Of a DNA stretch of 42,819 nt, positions 1 through 42,819 are shown piece after piece. Position 1 is the stretch's first letter. The number at the start of each line of letters is the position of its first letter. The position numbers were made by a program, and so were the translations under genes. The notes beneath the pieces were generated by a model. It had not been told where the DNA came from. It did not search any database and was given only the letters and a program-made list of their open reading frames with translations. The DNA comes from an uncultured Clostridia bacterium (GTDB lineage: Bacteria > Bacillota > Clostridia > CALYAR01), in assembly GCA_944393585.1 (NCBI GenBank), contig CALYAR010000010.1:1-42819 (forward strand), given 5' to 3'.

Positions 1-380
1 AACTGTTCCAGCGTTATGGATACTATTTGGAAAAAACCATTTCTCTCACCATGCCGGGAATCGATGGAATGGAGAAAATTTTATCGACTATGGAGAATTT
101 GCGTACCAATGGCGTTCCCGGTTTGGAAGTGAAGCAGGTAACGGATTATTGGAACCAGACCATCACTTCAGGAGGCAAAACAGAGCCGTTTGCTCAATAC
201 GACAAATCCAATGTTCTCAAATATGAACTCTCAGACGGCGTATCATGGTTTGTAGCGCGTCCGTCGGGAACAGAACCGAAGATAAAACTCTATTTTGGAA
301 CAATGGATCCGGAGCAAAATCTTGCCCAGGAGAAACTGGAGCGCCTGATTGATACGGTTTCCCAGGCGGTTAACCAATGA
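1..380 (+). CDS. Phosphoglucomutase/phosphomannomutase family protein, C-terminal fragment
   Basis: The reading frame is open from the window edge (frame 3) to TGA at 378-380, so only about the last 125 residues are present. Members of this family interconvert hexose 1-phosphates and 6-phosphates through a phosphoserine enzyme in the cytoplasm. The fragment carries the family's phosphate-binding signature RPSGTEPKIKLYF near the C-terminus (codons around 259-297). That version resembles the clostridial and Bacillus alpha-phosphoglucomutase type. The catalytic serine and metal-binding loops lie upstream of the window. Two hairpins follow the stop, so this looks like the last gene of its operon. 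The exact sugar specificity cannot be judged from this part. Confidence 0.85.
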   Translation, partial: LFQRYGYYLEKTISLTMPGIDGMEKILSTMENLRTNGVPGLEVKQVTDYWNQTITSGGKTEPFAQYDKSNVLKYELSDGVSWFVARPSGTEPKIKLYFGTMDPEQNLAQEKLERLIDTVSQAVNQ

Positions 381-382
381 AA

Positions 383-417
383 AAAATATCCCCTGCCCAG
401 CGGGCGGGGGATATTTT
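383..417. terminator. Hairpin terminator after the phosphohexomutase gene
   Basis: An inverted repeat pairs 383-393 (AAAATATCCCC) with 407-417 (GGGGATATTTT), with a small GCCC/GGGC inner stem. It begins 3 nt after the stop codon. The A/T ends let it work in both directions. Confidence 0.6.
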
Positions 418-424
418 AGCAGAA

Positions 425-454
425 AAAAGCCGCAAACAAGCGTTTGCGGCTTTT
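425..454. terminator. Bidirectional terminator between convergent genes
   Basis: A perfect 13-bp stem pairs 425-437 with 442-454 around an AAGC loop, with A and T runs on the two sides. It sits 8 nt beyond the stop of the minus-strand epimerase gene and serves the convergent pair. Confidence 0.85.
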
Positions 455-462
455 ATAAATAT

Positions 463-1428
463 TTATACCCACCAAAGCTCTTCTGCGCTGTCACAGATCA
501 GAAAGACAAAAAAAAAACGGATGGCTTTTTCCAATCCTTCCTCAGGACTCATGAGCGCATCTTCGTGCTCGATACTGACAGCGCCGTCATAGCCGCCGAT
601 CTTGAGTTCGCTGATGAAATCGCGCCACCAGCCTTCCGAATGGCCGTAACCAACCGTGCGGAAAATCCACGAACGGTTTTGAATGTCAGCCAGGCTCTTT
701 GTATCAAGAACCCCATTGACCTTGGTATTCTGCTCGTCAATTTTAGTATCCTTTGCATGGACGTGGTAAATGGCTCCGCGCAGTGCGCGCGCCGCTGCAA
801 TGGGATCCATACCCTGCCAGTATAAATGGCTGGGGTCAAAATTCGCTCCGATCGTGTCGCCGACGGCTGCGCGCAGGCGCAGCAGGGTCTCAGTATTGTA
901 GACCATAAAGCCGGGATGGAGCTCTAAGGCAATTTTGCGCACTCCATGTTTTTGCGCAAAGGCTGCTTCCTCTTTCCAGAAGGGAATGAGCTTTTCTTCC
1001 CACTGCCATTTCAGAAGTTCAGCATACTCAGTCGGCCAGGCGCAGGTGACCCAGTTAGAGTGGGTAGCCGTATCGCTGTCGCCGGCACAGCCGGAAAAGG
1101 TAATAACTGTGTCTACGCCCAGCTGTTCTGCCAGAAGGATGGAATTTTCCAAATCCTCTTTGGCTTCTCTGGCGATTTGCGGATTGGGATGAATCCCATT
1201 CCCATGCGTACTGAGGGCGCAGATAGACATATCATATTTTTGAAAAAGGGATTTTAATTCTTGGATTTTTTCCGGCTTTCCCAGATAATCCTTCGGGTCG
1301 CAGTGAGTCTTCCCCGGATTTCCGCCGGTAGGAAGCTCAATGCTGTGTACTCCGAGATTGTTTAAGTATTGAAGGCTTTCCTCCAGTGTTTTGTGGTATA
1401 AAACAACTGTTAAGACACTTAGTTTCAT
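463..1428 (-). CDS. Sugar phosphate isomerase/epimerase (xylose isomerase-like TIM barrel)
   Basis: A 321-residue cytoplasmic protein of the AP-endonuclease-2/xylose-isomerase-like TIM barrel family, whose members isomerise or epimerise sugars and inositols with a divalent metal. Segments that fit the metal site are ALELHPG, NFDPSHLYW, YHVHAKDTK and SIEHED, which supply Glu, Asp, His and Glu. The C-terminus ends in WWV, close to the WWA ending common in this group. The ATG at 1428 follows AGGAGG at good spacing. It lies 36 nt downstream of the Gfo/Idh dehydrogenase gene, a pairing typical of inositol or unusual-sugar catabolism. A run of ten A's at 508-517 near the 3' end stays in frame. The substrate is unknown. 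Confidence 0.85.
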   Translation of the reverse strand: MKLSVLTVVLYHKTLEESLQYLNNLGVHSIELPTGGNPGKTHCDPKDYLGKPEKIQELKSLFQKYDMSICALSTHGNGIHPNPQIAREAKEDLENSILLAEQLGVDTVITFSGCAGDSDTATHSNWVTCAWPTEYAELLKWQWEEKLIPFWKEEAAFAQKHGVRKIALELHPGFMVYNTETLLRLRAAVGDTIGANFDPSHLYWQGMDPIAAARALRGAIYHVHAKDTKIDEQNTKVNGVLDTKSLADIQNRSWIFRTVGYGHSEGWWRDFISELKIGGYDGAVSIEHEDALMSPEEGLEKAIRFFFVFLICDSAEELWWV

Positions 1429-1464
1429 CCTTCTGCCTCCTTTTTATTTCATGTATTATTTATT

Positions 1465-2556
1465 TTAGTCAAAGTATACCGGTTTGCCTGTCTTTGCGGA
1501 CTGATAAATCGCATCCAGTATTTGAGTGACGACATAGGCCTGTTCCGGAAGCACGCAGGGATCGGTGTCATTGTCAATGGCTTCGATCCACTGAACCGCT
1601 TCCACTAAAGCCGGATCAGCACTTGCCTTGCCGGAAAAATAAGCGACGCTTCCAGTTGCCATGCTGACTTCATTGACATATTGGCGGCCGTATTTGACTC
1701 CATTAAAGCGCAGTCCTTCATTTTTCATGTCGGCGCCTGCTTTTGTGCCGCAAAGCGTTGTGGAGGCCTCCTGAAAGTCCAAAATATTCAACGCCCAGCT
1801 GGATTCCAGCTCAATGGTCGCGCCGTTCTTCATTTTTATGAAACCAAACGCGGAGTCTTCTACGGTGTATTTTTCCGGATCCCAGTCGCCCCATAGGTTT
1901 CCGGTTTCTCTTTGGTCTCCCAGCTTTTTGAATACGCTTCCTACTACCATAGCCGGTTCGTAGTTATTCATCATCCAGAGCGTTAAATCCAGCGCATGGG
2001 TACCAATATCGATCAAAGGACCGCCGCCCTGTTCTTCTTCATTTAAAAATACGCCCCAGGTTGGCACGGCTCTTCTGCGGAGCGCGTTAGCGCGTGCAAA
2101 GTAGATTTCGCCAAGCTCACCGTCATCAATTGCACGCTTCAAAATCTGGGAGTTGATTCTCTGGCGGCTCTGGTAGCCGATGGTGAGTTTCTTTCCGGTG
2201 CGTTTTGCAGCGTCGAGCATTTTTTTTGCGTCTTCCGGCGTTTTTGCCATCGGCTTTTCACACATAACATGTTTGCCGGCTTCCAACGCGTCAACTGTAA
2301 TGAAGGAGTGCTCCCGGTTCGGGGTGAGAACGTGAACGATGTCAATGTCTTTATCGGCTAAAAGCTCTTTGTAATCGGTATAGACCTTAGCGTCCGGAGT
2401 ACCGTACTCTTTTGCCGCTTTTTCAGCTTTTTCGCGAACGATATCGCAGAATGCCACCATTTCTACATTGTCGATTTGTTTTAAGGAAGGCATGTGTTTG
2501 CCGTTGGCGATGCCGCCGCAGCCAATGATACCAATTTTGTGCATCTGTTTCGCCAT
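1465..2556 (-). CDS. Gfo/Idh/MocA family NAD(P)-dependent oxidoreductase
   Basis: A 363-residue dehydrogenase. The N-terminal Rossmann fold shows the dinucleotide motif IGCGGIA (about residues 11-17), and the family's EKP motif sits at 100-102, where the lysine acts in catalysis. The C-terminal alpha/beta domain contains GGGPLIDIGTHALDL, whose Asp and His fit the catalytic pair of inositol and sugar dehydrogenases. A ribosome binding site (AAGGAG) precedes the ATG at 2556. It lies between the LacI regulator (85 nt upstream) and the sugar isomerase/epimerase, so the three probably share a transcript and oxidise a sugar or cyclitol. The N-terminus has no signal sequence, so the protein is cytoplasmic. 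The substrate cannot be named from sequence. Confidence 0.88.
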   Translation of the reverse strand: MAKQMHKIGIIGCGGIANGKHMPSLKQIDNVEMVAFCDIVREKAEKAAKEYGTPDAKVYTDYKELLADKDIDIVHVLTPNREHSFITVDALEAGKHVMCEKPMAKTPEDAKKMLDAAKRTGKKLTIGYQSRQRINSQILKRAIDDGELGEIYFARANALRRRAVPTWGVFLNEEEQGGGPLIDIGTHALDLTLWMMNNYEPAMVVGSVFKKLGDQRETGNLWGDWDPEKYTVEDSAFGFIKMKNGATIELESSWALNILDFQEASTTLCGTKAGADMKNEGLRFNGVKYGRQYVNEVSMATGSVAYFSGKASADPALVEAVQWIEAIDNDTDPCVLPEQAYVVTQILDAIYQSAKTGKPVYFD

Positions 2557-2641
2557 ACTAAAATCTCCTTTTCATATTTTAATATTTGAATTGCAGAGCT
2601 GATTTTCAAAAGGGGATTAGCACTGCAATTTTCAGCTTATT

Positions 2642-3640
2642 TTAACGAGTGGAGTCCCGCAGGATAATCTCGTGGGGCAAAATGACTTTTCTTTGCGGGA
2701 TATCCTTTCCTTCAATTTGATCAATCAATAAGTTCATTGCCACTTCTCCCAGTTCAGCCCTCGGCTGGCCAACGGTAGAGAGCTGCGGCCGCATGTAGCG
2801 GGAGATGTTGTTATTGTCAAATCCAATAATTCCAAGCTCCTGCGGAATCTGAATGCCGCGGTCAAGGCAAGTCTGCAATACCCCGGCGGCCATATTATCG
2901 GAAATAGCAAAAACGGCATCAGGCAATTTTCCTTGATCCAACAAGGCTGAAATTGCTGCCGCACCGGAGGTAAAACCATAGTCGCCGTAGATCATCATCG
3001 AGGGATCAATGGAAATTCCATAATCCTTCAAAGCGTCTAAATACCCCTTTTCCCGAAGCGCAGTGCTAAGAAAGCCATTGGCAACGCTGAGCATTGCGAT
3101 GTTTCGGTACCCCTTTCCCAACAGGACACAGATTGCGTCATAGGCAGCTTGATAATCATCAATGGAGACGTAAGGCATCGTTTGGTGCTGAAGATAACCG
3201 GTACAGGTTACCATAGGAAACCGTTTTTCCAAATCCAATATATTTGTTTCATTAATAAAACTGCCGGCAAAAATGATTCCGTCTACTTGACGGTTTAACA
3301 GCATATCCAGATAATTTCGCTCCGATTCCTCTTTGGCATTGGTCATGCAGATCAATAATTTATAGCCCCGCTCATTTGCAATTCGTTCCATGCCGCGGAT
3401 AACCTTGGAAAAAAAAGCATTGGCAAGCGTTTGCAGTATAACCAACACGGTCCGCGTCTGATTGAGCCGCAGATTTCGTCCCAGCACATTGGGGGAATAA
3501 TCGGTTTGCGCAATTACCTTCCGAACCTTTTGTTTCGTTTTTTCGCTGACCGCGGGACTGTTATTTAACGTTCTGGAAACTGTCGCAATGGACACACCTG
3601 CGAGCTTGGCTATTTCTTTAATGGTGGCTATTCCAATCAC
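2642..3640 (-). CDS. LacI-family transcriptional regulator
   Basis: A DNA-binding repressor of 332 residues at most. The N-terminal helix-turn-helix reads TIKEIAKLAGVSIATVSRTL with the LacI hinge after it, followed by a periplasmic-binding-protein-like ligand domain (about 65-330) ending in ILRDSTR. The frame opens at GTG 3640, but no Shine-Dalgarno precedes that codon. Instead GAGGTGAT overlaps the GTG and lies 8 nt before an in-frame ATA at 3629-3631. That ATA aligns with the usual family start, MATIK. The true start may therefore be ATA, which would give 329 residues. A strong promoter with an operator on its start site suggests autoregulation. It probably controls the downstream dehydrogenase and isomerase and perhaps the divergent dehydrogenase. 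Confidence 0.9.
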   Translation of the reverse strand: MIGIATIKEIAKLAGVSIATVSRTLNNSPAVSEKTKQKVRKVIAQTDYSPNVLGRNLRLNQTRTVLVILQTLANAFFSKVIRGMERIANERGYKLLICMTNAKEESERNYLDMLLNRQVDGIIFAGSFINETNILDLEKRFPMVTCTGYLQHQTMPYVSIDDYQAAYDAICVLLGKGYRNIAMLSVANGFLSTALREKGYLDALKDYGISIDPSMMIYGDYGFTSGAAAISALLDQGKLPDAVFAISDNMAAGVLQTCLDRGIQIPQELGIIGFDNNNISRYMRPQLSTVGQPRAELGEVAMNLLIDQIEGKDIPQRKVILPHEIILRDSTR

Positions 3641-3654
3641 CTCATAAGATATTC

Positions 3655-3668
3655 TGTAATCGTTTACA
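3655..3668. promoter_or_regulatory. CG-centred operator (LacI-family or cre-type)
   Basis: The near-palindrome TGTAATCGTTTACA has the central CG typical of LacI/GalR operators and also fits the CcpA cre consensus TGWAANCGNTNWCA. It starts 6 bp downstream of the LacI gene's -10 box, covering roughly +1 to +14. It is well placed to block transcription of the regulator itself. Confidence 0.65.
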
Positions 3669-3674
3669 TATTTG

Positions 3675-3703
3675 AGTATAGCATTGAAGATTTAGACTGT
3701 CAA
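3675..3703 (-). promoter_or_regulatory. Sigma-A promoter of the LacI regulator operon
   Basis: On the minus strand, TTGACA (3698-3703) is separated by 17 bp from TATACT (3675-3680), with an extended TGC before the -10. It is a near-consensus promoter directly followed by the operator. Confidence 0.85.
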
Positions 3704-3761
3704 TAACTCCTGAAAAAAATTAAGGTAAGTTCCACAAGAAATATTGGGAAGCAAGTTTGGC

Positions 3762-3790
3762 TTGACGAAGGATCAAATGCGGGATAAGAT
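3762..3790 (+). promoter_or_regulatory. Sigma-A promoter of the short-chain dehydrogenase gene
   Basis: TTGACG (3762-3767), a 17-bp spacer and TAAGAT (3785-3790). Transcription would begin near 3797, which argues against the in-frame ATG at 3797 as a start and for the ATG at 3836. Confidence 0.75.
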
Positions 3791-3835
3791 ACTAATATGG
3801 GAATTCCATTTAAAAAGAAAGGGAGCGGACACAAA

Positions 3836-4612
3836 ATGGGAATTATGGAAAAAATGAGACTGGACGGAAAGGCATCATTTGTAACCGGCGGGGCGAGAGG
3901 GATTGGGAGACAAATTGCCGTCGCGCTGGCGGAAGCGGGAAGCGATGTCGCATTGGTGGATATTGACATTGCAGAAGCAAAAAAGACGGCCAGAGAAATT
4001 GCAGAGCAAACGGGGGTAAAAACCATTGCGATCCAAACGGATGTAACAAAGCCGGAGGAAGTCAATTCCATGATGGAGACGATTGTGCAAACGTTTGGCA
4101 AATTGGATGCGGCCTTCTGCAATGCCGGAATCTGTATGAACATCCCCTGCGAGGAAATGACCTTAGAGCAGTGGAGGAAAGTCATTGACATCAATTTAAC
4201 CGGCGTTTTCTTAACTGCACAGGCAGCTGCAAAGCAAATGCTTCAGCAGGGGTATGGATCAATTGTCAATACGGCTTCCATGTCAGGCCACATTGTCAAT
4301 GTGCCGCAGCCCCAGTGCTCCTATAATGCGTCCAAGGCCGGCGTCATCCAGCTGACTAAATCCATGGCAGTTGAATTTGCCCGGCGCGGCGTTCGTGTGA
4401 ACTCGATCAGTCCGGGATATATGGGGACAGAGCTTACGTTAAATTCGCCCAGCTTAAAGCCGCTGATTGAGCAGTGGAATGCCATGGCGCCGATGGGCCG
4501 GATGGGACGGCCGGAGGAACTGCAGTCCATTGCAGTATATTTGGCCGGAGACACCAGCAGCTTTACAACGGGAGCAGATTTTGTGATCGACGGAGCGTTC
4601 ACCTGCTTTTAA
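3836..4612 (+). CDS. Short-chain dehydrogenase/reductase (SDR), classical type
   Basis: A 258-residue NAD(P)-dependent oxidoreductase. It shows the cofactor motif TGGARGIG (residues 17-24), the structural NAG motif (FCNAGI) and the catalytic YxxxK (Y163, K167), with the serine of NTASMSG upstream. Length and the C-terminal DGAFTCF segment fit classical SDRs of the glucose/sorbitol/3-oxoacyl type. The ATG at 3836 follows GGGAG at 10 nt. An in-frame ATG at 3797 would be nearly leaderless given the promoter. The gene is divergent from the LacI operon and may be part of the same sugar pathway, as a second oxidation step. That link is inference from position. Confidence 0.88.
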   Translation: MGIMEKMRLDGKASFVTGGARGIGRQIAVALAEAGSDVALVDIDIAEAKKTAREIAEQTGVKTIAIQTDVTKPEEVNSMMETIVQTFGKLDAAFCNAGICMNIPCEEMTLEQWRKVIDINLTGVFLTAQAAAKQMLQQGYGSIVNTASMSGHIVNVPQPQCSYNASKAGVIQLTKSMAVEFARRGVRVNSISPGYMGTELTLNSPSLKPLIEQWNAMAPMGRMGRPEELQSIAVYLAGDTSSFTTGADFVIDGAFTCF

Positions 4613-4618
4613 TAAAAA

Positions 4619-4677
4619 AAGCCTCAGCAATCGAATTGGTTATCGCGATGCAAAATACCATTGGATTGCTGAGGCTT
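4619..4677. terminator. Bidirectional terminator between SDR gene and rarA
   Basis: A 14-bp perfect stem (4619-4632 with 4664-4677) closes a partly paired 31-nt interior. An A run precedes it and a T-rich stretch follows. It serves the two convergent genes. Confidence 0.85.
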
Positions 4678-4689
4678 GTTTTGATTGGA

Positions 4690-5970
4690 TCACGATTCTT
4701 TGCCGGCCTTTCCCTTCATCCAGTCAAGATAGGCTTTCGAGGCCTGTTCCATTTTATTTTCTCCCGGTACATAATAGACCGCATCCTTTAACGCGTCGGG
4801 AAGGTACTGCTGTTCTACCCAGCGCCGGGGAAAATCATGTGGGTATTGATAAAACTGGCCCTTGTTGGGATTGTCCTCCCCGTCAAAATGCTTATTCTGC
4901 AGGGTGCGCGGAATCGGGCCGCTTTTGCCGCTGCGGATATCTTCCAGTGCCCGGTCAATTCCGACATAGGCTGAATTGGATTTGGGGCTGTTTGCAACCA
5001 GTACCACGGCGTCGGCCAAGGGTATTCTTGCTTCCGGCAAGCCAACTTGCAGAGCCGCGTCAACTGCCGCTTTGACAATCGGGATAATCATGGGATAGGC
5101 CAGCCCTACGTCTTCACAGGCGCAGACCATCAAGCGCCGGCAGGCAGAGGGAAGGTCGCCGGCTTCCAAAAGCCGGGCCAAATAATGAAGGGCCGCATTG
5201 GCATCCGAACCGCGCATGGATTTTTGATAAGCGGATACAATGTCATAGTGTTCGTCGCCTTCGCGGTCATAGCGCATGGCACTCCGCTGAGCGAGCTGAC
5301 CGGCCTGGTCGCGTGTGATCCGGACTACGCCGTTTTCCCGCCGGGCAGACAGATAGCACAATTCCGCTGCATTTAAGGATTTGCGTACATCGCCGCCGCA
5401 TGCGGAGGCGATATGGGGGAGAACCCCTTCTTCCAGTTCTATTGTTTCTCCGTTTTCTTCACCCAAAATGCGAAATGCCCGTTCCAATGCCTGCTCCACA
5501 TCGGCTGGTTCAACCGACTTGAATTCAAACACGGTGCAGCGGCTCAAAATAGCATTGTAGATATAGAAATAAGGGTTTTCCGTTGTGCTGGCAATTAAAG
5601 TAATTTTCCCGTTTTCTATAAATTCCAGCAGGGATTGCTGCTGCTTTTTATTAAAGTTCTGAATTTCATCCAAATACAGTAGAACGCCGTTCATGCTCAT
5701 GAAGCTGTCCAGTTCCTTGATAATGTCCTTAATATCGGCTGTAGACGCATTTGTGGCATTGAGCCGGTAGAGGCGTTTGCCTGTATCCTGTGCAATAATT
5801 CCCGCGACTGTAGTTTTGCCTGTACCGCTGGGGCCATAAAAAATCATATTCGGAATGTTTTTGGAATCGATGATGGTACGAAGAATCTTCCCCTCATCCA
5901 AAAGATGGTGTTGTCCCACTACGTCGGAAAGGACTTTCGGACGCAGACGGTCTGCCAACGGTGTAGCCAT
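4690..5970 (-). CDS. rarA: Replication-associated recombination protein A (AAA+ ATPase)
   Basis: A 426-residue cytoplasmic AAA+ ATPase of the RarA/MgsA/WRNIP1 family, related to clamp-loader subunits, which acts at stalled replication forks. The N-terminus PLADRLRPK is typical. Walker A is GPSGTGKT (46-53), Walker B is LYLDE (about 94-98), and the sensor-1 region reads STTENPYF. The C-terminal part carries the family's tetramerisation region, with the motif YVGIDRALED. The frame extends upstream to 6069, but that extension overlaps the TPR gene and a terminator. The ATG at 5970 has AGGAGG at good spacing and is chosen. It is probably transcribed on its own, since a hairpin separates it from the upstream TPR gene. 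Confidence 0.93.
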   Translation of the reverse strand: MATPLADRLRPKVLSDVVGQHHLLDEGKILRTIIDSKNIPNMIFYGPSGTGKTTVAGIIAQDTGKRLYRLNATNASTADIKDIIKELDSFMSMNGVLLYLDEIQNFNKKQQQSLLEFIENGKITLIASTTENPYFYIYNAILSRCTVFEFKSVEPADVEQALERAFRILGEENGETIELEEGVLPHIASACGGDVRKSLNAAELCYLSARRENGVVRITRDQAGQLAQRSAMRYDREGDEHYDIVSAYQKSMRGSDANAALHYLARLLEAGDLPSACRRLMVCACEDVGLAYPMIIPIVKAAVDAALQVGLPEARIPLADAVVLVANSPKSNSAYVGIDRALEDIRSGKSGPIPRTLQNKHFDGEDNPNKGQFYQYPHDFPRRWVEQQYLPDALKDAVYYVPGENKMEQASKAYLDWMKGKAGKES

Positions 5971-6011
5971 GAATGGGCCTCCTTTGATCTTGAGAATTCT
6001 GTCTTTCCGCT

Positions 6012-6053
6012 GCAAAACAGGGAAGGGACGCTTTTCATCCGCATACCCTTCCC
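6012..6053 (-). terminator. Terminator or attenuator between the TPR gene and rarA
   Basis: GGGAAGGG and CCCTTCCC (6046-6053 and 6020-6027) form a perfect 8-bp stem around an 18-nt loop. On the minus strand TGTTTT follows. It starts just past the TPR gene's stop codon region. Confidence 0.6.
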
Positions 6054-6061
6054 AGCTGCTA

Positions 6062-7081
6062 TTATTCATCCAAAGGATTATATCCTGTTACTTTCTTTTT
6101 CCGCGGCGGCGCGGGGGTTTCTTCCTGTTCTTTTTCCGCAGCGTCCTGCGGTGCTTCCAGGCGGTCCCGTTTGGTAAAGTCACGGTCATTTGTTTGCGTG
6201 ACTTCGACGATAAATTCATTTTCCGGGTTTGGAACTTTGATATAGTCATCCGGATTTTTTCCTAATGGTACGCAGACTTCGCGGATCAGTGCATTCATTG
6301 CAGAAAATGGGATAGTGGTCATAAAATGCCGGGGACAATCCTGTGCTTTCATGAGATACTCCAGCGCCAATTCGTAGTTTCCCAATTTGTTTTCCACCTG
6401 AGCAGCATGATAGAATTTTTCTGCCTGCATTTTGTTGTTTCTTTCCATTTCCTGATCGCAAAGTTCTTTGGCAGCTTTATAGTTGCCCACATTATAATAA
6501 GCCTGAATGAGATTATCTACGATGACATAATCCGATGAGTTATAATCATAGGCTTCTTTGCAGAAATTAAGCGCCTCTTCGCGCGTGTCGGCGAGAATTT
6601 TGTAGTAGCCAAGCGTTCCATACACACTTGTGGACTTATAATCCTCAAAAACCTCTTCCATGAGCTCCTTTGCTTCCTGGAAGCGTTTGGTCCGGTACAT
6701 GAGCAGGGAGAGGTTCTGCCGCGTCATCATAAGTTCCTGTTTTTTCAGGCGGCTGCGGTCTTTTAACAAGCGATTTAACACATATTCGCTTCGCTGCGTA
6801 TTGCCCATGCGCATGAGGTAATAGGCGTAAGTAATTGCCGCGTTCGGCGGATATTTTTTCCGTTTGTAGGAACGTTCAAACCACTTAACGCATCCTACTT
6901 CGTCGCCTTGACCATATTTTCGTGTTGCCATAACCATACAGAAGGTAGGATAAAGCACGTAAAGCAAAATAATCAAAATAGCCAAGCAGACCGCCATAAC
7001 GCCGAGCGGACCGAAAAACCACCATGCGGCAAACGTCACAACAAGGGAAAGCAATAAAAACAACCAGACATTTTTTTTCAT
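6062..7081 (-). CDS. Membrane-anchored tetratricopeptide repeat protein
   Basis: A 339-residue protein with two hydrophobic segments at the N-terminus (about 5-23 and 26-48), followed by a basic residue-rich turn and a long helical region. That region has repeated TPR-like units (for example ANAAITYAYYLMRMG-like, YGTLGYYKILADT and YYNVGNYKAAKELCD), ending near residue 260. The tail is charged and proline-rich (TPAPPRKKKV). TPR domains mediate protein contacts, and the anchor places this one on the cytoplasmic face. A ribosome binding site, GAGGAG, precedes the ATG at 7081. It lies between asnS and rarA, neither of which suggests a function. I do not recognise a named family. Confidence 0.75.
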   Translation of the reverse strand: MKKNVWLFLLLSLVVTFAAWWFFGPLGVMAVCLAILIILLYVLYPTFCMVMATRKYGQGDEVGCVKWFERSYKRKKYPPNAAITYAYYLMRMGNTQRSEYVLNRLLKDRSRLKKQELMMTRQNLSLLMYRTKRFQEAKELMEEVFEDYKSTSVYGTLGYYKILADTREEALNFCKEAYDYNSSDYVIVDNLIQAYYNVGNYKAAKELCDQEMERNNKMQAEKFYHAAQVENKLGNYELALEYLMKAQDCPRHFMTTIPFSAMNALIREVCVPLGKNPDDYIKVPNPENEFIVEVTQTNDRDFTKRDRLEAPQDAAEKEQEETPAPPRKKKVTGYNPLDE

Positions 7082-7134
7082 ATTGTAATCTCCTCTTTGT
7101 TTTCGGAAATCTCTTCGAAAAGATGTTCCGCTTT

Positions 7135-7174
7135 GTCAAACAAACCGCCGCACCAAGGACGGCGCGCCGGTTTG
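7135..7174 (-). terminator. Possible terminator of the asnA-asnS operon
   Basis: CAAACCG (7141-7147) pairs with CGGTTTG (7168-7174), with GC-rich interior pairing that is imperfect. On the minus strand TTTGAC follows. The U-tract is weak. Confidence 0.4.
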
Positions 7175-7185
7175 ATCGGTTTTCG

Positions 7186-8580
7186 TTAAAATTCTGCGCT
7201 ACCAACCGTACGCGGATAAGGGATGACGTCCCGGATGTTGCTCATGCCTGTCAAATACATAATCAGGCGTTCAAAGCCCAGGCCATATCCTGCGTGCTTG
7301 CATCCGCCATAGCGGCGCAGGTCAAGATACCACCAATAATCCTCTTCCTTTAAGCCAAGCTCTTCCATACGCTTCTGCAGAAGATCGAGCCTTTCCTCAC
7401 GCTGGCTGCCCCCGATGATCTCACCGACGCCGGGCGCTAACAGATCCATTGCGGCTACGGTTTTTCCATCGTCATTAAGACGCATATAGAAAGATTTGAT
7501 GTCTTTGGGATAATCCGTCACAAAGACCGGCTTTCCAAAGATTTTTTCAGTCAGATACCTTTCGTGCTCCGTCTGCAGGTCGCAGCCCCATTCCACCTTA
7601 AACTGGAACTCCTCGTTGTGTGGCTTTAAAAGCTCTACTGCTTCGGTATATGTGACGTGGCCGAATTCGCTGTTTACCAGATTGTTTAAACGATCCATCA
7701 GCCCTTTGTCGATAAAGGTTCCGAAAAAGTTCATTTCTTCCGGCGCATTTTCCAGACAATAGGAGATAACATATTTAATCATATCTTCCGCCAGAGCCAT
7801 GTCGTCGTTGAGATCAGCAAAGGCAATCTCCGGTTCAATCTGCCAGAATTCAGCCGCGTGGCGCTGGGTGTTGGAATTTTCCGCACGGAAAGTCGGCCCG
7901 AATGTATAGATATTTCGGAAAGCCAGGGCATATGTTTCCCCTTCCAGCTGCCCGCTGACCGTCAAATTTGCACTGCGGCCGAAAAAGTCCTTCTTATAGT
8001 CGACCGAGCCGTCCTCGCATTTGGGCGGATTGCTTAAATCCAGCGTCGTGACCCGGAACATTTCACCCGCGCCTTCGCAGTCGCTGCCTGTAATGAGCGG
8101 TGTGTTGACGTAAACGAAATTTCTTTCGTTAAAGAACTTGTGAAGAGCAAAAGCCGCCAGGCTCCGGATACGGAAAACGGCCGAAAAAGTGTTGGTACGC
8201 GGGCGCAGATGGGCGATTTCACGCAGAAATTCATAAGAATGCCGTTTTTTCTGCAGAGGATAATCCGGGGTAGAAGACCCTTCTACAACAATCTCAGCCG
8301 CTTTTAATTCGAACGGCTGTTTTGCTTCTGGGGTTAATTCCAGGACCCCTTTTGCTGAAATTGCGGATCCAATGTTTAATTTTGCTATTTCTGCGAAATT
8401 GGAAAGCTTGCCGTCTTCCAATACAATTTGAATATTTTTGAAGAACGTACCGTCATTTAATTCAATAAACCCGAAATTTTTTGAAACACGGATGTTCCGA
8501 ATCCATCCGGATATACAGATTTCTTTTCCGCCGAAATCAGCTGCGCTGCGGTACAATTGTTTGACAATTACCTGTTCCAT
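7186..8580 (-). CDS. asnS: Asparagine--tRNA ligase
   Basis: A 464-residue class IIb aminoacyl-tRNA synthetase that charges tRNA-Asn. The N-terminal OB-fold anticodon-binding domain (about 1-110, with [19 protein letters not shown]) is followed by the class II core. Motif 2 is [16 protein letters not shown], and motif 3 contains [10 protein letters not shown]. The ending [14 protein letters not shown] is diagnostic for AsnS rather than AspS. The frame opens at 8607, but the ATG at 8580 has AGGAGG 10 nt before it and matches the family N-terminus. It lies 31 nt downstream of asnA, so asparagine synthesis and its charging are co-transcribed. The presence of AsnS means that Asn-tRNA need not be made by amidation. 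Confidence 0.95.
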
Positions 8581-8611
8581 TGTTTTCTGTCCTCCTATAT
8601 TTATCATTGCC

Positions 8612-9631
8612 TTACAGCAAAATTATGTTATGTTCTGCACACCGGCGAGTGGTCTCTTCGTCCCAGACAGAGACGTGGACTTCTCCGATATGGGCCTTCT
8701 GCAAGAGCAGCATGCAAAGGCGCGACTGCCCAATCCCGCCGCCGATGGTAAGCGGCAGTTCTCCCGCCAGCAGGGCCTTGTGAAAGGGAAGAGAGGCGCG
8801 TTCCTCACAGCCTGCAATGGAAAGCTGGCGCAGCAGCGTTTCTTCATCTACGCGGATGCCCATCGAAGAAAGCTCGAACGCAGTCTGTAAAATAGGATTA
8901 TAGACCAAAATATCGCCGTTTAAGCTCCAGTCATCGTAATCCGGAGCGCGGCCGTCGTGCCTTTTCCCGGATTTTAAAGCGCCGCCGATCTGCATGAGAA
9001 ATACGGCTCCATAGGCTTTGGCCGCCTTGTTTTCCCGCTCTTTTGCCGAAAGGGCGGGGTATTGATCTTCCAGCTCCTGGGTGGTAATAAACTGGATTTC
9101 TTTTGGAAGCTGGGGCGTTAAGCAGGGAAAACGCTTGCAAATTTCCTCTTCGGTGGTCACGACTGCCTGATATATTTCATGTACTGTCGCTTTCAGCGTC
9201 TCTATATTGCGTTCCTGCCTTGTTATTACTTTTTCCCAATCCCATTGATCGACATACATGGAGTGGAGATTATCCAGTTCATCTTCGTCGCGCCGGATTG
9301 CGTTCATATCGGTGTAAAGCCCGCTTCCCGGCTCAAAACCGTAACGCGCCAGAGCCAGACGCTTCCATTTTGCCAGAGAATGGACAATTTCAACCATTCT
9401 GCCGTTTAAAAAAGGAACGTCAAAACTTACAGGGCGTTCCGTACCATTTAAATTATCATTCAAACCAGACTCCGGTACGACGAACAAAGGGGCGCTGACT
9501 CTCTGTAAATTCAAGTGATTGGACAGCTCCTGTTCAAATATTTCCCGTACGATTTTAATTGCTAATTCTGTCTGTTTCAGATCCAGCGGGTTTCGATAGC
9601 CCTCCGGCAGAATAAGCTTCTGAATTCCCAT
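8612..9631 (-). CDS. asnA: Aspartate--ammonia ligase (asparagine synthetase A)
   Basis: A 339-residue ammonia-dependent asparagine synthetase that makes asparagine from aspartate, ammonia and ATP in the cytoplasm. It has a class II synthetase-like fold. Family hallmarks visible are [17 protein letters not shown] near residues 55-71, the [12 protein letters not shown] stretch, DQWDWEK, and the C-terminal [14 protein letters not shown], which forms part of the ATP site. Length is normal for AsnA. The ATG at 9631 follows AGAAGG. It heads a two-gene operon with asnS. No T-box leader is present upstream, unlike many Firmicute asparagine operons, so control must be by another route. Confidence 0.95.
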
Positions 9632-9667
9632 ATTGTACCTTCTTTCTGATTTGTTCTATATCTGTTA

Positions 9668-9696
9668 ATTAAACCACAATTTCCTTCATTTGTCCA
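9668..9696 (-). promoter_or_regulatory. Candidate promoter of asnA-asnS
   Basis: On the minus strand, TGGACA (9691-9696), a 17-bp spacer and TTTAAT (9668-9673), about 37 bp before the asnA start. The short leader leaves no room for a T-box. The rest of 9697-9889 is AT-rich and shows only a weak CGTATA/TATACG inverted repeat. Confidence 0.6.
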
Positions 9697-9889
9697 GAAG
9701 AATTCCCCTTTTTTCCAAACTCCTATTTCATTTTGTATTCCTTTTTTTGAAAAACGTCCCGGATGAACCCGTATATGCAGGATAGGTATACGCAAAAGAA
9801 TCAGAACTTTACGAAAAGACGCATGAAATTCCAGCAAAATTCGGATCAGTTCGTTTGATATTACTTTTACTTGAATACGGGAATTAATT

Positions 9890-10570
9890 TTACAAACTCG
9901 CGGCGAGCTTCAGGCAGATTTCTTTGGAAATGACGGCGGCCCGGCCAACATTTTCTTCAAAGGCAGCGCTGCCGCTTGATTTTCCGTTGTCGGTGACTGT
10001 TCGAATGGACAGAAACGGAATCTGGTTGACATAGCAGACGTGGGCAATGGCGCAGCTTTCCATATCAATTCCCAGGACGTTGGGATACCGGTTTAGAAGC
10101 TCTTCTCTTTGTTCTTTTGTTTCCAGAAAATATTCTCCCGTTGCAAGCAGGCCAAACCGGAGCGGATAACAGAATGAAAGCGAACGCAGGCGTTCTAGCA
10201 GATTAGAATCGCAGGGGAAACAGGGGGTCTTTATCCACGGATGGAAATCCATTAAGATGGATTCGTCCACATCGTGATAAGTACATGCGGTTGCCGCAAT
10301 CGTATCGAATACTTCGATCGATTCGTCCAGCCCCCCGCAGGTGCCTGTGCTGATCAGGCAGTCAACGGAAAATGTGTCGATTAAGATTTGTGAGGCGATC
10401 GCAGCATTGACTTTGCAGACGCCGGAATAAAGCGTGATCAGTTTTTTTCCCTCGTATTCACATTCGTAAAAGGTAAGCATGGCTTTTTTGACGGTCCGAA
10501 CCGGCTTTAGAGTGTCTAAAAAAGGGGCAAGCTCGCTGTCTCCGGCATTGAGTATCCCGATTGTTTTCAT
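9890..10570 (-). CDS. 5'-methylthioadenosine/S-adenosylhomocysteine nucleosidase-like protein
   Basis: A 226-residue member of the purine/uridine phosphorylase-MTAN fold. The N-terminal GILNAGDSEL, the GVCKVNAA and STGTCGGL strands, and GIDMESCAIAHVC fit an MTA/SAH nucleosidase. In that family the Glu of DMES binds the ribose and an acidic residue near the end acts on the purine. Here the last motif reads TVTDN rather than the usual SDxA, with the Asp retained. The role would be removal of adenine from MTA or SAH in methionine salvage and AI-2 chemistry, but a different nucleoside is possible. ATG 10570 is chosen over the adjacent TTG 10573. The ribosome binding site is weak (GAGAA). Confidence 0.78.
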   Translation of the reverse strand: MKTIGILNAGDSELAPFLDTLKPVRTVKKAMLTFYECEYEGKKLITLYSGVCKVNAAIASQILIDTFSVDCLISTGTCGGLDESIEVFDTIAATACTYHDVDESILMDFHPWIKTPCFPCDSNLLERLRSLSFCYPLRFGLLATGEYFLETKEQREELLNRYPNVLGIDMESCAIAHVCYVNQIPFLSIRTVTDNGKSSGSAAFEENVGRAAVISKEICLKLAASL

Positions 10571-10637
10571 CAACTTTTCTCATCTCATTTCATCATGATA
10601 TTTGGTTTATTGTACTGGTTTTCCGCAAAAATGTAAA

Positions 10638-10665
10638 GGCCATGGCATAAATTTATGCCATGGCC
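10638..10665 (-). terminator. 28-bp perfect palindrome ending the V-ATPase operon
   Basis: Positions 10638-10665 are a perfect 28-bp palindrome (arm GGCCATGGCATAAA). It starts 13 bp beyond the stop of the D subunit gene. On the minus strand TTTACATTTTT follows, so it should act as an intrinsic terminator before the nucleosidase gene. Confidence 0.75.
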
Positions 10666-10677
10666 ATATCATAATCC

Positions 10678-11343
10678 TCATTCTTCATTAGCCCGGTGCT
10701 GTTCAATCTGCTGTTTGACCATCATATCCTTGACTTTCATCAGCCGCGTGATGTTGCCGCGTTCATTTTCCTCCAGTTTCATGGTAATGCTCTTGATCGT
10801 GTCGCGCAGGTCCGGAATCATGACGTATTCGAGCGCGTTGACCCGACGGCGCGTCCGTTCGATTTCCTGCGCCAGGAGCTGGGCGCTCTTTTCGCTTTCG
10901 GCCAGTTTCAGCATACGTTCCAATACATCGGAAAGATGATAAATTGCCGCATCCAGCTCCGAAGATGTCGCCGCAAAACCGTAAGGGTAGATGGCGGACG
11001 GATCGGAATTAGAGAGCTCGTAGGAAAAACGCGGGACGTTGACGCTCATGATATTTTTCGTCGTAATCGAAAGAGCCGCCGTCTGGAGGGGATAAAGGAT
11101 CGCCGTCTCAATCGCCTCGCCCGACAAGGAAGCGCGGGCTAAAAGAAAGCTTTTGTTCGCCCTGGAAAGCCGCTCCTCTACCTCTGTTCTTAAAATACGG
11201 TTTTCTTTTACAATCTCCAGAAACTGCTTCATTAGCTCATCCCGTTTGTCCTTTAAGAGCTTGTGCCCGCGCTGGGCAGTTTCCAGCCGCTTTTTCAGCC
11301 GTTTTAGCTCCATACGGGTTGGATTTACATTCATAACAGCCAT
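10678..11343 (-). CDS. V-type ATP synthase subunit D
   Basis: A 221-residue central-stalk subunit that couples the rotating membrane ring to the A3B3 head. The N-terminus MNVNPTRMELKRLKKRLE and the C-terminal arm with RTRRRVNALEYV are diagnostic for the D subunit. Both ends form the long antiparallel coiled coil that enters the head. The frame opens at GTG 11352. ATG 11343 is preferred because GAGGAG lies 8 nt upstream inside the end of the B gene. It is the last gene of the operon and overlaps nothing downstream. Confidence 0.93.
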   Translation of the reverse strand: MAVMNVNPTRMELKRLKKRLETAQRGHKLLKDKRDELMKQFLEIVKENRILRTEVEERLSRANKSFLLARASLSGEAIETAILYPLQTAALSITTKNIMSVNVPRFSYELSNSDPSAIYPYGFAATSSELDAAIYHLSDVLERMLKLAESEKSAQLLAQEIERTRRRVNALEYVMIPDLRDTIKSITMKLEENERGNITRLMKVKDMMVKQQIEQHRANEE

Positions 11344-11348
11344 GCTTA

Positions 11349-12725
11349 TCACTCCTCGCCCGGCCAGTATTTTTCCAGATAACTTTCCCGGATCCGCTTG
11401 AGTTCGGATTTGGGCAGGATGGATAAGAGCTTCCAGCCTAAATCAAGGGTCTCTTCAATCGTGCGTGCGGTATAATAGCCCTGCGCTACATATTGCTTTT
11501 CGAACGCATCGGAAAATTTCGCATAGAGCTTATCCGTATTGGAAAGGGCGGCCTCGCCCAAAACCGTCATGAGCTCTTTGGCTTCCTTGCCGCGCGCATA
11601 GGCGGCAAAGAGCTGGTTCATCGTGTCGGCATGATCCTCGCGCGTTTTTCCCTTGCCGATTCCCTTGTCCTTTAGACGCGACAGCGAGGGCAGGACGTCG
11701 ATCGGCGGCAGGATATTTTTGCGGTAGAGCTCACGGCTTAAGATGATTTGCCCTTCCGTGATATAGCCGGTCAAGTCGGGAATGGGATGGGTTTTGTCAT
11801 CTTCCGGCATCGTGAGGATGGGGATCAGCGTAATACTGCCCTCTTTGCCGCGTTTGCGCCCTGCCCGCTCATACAGGGTAGCAAGGTCGGTATAGAGATA
11901 GCCCGGATATCCGCGGCGGCCCGGAACCTCCTTTTTGGCCGCAGACACCTCGCGCAGCGCCTCTGCATAGTTGGTGATGTCCGTTAAAATGACAAGCACG
12001 TGCATATTCTTCTCATATGCCAGATATTCTGCGGCTGTGAGCGCCATCCGCGGCGTCGCGATCCGCTCGACAGCGGGGTCGTTGGCCAGATTGACAAAAA
12101 CAACACTGCGGTCTAAGGCTCCGGTTTTCGCAAAGTCGGAAATGAAGAAATCCGCCTCTTCAAACGTAATGCCGATTGCGGCGAATACGACGGCGAAATT
12201 ACTTTCTTTTCCGGGGACACGCGCCTGGCGCGCAATTTGAGCCGCCAGCTGGGCGTGCGGCAGGCCGGAACCGGAGAAAATGGGGAGTTTCTGTCCGCGG
12301 ACCAGGGTGTTCAGCCCGTCAATCGCGGAAACCCCGGTTTCAATAAATTCATCCGGATAGTTGCGCGCGACCGGGTTGATAGGCAGCCCGTTAATATCCA
12401 GCGACAGATCCGGAATGATTTCGCTGGCTCCGTCAATGGGGCGGCCCATGCCGTCGAATACGCGGCCTAAAATATCTTCCGAGACGGAGAGTTCCATCCC
12501 ATGGCCCAAAAAGCGGACGCGGCTCTCCGCCAAATTGATTCCAGCGGAATTTTCAAACAGCTGTACCAGCACGTCGCTGCCATTGACCTCCAGGACGCGG
12601 CAGCGGCGGGTCTCGCCGTTGGTTAATTCGATTTCTCCCAATTCGTCGTAAGTGACGTTCTCCACGCCCCGGATCAGCATAAGCGGCCCGGCCACTTCCT
12701 GAATGGTTTGATATTCCTTTGCCAT
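11349..12725 (-). CDS. V-type ATP synthase subunit B
   Basis: A 458-residue non-catalytic nucleotide-binding subunit of the V1 head. It has the family's [18 protein letters not shown] in place of a working P-loop, SRAP-like domain order, and the strongly conserved [23 protein letters not shown] segment. The end, [11 protein letters not shown], is typical. Its ATG shares one base with the stop codon of subunit A (TAATG), giving translational coupling and balanced A and B amounts. Length matches bacterial NtpB proteins (about 458). Confidence 0.95.
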
Positions 12726-14503
12726 TACGCATCCTCCTTTGCTGCCAGTGCATCCATCTCATGGACAATCTGAGACTCGATTTCCTTCATGGTTGCAGAA
12801 AGTTCTTCTGCCGGAAGCTCCTTGAGACGCCCAATTTTTTCGCGGCAGGGAAGGGAGAGAATATCGTCCATCGGCACATGCTTTTGAAGCGTTTCCTTCG
12901 CTTCCAGGAAGAATTTTTCAATGAGCAGCATCATCTGGTACTGCTTTTCTGGCGGAGTGAACGTATCGATTTCATGGAAAGCGTTCTGCAAAAGATAATC
13001 CTCGCGGATCGAACGCGCCCATTCCAGTGTCAGGCGGTCGGCGTCCGACAGAGAATCCATGCCGACCAGCTTCACGATTTCCTCGAGTTCTGCTTCTTCC
13101 TGCAAAATGCGCAGAAAGCTGGAGCGAAGTTCCTGAAAACGGGGCCCTACGTTCTGCGACATCCAGTCTGAGAGGCGTTCGTCATAGAGCGAATAGCTGT
13201 TGAGCCAGTTAATGGCGGGAAAGTGACGCTTATAAGCCAGCGACGCGTCCAGGCCCCAGAACACTTTGACGATTCGGATGGTGGCCTGAGCAACGGGGTC
13301 TGACAGATCACCGCCCTGCGGCGAGACAGCCCCGATTGCCGACAATGCGCCTTCCCGGCTGCCTTCCCCTGCACAAATGACCTTTCCGGCCCGTTCATAG
13401 AACTGAGCAAGCCGCGAGGACAGATACGCCGGATAACCTTCTTCTCCGGGCATTTCTTCCAAACGGCCGGACATTTCGCGCAGCGCCTCTGCCCAGCGGG
13501 AGGTTGAGTCCGCCATGATGGCGACGCTGTAGCCCATATCCCGGAAGTATTCGGCTATCGTAATGCCGGTATAAATACTGGCTTCCCGCGCTGCAACCGG
13601 CATATCGGAGGTGTTTGCAATGAGCACGGTCCGTTTCATCAGACTTTCGCCTGTCTTTGGATCCTTTAGTTCCGGAAATTCCATCAGAACATCGGTCATT
13701 TCATTCCCGCGTTCCCCGCAGCCAATGTAGACCACGATGTCTGCGTCGGCCCATTTTGCAAGCTGATGCTGTACGACCGTCTTCCCGCTTCCGAACGGCC
13801 CCGGAATTGCCGCGATTCCACCTTTGGCGATGGGAAAGAGCGTATCAATGGTCCGCTGTCCCGTGATAAGCGGTGTGGACGGCGGCAGTTTTTTTTGATA
13901 GGGACGGCCGCGGCGGACCGGCCATTTCTGCATCATTGTGATGGGATGGTCTTGCCCGGAAGAGTCAGTTACAATGCAAATACACTCATCAACGGTAAAT
14001 TCCCCGGAATAAATTTCCTTGATCGTGCCTTCTGCTCCCTGCGGCGCCATAATTTTATGGGTAACGATAACGGTTTCGGCTACCGTTCCTAAAATGTCCC
14101 CATAGTGAACGCAGTCCCCTGCGGATTTGGAAGGGGTAAACTCCCATTTCTTTTTGCGGTCGAGCGCCGATACCTGTACGCCGCGGCGGATGTTATCGCC
14201 CATAAGGTCGCGCATTTGTTTGAGAGGACGCTGAATCCCGTCAAACATCTGCTCGATCAGGCCCGGCCCCAGTTCTACGCTGAGCGGCTCTCCCGTTGTC
14301 TCTACCGGAGCGCCCGGGCCAAGGCCGGCGGTCTCTTCGTAGACCTGGATGGAGGCGCGGTCAGAGCGCATCTCTATGATTTCACCGATCAGATGCTGTT
14401 CCCCGACGCGTACCACGTCGAACATATTCGCATCCTGCATACCGGCGGCCACAACCAGCGGCCCCGATACTTTCACGATTGTTCCCATTTGTTTCACCTG
14501 CAC
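12725..14503 (-). CDS. V-type ATP synthase subunit A (catalytic)
   Basis: A 592-residue catalytic subunit. The P-loop [17 protein letters not shown] lies near residue 235. The bulge domain characteristic of V/A-type A subunits precedes it (about 110-190), and [19 protein letters not shown]-type sequence follows, with [18 protein letters not shown]. It hydrolyses or makes ATP in the V1 head together with B. It lies 13 nt downstream of subunit F and overlaps B by one base. Codon use and composition match its neighbours. Length is standard for bacterial NtpA. Confidence 0.96.
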
Positions 14504-14516
14504 TTTATAAAATTCG

Positions 14517-14840
14517 TCATGATTGATCCTTAAATAGAATATCTGCGCCGACTGCGCGCTCTACAGATTTGCTGACAGCCCGCATTCCGATGCCAAGACT
14601 TCCCTTCGCGCCGGGAATTAAAATGATTGCCGGAGTCATTTGATCCTGATAACGCGCTATTACGTTTTCAGCGCCCAAAGCATATTCCTCCGTCAGATAA
14701 ATAACGCCGTAGTTTTCCTTTGCCAACCGGTTCAAAATCTGAGAAGCGTCCATCGAATCTTTGGCAAAATGGGTTTCCAGCCCCAAAGCGCCGAAGCCTA
14801 ATATACTGTCTTTGTCCCCGATGACTGCGATTTTATACAT
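14517..14840 (-). CDS. V-type ATP synthase subunit F
   Basis: A 107-residue central-stalk subunit ([20 protein letters not shown]) with the Rossmann-like fold typical of subunit F. It binds subunit D and the head. The frame opens at GTG 14849. ATG 14840 is chosen because AGGTGAG lies 4-8 nt upstream and the product then begins as in homologues. It overlaps the last 8 bases of the C subunit gene, consistent with coupled translation. Confidence 0.92.
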
Positions 14841-15810
14841 GTAACTCACCTAAGCTTTCGATTAAAACACTGCTTTCAATTTCATTGCGCTTTCCGACGA
14901 ACAGCATTCTAAATCGCCTGATTTCTTTCCGCTTTTTCAGCAAATAGGCAACCAGCGGTTCGATTCCAAAATTAACGCTGCCGCTTCTTTTTAGAAAACC
15001 TTCTTCGAATGCTTCGCACGCCGCTTCGATCCGGCGCAGGGAAGAGGCGTTTTCTGCTATGGGGGCATAGTCTGTTTTTCCGTAGAAATCGATCGCAGAA
15101 GCCGGCTCAAAGGCCGTAAGCGGCGCAAGAGCTGCCGGATCGATGGCGCCTCCCCCGGCCAGTGCCAGACGTGCAAAGGTCTCGTCCTTTTTCATCCTTA
15201 TCATACGAAAAAGCGTTTTTAGATTATATAGGTCAATTTTCATCCGAAAATAGCGGATGAGAAAGTCGTTTTTCGTCTCCAGCGCGCCGGAGAGCTCGTC
15301 GCGCATTTGCAGAAGGTCCGCTTCCAGATCGGCCAGCTGTGGATTTTTTGCTTCGTTAAGCGCTTTTTGACCTTTTTGCACAGCAGCCGCAAGTTCGGCG
15401 GGCAGGGAGGAGAGATCCTCCTCCTCGATGGCGCGGCGGAGCAAATCCGGGTCAATCCGTGCGCGCGAAGTGAGCAAACCGTTTTGCGGGGGAAGCCCAA
15501 GCGCCTCCTCCCGCAGAATTACTTTCAAATTCTGATAGTCTCCTTCTATCTGAAACAGATCAAACAGCTCCTCATCAGGCGCGATTTCACGCAGGCGCGC
15601 ATAGGTGTTCTCCATCTCTTTCCAGAGCATCGTTTCGTAGTCGTCACCGCAGTCGGGATAACCCGCATCGTGGGCGAGAGCTAAAACATCTTCGAAAGTC
15701 CCCGATTCACACAGGCGCACGAATGCGCCGGTTCCCGCCAGTTTCTTTTCCCAGATGCGCACAAGGGTGACGGCGTAGATATAGTCTGTGTTTTTGTATT
15801 TTTCCACCAT
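14833..15810 (-). CDS. V-type ATP synthase subunit C (AC39/d family)
   Basis: A 325-residue funnel-shaped subunit joining the central stalk to the K ring. It begins YKNTDYIYAVTLVRIWEKKL and contains the all-helical AC39 fold with FLIRYFRMKIDLYNLKTLFR and the closing FRMLFVGKRNEIESSVL. Helical content is high throughout. Divergence from other C subunits is normal for this weakly conserved family. The position between E and F supports the call. It starts 10 nt after the E gene stop. Confidence 0.9.
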   Translation of the reverse strand: MVEKYKNTDYIYAVTLVRIWEKKLAGTGAFVRLCESGTFEDVLALAHDAGYPDCGDDYETMLWKEMENTYARLREIAPDEELFDLFQIEGDYQNLKVILREEALGLPPQNGLLTSRARIDPDLLRRAIEEEDLSSLPAELAAAVQKGQKALNEAKNPQLADLEADLLQMRDELSGALETKNDFLIRYFRMKIDLYNLKTLFRMIRMKKDETFARLALAGGGAIDPAALAPLTAFEPASAIDFYGKTDYAPIAENASSLRRIEAACEAFEEGFLKRSGSVNFGIEPLVAYLLKKRKEIRRFRMLFVGKRNEIESSVLIESLGELHV

Positions 15811-15819
15811 GCCACATCC

Positions 15820-16413
15820 TTAAAATAATAGTTTCGCAATTTCCCCTCTTAGCTCGCTTTCGAGCAGTTTCAGCTGTCTGCGCACGGTTAAATCCTCTCT
15901 CACTTTGCCGCGGCGCAGAATCAATCCCGGCCCGATGGGGGGAGAATCCGGAGCGTAATGCAAAAGGGGCTTTTTTCCGCTCATTGCGAGCTTTGCCCCG
16001 ACTTTTATCAGATAGCCGGCCGGCAGCTTCTTTTGATAGGCTTCCTCCATGACGATTTCTTCATTCCCTTCCGTAACAGCGGACAGAAGCAGATCCGTGA
16101 TATAGGCTTCATATGCGCTGTCATCCATTGTTTCAAAGGAGTGAAGCGCTTCTTCCAGGATTTTGGTAATATGTTTTTGTTTTTCTTCCAAAAGCTCCTT
16201 TTTCCTTTGCGTCTTTTCTGCGGCGATAAGGCGCTGGATCTGGCTGTCCCGCTCTGCCAATGCTCTTTCGCGGATTTTGGATGCTTCCGCTTTCGCCTCA
16301 TCCTGTGCGGCCAAAAGGATTTCCTTTGCCCTCTCTTCTGCATGAAGCCGAAGCTCTTCGGCCTCCAGCCTTGCATCCGACTGAATTTTTCCTACAATAT
16401 TTGAAAGGCTCAT
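15820..16413 (-). CDS. V-type ATP synthase subunit E
   Basis: A 197-residue peripheral-stalk subunit. The first 100 residues are an Ala/Glu/Lys-rich coiled coil (for example EEERAKEILLAAQDEAKAE-type heptads) that pairs with the G/H subunit. A globular C-terminal domain with ILRRGKVREDLTVRRQL binds the head. The peripheral stalk resists torque during rotation. It lies 15 nt downstream of subunit K. Confidence 0.9.
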   Translation of the reverse strand: MSLSNIVGKIQSDARLEAEELRLHAEERAKEILLAAQDEAKAEASKIRERALAERDSQIQRLIAAEKTQRKKELLEEKQKHITKILEEALHSFETMDDSAYEAYITDLLLSAVTEGNEEIVMEEAYQKKLPAGYLIKVGAKLAMSGKKPLLHYAPDSPPIGPGLILRRGKVREDLTVRRQLKLLESELRGEIAKLLF

Positions 16414-16428
16414 AATCCCCCGCCTCTC

Positions 16429-16911
16429 TTATATGGTTAAGCCAAAGATAATCAGAAGGGAAACCAGCAGGGACAATACCGCATAGGTTTCCACAATCGC
16501 AGCATATACAATTCCTTTTGACAATTCCTCGGGCCGCTTTGCAATGAGCGAGATTCCGCGCGTTGCAACCCGTGCCTGATAAAGAGCGGAGAAGAAACCG
16601 CCGAAAGCGATCGGCATTGCGGAGAAAAACAGAATCATGCCGTCAGCGAATGATACATCCGGAGAACCGCCGCCGATCAGGCCGACCTTCAGCAGGATCA
16701 TAAATGCCACAATCAGCCCGTAAATTCCCTGCGTTCCCGGAAGAGCCTGCAAAAGAATTGTTTTACCGAATTTTTCCGGTTCTTCTGTCGCCAGAGCCGC
16801 CGCCGCTTCTCCAACCATGCCGACGCCGCGCGCCGAACCGATTCCGGCCAGCAAAACAGCCAGCGCCGCGCCCAATACCGCCCAAATTACGCCATTTGTC
16901 AAGAATTCCAT
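16429..16911 (-). CDS. V-type ATP synthase subunit K (rotor ring, Na+-type)
   Basis: A 160-residue, four-helix (duplicated hairpin) ring subunit. Compared from memory with Enterococcus hirae NtpK, the sodium ligands are kept: L57, T60, Q61 and Y64 in LPGTQGIY, Q112 in ALYQARVA, and the ion-binding carboxylate E141 in IVETYAVL. This suggests Na+ rather than H+ translocation. Only the second hairpin carries the carboxylate, as usual for 16-kDa K subunits. The protein is integral to the cytoplasmic membrane. The ribosome binding site is GGAGGC before ATG 16911. Confidence 0.95.
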   Translation of the reverse strand: MEFLTNGVIWAVLGAALAVLLAGIGSARGVGMVGEAAAALATEEPEKFGKTILLQALPGTQGIYGLIVAFMILLKVGLIGGGSPDVSFADGMILFFSAMPIAFGGFFSALYQARVATRGISLIAKRPEELSKGIVYAAIVETYAVLSLLVSLLIIFGLTI

Positions 16912-17010
16912 CTTTCATTGCCTCCTAATTTTGTCTTTTCTTTATTTTTATTTTTTCTCATTCATTCGCCGCAGCTGGGGTTATCCAATCAATACGTGGA
17001 AAGGAATCTG

Positions 17011-18987
17011 TTATTTGATCTCCGGTTCCTGGATTTTGGTATATTTTCCATTGAGTTTAAGAGGCCGGAACGCGGCGCCGCCGCCTTCGTAAAATTTGCC
17101 GAAGAACTCCACATATTGAAGCCGGCTGGTATGGACATAGGCCCCCAATAAGTTGATGGACATGTTAAAAATATGCCCAACCAGAAATACTGCTGCAAAA
17201 AGGATCATACCTCCGACACCCCGTCCTCCCAAAAGTCCAAGCGTGTTGACGACGCTGGCTACTACCGAGGTGGAAAGCCCCATCGCGAGCAGACGGGAGT
17301 AAGAGAGAATATCGCTGAAATAGCTTACGATGTTGTACAGGGAGGAGATTCCGCGAAAAGCCTTTTTGAAAATATTCTTTTCGTGCCGGCCCTGTGTGAA
17401 CAATAAAAGGACAACTCCTGCCAACGCAGTATATAAGCCAATTTGGCCGGTCAAACCGCCGAGTGCCATGCCTGCCGCATACAGGCCGATTCCGATAAAA
17501 ACCAGATACCAGGAGCCGATGTCGAAAACAGCGTCCCAAACGTGGCCTGAGCGGATCAGCATGTACGCTTTCATACCCATACCTGCCATAATATGAAGCG
17601 CTCCTACAATAAAAGAAACGATTAACAGCTTCATAGGGTCCTCCATGGGACTGAACCATCGCGGCATGTCAAAGGTGTAATTGGACAGTACCGGAATGAC
17701 ATCGCCGAACCAGCTTCCGAACAGCGCGCCCCATAGAAAGGTAGAAAGGCCTCCAAGACCAATGAGACGCATCATTTTCCCCATTTGGCCTTCCGGTTTG
17801 AATTTCCATACAAACAAACCGCAAAAGAGCATCACCAGAAGGCCATAGCCCGCATCGGACACCATCATGCCGAATAAGATGAAGTAAAAAACCGCCAATA
17901 CCTTGTTGGGATCCAAACGGCTTCTGGCAGAGGGAAGGCTGTACATTTCGGTTATCACTTCAAATGGCTGAACCACCTGCGGGTTTTGAAGCAAAATGGG
18001 GTATTCCTCCTCTTCGGATGGCTGTGTAATCTCGACTGCCGCGTCCAGATTGCGTTCGATGACTGCCTTGACGGTCTGAGCGCTTTGCGTGGGAGTCCAT
18101 CCTGTCAAAAAAGCGGTTCGATTGGTGTAAGCTGCGCGCGCATCCGCTTCCCGAAGTGTGCGTTCGGACAAAATGGCATCGTAGAGAAATTCATATTCAT
18201 CGAGATTTTTGGCGCATTCTTTGAAATATGCTTCTATTTTCTGCTGTTCTTCCTCGATGTCCTGCAGCTTTTTTTTGTATTTTTCCATATTTTCCGGGAC
18301 AGTGCCGGTTAAGTTTGCAAAGGCGGCGCGGTTCCATCCCGCCTCCTTCAAGCAAAGATCGCATTCCCGGGCATAATCTTTGGGATATACCAGGTAGCAA
18401 TATTGATAATGATCGTCCTGATTGACAGATGCAAAGAGATTGGCGGAAGTAATGCCGTCCAGGCGCGACTTCAGCTGTGCAAGGTCAGTCCGAAAATCCA
18501 GTGTTCCAAAGGTAAACAGCATGGTTTTTGTACCTTCCGCTTCCAGTTCAAATGGAAGTACTTTCCACATTGCCAGCGACTGGAGCTGCGCCTGAATGGA
18601 TGATTTTTGGTTTTTGAGCGCAGCGCGGCGCGCATTTTGTGCAGTGATAGATTCAAACAATTCCCGTTTTTGCGGAAGCTGTTTGAATATTTTTTCATAT
18701 TCTTCGCGGGCATATTCTCTTTTTAGCGTAAAGAGATTGTGTTTCCTGCCTGCATATTTTGCCAGCAGGTCAATGGCAGACTTTAATTCTTTGAGGTCGG
18801 AATCACAATCGGTAATTTCTCTGCCGTAATCCGCCTTATCCAGCAGGCCCTGAAACTGATTTTCCATTTCTTCCTTTGTCAGATTGGATATATCGGTAAC
18901 GCCAAGGGCTGAAAGCAGATTCATCAGTTTCCTGCGGTCGCTCTTTAAGACGGCGATGCTGATCCGGCTCATTTCAACGATTGCCAT
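17011..18987 (-). CDS. V-type ATP synthase subunit I (stator, a-subunit)
   Basis: A 658-residue membrane stator subunit. The N-terminal half (about 1-350) is cytosolic and rich in coiled coil (DIEEEQQKIEAYFKECAKN). The C-terminal half has about seven or eight membrane helices beginning near LAVFYFILFGMMVSDAGYG. The essential arginine of the ion path is expected in YSRLLAMGLSTSVVA (about residue 560). The N-terminus MAIVEMSRISIAVLKSDR is typical. It overlaps the G/H gene by 14 bp at its start, and a 99-nt gap separates it from K. Confidence 0.94.
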   Translation of the reverse strand: MAIVEMSRISIAVLKSDRRKLMNLLSALGVTDISNLTKEEMENQFQGLLDKADYGREITDCDSDLKELKSAIDLLAKYAGRKHNLFTLKREYAREEYEKIFKQLPQKRELFESITAQNARRAALKNQKSSIQAQLQSLAMWKVLPFELEAEGTKTMLFTFGTLDFRTDLAQLKSRLDGITSANLFASVNQDDHYQYCYLVYPKDYARECDLCLKEAGWNRAAFANLTGTVPENMEKYKKKLQDIEEEQQKIEAYFKECAKNLDEYEFLYDAILSERTLREADARAAYTNRTAFLTGWTPTQSAQTVKAVIERNLDAAVEITQPSEEEEYPILLQNPQVVQPFEVITEMYSLPSARSRLDPNKVLAVFYFILFGMMVSDAGYGLLVMLFCGLFVWKFKPEGQMGKMMRLIGLGGLSTFLWGALFGSWFGDVIPVLSNYTFDMPRWFSPMEDPMKLLIVSFIVGALHIMAGMGMKAYMLIRSGHVWDAVFDIGSWYLVFIGIGLYAAGMALGGLTGQIGLYTALAGVVLLLFTQGRHEKNIFKKAFRGISSLYNIVSYFSDILSYSRLLAMGLSTSVVASVVNTLGLLGGRGVGGMILFAAVFLVGHIFNMSINLLGAYVHTSRLQYVEFFGKFYEGGGAAFRPLKLNGKYTKIQEPEIK

Positions 18988-19300
18988 TTGCCTTCACGAT
19001 CCTTTCTATTACAGCGTTAACGGCTTTTTGGCGATTTTGATCCGCACTCTTTTGCATTTGGGATACTTGCTCAAGATATTCCTCACGGAGTTTGCCTATT
19101 TCATGAGCCGCCTCCTCTGCTGCCTCATCTACGATCTTTTGCGCGTTTGCCTTTGCCTCGGCAAGCAGCTTTTCTTTTGTCAGCTGTGCTTGCGTCTGTG
19201 CATCGGAAAGTATTTTTTTTGAATGAATCCGAGCTTCGGAAAGAAATTCTTCCGCCTGTTCTTCTGCTTCCCGAATTTGGTGAACCATATTAGTACTCAT
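18974..19300 (-). CDS. V-type ATP synthase subunit G/H (peripheral stalk coiled coil)
   Basis: A 108-residue, almost wholly helical protein (MVHQIREAEEQAEEFLSEAR, then AQTQAQLTKEKLLAEAKANA) of the subunit G/H type, which pairs with subunit E to form peripheral stalks. The frame opens at 19363, but ATG 19300 has AGGTGAT upstream and removes an unusual Pro/Gln-rich leader, so it is preferred. ATG 19288 (MVHQ) is a second possibility. It is the first gene of the V-ATPase operon. Confidence 0.85.
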   Translation of the reverse strand: MSTNMVHQIREAEEQAEEFLSEARIHSKKILSDAQTQAQLTKEKLLAEAKANAQKIVDEAAEEAAHEIGKLREEYLEQVSQMQKSADQNRQKAVNAVIERIVKANGNR

Positions 19301-19413
19301 TCTAAATATCACCTGCTTTCCCGGCTGTTTTTGTGTTGTTGGATACTGGGCCGGTATCTTCATCTTGTTTTCAGTTTATCTTATTTTGAAAGATTTCATA
19401 CCGGTTCCCCAAT

Positions 19414-19419
19414 ATTATA
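19414..19419 (-). promoter_or_regulatory. Candidate -10 box of the V-ATPase operon
   Basis: TATAAT on the minus strand, about 114 bp before the G/H start codon. The -35 match is poor (GTGCAG or TGCAGA), so an activator may be needed or the true promoter may be elsewhere. Confidence 0.4.
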
Positions 19420-19596
19420 ACTATGATCCAATGAATCTGCACCGACCGGCAGGAATTTCAAAATGTATTTTTGACGCTTTGCACACCTTTGTGCGGCTGT
19501 GAGAAAAAACGAATAAGCGAGATTACGCCGGCCAGTGCTGGATTCAAAATACTTTTTTAACTTCGTTCTGAAAATTTGCTTCGCAATATAAAAAAT

Positions 19597-19671
19597 AAGC
19601 GAAAGTCTTTTCTAGCAGAGAACTTACGAACTGTCTTGCGATTTTTCATTTCAAAGAAAAGGCTTTCGCTT
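19597..19671. terminator. Long inverted repeat, probable wecB terminator
   Basis: The 17-nt arms 19597-19613 and 19655-19671 (AAGCGAAAG..TTTTCT type) pair with one mismatch around a 41-nt loop. It ends with T-rich sequence on both sides. It lies 190 bp past the wecB stop, so termination of the trpS-tagO-wecB transcript is likely but not certain. Confidence 0.5.
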
Positions 19672-19861
19672 TCATTTCCCAATTTTCATAAAATAACTTA
19701 CCAATGAATTTGCGCCTGTTAGAGGTGCGCCGCCTGCGGGAGGGAATGTTACCCGCGGGAGGAGTGCCAGCTGCGCGGGGCGGACGCCGCCTGCAAATGA
19801 CAAGTTCAAAGCAGATTTTTTAGTGCGCACTTATGCGCCCGCAATTAAAACCAGCCGAAAA

Positions 19862-21010
19862 TCAACTAAAATCATTGGGGCGGTTTTCACAGCAGCCAAA
19901 CGAATAAAGGATGGCATCGGCAATGCGCTCGGAAGCGCAGCCGTCTCCATATGGATTACGGGCTGCGGCCATACGCTGATAGGAAGCTTCATCGGTCAAA
20001 AGCTTTGCGGCAAGTGAGACAATGGCATCTTCCTCCGTTCCCGCCAGGGCAGTGGCGCCGGTTTCGATCGCCTCCGGACGTTCCGTTTCCGTCCGCAGAA
20101 CCAGGCATGGTTTGTGCAGTGCGGTAGAATCCTCCTGTACCCCGCCGGAATCTGTCAAAACTAGAACAGAACGGTCAAGCAGATTGCACATATCGTCCAC
20201 CCCGATGGGATCGATTAGGGAGACCCGCGGCGTATTGCCCAAAACGCGCTGTGCAACCTCCCGGACGGCCGGATTGAGGTGAACGGGATATACAATGTGC
20301 GTATCCGGGAATTGTTCCGTGATCCGTTTGGCGGCTTTGCAAATATGCTCAAGCGGCTCTCCCAGGTTTTCACGCCGGTGGGCCGTCATTAAAATAATGC
20401 GTTCCCGGTCAAACGGAAGTGTGCGGAGGGCAGGTGTTTGAAACACATAATCCTTCTGTACCAAATGGTAGATCGCATCGACTTCCGTGTTTCCCGTTAT
20501 ATAGATAGAATCAGGGGAGATTGACTCCCGCAGTAAGTTTTCCTGATTCACTTTCGTCGGAGCAAAATGAAGATCAGCAGCAAACCCTACAAAACGGCGG
20601 TTCATCTCTTCCGGAAAGGGGGAATATTTGTCGTAGGTGCGCAGTCCTGCTTCGACATGGCCGATTTTAATTTTATGGTAAAATGCCGCTAAAGCAGCGG
20701 TAAAGGCAGTGGAGGTATCTCCGTGGACGAGAACGAGATCAGGCTTTACCTTGTCCAATACCTCATCCATACCATTTAAAATATTGGATGTAATTTGAGT
20801 CAAAGTTTGCCGGTCGCGCATGACGTTCAGATCAAAATCGGGTTTGATCCGGAAAATATCCAGCACGGTGTCAAGCATCTGCCGGTGCTGGCCGCTCACG
20901 CAAACGACGGTTTCCAATTCCGGCCGTTTTTTCAGCTCCAGTACAAGAGGGGCCATTTTTATGGCGTCCGGCCGGGTGCCAAATACCGGCATCACTTTAA
21001 TTTTTTTCAT
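19862..21010 (-). CDS. wecB: UDP-N-acetylglucosamine 2-epimerase (non-hydrolysing)
   Basis: A 382-residue cytoplasmic enzyme interconverting UDP-GlcNAc and UDP-ManNAc, needed for teichoic-acid linkage units and other ManNAc-containing polymers. It starts MKKIKVMPVFGTRPDAIKM. The key segments GHVEAGLRTYDKYSPFPEEM, HRRENLG and LTDSGGVQEDS (UDP binding) are all present. The reading frame extends upstream to 21202 inside tagO. ATG 21010 is chosen for GGGAGGAG at good spacing and agreement with the family start. It overlaps tagO by 14 bp, so the two are coupled. It is also known as MnaA in Gram-positive bacteria. Confidence 0.94.
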   Translation of the reverse strand: MKKIKVMPVFGTRPDAIKMAPLVLELKKRPELETVVCVSGQHRQMLDTVLDIFRIKPDFDLNVMRDRQTLTQITSNILNGMDEVLDKVKPDLVLVHGDTSTAFTAALAAFYHKIKIGHVEAGLRTYDKYSPFPEEMNRRFVGFAADLHFAPTKVNQENLLRESISPDSIYITGNTEVDAIYHLVQKDYVFQTPALRTLPFDRERIILMTAHRRENLGEPLEHICKAAKRITEQFPDTHIVYPVHLNPAVREVAQRVLGNTPRVSLIDPIGVDDMCNLLDRSVLVLTDSGGVQEDSTALHKPCLVLRTETERPEAIETGATALAGTEEDAIVSLAAKLLTDEASYQRMAAARNPYGDGCASERIADAILYSFGCCENRPNDFS

Positions 21011-22208
21011 TTTGTTCTCCTCCCTGCATATTTTGGGAATCATCTTCCGGCTTTGCATCCTCAATCGTCTCAATAGGACCCTCCGGGATTTCAGATTGCG
21101 CGTCTGTTTCTTCTGCAGCCTCTTCTTCCAGCTGGTTTGGCTCTTCCTGGAGCCGGGCTGCATGCCGCTTCCCGAATTTGCTGGTAATGAACCCTCCGAC
21201 AAAGAATACGATCAGCATTCCCAAAAGCAGCAGCATGGCACGCAGAGCGCCGGACTCTGCCAGAGTAACCGCAGTAATGCCGAGTACGGCACTGACGGCA
21301 TAGAGAATAAATACAACTTGTTTTTGCGTTAAGCCTAAGTCGATCAGCCGGTGATGCATGTGTCCGCGGTCGGCGACCATGATGTTTTTTCCGGAGAAAA
21401 AGCGGCGCAGAATGGCAAAGCCCGTGTCAAACAACGGCAGTCCCAAAATCAGGAGCGGGACGGCGAATGAAATTACGGCATAGCTCTTAAACGCTCCCTG
21501 AACCGACAGGACGGCGAGCATGAACCCCAAAAACATCGATCCCGTATCTCCCATAAAAATTTTGGCGGGATTAAAGTTGAAGGGCAAAAAGCCGAAGCAG
21601 GCGCCCACGACGGCAAAGGCTATGATGGCAATGTCCAGCTTTCCCAGCCGGAGACAGACAAATACCAGTGAAACGGAAGCGATTGCGCTTACCCCTACGG
21701 CAAGCCCGTCCAGCCCGTCTATAAAATTGACCGCATTGGTCATTAACACAATCCAAAGAACCGTAACCGGAATAGCGACCCAGTCGTTGAGGGTAATAAA
21801 CGCCTTGTCACTAAACAGATTGGGATTGGTAAAAATATTAATTTTTATATCGCCGCCCACCACGACAACAACGGCAGCTAAAATCTGCATGAGAAATTTC
21901 ACTTTGTATCCGAGCCCGCGGCTGTCGTCAATAATGCCGACAACAACCAGAATGGTGGCGCCGGCAAAAATGGAAATCAGCCTGCGGTCCAGGTTTGCAA
22001 AACAGAGTATGCTCACCAGGCAGCCAAAGAATATTGCCATACCGCCATTGCGCGGAACGGGTTTTTTGTGCATCCGCCTATCGTCCTTCGGAACGTCGAT
22101 TGCTCCAATCATTGGCGCAATTCGGATAACAAGCGGCGTCGCCGCCAGAGAAAACACAAATGCGGTCACAAATGATAAAACCATTCGAAGAATCATTGTG
22201 TTTGTCAT
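20997..22208 (-). CDS. tagO: Undecaprenyl-phosphate GlcNAc-1-phosphate transferase (TagO/WecA, MraY family)
   Basis: A 403-residue polytopic membrane enzyme that moves GlcNAc-1-phosphate onto undecaprenyl phosphate, the first step of teichoic-acid or surface polysaccharide synthesis. About ten or eleven helices are visible. Family motifs include DDRRMHKKPVPRNGG, VVGIIDDSRGLGYKVKF, NAVNFIDGLDGLAVG, FMGDTGSMFLGF and DRGHMHHRLIDLG. The His-rich last motif is typical of WecA/TagO rather than MraY. An acidic cytoplasmic tail of about 55 residues follows the last helix and is longer than usual. The frame opens at 22319. ATG 22208 has GGAGGAGGT just upstream. It lies 16 nt from trpS. Confidence 0.93.
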   Translation of the reverse strand: MTNTMILRMVLSFVTAFVFSLAATPLVIRIAPMIGAIDVPKDDRRMHKKPVPRNGGMAIFFGCLVSILCFANLDRRLISIFAGATILVVVGIIDDSRGLGYKVKFLMQILAAVVVVVGGDIKINIFTNPNLFSDKAFITLNDWVAIPVTVLWIVLMTNAVNFIDGLDGLAVGVSAIASVSLVFVCLRLGKLDIAIIAFAVVGACFGFLPFNFNPAKIFMGDTGSMFLGFMLAVLSVQGAFKSYAVISFAVPLLILGLPLFDTGFAILRRFFSGKNIMVADRGHMHHRLIDLGLTQKQVVFILYAVSAVLGITAVTLAESGALRAMLLLLGMLIVFFVGGFITSKFGKRHAARLQEEPNQLEEEAAEETDAQSEIPEGPIETIEDAKPEDDSQNMQGGEQNEKN

Positions 22209-22224
22209 TTGCACCTCCTCCTTC

Positions 22225-23223
22225 CTATAGGACGAATCCGACCTTTTTGTATACTTTCCTGAGCGTGCGATCTGCACGTGCGCGGGCTTTTTCAGCGCCT
22301 TCCCGATAAATCTGTTCAAGATATGCGCGGTCTTGCAAAAGCGCCTTGCGTTTTTCCTGCATCGGGCGCAGGAACTCTACCACTGCCTGGGCCACTTCGG
22401 CTTTGAAATCGCCGTAGCCGCGTCCGGCAAAGCGCGCTTCAATACTCTCGACTCCCTCGCCTGTTACCGCCGACAGGATATTGATTAAATTCATCACGCC
22501 CGGCTTATCTTCCCGATAGGCAACCAGCGCTTCACTGTCGGTTACAGCTCGTTTGAGCTTGCGGACGATGGCGTCCGGTTCATCGGTTAAGAAAATAGTT
22601 GCATTGGCATTGTCATCGGATTTGCTCATTTTTTTGGTCGGTTCTGCCAGGCTCATGATTTTTGCCCCGGTTTTGGAGAGATATCCTTCCGGAATGGTGA
22701 ACACATCGCCGTAAATGGCATTAAAGCGCTGCGCAATATCGCGCGTGATTTCGATGTGCTGCATCTGGTCAACGCCGACCGGAATTAAATTTGCCTGATA
22801 AAGCAGGATGTCTGCCGCCATTAAGACCGGATAGGTAAATAATCCCGCATTGATATTATCTGCATGTTTCTGCGACTTGTCCTTAAACTGCGTCATGCGT
22901 GACAGCTCGCCCATATAGGTAAAGCAGTTTAAAATCCAAGCCAGTTCTGCATGGGCGCTCACGTGCGACTGGACAAAAAGCACGCTTTTGTTTGGATCAA
23001 TGCCGCACGCCATATAAAGCGCCAGCAATTCGATAATCCGCTCGCGCAGTTTTTTGGGATCCTGCCGTACTGTGAGAGCGTGCATGTCTACGACAGAAAA
23101 AATACAGTCGTTTTCTTCCTGCAAAGCCACCCAGTTTTTGATGGCTCCCAGATAATTGCCCAGTGTCAGCTCACTGGTTGGCTGTGCGCCGCTGAATATA
23201 ATATTTCTTTTCTTTTCTTCCAT
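22225..23223 (-). CDS. trpS: Tryptophan--tRNA ligase
   Basis: A 332-residue class Ic aminoacyl-tRNA synthetase that charges tRNA-Trp. The HIGH-equivalent motif is in [12 protein letters not shown], and the KMSKS loop is [11 protein letters not shown]. The mid-segment [21 protein letters not shown] is diagnostic. The frame reaches 23376, but ATG 23223 fits the family start and has AAGGGG upstream. The gene heads a tight three-gene run with tagO and wecB. No T-box element is visible in the 293 bp before it, although trpS genes of Firmicutes often have one. That gap instead contains a TTTGAC/GTCAAA inverted repeat (23358-23377) of unknown role. Confidence 0.95.
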
Positions 23224-23469
23224 GTTTTTAGATTCCCCTTGTTTTGTAATTCGCATTCCTGTGCAGAATGCCGCTGCTGAATGAATGGAAGGGCGTCCCT
23301 GCAGCGATAGTATCCGTAGTGTGTTTCCATGAACTTGATTCCTTCCCGAAAGCAGGTTTTGACACGCTGGCGTCAAATACCGATCAAAAAAGCAGATACG
23401 GTTGGATGGACCCAGTTTGTTCTTCTGCTACAAGTGTTTCCCTAAAACAGCAATTTTATAAAAATAGCC

Positions 23470-23506
23470 AAAAACGGTTTCATCTTCCTGCGATCAAACC
23501 GTTTTT
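23470..23506. terminator. Terminator after the PLP aminotransferase
   Basis: A perfect 11-bp stem, AAAAACGGTTT (23470-23480) with AAACCGTTTTT (23496-23506), has a 15-nt loop and starts 10 bp past the minus-strand stop codon. It separates this gene from trpS. Confidence 0.85.
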
Positions 23507-23516
23507 GTCCAAATTA

Positions 23517-24704
23517 TCAATCCAGGCATTCATGAAGGACGTCGCCTAAAATGCGGATTCCTTCGCGGATTTTATCTTCCGTGGAAGCGGAATAATTCAA
23601 ACGCAGAATATTGGACGGGCTCTCCATATCAATCAAAAAGGTATTGCCCGGTACAAACGCTACGCCTTTTGCAATGGCCTTTTGCAGGATTGCCTTGCTG
23701 TCTGAGCCTTCCGGCAGGGTGCAGAGAATGAAGAGGCCTCCCTGCGGATTGGTATGGGTTACGCTTTTCGGGAAGCAGCGTTCGATTTCTTCGATCATGA
23801 CAGCGCATTTTTGGCCGAAGATTCCTGCACATTTTTTGATGTGGGCGTCATAGTCGCATTCTGTCATGAACCGGTAAGCACACATTTGATTGAGAATCGG
23901 CGTATGTACGTCGTTAACCTGCTTGACAACGACGATCCGGTCGATAATATCCTCCCGTGCTGAGACAAATCCGATACGCAGTCCCGGCGATAAGGTTTTG
24001 GAGAAGGAACCGCAGTAAATGACACGCCCCTGCGTATCGAGCGACTTAATTGTCGGCACGTTTTCGCCAGCAAAGCGGAGTTCTCCATAGGGATTGTCTT
24101 CCAAAATATAAACGTCATACTGGTTAGCGAGCGCAATCAGCTTTTTCCGGTTTTCCAGGCTTGCTGTAATGCCGGACGGATTTTGGAAGGTTGGGATCGT
24201 ATAGATGAGCTTGATTTTGTTGTTTTTGAGAATTTGTTCCAGCTGTTCCAAATCCATGCCGTCTTCTTTGAGACGGACGTCAAACAATTTTGCATTGTAG
24301 GAACGGAAGGAATTTAAGCCGCCGATAAAGCTCGGGCTTTCCACTACAACGCCGTCGCCGTCTTCTACCAATACTTTTGCAGCAAGGTCGATGCCCTGCT
24401 GTCCGCCGGTTACGATGATCACGTTGTCCTTTTCGGAAACGCTGCCCTGCCGGCAAAGCCGTTCGCGGACTGCATTGCGCAGGGGAGTATAGCCTTCGGT
24501 AACGGAATATTGGAGTGCGCCGGAATAGTTATCTGCTAAAAGCTCGTTTGCAAAAGCGGCGAGCTCTTTGCCCGGAAATACATCCGGAGACGGAGCACCG
24601 GCTGCAAAAGAAATAACGTCCTTTGCTTCGAGTATTTTGAATATTTCCCGAATGGCAGAGGCCTTTAAGCTCTGCACACGGGTGGCAAAAATGTCTTGTG
24701 TCAT
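23517..24704 (-). CDS. PLP-dependent aminotransferase, class I/II (2-aminoadipate/aromatic type)
   Basis: A 395-residue fold-type I aminotransferase. It shows FAAGAPSPDVFP near the N-terminus, TGGQQGIDLAAKVL, TIPTFQNPSGIT, the PLP-pocket segment EDNPYGEL, and the lysine Schiff-base site in YCGSFSKTLSPGLRIGF. The sequence resembles the LysN/2-aminoadipate and MocR-related group, which have broad specificity, but there is no N-terminal DNA-binding domain. ATG 24704 is chosen over the upstream-extended frame because AAGGAA precedes it and it matches homologues. Substrate is not predictable: aromatic, branched-chain and alpha-aminoadipate acceptors are all plausible. It is monocistronic by its flanking terminator. 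Confidence 0.88.
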   Translation of the reverse strand: MTQDIFATRVQSLKASAIREIFKILEAKDVISFAAGAPSPDVFPGKELAAFANELLADNYSGALQYSVTEGYTPLRNAVRERLCRQGSVSEKDNVIIVTGGQQGIDLAAKVLVEDGDGVVVESPSFIGGLNSFRSYNAKLFDVRLKEDGMDLEQLEQILKNNKIKLIYTIPTFQNPSGITASLENRKKLIALANQYDVYILEDNPYGELRFAGENVPTIKSLDTQGRVIYCGSFSKTLSPGLRIGFVSAREDIIDRIVVVKQVNDVHTPILNQMCAYRFMTECDYDAHIKKCAGIFGQKCAVMIEEIERCFPKSVTHTNPQGGLFILCTLPEGSDSKAILQKAIAKGVAFVPGNTFLIDMESPSNILRLNYSASTEDKIREGIRILGDVLHECLD

Positions 24705-25139
24705 AAAAATCGTTCCTTTCGTGGTCCAAGCCGCTCTGGCGGGATGGGAATATAATACCCGCGGACACATGCCGTGGGAAATTTACAGCAAAAAGCACTT
24801 TAGCTTTAAAAATACTGTCAAAATCAATGCTGGCCTAACAAAAATTTTAACATACTAAGGAAGAAAAGTAAACATTTTGGCAAAAGAAGTTTTCAGCTTC
24901 GGCCGCAGCTTGCCTGAAAAAGGGTGACAACAGTAAGCTATGTTCTTGAAAACACATGGAATTTATGGTAGGATAACTTTGACTAGGTACATTTTTTAGG
25001 GGAAAAGAACATAAAATCAGAACTTGCGAATCGAAAACCAGCATGGAAAAAGAAAAATAGAAAAAGCTCTTTTCGTCGTTTTGCACGAAAATGAAGTTGG
25101 ATTTTTTAGAGATTGATCGAAAAAAATTATAAAATAATG

Positions 25140-25168
25140 TTGCCAATTCGCGTTAGTTTTGGTATACT
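25140..25168 (+). promoter_or_regulatory. Sigma-A promoter of the DegT aminotransferase gene
   Basis: TTGCCA (25140-25145), a 17-bp spacer and TATACT (25163-25168), with an extended -10 TGG. Transcription would start near 25175. Confidence 0.8.
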
Positions 25169-25172
25169 AGCA

Positions 25173-25193
25173 TTAGTTAATCCATTGGACTAA
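25173..25193. promoter_or_regulatory. Candidate operator, TTAGT inverted repeat at the start site
   Basis: TTAGT (25173-25177) and ACTAA (25189-25193) form an imperfect palindrome on the predicted start site. Another TTAGT lies exactly 20 bp upstream, in the promoter spacer (25153-25157). ROK repressors of the XylR type are known to bind TTAGTTT..AAACTAA palindromes, and a ROK gene ends this cluster. The assignment is inference. Confidence 0.35.
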
Positions 25194-25226
25194 TTAATAT
25201 AACAATCTTGGAAAGGAGAAAGAATA

Positions 25227-26495
25227 ATGGCAGAGGATAAGGCAATGAATGGTACCGGCATCACAGACGCCGGCTTTCCAATGTGGCCGCAGTTTGCACC
25301 GGAGACGGCAGACGATGTGGCAGAAATTATTCGTTCTGGAAAAGTAAACTATTGGACGGGACCCAAAGGCATGGAATTTGAAGAGGCGTGGGCGAAATGG
25401 CTCGGCGCCAAGATGGCAATTTCCTGCACAAATGGTACGGCGGCGCTTCATATCGCAATTTCAGCGCTGGGCATTGGCCCTGGAGATGAGGTTATCGTAC
25501 CCTCTTACTCTTTTATCGCATCTTCGTTTGCAGTGGTACAGGCGGGCGCAATTCCTGTCTTTGCCGATGTTACCGATGATCATACCATTGATCCGGACTG
25601 CATCGAAAAGTTAATTACCAAACGCACAAAGGGTATTGTTGTCGTTCATCTGTACGGCGGCGTGGCAGACATGGGCCCGATTCTGGAGATTGCCCGGAAA
25701 CACAACCTTAAGGTAATTGAGGACTGCGCGCAGTGCTTCGGCGGAGAATACAAAGGAGTAAAAGCGGGCCTGCTGGGAGATGTGGGCTGTTTCAGCTTCT
25801 GCCAGAGCAAGCACTTTACCACGGGCGGCGAAGGCGGAATGGTTGTAACCAACAATGAAGATCTGGGATGGGAGTGCCGTTCCTTCCGCGATCATGGCTA
25901 TGATGTCCGTCTGCGTATGAACCTTTTGGCTATGGAAGAAAAGCTTCCTTATGTGCACAACAGAGTCGGCTTTAACTATCGTATGACGGAAATCCAGTCC
26001 ATGATCGGTTTAAACGAGCTCAAGCGGTTTGACAGCTGGAACTTAAAGCGCCGTCGGGAATATGCTGCAATGTATGACAAAGCGTTTACCGGCCTGAAGG
26101 GAATCAAGAAGCTCCCGCACAATACGCCGGAGCGGAAAAATTCTTATTGGTGGTACCCGATCCTGATCGATACCGACGCGCTTGGAATCAAGGCGGATCA
26201 GTTTGTCAAAGAGCTGATTGGCATCGGAATCCCGTGCTATGGAATTCAGTGGCCGGAAGCATATGAAGAGCGCGCTTACAAAGAGCAAAATGGATTTGGA
26301 GAAGCGAAGTTCCCATTCCGTTCGAAAGAATATACGGATCCGGATGCGGCGGATTATACCAAAGTATTGTGCCCGCATGCGAAAAAGTTGCGTGACGAGA
26401 CCGTCAGCCTGTTCTTGCATCCATCCTGGGAGAAAGAGCACATTGAACGCTGCATTGCCGGTGTAAAGCAGATTATTGAGAAACACTTGAAGTAA
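25227..26495 (+). CDS. DegT/DnrJ/EryC1/StrS family sugar aminotransferase
   Basis: A 422-residue PLP-dependent enzyme of the family that aminates keto-sugars, keto-inositols and related compounds. Visible are CTNGTAALHIAISALGIGPG, the EVIVPSYSFIAS strand, the PLP-binding VIEDCAQCFGG, and the Schiff-base lysine K195 in FCQSKHFTTGGEGG. The C-terminal part is complete. The ATG at 25227 follows GGAGA. The product could make an amino sugar or aminocyclitol, or run the reverse reaction in breakdown. A terminator follows, so it is likely transcribed alone, but it shares its region with two ceramidase-like proteins and a ROK regulator. Confidence 0.9.
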   Translation: MAEDKAMNGTGITDAGFPMWPQFAPETADDVAEIIRSGKVNYWTGPKGMEFEEAWAKWLGAKMAISCTNGTAALHIAISALGIGPGDEVIVPSYSFIASSFAVVQAGAIPVFADVTDDHTIDPDCIEKLITKRTKGIVVVHLYGGVADMGPILEIARKHNLKVIEDCAQCFGGEYKGVKAGLLGDVGCFSFCQSKHFTTGGEGGMVVTNNEDLGWECRSFRDHGYDVRLRMNLLAMEEKLPYVHNRVGFNYRMTEIQSMIGLNELKRFDSWNLKRRREYAAMYDKAFTGLKGIKKLPHNTPERKNSYWWYPILIDTDALGIKADQFVKELIGIGIPCYGIQWPEAYEERAYKEQNGFGEAKFPFRSKEYTDPDAADYTKVLCPHAKKLRDETVSLFLHPSWEKEHIERCIAGVKQIIEKHLK

Positions 26496-26605
26496 ATCTG
26501 TAAATGTCCGTCATTTTGCTGAAGCGTCCAGTGGCGTAGGACAACTCTTGTTTTTAGACACAAAAAGTGATGGTGAAACTGTGGCGGGGCTGCCCGCTGA
26601 TACTG

Positions 26606-26635
26606 CCCCCGACCAAACTGGCCGGGGGTGTTTTT
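26606..26635 (+). terminator. Terminator after the DegT gene
   Basis: CCCCCG pairs with CGGGGG (26606-26611 and 26623-26628), extended inside by CCA/TGG, and is followed by TGTTTTT. A smaller GCGGG/CCCGC hairpin lies just upstream (about 26584-26597). Confidence 0.8.
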
Positions 26636-26688
26636 CAATCGTCTCAATGAGATGATGGATGAAAATGTTTACAATATATGGGGGCGGA

Positions 26689-26717
26689 TTTACAAATTCC
26701 AATTTTTATGGTACGAT
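26689..26717 (+). promoter_or_regulatory. Promoter of the tandem ceramidase-like genes
   Basis: TTTACA (26689-26694), a 17-bp spacer and TACGAT (26712-26717), with extended -10 TGG. It resembles the DegT promoter in having an extended -10, but lacks the TTAGT repeats. Confidence 0.6.
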
Positions 26718-26790
26718 AAAGTTGAATCTTGTTATCACTTTCCGTCAAAAACGGAGTGCGTTAACCCGCCTTTGCTATTTGGAGGTTTTT

Positions 26791-28110
26791 ATGTTATATT
26801 GTGGGGTAAGTGAAGTAAATATCACTCCAAAGCTCGGAATGGCAATTCCCGGATATTTTAACGTCCGTCTGGCTGATGGAGTACTCGACGAGTTATATGC
26901 CCATGCACTGGCAATTCAGTCGGATGGGTCAACAGTCATTTTTATTTCCTGTGATGCGCTGAATATGGAGCGGCAGGATGTCCTTCGCATCCGCAGCAAA
27001 ATTGCAGGCCGGACGGGAATTGATCCCGACGCCATATCCATTAGTGTAACGCACTTGCATACCGGAGGCCCCACATGGGAAGGCCTCGCAAGCAAACGGG
27101 ATCCGGAATATCTGGACTTTTACACTGAGCGTGCGGCGCAGGCAGGAATTGAGGCTTATGAGTCAATGCGTCCTGCTAAAATTGGTTTTGCCAAAGGAGA
27201 ACTGCACGGCATATCATTTGTGCGCCGCTTTTATATGAAAAATGGCTATATTCAGACGAATCCGGCCCCTGGCGATCCCAATGTTGTTCGGCCGACCGGT
27301 GAACCGGACGATACGCTGGCCATAGCCCGCGTAGAAGATATGGAAGGAACGCTGATGGCGGTCGTGACAAATTTTGCCCTCCATGCGGATACAGTCGGTG
27401 GAACTAAAATTTGTGCAGACTTTCCCGGTGTGCTGTCTGCTGAGCTGAAAAAAGCGTTCGGAAACCATGTGGTAAGTTTGTTTTTCAACGGTCCCTGCGG
27501 CAACGTCAACCACATTAACCGGGACGCGCCGCCCATCCAGGAAGGCCCTAAGATGTACCAGCGTTTGGGAAATGCGCTTTTTAAAAAGGTTTCCGAATTG
27601 CTGGGTACAGTAAAAATGACAGATCAGGCGCCAGTTTCGATACAGACGAAACGGTTTTTGATCAATTTGCGCCGGCCGACGGCAGAGCAGCTGGAATGGG
27701 CCCATGCCGTGCAGGATGGACGTCCTACCACATTAGAAGAAGAGCAGGGCAATTCTATGTTCGTGCCGGAGGTGTTCGCGCGGCATATCCTGCTGCTCCA
27801 GCAGAAACAGGAATTTGTGCGGGAACTGGAGATTAAAGCATTCAAAATTGGAGAGGGAATATTTGCGGCCTGGCCGGGCGAAGTATTTGAAGAGTTCGGA
27901 AGGGCAGTACGGGCCGCATATCCTGACGAGGTTATTATGATCGCAGAATTGACCAATGGAAGCATTGGATGCTACATTCCAACCAAAGAGTCCTTCGGAA
28001 TGGGCGGCTATGAGCCGCGTTTGACCAAAGGTGCCAATGCGGAAGAATCGACGGGCGATCAAATTGTGGAAAATACTCTTTCTTTATTAAAAGAACTGAA
28101 GAAGAAATAA
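26791..28110 (+). CDS. Neutral/alkaline ceramidase N-terminal-domain-like protein, copy 1
   Basis: A 439-residue protein with no signal peptide, so probably cytoplasmic. It resembles the N-terminal domain of neutral ceramidases. The zinc-site residues of that fold appear conserved: H88/H90 in THLHTGG, H198 in NFALHADTVGG, E364 in WPGEVFEEFG, and the tyrosine of GCYIPTKE or GGYEPR. The segment that carries the nucleophilic serine of true ceramidases (GDVSPN) reads GPCGNVNHIN here, so the known mechanism is not available. It may be a hydrolase acting on an amide or ester of another kind. ATG 26791 follows GGAGG. The copy 2 gene starts 23 nt downstream. Confidence 0.75.
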   Translation: MLYCGVSEVNITPKLGMAIPGYFNVRLADGVLDELYAHALAIQSDGSTVIFISCDALNMERQDVLRIRSKIAGRTGIDPDAISISVTHLHTGGPTWEGLASKRDPEYLDFYTERAAQAGIEAYESMRPAKIGFAKGELHGISFVRRFYMKNGYIQTNPAPGDPNVVRPTGEPDDTLAIARVEDMEGTLMAVVTNFALHADTVGGTKICADFPGVLSAELKKAFGNHVVSLFFNGPCGNVNHINRDAPPIQEGPKMYQRLGNALFKKVSELLGTVKMTDQAPVSIQTKRFLINLRRPTAEQLEWAHAVQDGRPTTLEEEQGNSMFVPEVFARHILLLQQKQEFVRELEIKAFKIGEGIFAAWPGEVFEEFGRAVRAAYPDEVIMIAELTNGSIGCYIPTKESFGMGGYEPRLTKGANAEESTGDQIVENTLSLLKELKKK

Positions 28111-28133
28111 AAAAACCAAAGGAGGATATAAAG

Positions 28134-29450
28134 ATGTTAAAATGCGGAGCAAGCGAAGTAAAGATCACTCCTGACCTGGGGATGGGGATCCCCGGATATT
28201 TTGACGATCGGCGCGCGGACGGAATCAAAGACGATTTGTACGCAAAAGCATTGGCAATGGAAGCGGACGGCAGCTGTGCAGTGGTGATTGTGTGCGATAC
28301 AATCAATCTGACGCGGCAGGACGTCCTTAGGATCCGCAAGAAAATTGCGGATCAAACGGGACTGTGTCCGGATGTGATTACCGTCAGTGCAACGCACACG
28401 CATACAGGCGGGCCGTCCTGGAGCGGTTTTGAAAGCAGGCGGGAACCGGAGTATATCAACCGACTGGTTGCGGGAGCTGCTGAAGCCGGCATTTCGGCGT
28501 ATCAGTCCATGCGTCCTGCAAAACTGGGGTTTGGAATTGGCGAGCTTACGGGGATTTCTTTTATTCGCCGGTTTTTTATGAAGGACGGAAGCGTCCGGAC
28601 AAATCCTTCGTCAAAAGATCCGAATGTTGTGAAAGAGGAAGGTGTTCCGGATGACACGCTGACCGTTGTGCGTGTAGAAGATACGGAAGGCAGACTGATT
28701 GCTGTGGTAACGAATTTTGGCGTGCATCTGGATACGGTGGGGGGCGCTCAAATCTGTGCGGATTATCCGGGCGTTTTGTCAGAGCATATAAAGAAGACCT
28801 ATGGAACTCACGTTGTAAGCCTGTTTTTGACTGGGCCCTGCGGGAATACGAACCATATCAATCATAAGGATCCGACCACTTTTTCCAACCCGGAAATGTA
28901 TCAGCGAATTGGAGACGCTATGTTCCTTCAGGTGCGCGGCCTGGTAGACGGGATTCAAACAGAAGGAGATATTTCCATCCGCGTTGCAACGAAACGGCTG
29001 CTGGTCAATCTGCGCCGCCCGACGGCAGAACAGCTGGAGTGGGCAAAGGCAGCGGTAGAGGGCCGCGATACGGGAATGGAAAAGGAAGCGGACAACTCCA
29101 TGTTTGCCACAAAGCTGTTTGCAAAGGAAATGCTGGAATTGCAGGAAAAGGATCTCTATGCCGCGGAGTTTGAAGTGAAGCTGGTTCAAATGGGAGACGG
29201 CTGCCTGGCGGCATGGCCGGGTGAAGTGTTTGTAGACTTTGGCCAGACGGTACGGGCGGCATATCCGGGAAAACCCATCCTGATTGCCGAGCTTTCAAAC
29301 GGTGGGGCGGAGTGCTATATTCCTACCAAAGAAGCTTATGGACGCGGAGGATATGAACCGCGTTTGACCAGCGGCGGAAATGTGGAGGAAGGAACCGGCG
29401 AACGCATCGCAGAGACAACAATAGAGCTTTTAAAAAAATGCACAGAATGA
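28134..29450 (+). CDS. Neutral/alkaline ceramidase N-terminal-domain-like protein, copy 2
   Basis: A 438-residue paralogue of the gene just upstream, alignable over its whole length. The same features recur: CGASEVKITPDLGMGIPGYF at the start, THTHTGGP, NFGVHLDTVGG, LTGPCGNTNHINH, WPGEVFVDFG and CYIPTKEAYG. The predicted zinc ligands are kept and the ceramidase nucleophile motif is again absent. Differences are spread evenly along the gene, so the duplication is not recent. A strong ribosome binding site (AAAGGAGG) precedes the ATG. The products may form a heteromer or act on two related substrates. No signal peptide is seen. Confidence 0.75.
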   Translation: MLKCGASEVKITPDLGMGIPGYFDDRRADGIKDDLYAKALAMEADGSCAVVIVCDTINLTRQDVLRIRKKIADQTGLCPDVITVSATHTHTGGPSWSGFESRREPEYINRLVAGAAEAGISAYQSMRPAKLGFGIGELTGISFIRRFFMKDGSVRTNPSSKDPNVVKEEGVPDDTLTVVRVEDTEGRLIAVVTNFGVHLDTVGGAQICADYPGVLSEHIKKTYGTHVVSLFLTGPCGNTNHINHKDPTTFSNPEMYQRIGDAMFLQVRGLVDGIQTEGDISIRVATKRLLVNLRRPTAEQLEWAKAAVEGRDTGMEKEADNSMFATKLFAKEMLELQEKDLYAAEFEVKLVQMGDGCLAAWPGEVFVDFGQTVRAAYPGKPILIAELSNGGAECYIPTKEAYGRGGYEPRLTSGGNVEEGTGERIAETTIELLKKCTE

Positions 29451-29537
29451 TTTTTGCCAAGTTCAGATGACGGAACAGAAAAAACAAAACCAGATTATGC
29501 AGTATGGAGCAGAAAGGTAGATGGAGGGGTCGAAGTC

Positions 29538-30737
29538 GTGGTAAGCAATCGGAGGATGGAACGGAGGAGTGCAAATCTTCAAACGGTTAAATTGTCAAAC
29601 TTAACGTTGATTTTTAGTTTGATCAATCAAATGGAAAGCGTCTCTCGCGCTGAGCTGGCGCAGATGGCTGAGCTCAGCCCGACGACGGTATCATCTTTGG
29701 TAGATGAGCTGATAGCAGGCGGTATGGTACGGGAAGTCGGTATGGGAGAAACCGCTACCAGCGGCAGAAAACCAATCATGCTGGAGGTGGATCCGGCAGG
29801 AGGGACTGTTGCCGCAGTGGAGCTTCGGCGCAATGGGTATTGCCTGGAATTGTTTGATTTAAAGGCAAACAGACGTGTTGCAATGGAAGAGGATGTGCCT
29901 GATTATTCCAGAATGGGGGAAAACCTGATTCGGGGGATTCGGCGGGCCTTGCACCGGGCTGGGGTTCCGGAATCAAAGCTGTTTGGTATCAGTGTAGGAG
30001 TGCCGGGAGTAATTGACAAAACAACGGGACGTGTCATTTCCTCTACGATTTTACCCATTGACGAGGAAAATCCCTTTTTTGATGAATTGCGCGACCGCTT
30101 TCCTGACATTAAGCTGCGTTTGGGAAATGAATCCTGTTTTTCTGCCTATATGGAGAAGGTGCAGAGGAAGCAAATCCATAGTCTGGTTTATGTCGAAATC
30201 AACGAAGGAATCGGTGCAGGCATTGTGGTAAATGACCATATTTTTACTGGTGCGTTTGGAAATGCCGGCGAGCTTGGTCATGTGTCAGTCGATCTGAACG
30301 GTCCGCGGTGCAAATGCGGAAACCGCGGCTGCCTGGAGCTTTTGGCTAATGTTCCAGCCATTCGGGAAAAATTAGCCGCAAGCAGCTTAGGGCGGACGGG
30401 CGATGTTTCGTTTGAGGAAGCGCGCTGTGCATTGGAATTGGGTGATGCAGAGGTTCTGTCTGCAATCGAAAGCATATGTTCTCTGCTTGCGAGCGGAATC
30501 AACAGCATGATTAACATTTTGAATCCGGAGGCTGTTATCGTTGGAGGAGAGATTATCCAGCTAGGGGATGTCTTTCTACATATTTTAAAGAAAAAAATTG
30601 ACGAAATCAGTTTTAAACCCGGAACGCAGAAGGTAACAGTGGAATTTTCTGCCGTAAAGGGAAACCCGGTCACGCAGGGAGGGGCGCGTTACCTGCTCGA
30701 TCGGATATTCCAGGACGGCGGCTTTGTAATCGGATAG
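29538..30737 (+). CDS. ROK-family transcriptional regulator
   Basis: A 399-residue protein with an N-terminal winged helix (SRAELAQMAELSPTTVSSLVDE) and a C-terminal ROK sugar-kinase-like domain. The ROK zinc site is visible as CKCGNRGCLE after FGNAGELGHVSVD, and the NEGIGAGIVV-type phosphate loop is present. The kinase region has GVPGVID. Such regulators respond to sugars (XylR, NagC types). The open frame begins at TTG 29454, but GTG 29538 has GGAGGGG 8 nt upstream and gives a family-like N-terminus, so it is preferred. It is 87 nt downstream of the ceramidase-like pair and may repress this cluster. Confidence 0.88.
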   Translation: MVSNRRMERRSANLQTVKLSNLTLIFSLINQMESVSRAELAQMAELSPTTVSSLVDELIAGGMVREVGMGETATSGRKPIMLEVDPAGGTVAAVELRRNGYCLELFDLKANRRVAMEEDVPDYSRMGENLIRGIRRALHRAGVPESKLFGISVGVPGVIDKTTGRVISSTILPIDEENPFFDELRDRFPDIKLRLGNESCFSAYMEKVQRKQIHSLVYVEINEGIGAGIVVNDHIFTGAFGNAGELGHVSVDLNGPRCKCGNRGCLELLANVPAIREKLAASSLGRTGDVSFEEARCALELGDAEVLSAIESICSLLASGINSMINILNPEAVIVGGEIIQLGDVFLHILKKKIDEISFKPGTQKVTVEFSAVKGNPVTQGGARYLLDRIFQDGGFVIG

Positions 30738-30756
30738 CATAGATTTTACTCATTTC

Positions 30757-30797
30757 GTGAAAGGCGGCATAATATTTTATGCCGCCTTTCACTTTTT
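30757..30797 (+). terminator. Terminator of the ROK gene
   Basis: A perfect 16-bp stem pairs 30757-30772 with 30777-30792 around a TATT loop, followed by TTTTT. It is one of the strongest terminators in the window. Confidence 0.9.
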
Positions 30798-30819
30798 GCG
30801 GAAAGAGGAGTTTGAACCC

Positions 30820-30848
30820 TTGTAAAACAAAAATATACATGGTATAAT
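30820..30848 (+). promoter_or_regulatory. Upstream promoter of the murA leader
   Basis: TTGTAA (30820-30825), a 17-bp spacer and consensus TATAAT (30843-30848) with extended -10 TGG. It would start a transcript near 30855, about 290 nt before murA. Confidence 0.8.
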
Positions 30849-30894
30849 AAGTTGTTAGAAGTGTGCGGCAAATTCAAAAGCTATATGGGTGAAA

Positions 30895-30981
30895 ATGGAT
30901 CAAGAGGAAAGCATTTTAATCCAAATCGTTTGCGGCCGTATCACAAAAGAAGCAGCTGTGCTTTACATAGAGATGAAATGA
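30895..30981 (+). CDS. Possible 28-residue small protein in the murA leader
   Basis: ATG 30895 follows GGGTGAAA and opens a 28-codon frame (MDQEESILIQIVCGRITKEA, then AVLYIEMK). Its ILxxIxxGxITxEAA pattern loosely recalls the short SHOCT-like helical motif. It ends in ATGA, overlapping the next small frame by four bases. It may be a real small protein, a leader peptide, or chance. Confidence 0.3.
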   Translation: MDQEESILIQIVCGRITKEAAVLYIEMK

Positions 30982-31106
30982 ATTTTAAAATAGAATGTGG
31001 GAAGCAGTCGGAAATAGAGCCTGAGAGCGGAAATGGGCGAATAATGCCGGCAAGTTTTTTGACGCTTCTGATGGAAAAAAGTATTGTATTGTGTACAAAA
31101 ACATGA
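30978..31106 (+). CDS. Possible 42-residue small protein overlapping the previous one
   Basis: ATG 30978 overlaps the previous stop (ATGA), a layout that allows translational re-initiation. The 42-codon product begins MNFKIECGKQSEIEPESGNG and ends SIVLCTKT, with a short hydrophobic stretch. Its end overlaps the murA promoter. No family is recognised. The two small frames could also be remnants of one frameshifted gene. Confidence 0.25.
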   Translation: MNFKIECGKQSEIEPESGNGRIMPASFLTLLMEKSIVLCTKT

Positions 31107-31112
31107 TACAAT
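31084..31112 (+). promoter_or_regulatory. Proximal promoter of murA
   Basis: TTGTAT (31084-31089), a 17-bp spacer and TACAAT (31107-31112) with extended -10 TGA. ATTGTA and TACAAT also form an inverted repeat. The leader would be about 25 nt. Confidence 0.7.
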
Positions 31113-31143
31113 TTTTGCAGAAATAACCGAGAGGGTGGAATGG

Positions 31144-32406
31144 TTGGAAAAGCTAATTATTCAAGGTGGAAGACGCCTGATGGGGGAAGTTTCAGTCAAT
31201 GGGGCAAAAAATGCGGCTGTAGCAATTATCCCCGCCTGTATCCTTGTCAATGGAATATGCAGGATTGAAAATCTGCCTTGTATTGAGGACGTAAGCGTGT
31301 CGCTGGAAATCGCGAAATCTTTGGGGGCACGCATTACATATTTAAGCCGGGACGCAGTAGAAATTGATTCCCGTGATGTTTGCAGCGCAGTACCGCCGCA
31401 GGAGCTGGCCGGGCGGATCCGCGCATCTTATTACTATATTGGAGCACTTTTGGCCAAGTTTCAGCATGCTACCGTTCCGCTTCCAGGTGGGTGCAATTTT
31501 GGGTTTCGTCCCATGGATCAGCATATGAAGGCATTTGAAGCACTTGGCGCGGAATGTACGATAAAAAAGGGACTGATTCATGCCGTTTCCAAAGGACCTT
31601 TGCGGGGAGGGAACATTTATTTCGATGGAGTTACAGTTGGAGCAACAATCAATGCGATTTTGGCTTCTGTACTTTCGGCCGGTGAGACAACAATAATTGA
31701 AAATGCGGCAAAGGAACCTCATATTGTTGATTTGGCGAACTTTTTAAACTCCCGTGGTGCTAATATCAAGGGAGCAGGAACAGATAAGATCCGCATTACC
31801 GGTGTAAAAGAGCTTGTCGGCGGCACTTACAGTGTCATACCGGATCAAATCGAAGCAGGAACGCTGATGACGGCAGCGGCGGCAACGCATGGAGACGTTA
31901 TGATAAAAAATGTAATTCCACAGCATTTGGATTCTATCAGTGCAAAATTAATTGAAATTGGTGTGGGAATTGAAGAGTTTGACGACAGCGTCAGAGTATA
32001 TGATAAAGGGCAGCACAGCAGTGCGAATATTAAGACGCTTCCTTATCCGGGCTTTCCGACGGATATGCAGCCGCAGCTGGTTGCAATGCTCAGTGTAGCC
32101 GAGGGGACAAGTGTTATTACAGAAGGCGTTTGGGACAACCGTTTTCAGTATGTAGATGAATTGCGCAAATTGGGGGCGGATATTACAGTAGACGGAAATG
32201 TAGCAGTGATCCGCGGAAAGCGGGCACTTTCCGGAGCAAATGTTATGGCAACCGACTTGCGTGGCGGCGTTGGGATGGTAATCGGCGGATTGATCGCAGA
32301 AGGGACAACCACCATTGGGCATCTTTTGCATATAGACCGCGGATATGAATTCATCGAGCGTAAATTAAGCGATCTAGGCGCAGATATCAAGCGGGTAGAT
32401 ATCTAA
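31144..32406 (+). CDS. murA: UDP-N-acetylglucosamine 1-carboxyvinyltransferase
   Basis: A 420-residue cytoplasmic enzyme for the first committed step of peptidoglycan synthesis, transferring enolpyruvate from PEP to UDP-GlcNAc. The N-terminus reads MEKLIIQGGRRLMGEVSVNG with K22/N23 at the active site. The catalytic cysteine is C117 in LPGGCNFGFRP, so the fosfomycin target residue is present. The start is TTG at 31144: GAGGG lies 8 nt upstream, and the resulting sequence matches the family exactly, whereas the only nearby ATG (31139) is out of frame. Two promoters lie upstream. A YycJ-like gene follows 41 nt later. Confidence 0.95.
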   Translation: MEKLIIQGGRRLMGEVSVNGAKNAAVAIIPACILVNGICRIENLPCIEDVSVSLEIAKSLGARITYLSRDAVEIDSRDVCSAVPPQELAGRIRASYYYIGALLAKFQHATVPLPGGCNFGFRPMDQHMKAFEALGAECTIKKGLIHAVSKGPLRGGNIYFDGVTVGATINAILASVLSAGETTIIENAAKEPHIVDLANFLNSRGANIKGAGTDKIRITGVKELVGGTYSVIPDQIEAGTLMTAAAATHGDVMIKNVIPQHLDSISAKLIEIGVGIEEFDDSVRVYDKGQHSSANIKTLPYPGFPTDMQPQLVAMLSVAEGTSVITEGVWDNRFQYVDELRKLGADITVDGNVAVIRGKRALSGANVMATDLRGGVGMVIGGLIAEGTTTIGHLLHIDRGYEFIERKLSDLGADIKRVDI

Positions 32407-32447
32407 GCGGCAGATGGTTTCGTAGAGAGTGCAGGGGAGATAGTGTC

Positions 32448-33221
32448 ATGAAAATGATACCGATAGCAAGCAGCAGCAGCGGAAACTGCATTGTAATATC
32501 GGATGGAAAAACGAATATTCTGATTGACTGCGGGATCAGCGGCAAGGCAGCAAAGGCAGGTTTAGATGCCATTGGAATTGATCCTGCTTCTGTTTGTGCA
32601 ATTTTAGTGACGCATGAGCATTCCGACCACATCAAAGGCGTGGGAATCTTTTCGCGCAAATTTAAGGTTCCGGTGTATGCAAATGCTCGAACCTGGAGTG
32701 CTATGGGGTATTCTTTGGGACCGCTTGCCGCAGAGCACACTTGTTTTTTTGTCAATGGAGAGAGCTTCCATATTGGGAGCATTGAAATTTCGGCGTTTTC
32801 CATTCCTCATGATGCGGCGGATCCGGTTGGATTCAATTTGTGGGATGAAAAGGGGACGAAGTTTACACATGCAACAGACATTGGACATATGGATGAAGCA
32901 TTGGCTTGGCATTTGAAGGGTTCTGAGGGAGTGATTCTCGAATCGAATCACGACATCGAGATGCTGAAAAATGGTCCGTATCATTATTTGCTGAAAAAGC
33001 GGATTTTAAGTGATCACGGTCATCTATCCAATGCAAGTGCAGCTTGTCTGGCATATGAACTGGTCGAGTCTGGAACAAAACGAATTACGTTAGCGCATTT
33101 GAGCTGCGAGAATAACACACCGGAAATTGCACGGCGTACGACGGTTGAATATTTGGAACAAAATGGGGTTCGTATTGGGGAAGATATTGAGCTGATGGTT
33201 GCTCCAAAAATGATTGTATAG
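32448..33221 (+). CDS. Metallo-beta-lactamase-fold hydrolase, YycJ/WalJ type
   Basis: A 257-residue protein with IASSSSGNCIVISDGKTNIL at the start and the zinc motif HEHSDH (in VTHEHSDHIKGV). Later ligands are in HATDIGH and LESNHD, and a final His is in LAHLSCENN. The YycJ/WalJ group is thought to act as an exonuclease tied to cell-division and wall control. In many Firmicutes it sits beside the WalRK genes, but here it follows murA. No signal peptide is present, so it is cytoplasmic. ATG 32448 follows GGGGAG at a long spacing. Confidence 0.9.
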   Translation: MKMIPIASSSSGNCIVISDGKTNILIDCGISGKAAKAGLDAIGIDPASVCAILVTHEHSDHIKGVGIFSRKFKVPVYANARTWSAMGYSLGPLAAEHTCFFVNGESFHIGSIEISAFSIPHDAADPVGFNLWDEKGTKFTHATDIGHMDEALAWHLKGSEGVILESNHDIEMLKNGPYHYLLKKRILSDHGHLSNASAACLAYELVESGTKRITLAHLSCENNTPEIARRTTVEYLEQNGVRIGEDIELMVAPKMIV

Positions 33222-33259
33222 TAATGGAACTTAAGTATTGGACTGATTGAAAAAGAGCG

Positions 33260-33292
33260 GGCTGTCTCTAAGATTAAGACAGCCTTTTTTTT
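33260..33292 (+). terminator. Terminator of the murA-yycJ operon
   Basis: GGCTGTCT (33260-33267) pairs with AGACAGCC (33277-33284) around a 9-nt loop, followed by eight T's. It is a typical intrinsic terminator. From there to 33461 I see only an imperfect AAATTTT-type inverted repeat. Confidence 0.88.
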
Positions 33293-33461
33293 ATGCGCTT
33301 GATTTTGAAATGGACTGTCAAGGGTGATGATGAAATTTTTTGACTATTCTTGTAGTGGGCATGCAATCGATTGTGTGGTGATAAAATTTTCATGCTTGGA
33401 AAGGCACTTATTTCTATGGTCTCGGTCAGCCGGAATTTCATATTGAGACAGCCGGGACGAT

Positions 33462-33812
33462 TCATTTGAATGATCGATGCGAATATGGCAGATATATGCG
33501 AAGCGGTTTGCGGAGCTTACGGGCATAGTCGATGGTATATTTTGTTCCGCGCGATTTTGTATCCCAGATGGCTACAAGACAATCGCATGCTTCTACGATC
33601 AGTCTGTCTCGTACCAGAGGAGCGGAACGGCCGAACGTCTCATAATCGGGCCGAAAGATTTGAGTAGGAATTCCGTGGGCTATGGCATAACGTTCTGCCA
33701 GCGTATCAATCCCGCGGGCTCCGCCGGAAATTATGAGAGTAGTTTCCGGCGGGATAAATTTTGAAATATCAAGGTTCGTAAATTGTCTGGAGCCAATGAC
33801 TGCAACTTTCAT
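33462..33812 (-). CDS. SLOG-fold protein (YspA/DUF2493-like)
   Basis: A 116-residue protein with a Rossmann-like SLOG domain. Visible are the N-terminal strand and loop VIGSRQF, the glycine-rich ISGGARGIDTLAERYA, and the downstream GRSAPLVRDRLIVEACDCLV and IWDTKSRGTKY segments. SLOG domains bind nucleotides or nucleotide-derived ligands, and the family includes DprA-like and cytokinin-LOG-like proteins. This group is proposed to sense nucleotide signals, sometimes in conflict systems, but no partner genes of that kind are seen here. ATG 33812 follows GAGGAG. Confidence 0.8.
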   Translation of the reverse strand: MKVAVIGSRQFTNLDISKFIPPETTLIISGGARGIDTLAERYAIAHGIPTQIFRPDYETFGRSAPLVRDRLIVEACDCLVAIWDTKSRGTKYTIDYARKLRKPLRIYLPYSHRSFK

Positions 33813-33930
33813 AGATTTCTCCTCTATTTTGGAACATATTACCTTTAATTTAACTGAAAAAGCGTTTATGTCAGAATCCCATTTTCCCGAAATAGCCGAA
33901 GCAGAGCGGGATCGAATTGAAATGCTTCGA

Positions 33931-35067
33931 TCAAACGGAGTACCTCATTGTACGCTTGTTCTCGTTTTTTTGCGGAATCTCTGCTCGGATTGCGCGGATT
34001 AAAATATTTTTCGGCGAATGCGCCAGATCCACAAATTCCAACAGCTGTGTCCGGTATCCTGCTGCGGTGAGGAGATTGGCCCGTATCGCATCGGTCATAA
34101 GTGCGGCAGTCCGCTCTTTGATGATGCCGTACCGGGTTAAAATAGAAAGGTCTTTGCTAGTGATCTGAGCATTCAATTCATGCTGGCAGCATGGTACAGA
34201 AAAAATCATACTTGTTCCACGCAGGACAGCGCCGCAGAGTGCAGCGTCAGTTGCCGTATCACAGGCGTGAAGCGCTACCACCATATCAGCTGTTTTTTCC
34301 ATTTGATAGCTTGCAATGTCCCCGACAGCAAAGGTTAGACCGTTGTAACCGTATTTGCGGGCTGTTTGCTGACAGTGTTCGATCACGTCATCTTTCAGGT
34401 CTAATCCTGTCATATGTACGTCGAGATGCTTGATTTGAGTGAGATAGTGATAGAGCACGAAGGTAAGATAAGATTTTCCGCACCCAAAATCAATTACACG
34501 CAGCTCTGTCAGCTGTTTACCGTGCAGTGCATCATCAATGATTTCTACAAAACGATTGATCTGCTTGTATTTGTCATACTTTCCGGCAGCAACATGACCG
34601 TCTTGCGTGAAGACGCCTAAATCGTACAAGGGCGCGATTGGTTCCCCTTCGGGAATCAAATACTGCTTTTGCCGGTTGTGTTCCAGTGAAGGAGCAATCG
34701 AATTGGATGAAGAAGGAGAGGCAGACGCATTTTCAATATGCGCTTTGCCGACAAAAAATTTCCCCTTTTTGGAACGTTTGATACAAATGGTTTCTGTTGA
34801 AGAAAACAGATCGGCCTGGCGATATGCTTCCATCCAGGATACGATGTCAGAGGCCAGCATCTCCAGCGGAACCGTATCATGAAATACTTGTTTTTGTGTA
34901 AATTTTTCCAGCTGAAAACAGAACTTGCCTTTTATCTTTTTTTTGGTATAAACTAGCTTTCGATAAAGTGCGCCGGAACAATTTGGATTGCTCAGGACAA
35001 CTTTTTGTGTTTCGGATTGGATGTGTGTTTCCAACAGAGATTGAATTTCTTGCAGATCCTTCTTCAT
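33931..35067 (-). CDS. Class I SAM-dependent methyltransferase
   Basis: A 378-residue cytoplasmic protein. The first about 170 residues form a variable, charged domain (KLVYTKKKIKGKFCFQLEKF). The C-terminal half is a Rossmann methyltransferase with motif I VIDFGCGKSYLTF, the acidic ribose residue in GLDLKDDVI, ALHACDTATDAAL, and SVPCCQHELN. The last two motifs occur in the METTL25/RRNAD1-like (Methyltransf_32) group, whose substrate may be RNA or protein. The ribosome binding site is AAAGGA. It has its own -10 (35102-35107). Substrate is unknown. Confidence 0.82.
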   Translation of the reverse strand: MKKDLQEIQSLLETHIQSETQKVVLSNPNCSGALYRKLVYTKKKIKGKFCFQLEKFTQKQVFHDTVPLEMLASDIVSWMEAYRQADLFSSTETICIKRSKKGKFFVGKAHIENASASPSSSNSIAPSLEHNRQKQYLIPEGEPIAPLYDLGVFTQDGHVAAGKYDKYKQINRFVEIIDDALHGKQLTELRVIDFGCGKSYLTFVLYHYLTQIKHLDVHMTGLDLKDDVIEHCQQTARKYGYNGLTFAVGDIASYQMEKTADMVVALHACDTATDAALCGAVLRGTSMIFSVPCCQHELNAQITSKDLSILTRYGIIKERTAALMTDAIRANLLTAAGYRTQLLEFVDLAHSPKNILIRAIRAEIPQKNENKRTMRYSV

Positions 35068-35101
35068 TTTTTATTCAATCCTTTCTGCCGAAAGCAAAAT
35101 T

Positions 35102-35107
35102 ATTATA
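35102..35107 (-). promoter_or_regulatory. -10 box of the methyltransferase gene
   Basis: TATAAT on the minus strand, 35 bp before the start codon. The -35 match is weak. Confidence 0.45.
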
Positions 35108-35173
35108 GTATGCAAAAAGCAATATTATTTTACACGAAATCAGAGCAAATAGCAAGCATGGACTTTGCATTAA

Positions 35174-35301
35174 ACTAAATAACGGCATACAATATTGTAT
35201 GCCGTCATCCTCCCGTGGTCTTCTACTCTTTCCCTCAACCAACCGTAAGGAACAAACCCACGAGAACGTTGAACTGGCCGGATAAAACGGCCGTCAACTT
35301 A
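35174..35301 (-). ncRNA. Candidate structured small RNA, class unknown
   Basis: A consensus promoter ends at 35308. The RNA would begin near 35301 and run about 125 nt. Visible on the minus strand are a 5' hairpin (GTTGA-c-GGCCG with CGGCC-agt-TCAAC, about 35267-35297), a second helix (TTCTCGTGG with CCACGGGAGG, about 35212-35265) closing a purine-rich loop with GAGGGAAAGAG, and a terminal perfect palindrome with a T-rich tail. It does not match tmRNA, 6S, SRP, RNase P or a riboswitch class that I know. No ORF of useful length lies inside it. It might be a trans-acting RNA or a leader of the methyltransferase gene. Confidence 0.5.
35182..35205 (-). terminator. Perfect 24-bp palindrome, terminator of the small RNA
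   Basis: The arms ACGGCATACAAT and ATTGTATGCCGT are exactly complementary. On the minus strand TTATTTAGTTT follows. On the plus strand the same DNA gives a promoter-like TTGCAT-17-TACAAT (35165-35193), so an operator or promoter role is also possible. Confidence 0.6.
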
Positions 35302-35307
35302 TTTACG

Positions 35308-35336
35308 ATTATATCGTATTGTAGCCTCATAAACAA
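35308..35336 (-). promoter_or_regulatory. Promoter of the candidate small RNA
   Basis: On the minus strand, TTGTTT (35331-35336), a 17-bp spacer and consensus TATAAT (35308-35313). Confidence 0.7.
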
Positions 35337-35414
35337 GGTTCGCATTTTGCCTAATTGTGTTAAAAATATCCTTAATATAACAAATGTCATATTTATCATA
35401 GTTAGATACAAATT

Positions 35415-35485
35415 CTCAGCTGTTTATGGCATTTTAACCGAATTTTCAATGGAAAATATAAGAAAACAGCGAGCTATTTTTATAT
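35415..35485 (+). terminator. Plus-strand terminator-like structure
   Basis: CTCAGCTGTTT (35415-35425) pairs with AAACAGCGAG (35464-35473) with one bulge, enclosing a small TTTTC/GAAAA hairpin. CTATTTTTATATT follows on the plus strand. No plus-strand gene precedes it, only the promoter-like sequence at 35165-35193. Confidence 0.35.
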
Positions 35486-35513
35486 TAAATCCAGTTGATT
35501 TCGATTTTAGGAC

Positions 35514-36506
35514 CTATACAAAGAAAATAGGATTTGTCCAGGCTTTTCGTCCAGACGCATCAGTCACCTGTGCCCGGATATAGCGCTCTCGCCCATCTAA
35601 TTTCCAAACTGCTTCTGTCAGCTGCGCTGCCAAATCCGAATAGCCAAGTGCGCGGCATGGTTCAGCAATCAGTTCAATTTTCTGGACTGGGGAACACGAT
35701 AGAAATACGGTACCGTCTTTCACTTCAAAGCGGCTGATTTCGGGGCCGGTTGAGGAATAAAACCGTCCTTCGGATAATGCCTGACCGATTGCAGAAACCG
35801 AAAGCTCCGTTGCATAGACCTGAACCCATCCTCGGCAGGATGAAAACCGAGGGCTGCCTTCCAACGCTTTTCCGTCCGGCTTATCCCGATTGTGACAGTC
35901 ATCGGTTGCGATTCCCCAAATTTTTTTGCCCTCCCGAAGCAGCAAATCCCATAAAACGGTTCCCTCGCCAGCATCCATTCCGTCGAGTGCACACTCGCTG
36001 TTGTAAATCTCCATTGCAAAATAGCCGTTTAATGCGGCAAGGTCGGCATAAGTCAAGCGAGACCAGATGGGATGATTTATGGTGACAAGATTTCCGCGGG
36101 ATCGCATGGAATCAATATAGGTTTGAGCAGAAGCGTAGTAATGATCCCATGTGGTTTTAAGCGGGGCCTCTATCCGTTCCCCCTCGCAGAGCGGATGATC
36201 TGCCGCCAGGTTTGGAGCATAAAGCACCTGCATATGGTACGCACGGTAACCGCCGCAGCCGGACATTTCCCCTGGCGCGGTCATATTGCCTTCCATAGAA
36301 GGATAGATAAGGAAGCTGGAATCGTTTAAACTTTTGTGAGCATAAAAGATCCGATGATCGCTCAATGCCAAAAAGGAGTAGCCGTGCCGTTTGTAAACTT
36401 CCTTGAGCTCTTCCGGTGAATAAGTTCCGTCCGACACAGTGGAATGGCTGTGCAGATTTCCTTTGTACCATTTTCCCGAACCGGAAAAAGGATTATAATC
36501 TTTCAT
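35514..36506 (-). CDS. PHP-domain metal-dependent phosphoesterase (CehA/McbA-like)
   Basis: A 330-residue protein with the four PHP metal motifs in order: H19/H21 in LHSHST, D50/H51 in LSDHR, the histidine of TINHPIW (about 149), and the terminal DDCHN (about 200). The last 90 residues form a beta-rich domain. PHP proteins hydrolyse phosphate esters or other esters with two or three metal ions. This arrangement resembles CehA/McbA-type proteins. No signal peptide is seen, so it is probably cytoplasmic. AAGGAGAGG precedes the ATG. It is divergent from the secreted phosphatase operon, and a link to phosphate use is possible but unproven. Confidence 0.85.
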   Translation of the reverse strand: MKDYNPFSGSGKWYKGNLHSHSTVSDGTYSPEELKEVYKRHGYSFLALSDHRIFYAHKSLNDSSFLIYPSMEGNMTAPGEMSGCGGYRAYHMQVLYAPNLAADHPLCEGERIEAPLKTTWDHYYASAQTYIDSMRSRGNLVTINHPIWSRLTYADLAALNGYFAMEIYNSECALDGMDAGEGTVLWDLLLREGKKIWGIATDDCHNRDKPDGKALEGSPRFSSCRGWVQVYATELSVSAIGQALSEGRFYSSTGPEISRFEVKDGTVFLSCSPVQKIELIAEPCRALGYSDLAAQLTEAVWKLDGRERYIRAQVTDASGRKAWTNPIFFV

Positions 36507-36545
36507 TGAGATCCTCTCCTTTTATTGTTACTTTAACATGCTTTC

Positions 36546-36573
36546 AGTATAATCTTTTTTTACAAAAAAGCAA
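36546..36573 (-). promoter_or_regulatory. Promoter of the PHP gene
   Basis: On the minus strand, TTGCTT (36568-36573), a 16-bp spacer and TATACT (36546-36551), about 40 bp before the start codon. Confidence 0.65.
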
Positions 36574-36797
36574 CTTTATTTTAAATGTTTACTGTGCTGT
36601 CAAGAAAGACTCTTAAGCTTTTTACTTTTGAAAAGGAAAGAAGTTTTAGTCAGAGAAAAGCTTTGATGTTTTCAAATTCATTTGAATGGATCTGCGTATC
36701 TATAGGAAATATTGGTCTATTTTTTGTTGCTTCATGTACAGAATAAATTCGCATCGCATAAAAAATATATCGTAGATTTTCTACCAGAATATGTTTT

Positions 36798-36836
36798 TTT
36801 ACTTTTCCTTTACAGAGTTTTTACTGTTCCTTTACC
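36798..36836 (+). promoter_or_regulatory. PHO box: four TTTAC repeats at 11-bp spacing (PhoP~P site)
   Basis: TTTACT, TTTACA, TTTACT and TTTACC start at 36798, 36809, 36820 and 36831, so the spacing is exactly 11 bp each time. In Bacillus, phosphorylated PhoP binds TT(A/C/T)ACA-type repeats of this spacing ahead of phosphate-starvation genes. The last repeat serves as the -35 of the promoter below. The genes downstream encode secreted phosphatase-type enzymes, which fits. Confidence 0.75.
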
Positions 36837-36860
36837 AATATTATAAATACATTTTATAAA
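36831..36860 (+). promoter_or_regulatory. Promoter of the surface phosphatase operon
   Basis: TTTACC (36831-36836), an 18-bp spacer and TATAAA (36855-36860), with the PHO box covering the -35 region. A second, consensus TATAAT lies at 36879-36884 with a poor -35, and TATAAA at 36842-36847 is 16 bp from the third repeat. Confidence 0.5.
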
Positions 36861-36925
36861 TTCAAATCAAAAAAATACTATAATTGTCTTGTTGCAGAAA
36901 GATAAATCATAAGAGAGGGAAAAGA

Positions 36926-39900
36926 ATGAAAAGAAAAGCAATATCATTATTATTGACATTTGTCATGATTCTAACCATGCTCCCCTTATCGGCTTATGCA
37001 GAAGATGAGCCGCTGGCGGAGGCAGAAACATTATCGCTGACTCCGGGCGATACGACCAGCGAATTAAATTTAAACTGGTACAGCAGCGATGAGGAGCAAA
37101 ATAATGTTTCAAAAGTAAAATTTGAGTCGGAGAGCGGAGAGATCCTCGAAGCTGACGGAGAAGTGATAGATGCCATTGAAGGCAAAAAAGCGCATAAAGT
37201 TACCATTGAGGGGCTGGAGCCGGGAACAACCTACTCCTATCAGGTTTCCAGCGATGGTTCAACTTGGTCTAAGACTTATTCTTACAGCGTTGCAGACGAA
37301 GGAAGCTTTAAATTTGCCTTTGTCGGGGATCCGCAGCTGAACCACGGAAATCAGGATAATACCAGCAACTGGTTCAGCGATGACAAAACGACAAAGAACG
37401 GATGGGAAACGGTTTTAAACCGGATTGAAGCGGAAGACGTAGATTTGATTGTATCTGCGGGCGACCAGGTGGACTCTGCTTACAGTGCAGACGACCGCGA
37501 AAACTGCGAAGCGGAATACACTGATTTTTTCTCTCCTTCCTTAATGCAGTCGCTGCCGTTTGCCCCTGCGGTAGGAAACCATGACCGCAGTTACAATTTT
37601 ACCTACCATTTCAACCTTCCGAATGAACAGGAAGTAGACGATTCGCTCGCGGCTGCAACAGGGAGCGATGCGGAACAGGCGGCGGCAGAGACAGCGGCAA
37701 ACTATTTTTATTACTTTAACAATACGCTGTTTGTTGTTTTAAACAGTTCTGCTTACCCGCAGAGCGCCGAACAGGCCCAACCTTTTATTGAAGCGTTTGA
37801 AAAGACAATCCAGGCGGCCATTGCGGCGCATCCGGATTACCAATGGCTGATTGTACAGCATCACAAATCGACCGCAAGCGTAGCGCAGCATGTGGCTGAC
37901 CGTGATATTCAATATTATGTTGAAGCAGGGTTTGAAAGACTGATGGATGAGTATCAGGTTGATCTGGTGCTCGCCGGACACGATCATGTGTATGCGCGCA
38001 GCCATATCATGCGCAACGGACAGCGCATGAGCAGTTCGGAAGACAGCTATACCAACCCCAATGGAACCATGTATTTGACATGCAATACTTCCTCGGGTCT
38101 AAAGTATTATAATATTTTCGACGGGAACAAGCTTTTAGTAAAAGACAATACCGAGTACCCCATTCTCGAAGACGGAACAGTGGGCAGTGTGGAATATATG
38201 AAAAATAAATACCCGCTTTCCACCGATGTTGCCGAACAGTTCCGAAAACCCGGTTATACCATTGTTGAAGTAACAGACGAAAGCATTGAAATTCGGACAT
38301 ATAATGTAGACGATCCGGAAGAACCCTATGATACGGTCGAAATCATAAAAACAGGTTTCATCCCCGAAACCCTTACCCTGGCTCCGGGTACGGATACCAC
38401 AGAATTGAACCTCAACTGGTACAGCGGCAGCGGCTCGAATCAGGCTGCAATGGTACAATTTACAAGCGAATCGGGAGAGGTAATCACGGCCGAAGGGACA
38501 GTGGAAGAGGCCACAGAAGGGAAACTGGCGCATAAAGTGACAGTAACCGGTCTCAAACCCGATACGGCATATACCTACCGCGTATCAAACGACGGAGAGA
38601 AATGGAGTGCAGATTATCGCTATGAGACGCCGTCCTCCTCTTCCTTTTCCTTTGCTTTTGTGGGAGACCCGCAGTTAAACCACGGAAAGCAGGATAATGA
38701 CAGTGAACATTTCAGTTCCAATCAATCAACGGCCCAGGGCTGGCAGGATACCATGAAGCAGATTCAGGAGGCTGATGTCGATTTTGTTGCCTCGGCAGGC
38801 GACCAGGTCAATACAGCCGACAGCGAAACCCAATATACGGACTTCTTTGCTCCCGCTTCGCTGAGGAATCTTCCCTTTGCCCCTGTAGTGGGAAATCACG
38901 ACCGCAGCAGCCTTTTTTCGTACCACTTCAATGTCCCCAATGAGCAGGAAGTAGACGATGCGATTGCACTGGCAACCGGAAGTGATGCAGAAACGGCGGC
39001 CGCGGAAACAGCTGGAAATTATTATTACTCCTATAACAACGCTTTGTTTGTTGTTTTAAACGATTCAGCCTATCCGCAGGACACTGAGCAGGCTAAGGCT
39101 TTTATCGACGCTTTTGACAAGACCATTGCCGCGGCAAAACAGGCTTATCCGGATTATCAATGGCTGTTCGTACAGCACCATAAATCGACTGCAAGCGTGG
39201 CGCAACATGTGGCAGACCGGGATATCCAATACTATGTCGAAGCAGGTTTTGAAGCATTGATGGACAAGCATGAGGTCGATTTTGTCATGGCGGGTCATGA
39301 CCACGTTTATGTCCGCAGCTATGCCATGAAAAACGGAGAGCGTGTCAGCAGTGATTCGTCCTCATTGTCCAATCCGGAGGGAACGGTTTATTTTACCGCC
39401 AATACCGCTTCCGGGCTGAAATACTACAATATTTTTGACGCGGAAAACCTGTATGTAAAAGACAATACCGAGTATCCTTATCTTGCAAACGGCTTAACCG
39501 GCAGTGAAGAATATCTCAAAGGCGTATATCCTCTGTCCACCAACGTTGCAGTTCAGGATAAAAAACCGGGCTACACGATTGTGAAGGTTTCCGGCGATCG
39601 GGTAACATTTGAGACCTATTCTTCCGACAGTGCAGAACCGATCGATGAATTTACTGTTACAAAAGGCGGTACGTCTTCCGAAACGGAATACACCATTACG
39701 GTAGAACAGTCAGAAAGCGGGAAAATTTCGCCCGGGACCAGTACAGTTATGGAATATACCTCTAAGAGATTTACCATTACGCCAGCGGAAGGGTACCAAA
39801 TTGCTGATGTACTGGTAGATGGAGAATCTGTGGGCGCAGTAAGCGAGTATATTTTTGAAAATATCAGAGCAAACCATCGAATTCAGGCTGTATTTGAAAA

Positions 39901-40501
39901 AACCAACAGCGGCGGTGAAATTATCCCGGATCCAGATCCGGAATGGGAAAAATTCACTGATATTGACGGCCACTGGGCGAAAGACAGCATCTGCGCCGCA
40001 GTAGAAAACGGACTGTTTGCCGGCACGAGCGAAACCACATTTGGCCCCGACCTTCCAATGACACGCAGCATGTTTGTTGCAGTTTTGGGACGGCTGGCAG
40101 GCGTACAGGCAGACGAAATTACCGCTCAAAACACATTTTCGGATGTCGATGAATCGGCATATTATGCTCCCTATGTAACGTGGGCGGCTCAGAATGGAAT
40201 CGTATACGGCATATCCGAAGAAGAGTTCGCTCCTGATCTGCCGATTACGCGGGAACAAATTGCAGCTATGCTGGTTCGGTATGCGGATAAAATGGGAATT
40301 GAACTGGCAAAAGAGAACGATCCGGTTCATTTTACAGATGAAGACAGGATCAGCGCGTTTGCAGCGGAAGCTGTGTCCGAACTGCAGCAAGCCGGAATTC
40401 TGCATGGCAACGGCGATTCCAGCTTTGCCCCGCTTCGGGAAGCAACCCGTGCAGAGGTAGCGGTTATCATGGAGACGTTTCGGGCGAAAACGGTAGAATA
40501 A
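36926..40501 (+). CDS. SLH-anchored surface protein with two tandem metallophosphoesterase modules
   Basis: A 1191-residue secreted protein. A signal peptide (about 1-27, ending SAYA) is followed by two copies of a module made of a purple-acid-phosphatase-type fibronectin-like domain and a calcineurin-like phosphoesterase domain (about 36-480 and 482-910). Each copy keeps GDPQLNHG (D135, D581), GDQV, GNHD (218-220, 657-659), QHHKST and GHDHVY. GDQVD of copy 1 is GDQVN in copy 2. An InlB-like repeat domain (about 916-992) and three SLH domains (about 1008-1191) follow, which anchor the protein to wall polymer. ATG 36926 follows GAGGGAAAAG. The next gene starts 10 bp downstream. Confidence 0.9.
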   Translation: MKRKAISLLLTFVMILTMLPLSAYAEDEPLAEAETLSLTPGDTTSELNLNWYSSDEEQNNVSKVKFESESGEILEADGEVIDAIEGKKAHKVTIEGLEPGTTYSYQVSSDGSTWSKTYSYSVADEGSFKFAFVGDPQLNHGNQDNTSNWFSDDKTTKNGWETVLNRIEAEDVDLIVSAGDQVDSAYSADDRENCEAEYTDFFSPSLMQSLPFAPAVGNHDRSYNFTYHFNLPNEQEVDDSLAAATGSDAEQAAAETAANYFYYFNNTLFVVLNSSAYPQSAEQAQPFIEAFEKTIQAAIAAHPDYQWLIVQHHKSTASVAQHVADRDIQYYVEAGFERLMDEYQVDLVLAGHDHVYARSHIMRNGQRMSSSEDSYTNPNGTMYLTCNTSSGLKYYNIFDGNKLLVKDNTEYPILEDGTVGSVEYMKNKYPLSTDVAEQFRKPGYTIVEVTDESIEIRTYNVDDPEEPYDTVEIIKTGFIPETLTLAPGTDTTELNLNWYSGSGSNQAAMVQFTSESGEVITAEGTVEEATEGKLAHKVTVTGLKPDTAYTYRVSNDGEKWSADYRYETPSSSSFSFAFVGDPQLNHGKQDNDSEHFSSNQSTAQGWQDTMKQIQEADVDFVASAGDQVNTADSETQYTDFFAPASLRNLPFAPVVGNHDRSSLFSYHFNVPNEQEVDDAIALATGSDAETAAAETAGNYYYSYNNALFVVLNDSAYPQDTEQAKAFIDAFDKTIAAAKQAYPDYQWLFVQHHKSTASVAQHVADRDIQYYVEAGFEALMDKHEVDFVMAGHDHVYVRSYAMKNGERVSSDSSSLSNPEGTVYFTANTASGLKYYNIFDAENLYVKDNTEYPYLANGLTGSEEYLKGVYPLSTNVAVQDKKPGYTIVKVSGDRVTFETYSSDSAEPIDEFTVTKGGTSSETEYTITVEQSESGKISPGTSTVMEYTSKRFTITPAEGYQIADVLVDGESVGAVSEYIFENIRANHRIQAVFEKTNSGGEIIPDPDPEWEKFTDIDGHWAKDSICAAVENGLFAGTSETTFGPDLPMTRSMFVAVLGRLAGVQADEITAQNTFSDVDESAYYAPYVTWAAQNGIVYGISEEEFAPDLPITREQIAAMLVRYADKMGIELAKENDPVHFTDEDRISAFAAEAVSELQQAGILHGNGDSSFAPLREATRAEVAVIMETFRAKTVE

Positions 40502-40511
40502 GGAGAAAGCT

Positions 40512-42819
40512 ATGAAAAGAAACTTAAAACGCATTATTTCAATAATCCTTGTGGGGATTCTTTCGATTGGTGTGCTTCCGCAAACTGGTACGCAGGCGGC
40601 AGAACAGACCCCGGGCAATTATGTGATTCAGCTCGTCATTGACGGTTTATCCAATGAATTGTTTGACGAACTTAAGGCCGGCGGAGCGCAGACCCCTAAT
40701 ATTGACTGGCTGATGGAACAGGGGACCCGTGTGACGGATGTCAATACCGTAACGCCGGCTCAGGGCGCTTCTCTGGCGGCGGCCATGACAGGGGCCAGCT
40801 CCGGTGCAAACAGCTTTCCATTCAGCTATTATCACCGGGATAAAGGAAAACTGGAAACTGCAACTGGAATGTACTTTATGAATGCACAGACCATCTTTAA
40901 AAAGATTCGGAAAGAAGATGAAAACATTCATATGCTTGCCGCGGGATGGAACCGTCAGACACAGAGCATTAAGAGCAACGACGGTGTGAATCCTACAGAT
41001 GAAGAGCACAAGCTGATTGAGTATGAAAAGAATGACAAATTGATTCCCTTTACGGATATTGCCGACGATATCATCGAGGCGATCCAGAAGGAGACAACCC
41101 CGAGATATATGACTGGTTATTCCAATGATCTGAAAATTTCACTTTGGAAGTCGGAATTTACAGAGGCAAAACGGGAAACGGCAGTCGAGACCTTAAACGC
41201 AATTGACGTCAAAATCGGAGAAATTATAAAAGCGGCGGAAGAAAAAGGAATTTTGGACAATACAACCTTTCTGGTAAGCTCGCTTCTGACCCTTTCGGCG
41301 AGCGAGAAAAAACTTCCTGTTGCTGATCTTGCTACCTCGCTTACTTACGATCTGAATTTGAAAACACAGGTCGCTGTATCCAATCTGATTATTGACCCGA
41401 ATACCAAAATTGTCCTGGTAGGCACGATTCAGCCCTTTGTTCAGATGTATTTTATTACAGACAATGAACGGCCGGAGGATAACATAACTGAAGAAGAAAA
41501 AGAACTGGTTTTAGAGTATTTACAGGATAAAGACAACGCATGGGGAAGCAAAATACATTCTGTGGTATCAACGGAAGAATATGGGTGGACGGATGACGGA
41601 TATAAGTTCGGAGATTACATCATTATTCCGGAAAACGGAATGTCCTTTTCCAGCAGCGCCGCGAATCTAATGATGCCGGGCAACCAGCTGGAACAAACCG
41701 TGTTCTGCGTAGCGTCCGGCGCAGAGGTGCCGCAGGGATCAACCGTTGTTGATACAGAGCAGGAACACAGTATTATGGATTTTGCCCCGACGATCTGCTC
41801 CTGGCTTGGAGTAGCGGCGCCGGAACAGGCGGAAGGAAGCGCATGGGAGTTTTCCACAGATGCGGCTTCGGCTCCCGTCATCGCGCTGGATCAGCCGGAC
41901 AGCCATTATCAGCTGACGTACGAGTCATTGCTCCGTTTACAGGGCAGTGTCTCTCAGGGAACGGAAACCTTAACGGTGAACGGTGAAACGGTTGAATTAA
42001 ATGATTCTGCTTTTGAACACAGTATTTCCCTTCAGGAAGGAATTAATATAATTGATCTGGCGGCCGCGAACGCCGCAGGGAATCAGACGCATAAATACTT
42101 GACGGTTGATTACCGTCCGCTGCCGGAAAAAGAAGCGCTCAACCGCGTTGTATATATCAATTTTGACGGTTTTGCCGACTATTATTTTGACGAGGCGGAA
42201 AAACAGGGATTGGTTCCGGTTTTGAGCAAGATTAAAAATGAGGATGGTATTTATTTTGATAATGCCTACACCAACATTCCAAGTATTACCAATCCAATGC
42301 AAAATGCAATTATCGCTGGCGCGCCGCCGATTATTACCGATAATTACCGAAAATACTTTAACAAGGAACAGAATGTTGTACTCACACAGGAGGACGGCAC
42401 ACGGGCAGAAAACCTGGCCGAAGCGGCTGTCCGCCAGGGCCTGAGCGTCATTTCCATTAACCAGTTTATTACCGAAGAGCGCGGAACGGCGGCAAATGAA
42501 CCCTACAGCGCTTATGTAACGAGTTCCTACGGCGCAAGCGGATATTCCGATGGAGCAGCCCGCTTTGATGAATTGATTAAACTGGTGGAAGAAGGAAAAG
42601 CGGGTAAACTGACCTTTGAAGAGTTTCCGCAGTTTATCATGCTCTATGCAGACGACCTTGACGGGCTGGGGCACAACCATAACGCACATACTTATGGTAC
42701 GCCGCGCGTTTACACCGAAGAAGAGCGGATGGATCTGGTGCTGCGCAGGCTGCAGAAACTGGATGAAAAAATCGGTGAAATGATCGAAGCATTTGAAAAT
42801 GCAGGCCTGATGGAAACGA
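40512..42819 (+). CDS. Secreted tandem alkaline-phosphatase-superfamily protein (incomplete at window end)
   Basis: The frame is open from ATG 40512 (AAGGAG upstream) to the edge, giving 769 codons. A signal peptide covers about 1-30. Domain 1 (about 35-460) starts LVIDGLSNE (D44) with a T81 nucleophile-like site in NTVTPAQG, but the usual SDHG is SSL (256-258) and the D..GH motif is ND..SLW (around 206), so metal ligands appear lost. Domain 2 begins YINFDGF (D552), with T593 in PSITNPM and the metal motif DDLDGLGHNHNAH, which looks competent. A linker domain with repeated beta strands lies between. It is co-transcribed with the SLH protein and probably uses phosphodiesters or nucleotides outside the cell. 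Confidence 0.88.
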   Translation, partial: MKRNLKRIISIILVGILSIGVLPQTGTQAAEQTPGNYVIQLVIDGLSNELFDELKAGGAQTPNIDWLMEQGTRVTDVNTVTPAQGASLAAAMTGASSGANSFPFSYYHRDKGKLETATGMYFMNAQTIFKKIRKEDENIHMLAAGWNRQTQSIKSNDGVNPTDEEHKLIEYEKNDKLIPFTDIADDIIEAIQKETTPRYMTGYSNDLKISLWKSEFTEAKRETAVETLNAIDVKIGEIIKAAEEKGILDNTTFLVSSLLTLSASEKKLPVADLATSLTYDLNLKTQVAVSNLIIDPNTKIVLVGTIQPFVQMYFITDNERPEDNITEEEKELVLEYLQDKDNAWGSKIHSVVSTEEYGWTDDGYKFGDYIIIPENGMSFSSSAANLMMPGNQLEQTVFCVASGAEVPQGSTVVDTEQEHSIMDFAPTICSWLGVAAPEQAEGSAWEFSTDAASAPVIALDQPDSHYQLTYESLLRLQGSVSQGTETLTVNGETVELNDSAFEHSISLQEGINIIDLAAANAAGNQTHKYLTVDYRPLPEKEALNRVVYINFDGFADYYFDEAEKQGLVPVLSKIKNEDGIYFDNAYTNIPSITNPMQNAIIAGAPPIITDNYRKYFNKEQNVVLTQEDGTRAENLAEAAVRQGLSVISINQFITEERGTAANEPYSAYVTSSYGASGYSDGAARFDELIKLVEEGKAGKLTFEEFPQFIMLYADDLDGLGHNHNAHTYGTPRVYTEEERMDLVLRRLQKLDEKIGEMIEAFENAGLMET

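Follow-up and report, generated by a model that had tools for sequence, protein, structure and literature searches.

Results

The window analyzed here, the 42,819 nucleotides of contig C10 from an uncultured Clostridia bacterium, ends in two large plus-strand genes, identified as open reading frames and characterized by domain searches. Gene 1 (36926..40501, start ATG at 36926) encodes a 1191-aa protein in which a signal peptide, judged by eye, is followed by two tandem Pur_ac_phosph_N plus Metallophos units and then three C-terminal SLH domains. The two units are 63% identical to each other, and both contain all five ligand-motif regions: GDPQ (134 in copy 1, 580 in copy 2), AGDQ (178 and 624), GNHD (217 and 656), QHH (311 and 750), and GHDH (351 and 790). 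The two domains and the GD, GD, GNH, H, and GHxH motifs are those of purple-acid-type enzymes, and the predicted product is a purple-acid-phosphatase-like surface phosphatase, anchored to the wall via its SLH domains. A search of the PDB for sequence-level relatives of the phosphatase unit returned none.

Gene 2 (40512..42818, plus strand) is a predicted secreted protein of the alkaline phosphatase superfamily, 769 aa long up to the contig end. It has a Phosphodiest domain (PF01663) at residues 546-767 and a weak N-terminal sulfatase/phosphodiesterase-like unit, with a Glucodextran_B domain between them. Because gene 2 begins 10 bp after the stop codon of gene 1, the two genes are likely co-transcribed. 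The preliminary description had proposed a two-gene operon; the close spacing agrees with this, but two is a minimum, as the contig ends inside gene 2. Among 391 genomes, gene 2 has one relative, a distant one, making it unusable for comparative promoter work.

Upstream of gene 1 is a 419-bp intergenic region. The divergent neighbor on its other side (35514-36506, minus strand) encodes a CehA/McbA-type PHP metallohydrolase, possibly a further phosphoesterase; we found no box of its own before this gene (best scores 10/15 and 13/20, p about 0.9).

Within the intergenic region, TTTAC occurs on the coding strand at 36798, 36809, 36820, and 36831, in steps of exactly 11 bp, as first described. The array (36798..36835, plus strand) ends 90 bp before the gene 1 ATG. 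Scored as four TTHAC copies, it reaches 20/20 at a spacing of 11 and at most 15/20 at spacings of 7-10 and 12-15, so that the scan of the intergenic region peaks at 11 only. When the region was resampled 5000 times at order 1, no resample attained a score of 20. We extended the pattern search to the whole genome (2,819,955 bases, or 2.82 Mb, in 266 contigs), where the array was the single exact match to TTHACN6TTHACN6TTHACN6TTHAC. From the pentamer frequency, 0.0003 matches of this kind are expected per genome, and five genome equivalents simulated with a third-order Markov model contained none, either exact or with one mismatch. With up to two mismatches, the simulations gave 0.4 matches per genome and the real genome has six distinct places.

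To place the array relative to a promoter, we listed the possible -10 elements downstream. There are three, of which the preliminary description had named the second: after the last repeat comes TATAAA at 6 bp (36842..36847), TATAAA at 19 bp (36855..36860), and a perfect TATAAT at 43 bp (36879..36884), all on the plus strand and followed by a ribosome-binding-site-like AGAGAGGG at approximately 36912..36919, before the gene 1 ATG. The array thus lies upstream of the promoter and on the coding strand with any of them. Our preferred candidate is the second, which places the last repeat at the -35 position. The distance from the last TTTAC to this TATAAA had been given as 18 bp; 19 bases actually separate them, and the figure of 18 is correct as a -35/-10 spacer, with the last copy taken as a -35 hexamer, TTTACC.

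The preliminary description had made its reading depend on the presence of phoPR. Both genes are present: contig C146 carries pstS-pstC-pstA-pstB-phoP-phoR-phoU, all in one direction. In profile searches, phoU scored above its curated cut-off. The best NCBIfam match of PhoP was PhoB, and those of PhoR were PnpS and PhoR, all below the equivalog cut-offs, with the pst operon as the supporting context. The genome encodes a predicted phosphate-responsive two-component system.

It had also been suggested that 11-bp-spaced repeats be sought before phosphate genes, and the genome scan found them at three such loci. The box before pstS has two mismatches (TTTAC, TTTAC, AACAC, TTTAC) and ends about 64 bp upstream of the gene. 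The box before a PiT phosphate permease gene, which is followed by a gene for a DUF47 PhoU-like protein, has one mismatch (TTTAT, TTTAC, TTTAC, TTTAC) and ends about 62 bp upstream. A five-copy degenerate array precedes a phnD-like gene for a PhnD-type phosphonate/phosphite-binding protein, and the three boxes all lie 62-70 bp upstream of their genes. The array at 36798 is the best of the top genome-wide matches, which also include those at pit-DUF47 and pstSCAB-phoPR-phoU.

Further matches were recorded. On contig C163 (708-745, minus strand), three TTTAC copies and one TTGCC precede a 66-aa membrane ORF and an ORF of roughly 50 aa at the contig end, with TATGAT exactly 10 bp downstream; these small ORFs are a candidate Pho-controlled operon. 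On C85 (711-748, minus strand), a PAP2-family phosphatase gene has a weak box with three mismatches a short distance upstream, which may be due to chance. A two-mismatch match on C131, located downstream of a converging operon, was attributed to chance.

The promoters behind these boxes differ in geometry. The last repeat is followed by TATRAT after exactly 10 bp at pstS, phnD, and C163. At pit, the distance to TATGAT is 19 bp, equal to that of the TATAAA at 36855, and in pstS examples from across the class the last repeat stands 21 bp (10 + 11) before TATAAT. Two repeats plus TATRAT at 10 bp, allowing up to two mismatches, gave 42 matches against 67 for the backwards control, and hence no enrichment.

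To determine if the element recurs in related organisms, we searched the class in two ways. In the pattern-first search, exact four-repeat boxes occurred in 29 of 391 same-class genomes, compared to 6 for the pattern read backwards, with tandem arrays making up part of both counts. Seven of 28 other boxed loci lead into pst or phosphatase genes. Exact boxes lie upstream of PstS-like genes (L148, L149, and L150), a Pst-type permease gene (L142), a PstB-like gene followed by a PhoU-like gene (L143), and genes for Pur_ac_phosph_N plus Metallophos enzymes (L144 and L146). Thus, a search that began from the pattern independently arrived at a gene-1-type surface phosphatase in another family. At a further locus (L145, 1501-1538), an exact four-copy TTWAC box lies 59 bp before a gene for an unassigned 288-aa membrane protein, which is followed by a gene for an ABC ATPase resembling an ECF-type importer.

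In the protein-first scan, the regions upstream of 24 gene 1 homologues from other families were scored, several of which share one genus and are not all independent; eight reached at least 16/20 at a spacing of 11. In the same regions, spacings of 8-10 and 12-14 gave 0-2 and the backwards control gave 2. The opposite strand gave 6 at a spacing of 11 with the same threshold, probably due to partly palindromic TTTACATGAA repeats. Homologous phosphatases without a recognizable box make up about half of the total or more.

One array in the genome has a different character. On C173 (2907-2955), TTTAC, TTCAA, TTCAC, and TTCAC follow one another at 11 bp, a comparable box with one mismatch, ahead of a gene for an HtrA-like protease containing Trypsin_2 and PDZ domains. 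As this is no obvious phosphate gene, the 11-bp pattern alone is no proof of PhoP. Other TTCAC arrays in the class-wide search also precede non-phosphate genes, such as a DUF2680 gene in L132. As the C173 array shows, a site cannot be assigned from its 11-bp spacing alone, and the third base may be relevant. This TTCAC-rich array resembles a different, envelope-stress-type site, and the TTCAC arrays together suggest that stress operators and PHO boxes are told apart by the third base.

Discussion

We consider it highly probable that 36798-36835 is a PHO box through which PhoP would switch on a surface phosphate-scavenging operon when phosphate is scarce. The site itself is almost certainly real, as the same mark also precedes phosphate transporters. 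Its reading as a PHO box is well supported by the boxes at the genome's own phosphate genes, the class-wide enrichment, and the repeats before homologous phosphatases. The original interpretation of the locus is thus supported as to the box: two of the three outcomes that were to refute it, a lack of phoPR and a lack of such repeats at phosphate genes, did not occur. Induction of the operon by phosphate starvation is what this reading predicts. Counting against it are the geometry (19 bp here, 10 bp at pstS and phnD), the three competing -10 candidates after the array, the homologous phosphatases that lack a box, the C173 box ahead of the htrA-like gene, and the scores of PhoP and PhoR below the equivalog cut-offs.

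Under phosphate limitation, PhoR, encoded inside pstSCAB-phoPR-phoU, would phosphorylate PhoP, a predicted OmpR/PhoB-family response regulator that would find four half-sites in the array. PhoB-type effector domains are established to bind 11-nt direct repeats in tandem, head to tail (PMC4415409). PhoP~P may likewise bind head-to-tail over the four repeats, whose period of about one helical turn would align the half-sites along a single face of the helix, and recruit sigma-A RNA polymerase to the downstream promoter, most likely at the -10 TATAAA at 36855. The cell would then make both enzymes, the double purple-acid-type phosphatase anchored to its wall and the secreted phosphodiesterase; these would free phosphate from organic esters for import via Pst, Pit, and the PhnD-type transporter, whose genes appear to be under the same kind of box. 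From sequence and precedent we infer that PhoP binds and activates here, where transcription starts, and which substrates the enzymes have; that PhoP~P acts on this site as an activator is taken from the 11-nt repeat binding of PhoB-type regulators and from the PnpR box described below.

The array is an ordinary kind of control for this sort of regulator. In Bacillus subtilis, the PHO box consists of TT(A/T/C)ACA repeats, the core binding site of Liu and Hulett. Both systems have four TTHAC direct repeats at 11 bp on the coding strand just before the promoter, and in both phoPR is present and the targets take in pst and secreted phosphatases or phosphodiesterases. They differ in that phoPR here lies within the pst operon and the box is 19 bp from the -10. 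The putative enzymes follow the same logic of phosphate-controlled secreted phosphomonoesterases and diesterases as Bacillus PhoD, PhoA/PhoB, and GlpQ, but here the pair is an SLH-anchored tandem purple-acid-type phosphatase and a PF01663 phosphodiesterase. In S. pneumoniae, excerpted text of PMC4913102 assigns PnpR a Pho box, TTTACACAATCTTTACA, before pst1. This box shares with ours the TTTAC word, the 11-bp step, and a phosphate gene downstream, and PnpS is a best match of the kinase found here. As described in that text, however, it has two copies rather than four, and the excerpt does not mention a surface phosphatase operon.

Among other explanations, the one that fares best keeps PhoP as the owner of the site but has it act as a repressor or backup activator, with sigma-A reading the promoter unaided and PhoP~P modulating it. 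In its favor, the 18-19 bp from the last repeat to TATAAA match the usual -35/-10 spacing; pit has the same arrangement, pstS and phnD the shorter one of 10 bp. Bacillus PhoP can also repress, according to work on tagAB/tagDEF cited in PMC6232261. We nonetheless regard this as improbable: genes for secreted phosphatases are typically activated in the Pho response (PMC4415409), and since class pstS boxes lie 21 bp before TATAAT, a longer distance is also compatible with expected induction.

It is more doubtful still that another OmpR-family regulator, WalR or a CssR-like envelope-stress regulator, owns the box and that the operon consists of cell-envelope genes. The products are predicted to be wall-anchored, and a similar, TTCAC-rich array stands ahead of the htrA-like protease gene in the same genome. 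The WalR box, TGTWAH-N5-TGTWAH, is likewise an 11-bp direct repeat for an OmpR-family regulator, and its consensus on the opposite strand, DTWACA-N5-DTWACA, is similar to TTTACA repeated every 11 bp (PMC9210968). However, the minus-strand copies of our array read AGTAAA, TGTAAA, AGTAAA, and GGTAAA, of which one fits TGTWAH, and an adjacent TGTWAH-N5-TGTWAH pair is absent from the array on either strand. Other boxes of the genome precede pst, pit, and phnD. For CssR-like regulators, the repeat consensus is TTTTCACA, with C at the third position (TTCAC); all four copies here are TTTAC, unlike the TTCAC arrays. Finally, although TTTAC is frequent as a single word in this A+T-rich intergenic region, with further copies at 36559, 36588, and 36621, a chance repeat is hardly credible given the expected and simulated frequencies, and is excluded by the recurrence of the array before phosphate genes and homologous phosphatases.

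With the PHO-box reading, two large, otherwise unassigned surface enzymes would gain a physiological role in phosphate scavenging, and a lineage without close relatives in the compared genome set gains a usable PHO-box model. At the 19-bp spacing, the last repeat takes the place of the -35 hexamer, and the promoter may be partly independent of PhoP. Possibly, although we rate this somewhat below an even chance, PhoP-controlled large wall- or surface-bound purple-acid-type phosphatases form a conserved, undescribed arm of the Pho response in many families of the class. This arm would have two promoter geometries that behave differently, one in which 10 or 21 bp separate the last repeat from the -10 and one in which the distance is 19 bp and the repeat is at the -35 position. 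Given the comparative signal, the box could be used to predict the true starvation enzymes among the many paralogous metallophosphatases.
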